IMG/VR virus record: IMGVR_UViG_3300042511_000076
Coordinates: 1 to 26,174 of that record
Source of the DNA: a virus
DNA: 26,174 nt
Reading direction: 5' to 3' (one strand)
Part shown: in pieces, positions 1 through 26,174 of the stretch
How positions within the stretch are numbered: position 1 is the first letter of the stretch
How the letters are laid out: each line of letters begins with the position of its first letter
The notes under the pieces: model-generated
What the model saw: the letters and a program-made list of their open reading frames with translations, nothing else
Database searches by the model: none
What the model was told of the DNA's origin: nothing
Translations under genes and position numbers: made by a program

Positions 1-221
1 TCCTTTTGGATAATGTCAAAGCAGTATATCTCTAAGCTGATCGTGTTGGTGTTTGTGGTCGGAGATGCAAAGACTGGAGCTATGAACACCAAAGGATATC
101 TCTCATCCTTGGTAGCAAAGTTAGGTAATTGCTCTGTGAAGTCTGAGCCTACCTTCTTAACCTGTAGATGGTTGTTATAGAAGGCCTCAATGTGGTTGAT
201 TAGTGCTTGATAACTTGTCAT
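1..221 (-). CDS. Partial phage protein, runs off left edge (N-terminal 73 residues)
   Basis: The reading frame opens with ATG at 219-221 and stays open to the window edge. The protein begins MTSYQALINHIEAFYNNH and continues with a strand-rich stretch around YPLVFIAPVFASPTTNTN and ISLEIYCFDIIQK. Its ATG overlaps the TGA of the tape measure gene (ATGA), so the two are probably translationally coupled and it belongs to the tail module. I do not recognise the family. A small tail completion or tail-associated protein is plausible from position only. That the gene is real is fairly sure, because of the coupling and coding-like composition; the function is open. Confidence 0.7.
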   Translation of the reverse strand, partial: MTSYQALINHIEAFYNNHLQVKKVGSDFTEQLPNFATKDERYPLVFIAPVFASPTTNTNTISLEIYCFDIIQK

Positions 222-2785
222 AGTTCTGCGTTTCTTTGTATTCTATTTATTCTATTCTGTACATCTGTTACTTGAGTCTCACTTACTATAGCATTGACTG
301 TGATACTCTGCCCTCCTTGGCCGTCCTGTGGTGCACCTACGTTGTTTAAGTTGTTGTTACTACCAAACAATGAGGCTGATGGTGTGGCCATACTGGTTGC
401 TGTTATACCTGATACATCTGGAAGGCCTGGGTCACCAGGTGCTTGACCGCCTCCTTCAAAGGATGTACTTGCAATAGCTGAGATACTTGCTGCTGTTGCC
501 GCTACTGATGCCGCTATCCTTATACCAGATGCAATGCCAAGTGTGAAGTCAGGAACAGTCAAGATTGCAAGGATGGCTTGAGCACCATTGATTGCGGCCA
601 TTGCTAACTGCATTGCTTTCTGTTGAGCAAATTGTTGCTTAAGTATCTTCTCCTCTTCCTTACTACCTTTCTCTACGTTCTTGAGCTTTCTATCTGTGTT
701 GATTTGTTGCAATGAACTGATAGCTGCACCTGCCTCTTTTGCAGTCTCAAAGCCTTCATTAATTGATGCTATTAACTTATCATTTGCAGCCTTCTCAATC
801 TCTTCTATCTTGGCTGTCTTAGCCTCTGTTGCAACTATCTCAGCTTGATCATACTTCTGCTTGATAGCTGCCTTCTCTTCCTCTGATAGGTTAAGTGCTG
901 CCAGCTCAGCTATTCTTTGAGTATCTAATGTAGCTAATGTAGTTGTGAGAAAGGCTTCCTGTTGTGCAATCTGTTGGTCTGATGTACCCTTAAACCTCTC
1001 AAGTTCAAAGGCCGCATTAGATAGCTTAGTCTCTTGTACTAATTGTGCCGCTGCAAGTATCTTAAGGGTCTTCTCATTATCACTAATGACAATCTGCTTG
1101 TCAATAGCATCCAGTCCTTTGGCAGTTTCATCTGCAAGGAGTAAAGCCGCCTCAGACCCTACCTCTAAGGATAGCATCTTTTGTCTGCTCTGCTCAGTTA
1201 ATAAATCTTTTTGAGCTAACAGTACAGCATTACCTTCCTCCTTTGCATTCAATACAGCACGCTCAAGTCTTGAAAGAGCATTGGCGTTATCCTCTTTCTC
1301 CTGCTGAGCTTTCTCCTTATCCTTAATATCACCTATTGATTTCTCTAATTTTAGGATGGCATTCTGTTGATCAACCGCTGCCTTGTATAAAGCAGCTTTA
1401 TTAGCTTTGACATAAGCTAACTCAGCATCAAGTTGCTTAAGTCTTTCCGCCTCTATCTCTTCCTCTGATGCTCTGTTTGTTTGTAATAATAGTATTGCAT
1501 TTTCACCATCCTTACGCATTTTTTCTAACTTTCTTGCCTCAGCAGTCTTAGTCTCTTGAGTGCTTTTAGTAATAGCAGATGTGTTTGACTTAGCTACAGC
1601 AGCATTACCTTTGTTAGTTATCTCAAGCTCCTGCCGTTTGAAGTCAGTCTTAATTAACTGTATCAATGTTAATGCCTTAGTTACAGCCTCTGGATTACCA
1701 AGTTGTTTAGCTTCCTTGAGTTGTTGCTCAGCCTTGGCCAAAGCCTCCTTTTGTTGAATGTCAAGCATTGCCTTAGCACGCTCAGACTCACCTTTGATTT
1801 GTTTAGCTTGCAACATCTCAATCTGCTTATCAAGGCTTAGGTTGAGATTCTTAATAGCAAGTATTTTGTTGATTTCATTTTGAACTGCTTGATTAGCCAA
1901 ATCAGCTTGAGTCTTGTTTAGATCAGCTAACCTCTTCTTATCCTCCTCTGTCAGTTCTTTCTTAAGGTTAAGTGAGTCAATCTCAGCTTGATTGATAGCC
2001 ATATCTCCCTCTATCTGTTCCTGCTTAAGGTCATAGATATTAGTGTTGGCATCAATTTGAATACCTAATTTTTCCTCAATAGCTGCAATCTCCTCATCAC
2101 TTAAGTCCTTTGTAAGGTTGAACAAATCCTGTCTTGCTTTACTTTCAGCCTTTAAAGTTTCTCTATTTTTCTCACTTGCCTCCTTCACCGCCTCTGCATT
2201 CTCTTCTGCTGCATTGTCAGTCAATCCCATCCAATCGGTCAAGTCCTTGAAGCCTTGTATCACCGCATTGATTGGTGCCATGATAGCCTTGAACACTGCA
2301 TCAAGTACACCTATCTTTTTAAGGAAAAATCCAATAGCAACGACTATCACTGTGATGACCGCCACAAGTAAGAATATAGGGTTGGCAAGGATAGTAGCTC
2401 CTAACTTAACAAATGCACCACCTACAGTAGATAAAGTACCCATCAATCCCTTCATTCCTTTTGCTAAGTCAGCAGGGTTGAGCTTACCAAGTGCACCGGC
2501 AAAGACTTGAGCCTTCTGATTAGCCTCTTCAAAGTCCAAGCTCATCAATGAGTCCTTGATACCACCTATTGAGTTGCTGACCTGCTCAAACTTACTGCCA
2601 GATGCAAAGACATTCACTGCCTCATTAGCATCCTTGAGTTGATCTTTGAGCTCACCAGCTCGCATTGATAGCTGTCTTAGTGACTCAGGGTCTGTGGCAT
2701 CAGCTATCTGTCCTTTGAGGTCTCTAAGCTCAGCCTTGATAGCACCTATGCCCGTTATCTTTAAAGGTATTTCTACTTCATTCAT
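218..2785 (-). CDS. Tail tape measure protein
   Basis: An 855-residue protein that would set tail length and occupy the tail lumen before DNA ejection. The sequence shows the usual layout: a short N-terminal region rich in Ala, Leu and Gly; one long hydrophobic segment at about residues 128-157 (ILANPIFLLVAVITVIVVA); then about 550 residues of highly charged Lys/Glu/Ala/Gln-rich heptad-like helix (about 190-720). A second Ala-rich hydrophobic stretch lies at about 740-790, and a Gly/Asn/Ser-rich C-terminus follows. The gene lies one base after the 932-residue tail protein and overlaps the next gene by ATGA. By a rough length rule of about 1.5 angstrom per residue, 855 residues would give a tail near 130 nm; this is inference. 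No lysozyme or peptidase domain was recognised in it. Confidence 0.9.
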   Translation of the reverse strand: MNEVEIPLKITGIGAIKAELRDLKGQIADATDPESLRQLSMRAGELKDQLKDANEAVNVFASGSKFEQVSNSIGGIKDSLMSLDFEEANQKAQVFAGALGKLNPADLAKGMKGLMGTLSTVGGAFVKLGATILANPIFLLVAVITVIVVAIGFFLKKIGVLDAVFKAIMAPINAVIQGFKDLTDWMGLTDNAAEENAEAVKEASEKNRETLKAESKARQDLFNLTKDLSDEEIAAIEEKLGIQIDANTNIYDLKQEQIEGDMAINQAEIDSLNLKKELTEEDKKRLADLNKTQADLANQAVQNEINKILAIKNLNLSLDKQIEMLQAKQIKGESERAKAMLDIQQKEALAKAEQQLKEAKQLGNPEAVTKALTLIQLIKTDFKRQELEITNKGNAAVAKSNTSAITKSTQETKTAEARKLEKMRKDGENAILLLQTNRASEEEIEAERLKQLDAELAYVKANKAALYKAAVDQQNAILKLEKSIGDIKDKEKAQQEKEDNANALSRLERAVLNAKEEGNAVLLAQKDLLTEQSRQKMLSLEVGSEAALLLADETAKGLDAIDKQIVISDNEKTLKILAAAQLVQETKLSNAAFELERFKGTSDQQIAQQEAFLTTTLATLDTQRIAELAALNLSEEEKAAIKQKYDQAEIVATEAKTAKIEEIEKAANDKLIASINEGFETAKEAGAAISSLQQINTDRKLKNVEKGSKEEEKILKQQFAQQKAMQLAMAAINGAQAILAILTVPDFTLGIASGIRIAASVAATAASISAIASTSFEGGGQAPGDPGLPDVSGITATSMATPSASLFGSNNNLNNVGAPQDGQGGQSITVNAIVSETQVTDVQNRINRIQRNAEL

Positions 2786-2786
2786 G

Positions 2787-5585
2787 TTAGTATGTTCTTA
2801 TTTCTATTGTGTTATAACTAAGTCTCCCGTCTTGTAAAGTATTTGTAAAGTCTAAAGTCCTTACCTCCACCACATTAGCACTCACCCAGAATATTCTAAG
2901 ATACGTGTCTATAGCTGTATTGCTTATAATTAGATATGTTCTATCTTGGTCTGAAAATGCACCTGTCAATGTACCTTGATATCTACCTGCTGCTGCCCTT
3001 GTCCACACAATGTCACCTATACTATTCTCAAGTACAGTGACAGTTGGGTCGGATGTTCCCCCTTGGCTTATAGTTGCAATGTACTTAGCACTGTTCACCA
3101 CCACATCACCATTGATAGTACCAGTCACAGTCAAGTTGCTCACCACCATACCATCCTCACTCAAGGTCTGACCGTCACCAATCACAACACCCCTTGTGCC
3201 AGCAGTCACAGTGTTACCCTTACCAAACACCATAGCATCTGCACCAGGCATGATCACATTGCTGGTCATTGACCTTGTCCTTAAGATAGAATCTATACCT
3301 ATAGCAGTGATAGTATCACCAATAGGATTACCTGCACCAGTAAGAAACGGTGCAAGGTCAATCTCAGTATCTATGCTTATCAACTCTACCTTAGTGAGCT
3401 GGTTGTTGTTAGCGTTATAATCAGCAATCTTGTTAATGTTCCACCATGAGTTGTCAATGTATATCTTATCATTGAGCTTGAGTGACTGTATGTCCACCTC
3501 ATTAAGGTCAAACATAGCTGTCAACATCTTACCTACGTTTATCTGGTTGACTGTACGCCTCCAGTATAAGTTGTACAGGTTGTTTGCTGTCAGTGATGTT
3601 GTCTCATAGAAGTAAAAGTCATTCGTGCCAAAGTTAATATCAAAGGTAGGTGTTAACGCATTGTTGAAGTGACCAATCATAGGGTAGTCAGTCAAGCCAT
3701 ATTGACCTGTTGTGCCAAAGTCAACTATGTCAAACGGCTGGCATATCTGCTCACCGCCATCATACAAGATGCGGATGTTTGTGTTGGGTGCTGCACCGTT
3801 TATGGCTGGAAGGTATGCACCAAAACTCGTAGAGTAAACTGGAGTAGGTGAGAACAGTAAAGCCTGAGTCTCAACATCCTTAACATATTCATTATCAAAA
3901 GTGTATTCTATCTGACCGTATATCTCACCAGTCGCTTGTGTGTATAATTTATTAGCCGTATCCTCATCAGCCTCATAGGTTAGCTTGAGCCTCTTCTTAG
4001 TCAAGTCAGGAAGGAACATTAAGTCCTGCCCTCTATCCTTAGCAAGTTTCTCACTCCAGTCCTTCTCAGCTCCTGAGTCATAGTACTCATCCCTATGTCT
4101 CAACACAAGGTTGTAGGGGTTGTCAATATCCTGCTCAACATAAAGGTTGTACATCTGTAGTATGCCCTTCACGAAGTCTGACTGCTTAATCTCAACAGGG
4201 ACATATTGGTTCATTGTCAACGTGCCTCCAGTGATCTGTATGTTGTTGCTTGGCAATATCACCATGTTGATAAAGTTCAGGTCAAGGACTACGTTGACTG
4301 CTGCTGGTGTAGCATATGGAGGGGTTGAGTTACGCCAAAAAGCATTGATTGAATATGGCTGTTGATTGCCTACAATACTTGGAAATGTCTTAACCTCAAC
4401 ACCTATATCAAGTATTTGTATATCTCCTAAGTCAATACCATTAGCAACGCCCGTACCATTGTAGGCTACAGGTATGTTAAAGGTATCTGAGAATGTCAAC
4501 ACATTAGTAATACCTGTCGCTAAGAAATTACCAGGTACAGCAGCTATCCATCCAAAAGACCCATATACTACAGCGTTACCACTACCTGCAACACGTACCC
4601 TTGCAAAGACTCTATATCTGTTGTAGGTGAATCCAGTAGTAAAGTCCTCACTGTTTACAAGTGCAGCCGTACCACCACTCGTATTGTTCAAATCTATTGT
4701 ACCACCTATTGTCAAGCTGTACACATAGTGCTCACCTGCATTAGTGTTAGTGCTTATCGGTGTAGTGTACTCTCCTGTAGTAGGATCAAAGATACCCTGT
4801 GTATCTATCAGCTCACTCCATCCTGAGTCAATAGCCTCTTGAAACGTTATGTTTTGACCAACCGCCTGCACATTAGTAGTAGTCCATGTGTTGGTTGCCT
4901 CAACTCTGTAGTCATCATAGTCCTGGTTGTTCACATCACCGTTGTATGGTATCAGCAACTTATCAAAGTGTGCAGCCGCTATCTCACTCCATGTGTATGT
5001 GAAGCCAGCCACAGCGAATATCCTATCCCAATATGTCTTGGCATAGATAGCAGGCTTGAAGTCATTAGCCTGGAACACGTTGGTATCATTGTATGGCATC
5101 AGATACTTGTATCCATCTGCCACAGTGTTGTTGAATGTGCCAGCTATAGCAGCAGAGTCAAAGGCATGGTTGAGGTCACTAAAGTCTAAGTCAGTGAGAT
5201 AGGCATTAGTGATGGCTGTAAAGAACTCCGCTCTGCTATCCTTAATCAATACGCTGTAGGTTACCTCATCCTCATAGCTGTTGTTGCTCTGCACCTTGTT
5301 CACGCTCACCAACTGGAGCAATGCCTCATCTAAGATTGGCACACCGTTCTGTATCACTTGGCACTTAGTCAAGGTGTTGATGTTGAATGTGCCTGCTTGG
5401 ATGTTCACATCGTAGTAATGGCCTAACAGCTCATTGTTGTTCTTAGTGCCATCCAATGTGACAGTCTTTGAGAATGTACCCTTGCGAGAGGATAGGTCTC
5501 TGATATCTCCTATGTTGAATGTGATAGGCAGTGACAGAGTCTCAGCAACATCCAGCACCCCTGTTGATAGTACTATCTTAACCAT
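2787..5585 (-). CDS. Large tail tip / baseplate-type structural protein with a repeat-bearing C-terminus
   Basis: A 932-residue beta-rich protein. The N-terminal part (FNIGDIRDLSSRKGTFSKTV, then DSRAEFFTAITNAYLTDLDF) resembles tail proteins found beside tape measure genes in Bacteroidota phages. The middle (about 480-740) contains a dense run of short beta motifs and could be the tail hub-like part. The last 170 or so residues hold VFGKGNTVTAGTRGVVIGDG, a pattern like YadA-head or trimeric fibre repeats, followed by a beta-rich cap. The gene overlaps its upstream neighbour (5578-7074) by 8 bp and is followed after one base by the tape measure gene. Role in host adsorption or baseplate assembly is inferred from position and composition; no enzymatic motif is visible. 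Confidence 0.7.
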   Translation of the reverse strand: MVKIVLSTGVLDVAETLSLPITFNIGDIRDLSSRKGTFSKTVTLDGTKNNNELLGHYYDVNIQAGTFNINTLTKCQVIQNGVPILDEALLQLVSVNKVQSNNSYEDEVTYSVLIKDSRAEFFTAITNAYLTDLDFSDLNHAFDSAAIAGTFNNTVADGYKYLMPYNDTNVFQANDFKPAIYAKTYWDRIFAVAGFTYTWSEIAAAHFDKLLIPYNGDVNNQDYDDYRVEATNTWTTTNVQAVGQNITFQEAIDSGWSELIDTQGIFDPTTGEYTTPISTNTNAGEHYVYSLTIGGTIDLNNTSGGTAALVNSEDFTTGFTYNRYRVFARVRVAGSGNAVVYGSFGWIAAVPGNFLATGITNVLTFSDTFNIPVAYNGTGVANGIDLGDIQILDIGVEVKTFPSIVGNQQPYSINAFWRNSTPPYATPAAVNVVLDLNFINMVILPSNNIQITGGTLTMNQYVPVEIKQSDFVKGILQMYNLYVEQDIDNPYNLVLRHRDEYYDSGAEKDWSEKLAKDRGQDLMFLPDLTKKRLKLTYEADEDTANKLYTQATGEIYGQIEYTFDNEYVKDVETQALLFSPTPVYSTSFGAYLPAINGAAPNTNIRILYDGGEQICQPFDIVDFGTTGQYGLTDYPMIGHFNNALTPTFDINFGTNDFYFYETTSLTANNLYNLYWRRTVNQINVGKMLTAMFDLNEVDIQSLKLNDKIYIDNSWWNINKIADYNANNNQLTKVELISIDTEIDLAPFLTGAGNPIGDTITAIGIDSILRTRSMTSNVIMPGADAMVFGKGNTVTAGTRGVVIGDGQTLSEDGMVVSNLTVTGTINGDVVVNSAKYIATISQGGTSDPTVTVLENSIGDIVWTRAAAGRYQGTLTGAFSDQDRTYLIISNTAIDTYLRIFWVSANVVEVRTLDFTNTLQDGRLSYNTIEIRTY

Positions 5586-7074
5586 TGATTATGTCGTTGT
5601 TTGATAACCTAACTTGTAGCTGTTGTCTAATCAGATGCTTGTTCCTTTCTCTCTGTATGTCAAAGGTGTTGTTCACAACGTTGCAGCTGATGTACTCAGT
5701 GCTCTCAGGTACGTGTATGATGCAGCCATCCTCATCATAAAGTGGTTCTCCCTCCTCTGTGATGTGATACACTACATTCTTAATGTAAGTCTGTGGTGAT
5801 GTAACCAACTGCTGGAAGTACACTCCTGCACTCTCACTCATCCAGTTGGTGTTGAGGTCAATAGTCTTACTCACTTGGGTGTTGAAATTAACAGTCCCTT
5901 GTTCATAACTTTTATACTGCCATTGTGAGTCAACCACGCTGCCAGGTACATCCTTGTTGTAGGTCTCTCTCTTTATGTTTAGCTTCTCATAGCTCTTGAG
6001 CTGGAAGGCAAAGCTGCTCCATGAACCCATACGGTCAAGGAATAGGATGTGACTCTCAGAGATTAGTATCCTTCTATCTATGTTGATGGTGTATGCTAAT
6101 GACTTCACAGGGTTGAATATCCCGTCACTGTACCATATTTGGTATGCTTTGGTTGTAGGCTTGACCAATGGAGCAGTGCCACTCACCACAGTCAATGAGC
6201 CATAGTTGTTCACACCAACTGCCACACCTTTAATGTAGTCAGCTCCACTCACAGCCTTGTAGAACAGATCACCGTTGTCATTCTCAAAGTACACCCTCTT
6301 ATTGGTAGGTGCTATGCCTGGGTCCTTAAGGTTGAGCCATAAGTCCTGACCAAGTGTGCAGCTGAATGTTGTAGGCTGGTCAGTGAGCCATTGGCCAAGT
6401 ACGTTGTCAAGCTCATAGTTAGTCTCATCCCAGTACGGCATATCAATCCATGGCTGCACACCGTTGAACACATACTTATCAAGTGTGCTCACTATGTTAA
6501 GGTTGATGGTCTTTCTCTTATCAGCATACTCAACTGAGCCGTTGATAGTTGCATCAGTTACATCAGCCCACAATGCGTTGATGGTGAAGTTAGTTGTGCC
6601 TGTGATGGCAATCACTGTATGCAGTCCTTCCACTCCTGGATTGGCCACACCTAAGTCAGCTTGTGTGATGTTCACTTGATCACCTACCTGGAAGGGATGC
6701 GTTGCTGTGATGCGAACGTTACCTGCATTGTCAACCAATGAGGCTGTGTAGCTTAGGTCAAAGATATACTCTTCACCAAACTTAATATCGTAGTTATAGT
6801 ATGAGTTCACAGCATTATAAAAGGTACTGATGTACGGGTTGAAGTCAAAGCTCACCATGTTACTAAGTAGCTTAGATAAGTCCTGCTCACCATTGCCATT
6901 GCCATAAGCTGGCAGTGCTTTGTAGTATCCTATCCTTGTTGCCGTTCCTGCCTCAAACACCTCAAAGATGTATCTGAATCCTGCCTTGTTCACATTGGTT
7001 GACTTCACTATGAACTTGCACTCATTGTATGCAGGTGTGAAGTCTTGAGGCTGTGCTATGATTGTTGTTGCCAT
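5578..7074 (-). CDS. Putative tail/adhesion structural protein
   Basis: A 498-residue protein, beta-rich and full of Asn, Thr, Tyr and Trp, beginning MATTIIAQPQDFTPAYNECK. An inner block at about residues 115-190 (HPFQVGDQVNITQADL, then TVIAITGTTNFTINALW) looks like a repeat module found in phage tail and fibre proteins. There is no signal peptide or membrane segment. The ATG at 7072-7074 is directly preceded by the 12-nt leader TACAATATAGGT, which also precedes three other starts in the window and so supports this start. It sits between the large terminase and the 932-residue tail protein. A structural tail component is likely; the exact part is unknown. Confidence 0.65.
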   Translation of the reverse strand: MATTIIAQPQDFTPAYNECKFIVKSTNVNKAGFRYIFEVFEAGTATRIGYYKALPAYGNGNGEQDLSKLLSNMVSFDFNPYISTFYNAVNSYYNYDIKFGEEYIFDLSYTASLVDNAGNVRITATHPFQVGDQVNITQADLGVANPGVEGLHTVIAITGTTNFTINALWADVTDATINGSVEYADKRKTINLNIVSTLDKYVFNGVQPWIDMPYWDETNYELDNVLGQWLTDQPTTFSCTLGQDLWLNLKDPGIAPTNKRVYFENDNGDLFYKAVSGADYIKGVAVGVNNYGSLTVVSGTAPLVKPTTKAYQIWYSDGIFNPVKSLAYTINIDRRILISESHILFLDRMGSWSSFAFQLKSYEKLNIKRETYNKDVPGSVVDSQWQYKSYEQGTVNFNTQVSKTIDLNTNWMSESAGVYFQQLVTSPQTYIKNVVYHITEEGEPLYDEDGCIIHVPESTEYISCNVVNNTFDIQRERNKHLIRQQLQVRLSNNDIING

Positions 7075-7086
7075 ACCTATATTGTA
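7075..7086 (-). promoter_or_regulatory. Leader motif TACAATATAGGT abutting a start codon (copy 1)
   Basis: On the minus strand TACAATATAGGT is immediately followed by the ATG of the 498-residue tail protein. The same 12 bases precede the starts at 9188 and 22885, and a one-base variant precedes 25475. It could be an extended -10 (TACAAT) giving an almost leaderless transcript, or a translation signal. Confidence 0.5.
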
Positions 7087-7103
7087 TCTTGAAGCGAATC
7101 CTG

Positions 7104-8255
7104 TTAGAAGGCAAGGTATGAGTCATCAGTGTAGTACTCCTGCTTGATGTATGTAGCTGCATATCGGATGGCATCCATGGCATCATCCCACAGCTTGACT
7201 GGCTCATCTGTTATCTGGTCACCTATCTTCTTCCACTTGTAGTTCTCATACTCTTTCTTAAGTGCAGGGTGCTCCTCACAGATCACTCCAAAGGTCTTGA
7301 TGTTGTCTATCCCTTTCTTCACTACCTTGTTGGCATTCTCAATGTAGTAGCCTGCTCTATCTATCTCTGCTATGGTCTCAGGTCTTGAGTAGTCAGCCAG
7401 TATGTTGATGCTCTTATCTATGCCTAACTGATCCATCCTTGCGATGAGGTCAGTGGTGGTCAAGTAGCTCTCATAGATCACAGGCTCAATGTAGATGTCC
7501 TTATCTCTCCAGTACACCCGTATCAGTGCAGTAGGGTGGTTGTATCCAAAGTCAAGCCCATAGACAAAGGATGTGAACTTAGCAGGCCTATGCTTGACAA
7601 ATGACCAGTTGCTGTAGATGTTGCTCTTGCTGATGGCTTTCTCTCCAAGTGCGTATATCTGATACTGTGCCTCATCTGTTCTCTTCAAGTCCTCTATCTG
7701 TCTCTTGATGCTATCTGGCAGGAACGGGTTGTCCTTGTAGGTTGACTTAATAAGGATGCTCTCCTCAACTGGTAGTTCATACAGCCATGAGTTGCTCTCA
7801 GACGGGTTGTAGTCAAAGATTAGCTTTCCCTCTGTCCTCATGTTCAGCTGAGTGAAGTCATCGTAGTACAGCTCATTAGCCTCATTGCACCATGCCAGGT
7901 CTCTCTTCCTACCTCTTATCTTTTGCTCATCATCTACTGAGAAGAACTCCACAATAGAGCCATTGTCAAAGGTATAGATGTGCTCAGACTTATTGTGCTT
8001 GCTCACCTCGTAGATATCCAAGTCCTTCATGATCTCAAGGAAGTCACGCATCACTGTAGCTCTGAGTGCAGGGAAGGTCTTCCTTATGATGCTCACTACC
8101 TTGCCTCTATTCTGTAGGCAGTAGACTATGATAAGCTGGCATAGGCTGTATGTCTTAGATGACCTTGAGCCACCCTCATTGATAATGAATCTATGGTCTG
8201 GACTTGTCAGTGCCTCGTAGTTGCGTTCAAAGATTACTGTGCTCTTTATCTCCAT
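7104..8255 (-). CDS. terL: Terminase large subunit
   Basis: The ATPase-nuclease motor that packages DNA into proheads. In the 383-residue protein the Walker A motif is GGSRSSKT at residues 28-35, the Walker B-like segment is DLAWCNEANE at about 119-128, and the coupling motif is FDYNPSES at about 147-154. The RNase H-fold nuclease carries acidic residues in GLDFGYNHPT (Asp235), LADYSRPE (Asp288) and WDDAMDAIRYA (Asp357/358, Asp361). I use the ATG at 8253-8255. A TTG three codons upstream (8264) would add MHT but is less likely. The gene follows the small terminase after a 64-bp gap, the largest gap in this operon, where a promoter-like element lies. Identification is secure. Confidence 0.95.
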   Translation of the reverse strand: MEIKSTVIFERNYEALTSPDHRFIINEGGSRSSKTYSLCQLIIVYCLQNRGKVVSIIRKTFPALRATVMRDFLEIMKDLDIYEVSKHNKSEHIYTFDNGSIVEFFSVDDEQKIRGRKRDLAWCNEANELYYDDFTQLNMRTEGKLIFDYNPSESNSWLYELPVEESILIKSTYKDNPFLPDSIKRQIEDLKRTDEAQYQIYALGEKAISKSNIYSNWSFVKHRPAKFTSFVYGLDFGYNHPTALIRVYWRDKDIYIEPVIYESYLTTTDLIARMDQLGIDKSINILADYSRPETIAEIDRAGYYIENANKVVKKGIDNIKTFGVICEEHPALKKEYENYKWKKIGDQITDEPVKLWDDAMDAIRYAATYIKQEYYTDDSYLAF

Positions 8256-8309
8256 AGTGTGCAATAGTTGAGCTATACCACTTAATTAGTAGTATAGTAA
8301 GATTTATGT

Positions 8310-8317
8310 CAAAGATA
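8310..8317 (-). promoter_or_regulatory. Possible -7 box (TATCTTTG) upstream of the large terminase gene
   Basis: Minus-strand TATCTTTG fits the Bacteroidota -7 consensus TAnnTTTG and lies in the 64-bp gap between the small and large terminase genes. I do not see a matching TTTG at the expected -33 distance, so this is a weak candidate. Confidence 0.25.
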
Positions 8318-8319
8318 CA

Positions 8320-8733
8320 CTATTTAATAATAGTAACCTTAATATCATTTATAGCCTGACCTTGGGTGGTTGTATCCACTCGCTCAGTTAGGTTGTTTAG
8401 TCTCTGAGTGATGGAGGCATTATACTGCCCTGTCATCCCTCCCTCTATCTGATCTTGTCTGATTGCTTCCTCTATGCGTGTGCAGATTGTCGTATACGCT
8501 GAATATCTCCCATCCGTATTAGCGAAGTAATCCTGCACTGAACTATTCATATCAGCAGCAAAGCATCTAAAACCTACTTGAGTCATTGGTCTCTCAAGTG
8601 GTACAGCAGTTGCCTCACCTGTCTTATTAGAAAGTGAGTATTGATAACGTGGGTTGTTCTTAGTCCATTCTTTGTACTTCTCGAATAGCTCCCACATTGC
8701 CTCTGGAGTCTCTATGTGTTTATGCTTTGGCAT
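8320..8733 (-). CDS. terS: Terminase small subunit (gp3-like DNA packaging protein)
   Basis: A 137-residue protein placed directly before the large terminase gene. It starts MPKHKHIETPEAMWELFEKY and contains PLERPMTQVGFRCFAADMN and YSAYTTICTRIEEAIRQDQIEGG. This is the pattern of the gp3-like packaging family in Bacteroidota phages: an N-terminal helical region that recognises the pac or cos site, then a helical oligomerisation part ending in a short beta-like tail (KVTIIK). The start codon lies inside the end of the upstream basic-protein gene (14-bp overlap), which suggests coupled translation. The gene function is well supported by motif and neighbour; the packaging type (pac or cos) cannot be judged here. 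Confidence 0.85.
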   Translation of the reverse strand: MPKHKHIETPEAMWELFEKYKEWTKNNPRYQYSLSNKTGEATAVPLERPMTQVGFRCFAADMNSSVQDYFANTDGRYSAYTTICTRIEEAIRQDQIEGGMTGQYNASITQRLNNLTERVDTTTQGQAINDIKVTIIK

Positions 8734-9040
8734 CAGCCTTTGGTTTGCGTTTCTTCTTAGGCTTAGGAGCGTTCTCTGGTATTGGTGGGTCTACAGCCTT
8801 GTACTCTATCACAGTAACCTCAAGTTTATCAGCGCCCTTGAGTTCTGATGGAGATACATATACTTCACCTGGTGCAGTCGTAGTGACTACCTCCTCAAAG
8901 ATATGCTTAAGTCCTGTTGTGATATAATACTCTACTTTGCTCATATCAAGGCTGGCAATAGATACTGCCTTTGTTCCTGTGTGCTTATTGTAGACCTTGA
9001 TAGTCTTACCAATAAATTCGTCTTTAATTTTGTAGTTCAT
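8720..9040 (-). CDS. Small protein with Lys-rich basic tail, unknown function
   Basis: A 106-residue protein. Residues 1-80 look like a small beta-rich fold (MNYKIKDEFIGKTIKVYNKH, then KLEVTVIEYKAV). Residues 85-106 are Pro- and Lys-rich (PENAPKPKKKRKPKADAKA), a tail suited to binding nucleic acid or an acidic partner. It overlaps the small terminase gene by 14 bp and the upstream membrane peptide gene by 17 bp. The ATG at 9038-9040 is preceded by ATACAACAAA, close to the ATACAACAAC before the start at 10919. I do not recognise the family. A packaging or head-associated role is suggested only by position. Confidence 0.65.
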   Translation of the reverse strand: MNYKIKDEFIGKTIKVYNKHTGTKAVSIASLDMSKVEYYITTGLKHIFEEVVTTTAPGEVYVSPSELKGADKLEVTVIEYKAVDPPIPENAPKPKKKRKPKADAKA

Positions 9041-9188
9041 TTTGTTGTATTATTATGAATATTAGATAAGCAGCTAATGTTGCACCTGCAAATTTATACA
9101 GCAGGTACATGTTCTCATTGAACAGTGCCAGCACCACACCCCATGCGAGGATGTAAGTAATAAGTCCTATGATGTCAACACTCTTCAT
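9024..9188 (-). CDS. Small two-helix membrane protein (54 residues)
   Basis: A short frame, ATG at 9186-9188 to TAA at 9024-9026, encodes MKSVDIIGLITYILAWGVVL and continues with two hydrophobic stretches (about residues 5-23 and 31-47) separated by a short turn NENMY. Evidence that it is real: it fills an otherwise empty gap, overlaps both neighbours in operon style (14 bp with the sigma-like gene, 17 bp with the basic protein gene), and its ATG is preceded by the 12-nt leader TACAATATAGGT also seen at three other starts. Its size and topology would fit a holin-like or host-membrane protein, but nothing in the sequence fixes the function. Confidence 0.65.
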   Translation of the reverse strand: MKSVDIIGLITYILAWGVVLALFNENMYLLYKFAGATLAAYLIFIIIQQNELQN

Positions 9189-9717
9189 ACCTATATTGTA
9201 TCTCTTTTATATTTTGTTTTATTTCTCGTATCAGAAAGTATGCCGATGTACTGTTGATGTCAAAGTACTGAGCCAGTGCAGTCTGAGTTGAGTGACCTTT
9301 GTCATAGTATGCTTCAAATATAATCCTTTTTATCCTATCGTCCAAGTTGTTCCTGTATATCTCGACCATTGCCTTCTTAAAGTTGTGGTCATTCTCAATT
9401 CTTATCTTGTGCTCTATCTCTGTGGGGTCATCAATGCAATCTGTTAGGTACTCCTGTGATCTGTAGATGTCATCTTTCTTAGTCCTGGAGCCTTGAGTCC
9501 ATATCAACTCATACTTGATCGTGTTGAGTAGGTAGCTCTTAGCCTTGTCTTGAGTCATGTCTGGTATGTTTACTTTCACACAGTGTAGATATGCGTTGTT
9601 GATGACTGCATCTGCATCTATTGAGCTTGGTATATTGAGTCGCTTGAGGAAGTGCTTTGTGTATTTGAGCACCTCTTCATAGTTGCGGCTGATATATTGG
9701 TCAAGTATTAGCTTCAT
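9175..9717 (-). CDS. Sigma-70-like transcription factor (phage-encoded)
   Basis: A 180-residue protein with the layout of a small sigma factor. Region 2-like helices occupy about residues 30-85 (SIDADAVINNAYLHCVK, KAKSYLLNTIKYELIW, then a basic SRTKK). An acidic linker follows at about 92-112. A region 4-like helix-turn-helix lies at about 128-172 (DRIKRIIFEAYYDKGHSTQT, ALAQYFDINSTSAYFLIREI). It would redirect host RNA polymerase, most simply to late genes, since it sits just before the terminase genes and downstream of a terminator/promoter pair. It overlaps the upstream small basic protein gene by 17 bp. The family assignment is by pattern only; a plain HTH regulator is the alternative. Confidence 0.55.
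   Translation of the reverse strand: MKLILDQYISRNYEEVLKYTKHFLKRLNIPSSIDADAVINNAYLHCVKVNIPDMTQDKAKSYLLNTIKYELIWTQGSRTKKDDIYRSQEYLTDCIDDPTEIEHKIRIENDHNFKKAMVEIYRNNLDDRIKRIIFEAYYDKGHSTQTALAQYFDINSTSAYFLIREIKQNIKEIQYRYEEC
9189..9200 (-). promoter_or_regulatory. Leader motif TACAATATAGGT abutting a start codon (copy 2)
   Basis: Identical to the copy at 7075-7086 and directly followed by the ATG of the 54-residue membrane protein. The conserved block extends three bases further upstream (AGATACAATATAGGT in both). It lies inside the end of the sigma-like gene. Confidence 0.5.
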
Positions 9718-9904
9718 ACCAGGTCAAGAAGTCTTTATACCATACCTTCCTACGTACTCCAGAGCAGAAGCACTCTTTATCACGTACACCTGTTGCCTTC
9801 TGTTTGACTGCTCTGAGTTGCACCAGCGAGCTCTTTGTCATTGTCTCCTCCTCTGGCAGGTTGAGGATGGTCTCTATGAGTTGTATATCAGTTTGTTCAA
9901 GCAT
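9701..9904 (-). CDS. Small basic protein with Cys residues, unknown
   Basis: A 67-residue protein from the ATG at 9902-9904 (MLEQTDIQLIETILNLPEEE). The frame is open further upstream, but that part overlaps the neighbouring membrane protein gene throughout, so I take the internal ATG. It continues TMTKSSLVQLRAVKQKATG and VRDKECFCSGVRRKVWYKDF. The C-terminal half is basic, with a CFC pair that might bind metal or nucleic acid. It overlaps the membrane protein gene by 31 bp and the sigma-like gene by 17 bp, in a tightly packed operon. No known family recognised; similar short proteins with a KECFCxxxRRKVW-type segment would be worth searching. Confidence 0.6.
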   Translation of the reverse strand: MLEQTDIQLIETILNLPEEETMTKSSLVQLRAVKQKATGVRDKECFCSGVRRKVWYKDFLTWYEANT

Positions 9905-10104
9905 ACTGCTGTGAGTGATGTGGCACAGGCCACAGTGAATGATTGTGAGTAGGCTAAGGTTGACCAGAATGAGAGACACTTCCAGCAACCGAGTGCAGTG
10001 TGTAGCCAGTCTGGTAGTATCATGGTGTCTATGTAGTCCTGGATAGGCTCGAAGTGGGTGAACCACCATGAGACTACTAAGGGAGTGATGTAATTGATTA
10101 TCAT
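9874..10104 (-). CDS. Small membrane protein with a CWKC motif (DUF1360-like)
   Basis: A 76-residue protein from the ATG at 10102-10104 (MIINYITPLVVSWWFTHFEP). Hydrophobic segments lie at about residues 3-17 and 40-70, the second containing ALGCWKCLSFWSTLAY. The CxxC in a membrane segment with WxxxL spacing resembles small DUF1360-type phage membrane proteins; I judge this by eye. An upstream in-frame extension to 10185 would run through a terminator hairpin, so the internal ATG is preferred. It is the first gene after the terminator at 10138-10159 and probably the first gene of the block that leads to sigma-like factor and terminase. Function unknown. Confidence 0.6.
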   Translation of the reverse strand: MIINYITPLVVSWWFTHFEPIQDYIDTMILPDWLHTALGCWKCLSFWSTLAYSQSFTVACATSLTAVCLNKLIYNS

Positions 10105-10108
10105 GGTG

Positions 10109-10138
10109 TAAATATAGTAATTATTTGAATACAACAAA
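10109..10138 (-). promoter_or_regulatory. Candidate promoter at the start of the sigma-terminase block
   Basis: On the minus strand a TTTG (10135-10138) is followed after 18 bp by TATATTTA (10109-10116), one base from the Bacteroidota -7 consensus TAnnTTTG. The predicted start would fall at or within a few bases of the ATG at 10104, so the mRNA may be nearly leaderless. The TTTG overlaps the tail of the terminator just upstream. Confidence 0.4.
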
Positions 10139-10159
10139 GGGGAGCTGTTATACTCCCCT
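10138..10159 (-). terminator. Rho-independent-type terminator ending the replication operon
   Basis: A perfect 7-bp stem, AGGGGAG (10138-10144) against CTCCCCT (10153-10159), with an 8-nt loop. On the minus strand it is followed by a T-rich tail (TTTGTTGTATT). It lies after the last small gene of the replication operon (stop at 10175). Confidence 0.65.
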
Positions 10160-10174
10160 GTTGGCTGCCGAGCC

Positions 10175-10321
10175 TCAGTTGTCAAACGTACTTAGCGTTG
10201 TACATATCTTAGTGCCACTTGAGAATAGTATTAAACAGTACTTACCTTGTATCTGTAGAATCTCTACTATCTCTTTCTTATTGTATTGGACTTTGTCACC
10301 TACCTTATGTATCTTGCTCAT
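10175..10321 (-). CDS. Small beta-rich protein, unknown (48 residues)
   Basis: From the ATG at 10319-10321 the product is MSKIHKVGDKVQYNKKEIVE followed by a short strand-rich part ending in STFDN. The pattern KVGDKVQYNKKEIVEIL, GKYCLILFSSGTK is like a tiny SH3 or KOW-type barrel. A TTG-initiated form (10375) would add 18 residues but overlaps another possible small gene. It is the last gene of the replication operon, ending 16 bp before the terminator stem. Function unknown. Confidence 0.5.
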   Translation of the reverse strand: MSKIHKVGDKVQYNKKEIVEILQIQGKYCLILFSSGTKICTTLSTFDN

Positions 10322-10385
10322 CTGATGGTATTGTATTATCAAGTATCTCTTGAGGGGTGTAATACTGCCCTTCAATGTAGATCAT
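10305..10385 (-). CDS. Possible 26-residue peptide
   Basis: An ATG at 10383-10385 opens a frame encoding MIYIEGQYYTPQEILDNTIP plus an acidic SDEQDT end, stopping at 10305. It fills the gap after the HTH gene and overlaps the next start by 17 bp, as other genes of this operon do. It is too short to be sure of. Confidence 0.3.
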   Translation of the reverse strand: MIYIEGQYYTPQEILDNTIPSDEQDT

Positions 10386-10402
10386 TATTTGTACTAAATA
10401 GT

Positions 10403-10618
10403 TCATTTCATCAAGTAATTAAACACTTTATCATAGAACTTACCTCGTGCCTCACCACCTTGAAGGAAGCGGTGCAGTGTTGCGTTGACTACACCGATAT
10501 CCTCTGCCATGTGTACAGCCCTGTTTCTGCTGTTTAGCTTGTCTTTAAGCTCACTTCTCATCCAGTCGGTTAGTGTTTGACCTACCTGGAGATAAACGGT
10601 CTTAGAACGGGAGGTCAT
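10403..10618 (-). CDS. Small helix-turn-helix protein
   Basis: A 71-residue protein from the ATG at 10616-10618 (MTSRSKTVYLQVGQTLTDWM). Residues 34-56 (AVHMAEDIGVVNATLHRFLQ) have the spacing of an XRE-type helix-turn-helix: helix, VVN turn, recognition helix. It is followed by a basic KFYDKVFNYL helix. It overlaps the end of the DUF3127 gene by 17 bp, so it is co-expressed with replication genes and could be a timing regulator of the switch to late transcription. An in-frame extension to 10702 lies wholly within the upstream gene and is not used. Confidence 0.6.
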   Translation of the reverse strand: MTSRSKTVYLQVGQTLTDWMRSELKDKLNSRNRAVHMAEDIGVVNATLHRFLQGGEARGKFYDKVFNYLMK

Positions 10619-10919
10619 CTGGCATAGGCATTGGTTCATTGACTGGAGATGCTGCCTCACCTTGCACCTTCCATGCATCAAGTGTGTTGTAGTACTTACC
10701 ATTGTACTCTCTACCTCTCACGTTGAATGATACTGTGACCTCTTGACCTTGACCATACGGTGCTATAATATCCATCTTGTCATTGACTGTCTGGAAGATT
10801 ACCTCTTGAGGGTACTTGTCTGCTGTAGTGATCACAAACTCTCTCACTGAGAATTTATCTGATATCACTTTGATTGGGTTGATGAGCTTGATAGCTCCTT
10901 TCATTGTTAATTCTGACAT
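10602..10919 (-). CDS. SSB-like protein, DUF3127 family
   Basis: A 105-residue protein likely to bind single-stranded DNA during phage replication and recombination. The body (residues 8-85: GAIKLINPIKVISDKFSVRE, FVITTADKYPQEVIFQTVND, and VTVSFNVRGREYNGKYYNTL) matches the DUF3127 pattern, an OB-like fold common in Bacteroidota and their phages. The C-terminus is Pro-rich and ends MPDDLPF, very like the acidic DDDIPF tip by which bacterial SSB recruits partner proteins. It is followed by an HTH gene and preceded, in the same operon, by ERF, RecB-like and VRR-NUC-like genes. The start ATG at 10917-10919 is preceded by ATACAACAAC. Family by eye; fairly sure. Confidence 0.75.
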   Translation of the reverse strand: MSELTMKGAIKLINPIKVISDKFSVREFVITTADKYPQEVIFQTVNDKMDIIAPYGQGQEVTVSFNVRGREYNGKYYNTLDAWKVQGEAASPVNEPMPMPDDLPF

Positions 10920-10929
10920 TGTTGTTGTA

Positions 10930-11091
10930 TTATACTACTCTCTCAGAGAACGCTTTCTCTGGAGTAGTTTGATTTATAATCTCATCAGCTATTTCAAGTG
11001 CATGATGTATCATAAGACTTACATCAGACGTCATGTCTGAGCTAATCATTGCAGCCACTAACTGAGTGACAATTTGTGTTCTTGTTTCCAT
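10930..11091 (-). CDS. Small helical protein, unknown (53 residues)
   Basis: ATG at 11089-11091 to TAA at 10930-10932. The product METRTQIVTQLVAAMISSDM continues with a helical, mildly acidic part (VSLMIHHALEIADEIINQT) and ends in KAFSERVV. It has the composition of a soluble all-helical protein and sits 10 bp before the DUF3127 gene. No family recognised. Small helical proteins of this sort (a helix of regular ALEIADE type following an N-terminal helix) are common in Bacteroidota phage replication operons. Confidence 0.6.
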   Translation of the reverse strand: METRTQIVTQLVAAMISSDMTSDVSLMIHHALEIADEIINQTTPEKAFSERVV

Positions 11092-11105
11092 TTGTTATTT
11101 GTTAT

Positions 11106-11168
11106 TTAAAGGTTAATAAATTCAATTACTACTAATGGTTGCTCTTCATTTTCTGATTTTATTCTCAT
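11106..11168 (-). CDS. Possible 20-residue peptide coupled to the preceding gene
   Basis: ATG at 11166-11168 overlaps the TGA of the preceding gene (ATGA) and opens a frame encoding MRIKSENEEQPLVVIEFINL. A second member of the same small gene family, at 13163-13378, is likewise followed by an ATGA-coupled frame beginning MRIK. This parallel is the only support beyond coupling. Confidence 0.3.
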   Translation of the reverse strand: MRIKSENEEQPLVVIEFINL

Positions 11169-11470
11169 TTATTCTGATTTAAAAGGTTAATTATTTCTTG
11201 TTTTACTTCTTGATAATATTCAATGGCATTGAAAGTTGTATAAAATACATTGCCATTAGTTAATGTACCAAATGAGTTCAAAATTTCATCCACTGCAATC
11301 ACTGCTGTTTGCTTAGCTAATTTATCCCAATAGATTTCAACATCTTCTCCTAACTCATCATTGAATATAGAGGCTTGACGTTTTAACTCATCATTTGTAG
11401 TCCATGCAATACTTGACTGTAGATTGTAGAATCTATCTACTAACTGTTGTGCTTTTTCTTTTGGTGTCAT
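11165..11470 (-). CDS. Small helical protein, family member A of three
   Basis: A 101-residue acidic, helical protein beginning MTPKEKAQQLVDRFYNL. It is related to the products at 13163-13378 and 18299-18469: all start M-[ST]-x-K-[ED]-KA, two share IAVDEI-x-NS, and all end in a Y-[YW]-x-[ED]-V helix (here YYQEVKQEIINLL). This copy is the longest, with an insertion around residues 20-50 (DELKRQASIFNDELGED). Its start overlaps the stop of the RecB-like gene (TAATG). The DNA is more AT-rich than the exonuclease gene beside it. Function unknown; the family probably forms small helical bundles. Confidence 0.7.
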   Translation of the reverse strand: MTPKEKAQQLVDRFYNLQSSIAWTTNDELKRQASIFNDELGEDVEIYWDKLAKQTAVIAVDEILNSFGTLTNGNVFYTTFNAIEYYQEVKQEIINLLNQNK

Positions 11471-12090
11471 TACTTATTGTTTAAAAGATTTATATATTGT
11501 GAATAGTATTCTGAGCAGTGAATCAACCGTTCCTTAATTTGCTCCTCAAGTGCCTCATCTCTCTCATATCTCACCACTGTGATACGTTTAGCTGGATCTA
11601 TGTGGTCAACTCTATGGATGGATAGGTTATCCCACTCAGTCAATAGCTCATCGGGTGTAGTGTACATAGTGTAGACTAACTCAAAGGATGGCTTATTATA
11701 CAGCCACATATATGCCCTACCTTGCCACTCGTATCCACTTGCATCACCTTCTGATGGTGTAGCAGGGAAGGTCTCTAATGACCAGGATGACTTGATGTCA
11801 ATGATACTGTCATCTGTTATGATGTCACAGCAGCCAGTCATGAACTCATTAGATACTCTCTCTTCGTTCTTAGTGTACAGAGCAAACCTAACTGAGTTCA
11901 GTAGGTCAATACCTTCCTGCTCCCAGTCAGTACCCTTGATCATTGGCTTAGTCTTGATCTCTGTGGTGTATCCATAGAAGTCTTGCTTAGCTATCTTTCT
12001 AATCTCTGACTTAGTAGTCTCAGATAGTATCTCTGACTTACTCCTTGAGTTGGTCATTAGGTTGCCTAATTGTGATGCTCTCCACTTCAT
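11470..12090 (-). CDS. PD-(D/E)XK exonuclease, RecB/lambda-exo-like
   Basis: A 206-residue nuclease that likely resects double-strand ends for the ERF annealing protein encoded just upstream. Motifs in order: a conserved Glu in GTDWEQEGIDL (residues 53-62), catalytic Asp89 in TGCCDII, the signature DIK (98-100) in SIIDIKSSWS, and Gln123 in YEWQGRAYMWLY, the usual helix with Q-x-x-x-Y. This is the pattern of YqaJ/Cas4/lambda-exo nucleases. Its ATG overlaps the TGA of the ERF gene by 4 bp, the classic two-gene phage recombination module. The family is clear; the exact subgroup is not. Confidence 0.8.
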   Translation of the reverse strand: MKWRASQLGNLMTNSRSKSEILSETTKSEIRKIAKQDFYGYTTEIKTKPMIKGTDWEQEGIDLLNSVRFALYTKNEERVSNEFMTGCCDIITDDSIIDIKSSWSLETFPATPSEGDASGYEWQGRAYMWLYNKPSFELVYTMYTTPDELLTEWDNLSIHRVDHIDPAKRITVVRYERDEALEEQIKERLIHCSEYYSQYINLLNNK

Positions 12091-12683
12091 AGTCTTGCCT
12101 CCTGTTCTTTAGTTAGTGAGAACTGCTCTCTCAACTTCTTAATTGAGTAAGTGCCTTTCTCCATAGCAGCAAGTGCATCTGTAAGTCGCTCATCAGAGAT
12201 AGGTGGCTTGGTCGGTGTTGACTTGGTTGGTGCTGGCTTGCTTGCTGCCTCACCATCGTCATCTACTGCTTGTAGTGATAGAGTTGACTGAAGGGTGTAA
12301 CGTCTGTAGTAAGTGATGGCACTACCTTGCTGCTGTGGGTTCATACCTGCTGGCAGTTCCATGCATGACTCAACCTTTGCACCTGAGTCAATGTCGATTA
12401 TCTGAGTGCACACACTATTGCCTTGTATAGGTTGCAACAGTAGTAAACCGTTCTCAAGTAAGATTGGCTCAACTGCCTCAATGATTGCATTTAAGTTGGC
12501 ATACTTAGAATGATGACTTGTAGCATTCTTAGTAACCTTACCGATTGCTAACTTAGCTCTGTGGAGCTTTTGGTGGAAGGACAGTGTTGCCTCTTCGTTT
12601 GCCTGTCTGATTTTCTCAGATGAGCTGATTAATTGCTTTTCCATAAATTGATTATTTTCAGTAAAGTTAAGAAAGTTTTGCAT
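12087..12683 (-). CDS. erf: ERF-family single-strand annealing protein
   Basis: A 198-residue recombinase that anneals complementary single strands, partner of the exonuclease that follows. The ERF core is clear: HHSKYANLNAIIEAVEPILL followed by ENGLLLLQPI, then PQQQGSAITYYRRYTLQS and LQAVDDDGEAA (about residues 55-150 of the chosen form). After it comes a Pro/Thr/Lys-rich linker (KPAPTKSTPTKPP) and a C-terminal helical part that may contact SSB or other partners. I start at the ATG 12681-12683. A TTG three codons upstream or the ATG at 12644 (MEKQLISSSEK) are alternatives. The 14-mer ATGTTAATAACTTT lies 12 bp before this ATG. It overlaps the exonuclease gene by ATGA. Confidence 0.8.
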   Translation of the reverse strand: MQNFLNFTENNQFMEKQLISSSEKIRQANEEATLSFHQKLHRAKLAIGKVTKNATSHHSKYANLNAIIEAVEPILLENGLLLLQPIQGNSVCTQIIDIDSGAKVESCMELPAGMNPQQQGSAITYYRRYTLQSTLSLQAVDDDGEAASKPAPTKSTPTKPPISDERLTDALAAMEKGTYSIKKLREQFSLTKEQEARL

Positions 12684-12694
12684 ATATGACAAAT

Positions 12695-12708
12695 AAAGTT
12701 ATTAACAT
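12695..12708 (-). repeat. 14-bp repeat ATGTTAATAACTTT (copy 1)
   Basis: Identical to 19192-19205, which lies just upstream of the early promoter. Its core GTTA-n-TAAC is a near-palindrome, as expected for an operator half-pair. Here it lies 12 bp before the ERF start and spans the stop codon of the preceding gene. Confidence 0.4.
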
Positions 12709-13061
12709 TTGTATGTTAGTTCCTCTCCAGTCAGTGCGAAGTAAAGATTTTCAAGTTGATGAACGTATTGATTATTACCTATTCTTAATACATGACCATC
12801 AACTTTAATTAGAAAATAATTAAAAAATCCTAACTCAACACCAAAATCACCTTTCATAAATACTCTATCAGTAACTTGTTTGAAACCTAATTTTAATAAT
12901 ACATTCTCATCAAGCTCAAGAGCCTGATAAAAATCATCAATTTCATCATCTAATAAGCTCTCAATATCCTCTAAGTTTATAAGTCCTATCTTATAAGTGC
13001 CATCACCTAACTCAATCTTATATGAGTTACCTAATCTAATTTCATGTGAATCTAATGTCAT
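12702..13061 (-). CDS. Conserved-looking phage protein of unknown function (119 residues)
   Basis: A 119-residue acidic protein starting MTLDSHEIRLGNSYKIELGD and ending in NQYVHQLENLYFALTGEELT. The layout (an IRLGN start, an acidic middle LDEN-VLLKLGFKQ, an F-x-x-YFLIKVDG strand, and a YVHQLxNLYFALTGEEL end) is one I associate with a small hypothetical protein that recurs in Bacteroidota genomes and phages. No catalytic residues or membrane segment are evident. The gene is notably AT-rich with A/T third positions, unlike the exonuclease and ERF genes beside it, which suggests recent acquisition as an extra cargo gene. Confidence 0.65.
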   Translation of the reverse strand: MTLDSHEIRLGNSYKIELGDGTYKIGLINLEDIESLLDDEIDDFYQALELDENVLLKLGFKQVTDRVFMKGDFGVELGFFNYFLIKVDGHVLRIGNNQYVHQLENLYFALTGEELTYKC

Positions 13062-13064
13062 AAT

Positions 13065-13166
13065 TTAATCTATTTCGTTATTTATACCCTTAACAGCACA
13101 TTTGTACTTCTTTCTCAGATGCTTGAGCTTGACGTTGAACTTTGGCATTTTTAGTTTGATTCTCAT
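13065..13166 (-). CDS. Small strongly basic peptide (33 residues)
   Basis: ATG at 13164-13166 overlaps the TGA of the preceding gene (ATGA). The frame encodes MRIKLKMPKFNVKLKHLRKK and a short KGINNEID end, stopping at 13065, three bases before the next start. Eleven of 33 residues are Lys or Arg, all in the first 27 residues. It may bind nucleic acid or an acidic protein. Coupling and the otherwise empty gap argue that it is translated. Confidence 0.5.
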   Translation of the reverse strand: MRIKLKMPKFNVKLKHLRKKYKCAVKGINNEID

Positions 13167-13378
13167 AGTAGTTGTATTTCTTGTTTAACATCATACCAAT
13201 ACTGCTCATCATCAACCATGACCAAAAGTCCTGAGTTGAATATCTCATCCACAGCTATCGATGCACAGTACTTAGCTATCACAGTACATAGTATCTCTTC
13301 ACCACATTCAGTATCACTGTTCATTAGCATTATCCTATAGGTATCAACTAACTCTATTGCCTTATCTTTTGCACTCAT
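13163..13378 (-). CDS. Small helical protein, family member B of three
   Basis: A 71-residue protein (MSAKDKAIELVDTYRIMLMN, then IAVDEIFNS and QYWYDVKQEIQLL). It aligns with the product at 11165-11470 over its ends (KDKA/KEKA, AK-x-x-A, IAVDEI-x-NS, and the closing Y-x-x-VKQEI) and more weakly with 18299-18469. Its ATG overlaps the TGA of the VRR-NUC-like gene, and its own TGA overlaps the ATG of a small basic peptide. Function unknown. Its position next to recombination genes, like copy A, suggests a link to replication or to host takeover rather than to virion structure. Confidence 0.7.
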   Translation of the reverse strand: MSAKDKAIELVDTYRIMLMNSDTECGEEILCTVIAKYCASIAVDEIFNSGLLVMVDDEQYWYDVKQEIQLL

Positions 13379-13851
13379 ATCCCTTCTGTAAATTGTTCAT
13401 ACCACACCACAAACTCATCAAACGTCCTCACAATGATATAAACACCTCCTGCCCGTTCTATAGCAGCTTGATACTGTTTCTGTACATCACTCTGCTTGTC
13501 TTTTTGCTTGATCTCTATCTTAACTGACCTCCCTCTGATAGTAGATGAGATGTCAGCAGTGCCTTTCGTACTTTGACCTGGTGTCCACTTGCCAGGCAGC
13601 TGTTTATGGTAAGCAATCTCACCTGTGCCGACTTGTATCTTTGCTCCTTCCCTGTACTGACCTTGTGAGCTTATTCGCTCAGCTTGACCTCCTTTGTAAG
13701 TGATGTAAGCAATCACACACTTAGTTAGTGCATTGGCTGAGTTATCTGACCACTTAGTGAAGGCCATGTACTTCTCATCCAGTGATGGATACTTAAGTCT
13801 CAAGTCATCCAGCTCCAGTGCCTTGAGTAGTTGTGCGTTTGTTTTGTTCAT
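13375..13851 (-). CDS. VRR-NUC / Holliday-junction-resolvase-like nuclease
   Basis: A 158-residue PD-(D/E)XK-type nuclease. The core is in the second half: KGTADISSTIRGRSVKIEIK gives Asp100 and the Glu113-x-Lys115 pair, followed by the helix VQKQYQAAIERAGGVYIIVR and the strand region EFVVWYEQF. This is the VRR-NUC pattern used by structure-specific or resolvase-type nucleases. The N-terminal 60 residues are helical and may bind DNA. In the operon it lies between an unknown gene and the small family B gene and likely resolves replication or recombination intermediates before packaging. Confidence 0.7.
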   Translation of the reverse strand: MNKTNAQLLKALELDDLRLKYPSLDEKYMAFTKWSDNSANALTKCVIAYITYKGGQAERISSQGQYREGAKIQVGTGEIAYHKQLPGKWTPGQSTKGTADISSTIRGRSVKIEIKQKDKQSDVQKQYQAAIERAGGVYIIVRTFDEFVVWYEQFTEGI

Positions 13852-13854
13852 AGT

Positions 13855-14214
13855 TTAATGTCTACGTCTACCACCTTCAAATGGAAGAATTGTTAAATTA
13901 AATACTTCATAAATTATTTCAGATGATGTGTATCCTCCAAAATTAAACTCTAAATTTTCATCTTTCTGAAAGTATCTTAAATATAAAGTTGGAAGTCCTT
14001 TGTAAAAATCTAAAAATAAATAATCTGTATAGTTATATATACCATATTTAGCAAATACATCCAATACTTTTTTATTGTGTATTGTGCAGTTTCCATTTTC
14101 TACTTCATAACCTGAAAAATCAAAATGTAAATCTCCTTTTTCCAATCTGATAAAATCAATTACTTCATTTTTACTCATTGTTTTTAATCTTGCCGTTGTC
14201 ATTTTTTCACTCAT
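13855..14214 (-). CDS. AT-rich unknown gene inserted in the replication operon
   Basis: A 119-residue protein (MSEKMTTARLKTMSKNEVID start; aromatic-rich middle KYGIYNYTDYLFLDFYKGLP; end FEGGRRRH). It is rich in Tyr, Phe and Asn with no recognisable motif, membrane segment or Cys. The gene overlaps the primase gene by 8 bp and stops 3 bp before the nuclease gene. Its codons are strongly A/T-ended and visibly more AT-rich than both neighbours, so it looks like a separately acquired cargo gene that was fitted into the operon without breaking coupling. Confidence 0.6.
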   Translation of the reverse strand: MSEKMTTARLKTMSKNEVIDFIRLEKGDLHFDFSGYEVENGNCTIHNKKVLDVFAKYGIYNYTDYLFLDFYKGLPTLYLRYFQKDENLEFNFGGYTSSEIIYEVFNLTILPFEGGRRRH

Positions 14215-16441
14215 TGTCTATTTTTTTAACCCATTTATAAATACATTCTCTTGATACATCTAATAGATCAGCCACACTGACCTTGTTTAGTTTTTTGTTA
14301 GCCTGGTACATCACCTTGAACTTGTCAAATTTACTCTTACCTGGATCGTTTTTAATTACATCTTTTAGCTCTCTTTTTTCAGCTGATTCTATCTTAACTT
14401 TTTTACTCATATTGATAAAATAGTGGGACAGTTTCTCAGCTCTCAACATAGAAGGCTCCATTAGAGTGCCGTAAAAATACTCTCCTGGTTGATCGTATGC
14501 CCACAAAGAATTGATTAACATAGCGAACCTTGGGATGTAGCTCTTTTGTTTAGGCAGCATTGACTTCATATACTCATTCTCAGCATCACTGTTTTGCATC
14601 TCAGTTATCTGATTAAAGATTCGAGTCCATTGTTGCTTAGATGCCTTGGTCATAGATACCACTAATGGCTCAATGTCATCCTCCATGTTATACTTAACCC
14701 ACTTCATTTTTACCTCTTCAAAAAACTTGACTATATAGGCATCATACCATACTGATGTTGATACATCCATCTCATTCTCATTATAAGATTCCACAAACAA
14801 GTCAGGAAATGATATCAACATCCTATCTGTAAATCCATTTTCTTTGTTCTCTTCTGTATTAAAGGCATCAAATATTGTCGGCTGTATACCACCAAGCACT
14901 GGTATATGTGGCTTGTCAACAAATGAACTCTTAGCAGTCTTCCTGTTCATGCTCACAGCCTTACCACTCCAGCAGGAGAGCCAGAACTCAAGGTCGGAAC
15001 CTGCTCTATACTTGTTCATATCCTTAAACCATCCTGCCAGCTCATCCTTGAACACCCCTACTGAGTTTTTATTCTCTTCATGTAGGTCAACCAATGCCTC
15101 AAGTGTAATATCATTCACTATAAATTGAGTCTTTTTAGGCTTCCTTACCTCTTCTGAATGCTCTTTCTCTTGCTTATCTTTCTTCTCATACTCAACCCAC
15201 TTAGCATACTCCTTGATATACCGTTTGATGTGGGTGTTGTTTACAGATTCAAGGGGTCTTATTATCTGGTTGATGCTTGGAGTCTTACCTATACCTGCCT
15301 TACCTACCAATGAGATCCATAAGGTGCCAGTCTCAAGCCATCCTTTCTTGACCTCTACCTTTAATGAGTTACCTACTATCACTGACAGCATCCACATAAA
15401 GGCACAGCCCATGTAGTCTATTGATAAGCCTAATGTGTGGGCAGACTCTAAGATAAAGTGCTGTATATTCTCTGGATAGATGTCAATAGGAAAGGTTAAC
15501 TTACTCACATCTACCTTTGGCTTGTCATCCAGCTCTATCTGTGGTACTCTACGAGATCCAAATCCTTTATCATATAGGTCATTGGCGGCTTGTTTAAAGT
15601 CTCCAAAGTGATACTTGTGAGCGTATACAGCAAATGGACTAAGTAACTTCTCAGCTGGATACTGTGTGCCTGTACTAAAGAGATACATACATCCACTATC
15701 CTTGTACACATAACCTGAGTGAGGTGATTCAGCTCCATGTCTACGTACAATATAGCTCTTAGTAGTGTTCCTTACAATAGTAAACTCATCACTGATAAGG
15801 TCAATAGTGTTATTTTTTGAGTTGTAGTCATCCCAAGGAGTGACCTCATCCTCATTAGTGGAGTATTGTTTCTTAGTTGGTTTGTCAAGGTTGACCTCAT
15901 CAATGTAGTTGTATGTCTTAGATATTGACCACAGTATCTCCCTCTCTTCCTCTGTGATATACTTGATATCATGATACTCATTATCTCCATGGAAGTTGCC
16001 ATATAGAATGAATTGACCACCTACTCCCCTGGTCTCAATGATAGCCTCTTTCATGCCTTGTAGCTTGGCTATCTTGGTATTGCCTTGCACCTTTGTACAC
16101 TTGTAGATGATGTGATATCCATCTCTCATAGTCTTAGCTATGACAAACTTATAATCGAACTCAGAGATGTTATCTCGTAGAAAGGAAATGTACTCATTCC
16201 ACCAGGCTAACTTCTCTGGAAGGGATGAGAATACTTTAAGATCTATATCAATGCACTCAATGTCATTAACACCTGAACGGCATCCATACAATGGTGCTGT
16301 AAGTTGGTCAATCTCATCATGAGTCTTGCATGGTTTGGATGTCCATTTGCTCTCAATAGGTTTCTTAGTAGCATCACAAGGAATGATACTATAGCCTTGG
16401 GAGGCAAGTTTTTTTAAATAATCTTTTGTTATCATACTCAT
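14207..16441 (-). CDS. Primase-polymerase / DUF3987-type helicase fusion
   Basis: A 744-residue replication protein that would make primers and unwind the phage DNA. Residues 1-190 are a prim-pol domain: DID at 65-67 in IECIDIDLK, the His in DGYHIIYK (107-114), and ETRGVGGQ (136-143). A linker with the AVYAHKYHFGDFKQAANDLY segment follows (271-290). A DUF3987-type P-loop ATPase lies at about 318-560, with Walker A GKAGIGKT at 380-387 and an acidic FKDE at 464-467. The last 30 residues (VSVADLLDVSRECIYKWVKK) form a helix-turn-helix. Its ATG overlaps the TGA of the HNH gene. It is the first core gene after the candidate origin. Confidence 0.85.
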   Translation of the reverse strand: MSMITKDYLKKLASQGYSIIPCDATKKPIESKWTSKPCKTHDEIDQLTAPLYGCRSGVNDIECIDIDLKVFSSLPEKLAWWNEYISFLRDNISEFDYKFVIAKTMRDGYHIIYKCTKVQGNTKIAKLQGMKEAIIETRGVGGQFILYGNFHGDNEYHDIKYITEEEREILWSISKTYNYIDEVNLDKPTKKQYSTNEDEVTPWDDYNSKNNTIDLISDEFTIVRNTTKSYIVRRHGAESPHSGYVYKDSGCMYLFSTGTQYPAEKLLSPFAVYAHKYHFGDFKQAANDLYDKGFGSRRVPQIELDDKPKVDVSKLTFPIDIYPENIQHFILESAHTLGLSIDYMGCAFMWMLSVIVGNSLKVEVKKGWLETGTLWISLVGKAGIGKTPSINQIIRPLESVNNTHIKRYIKEYAKWVEYEKKDKQEKEHSEEVRKPKKTQFIVNDITLEALVDLHEENKNSVGVFKDELAGWFKDMNKYRAGSDLEFWLSCWSGKAVSMNRKTAKSSFVDKPHIPVLGGIQPTIFDAFNTEENKENGFTDRMLISFPDLFVESYNENEMDVSTSVWYDAYIVKFFEEVKMKWVKYNMEDDIEPLVVSMTKASKQQWTRIFNQITEMQNSDAENEYMKSMLPKQKSYIPRFAMLINSLWAYDQPGEYFYGTLMEPSMLRAEKLSHYFINMSKKVKIESAEKRELKDVIKNDPGKSKFDKFKVMYQANKKLNKVSVADLLDVSRECIYKWVKKIDNE

Positions 16442-16920
16442 AGCGTTGCTAATCTATTCTGATATGCTTGACTCGCTTCTTGTTCATTTACAAAACGACC
16501 TAAAAAATTAAGTTTTCCATTTATACGAATCTGTGATTTCCATTTATATTCTCGTTTATCCCAACAAACACCAACATATTTAGATGAATATTTACAATGT
16601 GATTTTAAAGAATTTTCTTTTTGAGTTATGATTTGTAAATTATCTACTCTATTATCTAACTGATTATTATTTATATGATCAACTACTAATTTCATCCCAC
16701 TTGGTATATGATTTAAAAAACATATTGCTACTAATTTATGAACTTTAGTTGTTTTACATATATTGTTTTTGCTAATATTAACGTGTAAATATCCTCTGCT
16801 ATCTATTGCAGGGTTTAAAATTTTTTTTCTATTATATTTCAAACTTTTTACCCTACCTAAATTAGATACTTCATATAATCCTTCATAACCAATTACATCC
16901 TTCCAAATTTCTTTTTTCAT
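16438..16920 (-). CDS. HNH homing endonuclease (NUMOD4-HNH-AP2-like)
   Basis: A 160-residue free-standing endonuclease. Residues 4-28 are a NUMOD4 module (EIWKDVIGYEGLYEVSNLGR). Residues about 60-100 are an HNH core with VHKLVAICFLNH and VVDHINNNQLDNRVDNLQII. Residues about 112-155 resemble an AP2/ERF-type DNA-binding motif (SSKYVGVCWDKREYKWKSQI, FLGRFVNEQEASQAY). Such genes spread by cutting cognate DNA. The gene is markedly AT-rich compared with the primase gene, yet its TGA overlaps the primase ATG (ATGA), so it has become the first gene of the replication operon. An inverted repeat lies in its leader. Confidence 0.88.
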   Translation of the reverse strand: MKKEIWKDVIGYEGLYEVSNLGRVKSLKYNRKKILNPAIDSRGYLHVNISKNNICKTTKVHKLVAICFLNHIPSGMKLVVDHINNNQLDNRVDNLQIITQKENSLKSHCKYSSKYVGVCWDKREYKWKSQIRINGKLNFLGRFVNEQEASQAYQNRLATL

Positions 16921-16962
16921 TTCTAAAAAATTAAGTATAAAAAAAACCCTGTAAATCCTGTG

Positions 16963-17023
16963 CGTCTCACTTCACGTTCATTACAGAGTTTTAATAACTT
17001 CTTTAGTTCTATTGCGTGAGACG
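16963..17023. repeat. 8-bp inverted repeat framing the HNH gene leader
   Basis: CGTCTCAC at 16963-16970 is the exact inverse complement of GTGAGACG at 17016-17023, 45 bp apart. A smaller inner hairpin AACT-n5-AGTT lies between. It could be a two-site operator just downstream of the predicted promoter or a folded mRNA leader. Confidence 0.5.
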
Positions 17024-17032
17024 GAACAAGTA

Positions 17033-17060
17033 CAAATATAATCATTATTCTAATACCAAA
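17033..17060 (-). promoter_or_regulatory. Candidate promoter for the HNH-primase operon
   Basis: On the minus strand TATATTTG (17033-17040) fits the Bacteroidota -7 consensus exactly, with TTTG at 17057-17060. The spacing of 16 bp is shorter than the usual 19-21, so confidence is limited. A start near 17026 would give a leader of about 105 nt containing the inverted repeat. Confidence 0.4.
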
Positions 17061-17094
17061 CATAATTTTTAAAAAATAAAGTTTATTATTATCA

Positions 17095-17364
17095 ACTGTC
17101 AACTTACTGTCAACTAATTTGTAAAAGTTGACACTCGAGTGTGTACGGAGTTGACAGTAAAATCTTAGTATTTACAAGGGATACAGAGCTTTTTTAGTGT
17201 AAACTCCTGATTTTTTTAAAAAAGTACATTTTTGATGAGGTAAAAAAATAATTTATTTCCTACTGTAAACTTGTACACTGTGTACACTTTGACTGTAAGT
17301 AACTGATATGTAATATTTTAGCTGTGTAAACCACTGTAAACTACTGTCAACTCAAGTTTACACC
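17095..17364. repeat. Iteron-like array of ACTGT(C/A)AACT; candidate replication origin
   Basis: This 270-bp gene-free stretch carries many copies of a 10-bp element. Exact direct copies are at 17095-17104, 17106-17115 (11-bp spacing), 17262-17271, 17333-17342 and 17343-17352 (head to tail). An exact inverted copy is at 17149-17158, and partial ones are at 17126-17133, 17196-17205 and 17355-17364. A perfect 12-bp palindrome, ACACTCGAGTGT, lies at 17131-17142, and two TGTACA sites at 17272-17286. AT-rich blocks (17041-17092 and 17206-17255) could melt. The array is bordered by a DnaA domain IV-like gene and the primase operon. An origin is the best reading; a multi-site operator is the alternative. 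No coding frame is apparent in 16921-17366. Confidence 0.65.
17131..17142. repeat. 12-bp perfect palindrome ACACTCGAGTGT
   Basis: A perfect dyad between two inverted iteron-like elements in the candidate origin; a likely site for a dimeric DNA-binding protein. Confidence 0.5.
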
Positions 17365-17372
17365 ACAAAAAA

Positions 17373-17397
17373 ACCCCCAGCCAATCAAGGAGGGGGT
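17373..17397 (-). terminator. Strong terminator after the early operon
   Basis: A stem ACCCCC (17373-17378) / GGGGGT (17392-17397), with possible extra CC/GG pairs inside the loop. On the minus strand it is followed by seven T residues (17367-17373). The plus strand also has a short T-rich tail (CTTTT), so it may work both ways. It separates the early operon from the iteron array. Confidence 0.8.
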
Positions 17398-17429
17398 CTT
17401 TTCGGATAATCAATCAGGTAAAAGCGTTG

Positions 17430-17801
17430 CTAAGGTACTAATAAATATTCATTATTTAATATTCTTTCTTTTATTCTTGTTAAATCTGTCGTGTTGTATG
17501 CATTGAGTATCTCATTAAAGATGTCCCTCTTGATCTCCACCATAGGCTGGAAGTAGTCTATCTCAGGCTTAATGTGATAGAGGTAGATGTTATCATTGTG
17601 AGTCATGAAGTGCTTATGTAAGGAGATAGCATGCAGGATGGTAGCATGAGTTCTATTGAACACATCAGCTATCTGTTGTGATGTCATGCCTTGCTTGTGC
17701 AGTAGATAAGCCAGATACGACCTTTTGTAGGAAAATTCTCTGTGCCGTCTGGGTGAGTCAAGGTTATGCTCCTTGATGTAGTTAATTATTTCTGTTGTCA
17801 T
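17430..17801 (-). CDS. DnaA domain IV-like DNA-binding protein
   Basis: A 123-residue protein. Residues about 20-66 (RSYLAYLLHKQGMTSQQIAD, VFNRTHATILHAISLH) strongly resemble the DNA-binding domain IV of DnaA, where the recognition helix carries RDHTTVLHA and the preceding helix ends IGxxFxxR. The AAA+ ATPase part of DnaA is absent and the C-terminal half is a unique acidic helical region. It is the last gene of the early operon and lies 33 bp from the terminator that borders the candidate origin. It could act as origin binder, as an autoregulator, or as a decoy for host DnaA sites. I saw no clear copy of the classic DnaA box in the array. Confidence 0.65.
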   Translation of the reverse strand: MTTEIINYIKEHNLDSPRRHREFSYKRSYLAYLLHKQGMTSQQIADVFNRTHATILHAISLHKHFMTHNDNIYLYHIKPEIDYFQPMVEIKRDIFNEILNAYNTTDLTRIKERILNNEYLLVP

Positions 17802-17877
17802 TGTATATCATTCCTATCATTAATACTATTATCCCTACACTAAACATTAGTAGTGCCATTTTTGCCTCTTCACTCAT
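17782..17877 (-). CDS. Single-pass membrane micropeptide (31 residues)
   Basis: ATG at 17875-17877 to TAA at 17782-17784, encoding MSEEAKMALLMFSVGIIVLM and a short IGMIYNDNRNN end. A charged N-terminus precedes one hydrophobic helix (about residues 7-25). It overlaps the preceding acidic-protein gene by 8 bp and the DnaA-like gene by 20 bp. Similar in size and plan to the product at 18682-18780. Function unknown. Confidence 0.5.
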   Translation of the reverse strand: MSEEAKMALLMFSVGIIVLMIGMIYNDNRNN

Positions 17878-18049
17878 TGGTCACCTCCTCCACTTTATAT
17901 CCCCAAGCCAAGTATTGTTGTAATGTATCTGGATGCTCATCTGGATAGGTGTGGTCATGAAGGAAGCCATCTGCATCCAGCCAGCAGTACCACCAAAAGC
18001 CGCCTTCCTCTTCGACTGTATCCTCAAGCCATATTTTGTACTCTTTCAT
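17870..18049 (-). CDS. Small acidic Trp-rich protein (59 residues)
   Basis: ATG at 18047-18049 overlaps the TGA of the winged-helix gene (ATGA). The product, MKEYKIWLEDTVEEEGGFWW plus YCWLDADGFLHDHTYPDEHP and a YLAWGYKVEEV end, is acidic and rich in Trp and His. Highly acidic small early phage proteins often bind host enzymes or mimic DNA; that role here is inference. There is no membrane segment. The stop overlaps the next tiny gene, keeping the chain of coupled genes. Confidence 0.6.
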   Translation of the reverse strand: MKEYKIWLEDTVEEEGGFWWYCWLDADGFLHDHTYPDEHPDTLQQYLAWGYKVEEVTNE

Positions 18050-18237
18050 TTCGTTAATTTATATTTATTATTACTATCCCTCTCAAGTGTATACCCTAAC
18101 TGCTTAAACAAGTCAAAGTATCTGTACACTGTCCTATCACTCACTCCCAAGTACCTTGCAATGGTGCAGATATGTCTTGAAGTATTTTGCAGGAGCTCCA
18201 TGAGTTTGATGCACCTGTACATCTTAAGTTGATTCAT
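18046..18237 (-). CDS. Winged-helix / HTH regulator (63 residues)
   Basis: A compact DNA-binding protein, MNQLKMYRCIKLMELLQNTS, then RHICTIARYLGVSDRTVYRY, then the wing FDLFKQLGYTLERDSNNKYK. Residues 5-60 form a complete HTH_11-type domain as found at the N-terminus of DeoR/YafY-type regulators, but here it stands alone. As an early gene it may control the promoter at 19148-19179, where tandem 11-bp repeats lie upstream, or the origin region. Its ATG overlaps the TGA of the preceding micro-gene and its TGA overlaps the next ATG. Confidence 0.75.
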   Translation of the reverse strand: MNQLKMYRCIKLMELLQNTSRHICTIARYLGVSDRTVYRYFDLFKQLGYTLERDSNNKYKLTK

Positions 18238-18302
18238 GAGTATCTTGTTGTATAATACATAGCTTTATAAGCCAGTACTAAGGTTGTCATTGTTCTTGTC
18301 AT
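18234..18302 (-). CDS. Possible 22-residue coupled micropeptide
   Basis: ATG at 18300-18302 overlaps the TGA of the preceding gene and the frame ends in a TGA (18234-18236) that overlaps the ATG of the winged-helix gene. It encodes MTRTMTTLVLAYKAMYYTTR plus YS. The double ATGA link makes translation plausible; the peptide may serve mainly to carry ribosomes to the next start. Confidence 0.35.
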   Translation of the reverse strand: MTRTMTTLVLAYKAMYYTTRYS

Positions 18303-18469
18303 TTGCTTTGTATTAGTGTTATTACTTCCTGCCAGTACTTCTGTTGATCATATGTGGCCAATGTTTGAATTGCCACAGCTGAGTCAATGGCGTGCTGCTT
18401 GCCTTCATATAATCCATGCAGCCTAATTGACCTGGTATAGATGTCAGTTGCTTTGTCTTTTGTGCTCAT
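18299..18469 (-). CDS. Small helical protein, family member C of three
   Basis: A 56-residue protein, MSTKDKATDIYTRSIRLHGL, then HAIDSAVAIQTLATYDQQKY and WQEVITLIQSK. It shares the M-S-x-KDKA start and the closing YW-x-EV helix with the products at 13163-13378 and 11165-11470 and is the shortest of the three. It is separated from the preceding gene's stop by 3 bp and overlaps the next micro-gene by ATGA. Being in the early operon, while the other two copies are in the replication operon, it may act at a different time. Function unknown. Confidence 0.6.
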   Translation of the reverse strand: MSTKDKATDIYTRSIRLHGLYEGKQHAIDSAVAIQTLATYDQQKYWQEVITLIQSK

Positions 18470-18472
18470 ATC

Positions 18473-18685
18473 TTACTTATTTTGATTATTAATCCCTCCC
18501 ACACATCGGCTCTCAACCTTGCTTGATGCTGTGAGTCTGCTTTTATTATCTTGCTGGTTCTCCTCCAGGCTCCTTGAGTGTATACTCGATAGTGTACTGT
18601 CCACATTGTTTATTGCTCTCAAATATCGGTGATATAGTTCTCCATTGAACTTATCCCACCCTGTGATTATTGCTAAATTAGTCAT
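18473..18685 (-). CDS. Small hydrophilic early protein, unknown (70 residues)
   Basis: The product starts MTNLAIITGWDKFNGELYHR and changes to a Ser/Asn/Gln/Lys-rich, probably disordered C-terminus (SRSLEENQQDNKSRLTASSK). No motif is recognised. Its ATG overlaps the TGA of the membrane micropeptide gene upstream (ATGA), which is the main evidence for the start. The C-terminal composition is unusual and the frame might be less conserved there. Confidence 0.5.
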   Translation of the reverse strand: MTNLAIITGWDKFNGELYHRYLRAINNVDSTLSSIHSRSLEENQQDNKSRLTASSKVESRCVGGINNQNK

Positions 18686-18780
18686 CCTATAACTCCTATG
18701 ATAGTTAGTACTATAGTAACTACCATAAATAATGCACCCATTATAAGGGTGTCACGTATTGCTTTCTGATTCTCTGTCAT
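18682..18780 (-). CDS. Single-pass membrane micropeptide (32 residues)
   Basis: ATG at 18778-18780 to TGA at 18682-18684, encoding MTENQKAIRDTLIMGALFMV and VTIVLTIIGVIG. A polar N-terminus of about 10 residues precedes one hydrophobic helix that reaches the C-terminus. It starts 2 bp after the Zn-ribbon gene ends and its TGA overlaps the next ATG. Early single-helix membrane peptides can act on host membrane proteins or exclude other phages; here the function is unknown. Confidence 0.5.
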   Translation of the reverse strand: MTENQKAIRDTLIMGALFMVVTIVLTIIGVIG

Positions 18781-18782
18781 GA

Positions 18783-19124
18783 TTATAAGTTTTGAAGGTT
18801 AGCTTTGTACATCTCAAGTCTTGCAAGTGCACGAGCTTGTGTATGCAGTATTTTTTTGTATCTTGCAACAAGGTTAGTGCAGTCTAATTTAGCACATAAC
18901 ATGATGTTGTCTGATGTCAATCTGATACGGGTGATCATACCCTCAATCATATTCTCTGCATCCTCAATGGCGTTATCTAATGCTTCTTGATCATGTACTT
19001 GACCATCCTCACAATAGTCACAAGGCCATGACTCATCTCTTGATGGATGGTTATCCCATGAGTTATTGCTACCCATTTTACCAGTGCCGTAGCAGGTGGT
19101 ACATTCTTTAATAAACTTTTTCAT
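18783..19124 (-). CDS. Zn-ribbon (DnaJ-type CxxCxGxG) early protein with helical C-terminus
   Basis: A 113-residue protein, first gene of the early operon. The N-terminal third has two Cys pairs: CTTCYGTGKMG and CDYCEDGQV, i.e. a CxxCxGxG element followed by CxxC, as in the DnaJ zinc-binding module, with a Trp- and Asp-rich loop between. The C-terminal two thirds are amphipathic helix (EALDNAIEDAENMIEGMITR, YKKILHTQARALARLEMYKA) likely to form a coiled coil. It probably binds one zinc ion and a protein partner. It starts 24 bp downstream of the -7 box of the promoter at 19148-19179. Confidence 0.65.
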   Translation of the reverse strand: MKKFIKECTTCYGTGKMGSNNSWDNHPSRDESWPCDYCEDGQVHDQEALDNAIEDAENMIEGMITRIRLTSDNIMLCAKLDCTNLVARYKKILHTQARALARLEMYKANLQNL

Positions 19125-19147
19125 ATTTTTCCGTATTGATTACCTTA

Positions 19148-19179
19148 CAAATGTAGATAACTTTTTTCATTCGTGCAAA
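19148..19179 (-). promoter_or_regulatory. Bacteroidota-type promoter of the early operon
   Basis: Minus-strand TTTG (19176-19179), 20-bp spacer, TACATTTG (19148-19155): a full match to the -33/-7 consensus TTTG-N19-21-TAnnTTTG. Transcription would start near 19143-19141, giving a leader of about 20 nt before the ATG at 19124. Confidence 0.75.
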
Positions 19180-19191
19180 TAATTAACAATA

Positions 19192-19205
19192 AAAGTTATT
19201 AACAT
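19192..19205 (-). repeat. 14-bp repeat ATGTTAATAACTTT (copy 2)
   Basis: Same 14-mer as at 12695-12708. Here it is 12 bp upstream of the -33 element, a good place for an activator or repressor. The GTTA-n-TAAC core is a near-palindrome. Confidence 0.45.
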
Positions 19206-19218
19206 CTAATTGTTTATT

Positions 19219-19251
19219 TCATTAGACATACTTTAGACGTACTTTAGACAT
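19219..19251. repeat. Three tandem 11-bp repeats upstream of the early promoter
   Basis: TCATTAGACAT (19219-19229), ACTTTAGACGT (19230-19240) and ACTTTAGACAT (19241-19251) share TTAGAC-R-T at an exact 11-bp period, about one helical turn. This puts three sites on one face of DNA roughly 40-70 bp upstream of the -33 box, as for a cooperative regulator. Confidence 0.6.
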
Positions 19252-19257
19252 AGAAAA

Positions 19258-19294
19258 ACCTCCTAAGTGTGCATCATTGATAGGCATAGGAGGT
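19258..19294 (-). terminator. Terminator ending the head/lysis block
   Basis: An 8-bp perfect stem ACCTCCTA (19258-19265) / TAGGAGGT (19287-19294) with a 21-nt loop. On the minus strand it is followed by TTTTT-CT. It lies 105 bp after the last gene of the block and just before the early control region. Confidence 0.6.
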
Positions 19295-19362
19295 GTATTA
19301 GAATGACCTGCTAACTGTTCTAATGGTAAGTATGCAGGTACTGTTAATCAAATCTATTTTTC

Positions 19363-19391
19363 GTTAACACGTTTTATATATATGTTAACAC
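19363..19391. repeat. Two GTTAACAC sites 21 bp apart
   Basis: GTTAACAC occurs at 19363-19370 and 19384-19391, two helical turns apart, separated by TA-rich DNA. The GTTAAC core is a palindrome. Possible operator pair next to the stop codon of the AT-hook-like gene. Confidence 0.4.
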
Positions 19392-19398
19392 AAAGGTA

Positions 19399-19650
19399 CT
19401 ATTTCTTAAACCTCTTCACAATAAACTTGGATGCTAAGGTTGCAAGAGCTTTGAGAAACTTATTCTCAGATACTACCTCTACTTTAGTGCCAGTCTCATC
19501 CTTTGTGATGTGCACATCTACCTTTTTGCCGTCATACTTAAGGTCATGATTAGTGCCATCTTTGTGATACTCAATCTCTGCCTTGTTGGTCTCTATGATT
19601 AGATCAACTTTCTTAGGTCTGCCTACTTTCTTTGCCATATTAGAACTCAT
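19399..19650 (-). CDS. Small basic protein with an AT-hook-like motif
   Basis: An 83-residue protein, MSSNMAKKVGRPKKVDLIIE from the ATG at 19650; the ATG at 19638 (MAKKVGRP) is equally possible and would avoid an 11-bp overlap with the endolysin candidate. KKVGRPKK is a core AT-hook (GRP flanked by basic residues) suited to the minor groove of AT-rich DNA. A central beta-like part follows (HDLKYDGKKVDVHITKDETG) and a basic amphipathic C-terminal helix (FLKALATLASKFIVKRFKK). It is the last gene of the head/lysis block, adjacent to TA-rich control DNA with GTTAACAC sites, so it might bind there. Confidence 0.6.
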   Translation of the reverse strand: MSSNMAKKVGRPKKVDLIIETNKAEIEYHKDGTNHDLKYDGKKVDVHITKDETGTKVEVVSENKFLKALATLASKFIVKRFKK

Positions 19651-20188
19651 TTAATAAAACTATTGATACTCTGGGTTGATCCTTTGCCATTTTTACCATG
19701 CGTTCATACTCTGGGTTGTTGTTAAGGACTAAACATCCCTCTGACCAGCCTCCGATTTGTGTTGCCACTTGTTGTGAGCCTTTGTTATATGTCGCTCCAT
19801 GGATATTAAGGAATATCAAATCAGTCATTACAGCCGTTGTAGGGTTGGTTTTACCATCAGTGGTATAATCACGCCTATACGGAACGCCTTTAATCTGTCT
19901 AAGAGCCTCCATTTTGCCTCTGTGCTTGCCGTATGCATACGAGTCATAGTTCCATTGGTCTGCTTCCATTACAGCAGTACCTTTGTTGCCTTTGTTTGTG
20001 GTGCAAGATGTCACATATTGGAAGGCTGAGCCCTTGAATATATATACTTTGTCATCAAAGATGTTGTTTCCGTCCTCATTTGACCTAACAAACAACAGCC
20101 ACATATCAGATGGTATGCTTTTATAGGTAGGCAGTGACTTGACTCTATCTAAGAGTTGCTTATCAGTGTAGCTCTTAACGTTGCTCAT
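19640..20188 (-). CDS. Candidate endolysin: YkuD-like (L,D-transpeptidase-fold) protein
   Basis: A 182-residue protein. The second half holds a His in LIFLNIHGATYNKG (His130-Gly131) and IGGWSEGCLVL (Ser149, Gly151, Cys152). A His-Gly followed about 20 residues later by S-x-G-C is the catalytic signature of YkuD-type L,D-transpeptidases, which act on peptidoglycan cross-links. The aromatic N-terminal part (SDMWLLFVRSNEDGNNIFDD) is unassigned. It follows a holin-like gene with a 14-bp overlap, so a lysis role is sensible: a cysteine peptidase or amidase-like activity on peptidoglycan. It has no signal peptide, as usual for a holin-dependent lysin. The assignment rests on motif and position only. 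Confidence 0.6.
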   Translation of the reverse strand: MSNVKSYTDKQLLDRVKSLPTYKSIPSDMWLLFVRSNEDGNNIFDDKVYIFKGSAFQYVTSCTTNKGNKGTAVMEADQWNYDSYAYGKHRGKMEALRQIKGVPYRRDYTTDGKTNPTTAVMTDLIFLNIHGATYNKGSQQVATQIGGWSEGCLVLNNNPEYERMVKMAKDQPRVSIVLLNEF

Positions 20189-20390
20189 TGCTTTCTATTG
20201 TTAATTGTGATAAGGTTGCCGCTACAGTACCCGCTGTGATAGCGTATGTTGCAACAGTTACTAATGCCGCTGGCAATGTGATAGGTGCAGCAATGATAAC
20301 ACCTGCTACAGCACCTACTGTGATTGCTATTCTCTGCACTCTCTTCCAGAACTTAGGAGTGGGAGCCGACCATCTTTTCATTATACTCAT
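20175..20390 (-). CDS. Candidate holin
   Basis: A 71-residue protein, MSIMKRWSAPTPKFWKRVQR, with a basic N-terminus and then two hydrophobic segments rich in Ala, Val and Thr (about residues 21-38 and 39-60: AITVGAVAGVIIAAPITLPA, AALVTVATYAITAGTVAATL). It would form pores that release the endolysin. It sits directly before the YkuD-like gene and its ATG overlaps the TGA of the membrane-anchored coiled-coil gene (ATGA). Size, topology and context support a holin; the family is not identified. Confidence 0.65.
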   Translation of the reverse strand: MSIMKRWSAPTPKFWKRVQRIAITVGAVAGVIIAAPITLPAALVTVATYAITAGTVAATLSQLTIESNEQR

Positions 20391-20677
20391 CTTGTTAATT
20401 GTACTTCTATTAATTTCTTTACTGACTGAGTTAGCTCACTGATTTGCTCTGCCAGGTGCTTGATCTCCAGCTGAGTCATTTTCTCAATGGCATCATACTT
20501 GAACCTGGACTCATTGTCAACCAGTTCAATCTTACCTTTGAGCCTTCCTTGAGTCTCAATAATTCTCTTCTGCTCTTCTGCTAATGCTTTGATATCTGCG
20601 TGCACTCCCTTAAGGAAGTATGCTACACCAGAGATCAGTATTGTTATAATCGTGAAGGCTATTTCATTAAAGTCCAT
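20387..20677 (-). CDS. Membrane-anchored coiled-coil protein of the lysis cassette
   Basis: A 96-residue protein from the ATG at 20675-20677 (MDFNEIAFTIITILISGVAY). One N-terminal membrane helix (residues 5-24) is followed by about 70 residues of charged heptad-like helix (ADIKALAEEQKRIIETQGRL ... HLAEQISELTQSVKKLIEVQ). That plan fits an inner-membrane spanin, an XhlA-like lysis protein or a holin partner. Its ATG overlaps the TAA of the preceding gene (TAATG), which fixes the start and rejects a longer form that would begin at 20734. It is placed just before the holin. Confidence 0.6.
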   Translation of the reverse strand: MDFNEIAFTIITILISGVAYFLKGVHADIKALAEEQKRIIETQGRLKGKIELVDNESRFKYDAIEKMTQLEIKHLAEQISELTQSVKKLIEVQLTR

Positions 20678-21243
20678 TACAATATCAGTATTGAGTTGTT
20701 GTATCCGTTCTCTCTCATCCCACCACATGGGCATCCACTATGGCATTGGCCTACACAATCACAATCACATCTGTCAATCATAGGTCTAAGGTCAGTATCT
20801 CTGTTGGTAGGTGAAGTGAAGCCAGGATATAAGTCCTTATTAGCTATCAAGTACCTAATCAACCGTTGCTCAAAGAACGAAGCCTTTTGTGCATAGTGCT
20901 CCATACCAAATGCAACCTCACTACGGCTAACAGATGCAGAGAAGTCTCCGAATTGAGTCTGCAATCCTTTGTTCTTAAGTTGGTATGTCAAGCCAAAGAC
21001 AGCATCCTCTGCTGATCTCCATGCAATCACTGGCTGTATGAAGGCAACAAGTGCTTCCTCATCATTTGTCAACGTCTGACCGTTGTATGCAGCCAGTAGA
21101 TAGTTGTAGTATGTTGTTCCTAAGATAGGCATCACTCTAAGCTGAGCCTGAGTCGCTATGTATGGAGTAACATCTGTTACATCCACATTGGCTGTGATAG
21201 GAGTGTTGGTCTTGAGGTATGTCTCTGTTATAAAGTATATCAT
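20677..21243 (-). CDS. Head-completion/connector-like protein with Cys-rich C-terminus
   Basis: A 188-residue protein directly after the portal (ATGA overlap). The N-terminal 150 residues are helical (QAQLRVMPILGTTYYNYLLA; EEALVAFIQPVIAWRSAEDA; HYAQKASFFEQRLIRYLIAN) in the manner of DUF6712-like head-tail connector proteins of Bacteroidota phages; I rate this by eye. The C-terminus is unusual: CDCDCVGQCHSGCPC at residues 159-173 places six Cys in 15 residues. Such a cluster could bind zinc or form a cross-linked patch on the virion. The order portal, then connector, supports a role in head completion. Confidence 0.6.
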   Translation of the reverse strand: MIYFITETYLKTNTPITANVDVTDVTPYIATQAQLRVMPILGTTYYNYLLAAYNGQTLTNDEEALVAFIQPVIAWRSAEDAVFGLTYQLKNKGLQTQFGDFSASVSRSEVAFGMEHYAQKASFFEQRLIRYLIANKDLYPGFTSPTNRDTDLRPMIDRCDCDCVGQCHSGCPCGGMRENGYNNSILIL

Positions 21244-22550
21244 AGTGCAGGTGTTTCTGTTGGTATTATATCACCACCTTCTATAGGAGGTAGGGATGCA
21301 AGTGATCTGACCTCATTCGGAGTCATTGCATTCAATACTTTGGTAGCTACTAATGGACTCAATGAGTTGATGGCATCAGCTGTCTTAGATGCATCTCCTT
21401 CTATCTCAACAATAGTCTCATTTATTATCTGGAAGTTGTTAATCATGTACACACCTGGTATCTTAGCGAGTGCCAATAGCTCATTCACTATCTCCTCAAC
21501 CTGGTCTCTCAATGGCATCACTACATTCTTCTCAAATACAACATAAGCCTGCTTGATATCAGCCCCACCGCCAAGTGATCCTGTGGTACGTACTCCCATC
21601 AAGATAGGATCTATAGTGTGTGAGAAACATATCTGCTCAGTATTGAGTGCAGAGGCCTCATGGAAGAGCTTATCATTGCTATTGGTAGGCAATGGCTCTA
21701 TCTTTGGTAATGCATCTTGACTGTTAGCAAAGAATGCAACAGCTTTACCTGCATTAGCTGCACCTTTCAACCTATCAATGGTTTGCTTAATCATGTGCTT
21801 CTCCTCTTCTGACTGTGGTCTCTTAGGAAACATCATAGCAAAGGAAGGAAACACTGAGTTTTGGATGTTACTCTTAGCAAAGTAGCTTAGCTCACCAGAT
21901 AGAAATGCAAAGTTCAAAGCAGATGTGTACTGAGGTAGTGAATACCACTCTTGACCCAAGGTCATTATCTCATAAACATATAACTGCTCAAGGTCAGTGT
22001 TGGCAGGATGTGCTTTCTTGATAGGTACTATGTCAATACGAGCTGACCAGTCATCACACATGAAGTATGTTATCTTATCTCTGGCCACTCTCACCTTCTC
22101 AGGTGATACATTCTCTATCTTATACAGCTCACCTTTCTTATTATAGCATAGTTTAAAGTATACTCTATGGTGTACTATCAACTGTTGAGCTATAGCCTTG
22201 CTGGTCTTGTTGAGCTTCATCTTTTTTTCAAAGGTGTACAGCTTCAACTTATCCTCATTGGACATCTTAGCAGTCTCAAGAGTATATCCTCCTCCGACTG
22301 TTGCATTGGTCTTGAAGTCCACTATTGCACCATGTAAAGGTGAGGTATAGTATAACTGATTAAGTAGCTCAGGGAACATATTATCTTGGCCAAATGGTAT
22401 ATAGCCAGCTATCTGATATCTACCATTGACATAAGGCAGTGATAAGTTGGCGTTGCCTACGTTACCAAATGGAGTGCTGAAAGATTGATATCCTTCCACT
22501 ACTTCTGTTGCTTTAGGCTTACTGCCTACGAATCTACTATACCATGCCAT
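21240..22550 (-). CDS. Portal protein
   Basis: A 436-residue protein that would form the dodecameric DNA gate at the capsid vertex. It shows a portal-like layout: an N-terminal region with FPELLNQLYYTSPLHGAIVD, a central strand part (VYFKLCYNKKGELYKIENVS, PEKVRVARD), the wing-stem helices around QEWYSLPQYTSALNFAFLSG, and the segment LGGGADIKQAYVVFEKNVVM, which is typical of portals that fit the SPP1/HK97 fold. The C-terminal part is Pro/Glu-rich. The gene lies between a small structural protein (TAATG overlap) and the connector-like gene. Well supported by motif and neighbours. Confidence 0.85.
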   Translation of the reverse strand: MAWYSRFVGSKPKATEVVEGYQSFSTPFGNVGNANLSLPYVNGRYQIAGYIPFGQDNMFPELLNQLYYTSPLHGAIVDFKTNATVGGGYTLETAKMSNEDKLKLYTFEKKMKLNKTSKAIAQQLIVHHRVYFKLCYNKKGELYKIENVSPEKVRVARDKITYFMCDDWSARIDIVPIKKAHPANTDLEQLYVYEIMTLGQEWYSLPQYTSALNFAFLSGELSYFAKSNIQNSVFPSFAMMFPKRPQSEEEKHMIKQTIDRLKGAANAGKAVAFFANSQDALPKIEPLPTNSNDKLFHEASALNTEQICFSHTIDPILMGVRTTGSLGGGADIKQAYVVFEKNVVMPLRDQVEEIVNELLALAKIPGVYMINNFQIINETIVEIEGDASKTADAINSLSPLVATKVLNAMTPNEVRSLASLPPIEGGDIIPTETPAL

Positions 22551-22885
22551 TAGTCATATATTGAGTTAAGTGTTACACCTGCCACTACCATCCTACCCTC
22601 TTCTATCATGGTCAAGCCAGTAGGGTCGTTTGTGGGTTCTGAGCTCTGATACACCTTGTATCTATACTGACCCTTTACGAAGTCAATATCTGTGGGCTCA
22701 TCAAGTGTGAATAGGTTGAATCTTGAGGGATATACAGAAGTATCTGTGCCTTCCCAGTATATAGGGTCGGGTGCAGTGTTGAACTCGTCCTCAAACTCAA
22801 ATAAATAGTAAGGGTCTGGGATGGTTGTAACCTCTGTTAAGGTCAGAACAAACAAGTTGACTGTGTCTTTCTCAAGATATATCAT
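22550..22885 (-). CDS. Small structural-type protein, unknown (111 residues)
   Basis: An acidic, beta-rich, aromatic-rich protein (MIYLEKDTVNLFVLTLTEVT; YYLFEFEDEFNTA; KGQYRYKVYQSSEP). It has the look of a head decoration or tail-neck component but no family is recognised. Its ATG at 22883-22885 is preceded by the 12-nt leader TACAATATAGGT and its stop overlaps the portal start. It lies after the terminator at 22924-22945, so its leader may hold its own promoter. Confidence 0.65.
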   Translation of the reverse strand: MIYLEKDTVNLFVLTLTEVTTIPDPYYLFEFEDEFNTAPDPIYWEGTDTSVYPSRFNLFTLDEPTDIDFVKGQYRYKVYQSSEPTNDPTGLTMIEEGRMVVAGVTLNSIYD

Positions 22886-22897
22886 ACCTATATTGTA
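22886..22897 (-). promoter_or_regulatory. Leader motif TACAATATAGGT abutting a start codon (copy 3)
   Basis: Identical to copies 1 and 2. It lies 26 bp past the terminator at 22924-22945, just where a new promoter would be needed for the portal genes. Confidence 0.55.
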
Positions 22898-22923
22898 CTA
22901 CTAAAAAATAATTGTTAAAAAAA

Positions 22924-22945
22924 AGCCCCACTAAGTAGTGAGGCT
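22924..22945 (-). terminator. Terminator between tail tube candidate and portal genes
   Basis: AGCC-C-CACT (22924-22932) pairs with AGTG-A-GGCT (22937-22945), an 8-bp stem with one mismatch and a 4-nt loop. On the minus strand it is followed by at least eight T residues. Confidence 0.75.
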
Positions 22946-22964
22946 GTTTATAGATATGATAGGG

Positions 22965-23507
22965 TTAAGATAGTAAACCAGTCAACACACCAGTAGTCAT
23001 TGTATAGGCCAACTGGTCATTCTCAGCAAGTAATGTTACACTGTACTTAGAGCCATCTGCACGAGCTGTACCTGAGCCTTCACCAGATGCAGTCAACTGC
23101 AAGTATGGGAAGAACCAAAGGATGCCGTTCTGATCCTCTACTATTGCAGATAAGTACTGCTGTCCAGAACCAAGTACCTTGATTGCATTAGACTTAGCTG
23201 CCTCTCTTCTGTGGAACATTAGGTTGATAGTCTGAGTCACAAAACTTGAGCCATTGATTAAGTCAATATTGCTCTCCTCTGTGTATCCAGATGTATTACG
23301 TCTGAACTCAAACTCAGTAAATGGATCAGCAGCAACTACTAAGTCAAGTGTGCCAATAGCATACTGCTCAGCAGGTGTACCTACAGGGTCAACCACTGCT
23401 AATGTATCCATGTCTACATTATCCTGTAGATTGATATAAATTTTTTTGATGCCACCGCTATTGTTATCACAGCTTTTTTCAATGGCTATTAGTGCTTCAC
23501 AGCTCAT
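22965..23507 (-). CDS. Putative major tail tube protein
   Basis: A 180-residue beta-rich protein, MSCEALIAIEKSCDNNSGGI, with FVTQTINLMFHRREAAKSNA and GILWFFPYLQLTASGEGSGT in the middle. Size, the helix after the IDLINGSSFVTQTINLMFHR segment and the closing AENDQLAYTMTTGVL are consistent with a tail tube fold. It is the second gene after the capsid gene, in a part with hairpins on both sides that would give it high expression, as for a major virion component. A head decoration protein is the alternative. Confidence 0.5.
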   Translation of the reverse strand: MSCEALIAIEKSCDNNSGGIKKIYINLQDNVDMDTLAVVDPVGTPAEQYAIGTLDLVVAADPFTEFEFRRNTSGYTEESNIDLINGSSFVTQTINLMFHRREAAKSNAIKVLGSGQQYLSAIVEDQNGILWFFPYLQLTASGEGSGTARADGSKYSVTLLAENDQLAYTMTTGVLTGLLS

Positions 23508-23534
23508 AGGTATATTTTTTTAAAGGTTAAAAAT

Positions 23535-23557
23535 AGGGAGGCACTTACTACCTCCCT
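23535..23557 (-). terminator. Terminator downstream of the major capsid gene
   Basis: A perfect 7-bp stem AGGGAGG (23535-23541) / CCTCCCT (23551-23557) with a 9-nt loop. On the minus strand it is followed by a T-rich tail (TATTTTTAACC). It sits in the gap between the capsid gene and the next gene, so it may leave a fraction of transcripts ending after the capsid gene. Confidence 0.65.
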
Positions 23558-23563
23558 TTATAT

Positions 23564-24496
23564 TTAGATGTAGAATGCGTTATACAAAACAATCTCAGTA
23601 GGGTTGGTATAATGGAAACCTACCTTCATGTTGGCACGAGTTCTCAATACAGGCTCAGCAACTGTGTCAGTTAAGTTGATAGCTTTCAATGCTTTAGAGT
23701 CTCCTTCAGCATCAAAACTGTATATAAGATTGTTTTTCAATGTCAACACCATAGTGTTATCTGGCATACCTTCACAAGTCACTACATTGATACCTAAGAA
23801 AGTTAATCCTAATGGTAAAGTAACGAATGTCTGAGTGTTACCAGATGCTGCTTTCAACTCATATGCGTTAGCTACGTTTGTTGAAACATAAAATCTTAAG
23901 TCAGCTTTACGTCTTACTATAGATGCAGGAGCAGCGTTAAGCATAGCCTCTAATTGAGTCAATACATTAGATGTAGTGATAGCTCCATCATATAAACCTA
24001 TAACATCTGTATCATAGAACATCTTGAATAAGTATCCAGTACACAAAGACAATAATGGATCAAGAGATGCATCATTACCTTGCCATCTCAACACCTCAAT
24101 GTCTTGACCAATAGTCAAAGCCATCTCGTTCCAGTAGTATGCCATGAAAGATGCAACAGTGAAGTCACCATTAGATCCTTTTGTCATTTGCAAAGCTAAA
24201 AATGATTGCTCTAAATCAAACTGACAAAGCTCAGCCATTGCAGACAATGAACATACATCAATGTCAATAGCATCTAATTGGTCAGTACTTGGTGAGAAAG
24301 CACAGTTGTATGCTTGCAACACTTGACCAAATACTACATTGGCCAATTTAGTTTTTGACTTTACACCTGGTAAAGTACGGAAGTTGTTAGGAATGTCAGG
24401 GCTTGATAAATAAGCCTTTGAATAAAACTCCTCAGGGTTCGCAGCTAAAAGTGCGTTTGTTTCAATATCTAAATTGAATTTTAGATTACGGTTCAT
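23564..24496 (-). CDS. Major capsid protein
   Basis: A 310-residue protein, the shell subunit. It has the order of an HK97-fold capsid: N-terminal helical arm (MNRNLKFNLDIETNALLAAN), then a long helix region (FDLEQSFLALQMTKGSNGDF), a P-domain part with RRKADLRFYVSTNVANAYEL and the TFLGINVVTCEGMPDNTMVL segment typical of these capsid proteins in Bacteroidota phages, and a C-terminal strand region (RANMKVGFHYTNPTEIVLYN). It follows the protease-scaffold gene after one base and is followed by a terminator. Its codons look more A-ended and uniform than those of its neighbours, as expected for a highly expressed gene. Confidence 0.85.
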   Translation of the reverse strand: MNRNLKFNLDIETNALLAANPEEFYSKAYLSSPDIPNNFRTLPGVKSKTKLANVVFGQVLQAYNCAFSPSTDQLDAIDIDVCSLSAMAELCQFDLEQSFLALQMTKGSNGDFTVASFMAYYWNEMALTIGQDIEVLRWQGNDASLDPLLSLCTGYLFKMFYDTDVIGLYDGAITTSNVLTQLEAMLNAAPASIVRRKADLRFYVSTNVANAYELKAASGNTQTFVTLPLGLTFLGINVVTCEGMPDNTMVLTLKNNLIYSFDAEGDSKALKAINLTDTVAEPVLRTRANMKVGFHYTNPTEIVLYNAFYI

Positions 24497-24497
24497 G

Positions 24498-25475
24498 TTA
24501 TTTGGTTTTTGAAAATTTTACAAATTCTTTAAATTTCTCATGTGAAGTCAACTCCACACTCTCTGTTTCTGTTTCTGTCTCAACAGCAAGACTCTCCTCA
24601 AGTTGGTTCTTTAAGTCAGCAATCATTCTAATCACTGCATTCATGTGCTCCTCAAGCATTGGTGCTACGATAGCAAGGATAGCTTCTGTATCAACCGCAG
24701 GGTCAATAGCCATCTCCTCTTGTACTGGTGCATCAGCCTCAGCATCCTCAGCCTCTGCTTCTGGGTTCTCTGCTGCTACTTCAGCTTCCTCTTCTGCTAC
24801 TGGGTCGGCAGCCATTTCTGCTTCCATCTCTGTAGGCATTTCTTTGATCTCGATAATTTCTCCGTCTTTAACAACGTAGATCTTATCCTCAATCATGTGT
24901 TCTCCATCTGGTAACTTCATTGTATTTAATTTTAATTGTTCCGATAATTTCATGCCTAAGAATCCCTCAATAGAGTAACCTACTTGACCAGACTCAACCA
25001 GTGCATCATAGTATTCTCTGTCAGTTACTTGGCTTGTCAACATCAGAGTGCCTTTAGGTACCTCAATGCCGTATGTTGTGAATGCTTTGTCAGTCTCTGG
25101 ACTGTCTACTATCCAAGCCTCAAGGATGTATGCAGGCACTTTCTCATCTTGATCATGCTCAAGGTTAAAGATGTTCTTGTTGCTAAGATTAAGCATGAAC
25201 TTGGCGTGTATCTGCTCAATCACCTCAGCAGTAAATTGAACATCATACTCTTCACCATCCTCATCTTGTCTATAGATGTTCATAGGTATCATGGCAGGTG
25301 CAACAATACGCATCTTGACTGAGTCACTGAATGTCATAGGAGCAACATGAGAATTGAATGCCATACCTTTAACCTTAATAGCAGGCTTATTGGTGAAGGC
25401 AATCATCTCCATACCTAAGTCCTCTCCGTCTGAGTAAGCCTCATCAATAGTGATCTTGTATACTGGTCTGTCCAT
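24498..25475 (-). CDS. Prohead protease fused to a scaffold-like C-terminus
   Basis: A 325-residue protein. Residues 1-180 are an XkdF/S78-type serine protease: MDRPVYKITIDEAYSDGEDL start, GMEMIAFTNKPAI, His107 in NLEHDQDEK, and Ser168 in VGYSIEGF, with AWIVDSPETDKAF between. From about residue 215 the chain turns to Glu/Ala-rich low complexity (AEEEAEVAAENPEAEAEDAE), then a helical segment (TEAILAIVAPMLEEHMNAVI; DLKNQLEESL) as in scaffolds. The protease would cut itself and the scaffold during capsid maturation. I use the ATG at 25473-25475, which directly follows the leader motif, rather than a longer form starting at 25550. It is first in the minus-strand series. Confidence 0.8.
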   Translation of the reverse strand: MDRPVYKITIDEAYSDGEDLGMEMIAFTNKPAIKVKGMAFNSHVAPMTFSDSVKMRIVAPAMIPMNIYRQDEDGEEYDVQFTAEVIEQIHAKFMLNLSNKNIFNLEHDQDEKVPAYILEAWIVDSPETDKAFTTYGIEVPKGTLMLTSQVTDREYYDALVESGQVGYSIEGFLGMKLSEQLKLNTMKLPDGEHMIEDKIYVVKDGEIIEIKEMPTEMEAEMAADPVAEEEAEVAAENPEAEAEDAEADAPVQEEMAIDPAVDTEAILAIVAPMLEEHMNAVIRMIADLKNQLEESLAVETETETESVELTSHEKFKEFVKFSKTK

Positions 25476-25487
25476 GCCTATATTGTA
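25476..25487 (-). promoter_or_regulatory. Leader motif TACAATATAGGC abutting a start codon (copy 4)
   Basis: One base different from copies 1-3 and again directly before an ATG, that of the protease gene. It lies in the 43-bp divergent gap and marks the start of the main minus-strand series. Confidence 0.5.
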
Positions 25488-25495
25488 AAAAGTAT

Positions 25496-25503
25496 TATAT
25501 TTG
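25496..25503 (+). promoter_or_regulatory. Possible -7 box TATATTTG for the plus-strand genes
   Basis: TATATTTG fits TAnnTTTG and lies 15 bp before the ATG at 25519. No TTTG was found at the expected -33 distance. The divergent gap is only 43 bp and must serve both directions. Confidence 0.3.
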
Positions 25504-25518
25504 TTAAAAATTATATTT

Positions 25519-26064
25519 ATGGTAACAATTTTAGGTAAAGAAGTACCCAACCAATTGAATGAGTTGACGGTTCAACAGTTTGAGGACATCACAACAATCC
25601 ATGCAAATCAAGAGCTGGATTCTATTGAGAAACACATTGACGTGTTCACTCTGTTAGGAGTGCCAGAGGCAGACTGGGATGATGTATCTATTGAGGAGTT
25701 CAAGGAATGTGTTAAGCAGTTCAACAATCTTAGTGGTAAGCCAGAGCTACAACCGTCCTTTGAGCACATGAACTACACTTACACCGCCTTTGAGGATACA
25801 TTCAAGCTATCTGTTAGGGATACAAAGCACATTGACAAGGTTATGCACTCAAGACATAAGGGATACATCTCAGAGATGCTGGCCATCCTGTTTAAACGTA
25901 CTGACTTGACAAAGGTTGAGCACTATACAGATGCACACATTAAGCTCAAAGCAAAGATAATCAGAGAGCTCAAGGCAGAGATTGCTGTTCCTTACTTAGT
26001 TGAGGTAGGTCAGAAGTTAGCTAAACAAATGCCTAAGGATGTACCTACCGAAGTCGTGGAGTGA
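25519..26064 (+). CDS. Possible tail assembly chaperone-type protein
   Basis: A 181-residue acidic, mostly helical protein, from ATG 25519-25521 (MVTILGKEVPNQLNELTVQQ). A TTG at 25501 would add six residues. Its N-terminus VPNQLNELTVQQFEDITTIH, then SIEKHIDVFTLLGVPEADWD resembles the start of the next frame (LPKSWSEIDVLQFKEIRELY, then REIEILSALADIPSDD), so the two may be paralogous or a tandem duplication. The last part is basic helix (IKLKAKIIRELKAEI). Overlapping small genes of this kind with helical N-termini often lie near tape measure genes as tail chaperones; that is inference, and it is divergent from the tape measure gene here. The family is not identified. Confidence 0.55.
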   Translation: MVTILGKEVPNQLNELTVQQFEDITTIHANQELDSIEKHIDVFTLLGVPEADWDDVSIEEFKECVKQFNNLSGKPELQPSFEHMNYTYTAFEDTFKLSVRDTKHIDKVMHSRHKGYISEMLAILFKRTDLTKVEHYTDAHIKLKAKIIRELKAEIAVPYLVEVGQKLAKQMPKDVPTEVVE

Positions 26065-26174
26065 GATAGATGTATTACAGTTCAAAGAGATTAGAGAGCT
26101 GTATTCTATACAAGAGGTGTTCACCAGGGAGATAGAGATACTTTCTGCCCTGGCTGACATACCATCTGATGACT
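26039..26174 (+). CDS. Partial protein, runs off right edge; related to the upstream gene
   Basis: ATG at 26039-26041 opens a frame still open at the window end (MYLPKSWSEIDVLQFKEIRE, then a helical part ending ALADIPSDD). It overlaps the upstream gene by 26 bp in the +1 frame. Both proteins start with a P-x(4)-E-x-x-V-x-QF-x-x-I pattern and an acidic -IP/-VP-x-x-D end of the first domain. Start choice is supported by this alignment. A frameshift product joining the two frames is conceivable but no slippery heptamer is apparent. Confidence 0.55.
   Translation, partial: MYLPKSWSEIDVLQFKEIRELYSIQEVFTREIEILSALADIPSDD

Follow-up and report, generated by a model that had tools for sequence, protein, structure and literature searches.

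The window, that is, the whole stretch of 26,174 bases analysed here, is a phage record whose genes are encoded by the minus strand. An array of short repeats lies between the gene for a DnaA-like protein and the operon of a primase-helicase (Table 1). The primase-helicase has no sequence relatives among the solved structures in the PDB. By fold comparison, its AEP domain was best matched among PDB entries by pRN1 ORF904 (1ro0, E 6.5e-6), and its AAA+ part is close in fold to the MCM/E1 helicases. Secondary-structure prediction for the C-terminus gave three helices (residues 704-714, 720-726 and 731-743), the last of which, the recognition helix, carries R731, E732 and K736. Among annotated phages, only partial matches of less than 60% identity were found, and these carry no origin annotation.

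Table 1. Features of the array and its neighbourhood in the window
Feature	Position	Strand	Support
Primase-helicase (744 aa) with AEP prim-pol at the N-terminus, DUF3987 AAA+ helicase-like domain and HTH at the C-terminus; proposed initiator, binding the origin	14207-16441	-	
C-terminal three-helix HTH, residues 704-743	14213-14332	-	Predicted secondary structure and covariation
HNH endonuclease with NUMOD4; insertion separating the array from the primase gene	16438-16920	-	
Second AT-rich block, primase side of array	17060-17092		
Two head-to-tail iterons ACTGTCAACT, arm B	17095-17104, 17106-17115	+	
Two inverted iterons, arm B: AGTGTCAACT (17126-17135), ACTGTCAACT (17149-17158)	17126-17158	-	
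12-bp palindrome ACACTCGAGTGT	about 17131-17142		
Non-iteron core element TCTGTATCCCTTGTAAATACTAAGAT, conserved	17162-17187	-	
Lone iteron AGTGTAAACT, core on one side, AT-rich block on the other	17196-17205	+	
AT-rich block, candidate unwinding element	17206-17260		
Arm A: eight TGT(A/C)(A/C)AC sites	17262-17362		
Terminator hairpin of DnaA-like gene	17368-17404	-	z -5.2, no shuffle equally stable
DnaA-like protein, 123 aa, DnaA domain IV HTH only	17430-17801	-	Bac_DnaA_C 4e-9

An earlier note, made from the sequence alone, described the stretch with the repeats as gene-free and as bounded by a terminator on one side and by the replication operon on the other. The first statement is accurate save for a 59-codon ORF (16923-17102), which runs into the edge of the array and is unlikely to be a gene. 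As to the flanks, the terminator of the leftward DnaA-like gene does bound the array; it was seen by RNA folding, its loop exceeding the limit of a simple terminator scan. The other neighbour, however, is an HNH homing endonuclease gene standing ahead of the primase gene, an insertion found in the window and in only four relatives from the first contig scan.

Two leader elements were observed near these genes. The leader before the inserted HNH gene (window 16921-17030; at the same place in the relative L033) contains an inverted repeat whose arms differ by compensatory changes, the window having CGTCTCAC..GTGAGACG and L033 GGTCTGAC..GTCAGACC; the window leader gave no Rfam match. The leader of the primase operon, found in more than 50 relatives (for instance L008:2190-2297) and replaced in the window by the HNH gene, holds, in this order, GGGGTTGTCGGAGGCATCCACTTAAAAGG, an arm, CCTTTCCCC and the complementary arm, which is present once or twice, its second copy abutting the start codon. 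Since the arm pairs covary (CACGCT/AGCGTG, ACACTTG/CAAGTGT, GCTTGC/GCAAGC, CACTGTT/AACAGTG and TCTCGTT/AACGAGA), the sequences suggest a translational RNA switch; no Rfam family was matched by this leader, and the MFE of the one version folded was not unusual.

By window-wide count, six exact copies of ACTGTMAACT, five on the plus and one on the minus strand as the earlier note had it, were detected at 17095-17104, 17106-17115, 17149-17158 (minus), 17262-17271, 17333-17342 and 17343-17352, all within 258 bp (17095-17352), and none elsewhere in the 26,174 bases. The partial copies reported beside them are also present. Allowing up to one mismatch, 14 matches were found window-wide against 5.9 expected (maximum in 100 shuffles, 12), of which 8 fall within the array. 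The core TGT(A/C)(A/C)AC occurs at 13 sites within 266 bp (17097-17362) and at 25 sites across the remaining 25.9 kb or so. The short repeats are thus clustered in one region of the replicon, as in iteron-type origins. The two pairs noted as head to tail are real, with spacings of 11 and 10, and the palindrome and both AT-rich blocks were likewise found in place. In arm A the sites start at 17264, 17272, 17280 (minus), 17281, 17325, 17335, 17345 and 17356 (minus), two of them overlapping within the palindrome GTGTACAC. No Rfam family was matched at the array.

To follow the array among relatives, viral contigs were scanned six times using the primase-helicase and its diverged relatives as queries, which yielded several hundred loci; 180 unique primase-helicase loci were kept, drawn from the first four scans. 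Arrays were then searched blindly as clustered 7-mers, no motif being supplied. The strongest cluster adjoins the primase-helicase gene in nearly all of the 180 loci, and a usable array abutting this gene was obtained for 163, each with 5-21 repeats and usually 6-16. Five loci (L066, L067, L070, L078 and L082) gave no array above shuffled sequence. The spelling of the repeat differs by lineage: TGTAAAC, TGTAAAG, TGTAACA, TGTAACC, TGTGAAA, TGTGCAA, TGTGTAA and TGGGACA were found, and further TGCGACA, TTTAAAC, TTTGAAC, ATTGAAC and others. Bacterial genome assemblies gave three matches, two of them in Bacteroidota bins and the third in a bin labelled Sphingomonadaceae, which suggests Bacteroidota as the hosts of this phage family. 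Unrelated tandem repeats were seen in two relatives, AGCGTTGGATAA in about 21 copies at about -1280 to -770 relative to the primase in L153, and a CCTTAGAGGTTAGC-like unit in 13 copies at about +4880 in L022.

Besides the iterons, a second, non-repeat element with a consensus of about TCTGAAACCCTTATAAACAYTRA is present as a single copy amid the iterons in about half of the arrays. Of 64 origins, 17 contain this core element in its exact 14-mer form, where random pieces gave 1.3 and shuffles 0.1, and in 31 of the 64 the score exceeded the null maximum; the window element scored 24.6 against a null maximum of 13.4. Because it spans lineages with unlike iterons and with arrays on either side of the gene, the element fits an origin core rather than the operator of one gene. 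Its orientation is opposite in close relatives (window 17162-17187; L010, L041), which may bear on the direction of replication. The array regions lie on average 6.9 GC points below their own loci and are lower in 156 of 163, AT-richness that counts as weak evidence because intergenic DNA is generally AT-rich. The GC skew of the window, a fragment of the genome, had no turning point.

These features bear on the reading of the array as an operator, through which the primase-helicase or another regulator would control its own replication operon while replication starts elsewhere. In the clade of the window the array does immediately precede a sequence that resembles a Bacteroidota-type promoter and would serve the primase operon, and TTGACA-like repeats can mimic -35 boxes. 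The array is, however, upstream of the primase-helicase gene in 105 and downstream in 58 of the 163 loci, and in those 58 it cannot be the operator of the primase gene, since it lies behind it. On a tree of the primase-helicase built without its HTH, the array has changed side four times; its side was accordingly rejected as evidence for an operator. Thirteen sites, arranged as two arms on either side of AT-rich DNA and the conserved core, are also more than an operator needs. As judged from the sequences, the core element, the AT-rich DNA and the four side changes favour a replication origin over a simple operator. We therefore hold the operator reading to be unlikely, although autoregulation may come on top of origin function.

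The reader of the array was sought by covariation. Motifs were derived from the arrays with an EM procedure and aligned with each other from DNA alone, and 737 alignment columns of the 744-aa primase-helicase were scanned blindly against each motif base in 49 clusters, using adjusted mutual information (AMI). Base 2 was best paired with residue 731 (AMI 0.74; next column, 0.38), base 4 with residue 732 (0.30; next, 0.22), and bases 6 and 7 with residue 736 (0.38 and 0.63; next, 0.16 and 0.24), which was also paired with base 8 (0.26). The recognition helix was thus top-ranked for five of seven repeat bases, while bases 3 and 5 had no partner column in the HTH. Residues 731, 732 and 736 sit where the predicted last helix begins, and recognition helices contact the major groove. 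Among 153 loci, R731 occurred with G2 in 115 of 115, L, V, I or T731 with T2 in 33 of 33, R732 with G4 in 30 of 30, K736 with C7 in 69 of 69 and R736 with C6 in 21 of 21.

The influence of common descent was assessed with independent pairs, using a tree built without the HTH. Pairs going the expected way outnumbered opposite ones by 9.4 to 0 for R732 and G4 (p 0.004), 8.8 to 0 for K736 and C7 (p 0.004) and 7.8 to 0 for R736 and C6 (p 0.008); for R731 and G2 the count was 5 to 0, base 2 reaching only p 0.06 phylogenetically. Ancestry alone would not single out the columns of the recognition helix, because one and the same history underlies all 737 columns.

With the rules fixed, they were put to the test on the loci of two further scans and on a genome-bin fragment. 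Among 47 new loci, 11 were unparseable, four carried residues that the rules do not cover and one lacked an array; with L288 added, 32 were scorable, and the rules matched 26 of these, where 5000 permutations gave 8.1 on average and 16 at most. The six misses agree partially, as in L365 (TTGCAAC against the predicted TTNANNC), or in L316, where the core is correct and was cut by the 7-mer frame. Two residue combinations new to the training set were predicted correctly, SVQSIYNY (VQ..N) of L334 with TTTAAAG and SLRTIYRF (LR..R) of L193, a locus held out owing to its automated orientation, with TTTGACA.

Exceptions to the code were also noted. Four near-identical loci (L032, L042, L045 and L046) have a differing C-terminus with N736 and yet a TGTAAAC array, and look like cases of recent HTH exchange with the array unchanged; they were not in the 77-row tree, since their core is more than 93% identical to others. 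In these four and in L047, the last 50 or so residues of the primase-helicase look to have been exchanged recently beside an unchanged array, which makes them a natural test of the tolerance of the code. In L197, CG is found in place of CA. K732 accompanies either G4 (19 loci) or A4 (6 loci), and K731 is not predictive of the base.

These findings strongly support, at the level of sequence comparison, the C-terminal HTH of the primase-helicase as the reader of the array, one of the two readers that the earlier note had put forward. Since the spelling of the repeat follows three residues of this enzyme in well over 100 related phages, it is probably the enzyme itself that locates the start site. 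The candidate iteron-type origin proposed there likewise draws support from its conservation and architecture and from the protein-DNA covariation, and we consider it likely that the array is the replication origin of the phage and that its reader is the phage's own primase-helicase.

The other proposed reader was the DnaA-like protein, which through its DnaA domain IV might read the array and recruit the replisome or host DnaA. Its family binds short origin sites, and its gene adjoins the array in about half of the loci: among 153 array loci, the fetched DNA contained it in 76, and in 77 it was not found. By Pfam, Bac_DnaA_C was absent from five records of 32.7-34.3 kb (L066, L076, L078, L080 and L095), of which L080 and L095, genomes of 33-34 kb, show an array without a detected DnaA-like gene; absence is not proven for each locus, because the Pfam model also misses the divergent copy in L052. 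In the 76 loci with the gene, no column of the DnaA-like protein exceeded an AMI of 0.44 with any motif position, the best columns lying outside its own recognition helix, whereas residues 731 and 736 of the primase-helicase gave 0.85 and 0.65. In this smaller subset certain other columns of the primase equal or exceed 732 for base 4, as expected with fewer lineages. L021 combines a primase-helicase 99% identical to that of the window and the window's motif with a DnaA-like protein of only 39% identity, the recognition helix of which resembles that of L029, a locus with a different array. The protein, tried as reader with its conserved DnaA-like H residue, was rejected on these three grounds: the covariation, the half of arrays without the gene, and L021. 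It matches domain IV only, and the repeats do not covary with it. The DnaA-like protein is probably not the reader of the array, and we regard the contrary reading as very improbable. Such a protein, with DnaA domain IV only and no AAA+ domain, adjoins the putative origin in about half of the family.

The DnaA box likewise begins with TGT; the repeats here are not DnaA boxes, and the earlier note had remarked that the motif differs from the classic one. A reading by host DnaA, or a role of the array in packaging or partition, with common ancestry as the source of the covariation, is hardly credible: TGTTTATAA within the conserved core does resemble a DnaA box, but enrichment of TTATNNACA is weak (30 of 64 origins against 19 shuffled and 17 random pieces), so that host DnaA boxes were rejected as the explanation, and the repeats differ from one lineage to the next along with three HTH residues, a pattern seen on independent branches; shared ancestry would not have selected the columns of these residues among 737.

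For the primase-helicase as initiator, we propose the following mechanism. The C-terminal HTH of the 744-aa protein would bind each TGT(C/A)AACT repeat, R731 reading the G of TGT, E732 accepting A or C at base 4, and K736 fixing the bases around position 7 (C); the HTH domain or the full protein would then prefer a TGTCAACT duplex over TTTCAACT. Bound in many copies on the two arms, the protein may bring its AAA+ helicase domain onto the DNA and set its orientation at the AT-rich block and conserved core that lie between the arms, where the duplex would open, and the fused AEP domain would lay the first primers. In this model, the fusion of AEP primase and AAA+ domain is the make-up of a self-sufficient initiator, helicase activity of DUF3987 being assumed.

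The helicase of P4 alpha is of the SF3 type. The window protein is unlike P4 alpha in having an AEP prim-pol, a DUF3987 AAA+ domain and a plain HTH; Prim-Pol and DUF3987 were found in it and TOPRIM was not, and a sequence relation to P4 alpha was undetectable. It is like P4 alpha in holding primase, helicase (activity of DUF3987 again assumed) and C-terminal DNA-binding domain in one chain. According to PMC4234260, which cites Ziegelin and Lanka 1995 and Yeo 2002, P4 alpha unites in one protein a primase, a hexameric helicase and a C-terminal domain binding the repeats of its own origin; the same source gives its primase as bacterial-type (TOPRIM) and its origin-binding domain as a C-terminal winged helix. 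SaPI Rep and SCCmec Cch2 are initiator helicases whose C-terminal domain recognises iterons, and in SaPIs the origin sits immediately downstream of the gene for the helicase (PMC7581432). They share with our proposal the recognition of iterons by the C-terminal domain of the initiator and differ in having separate helicase and primase proteins, other repeats and other helicase families. The archaeal plasmid protein pRN1 ORF904 is alike in joining AEP prim-pol, helicase and C-terminal DNA-binding domain, but the pRN1 origin is a 100-bp stem-loop without iterons, its helicase is of SF3 and its DNA-binding domain a winged helix (PMC4234260). The PrimQH and All3500 AEP families have the same general domain make-up, kinship being judged on make-up alone; they combine DUF3987 with a C-terminal WH, for which origin recognition was speculated in a 2018 AEP survey that identified no origins, repeats or specificity residues (PMC5862659).

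Because P4 alpha, SaPI Rep and SCCmec Cch2 bind origin repeats by their C-terminal domains, the mechanism proposed here is, by analogy, of a known kind, with a different primase, helicase and HTH. The supposition that the binder may be new thus holds in that no member of the family has been studied, and not for its mode of action, which resembles that of these three proteins. In the literature searched, which included few subscription journals, nothing was found that matched this set of domains, this layout of the origin, the core element or the residue-base code.

On balance, we lean toward the view that this family uses a natural modular origin code, in which three HTH residues would set the repeat base by base, so that specificity is predictable, has repeatedly changed and separates the replication of co-infecting relatives. 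Origins and their readers are, to our knowledge, unknown for most phages; here, both may be named from sequence alone for a large environmental phage family. We know of few initiators with specificity explained residue by residue, and this family offers dozens of natural specificity variants, including residue combinations predicted before inspection. The 2018 suggestion that C-terminal domains of mobile-element primase-helicases recognise origins (PMC5862659) thereby becomes directly testable, and quantitative, for this phage family.
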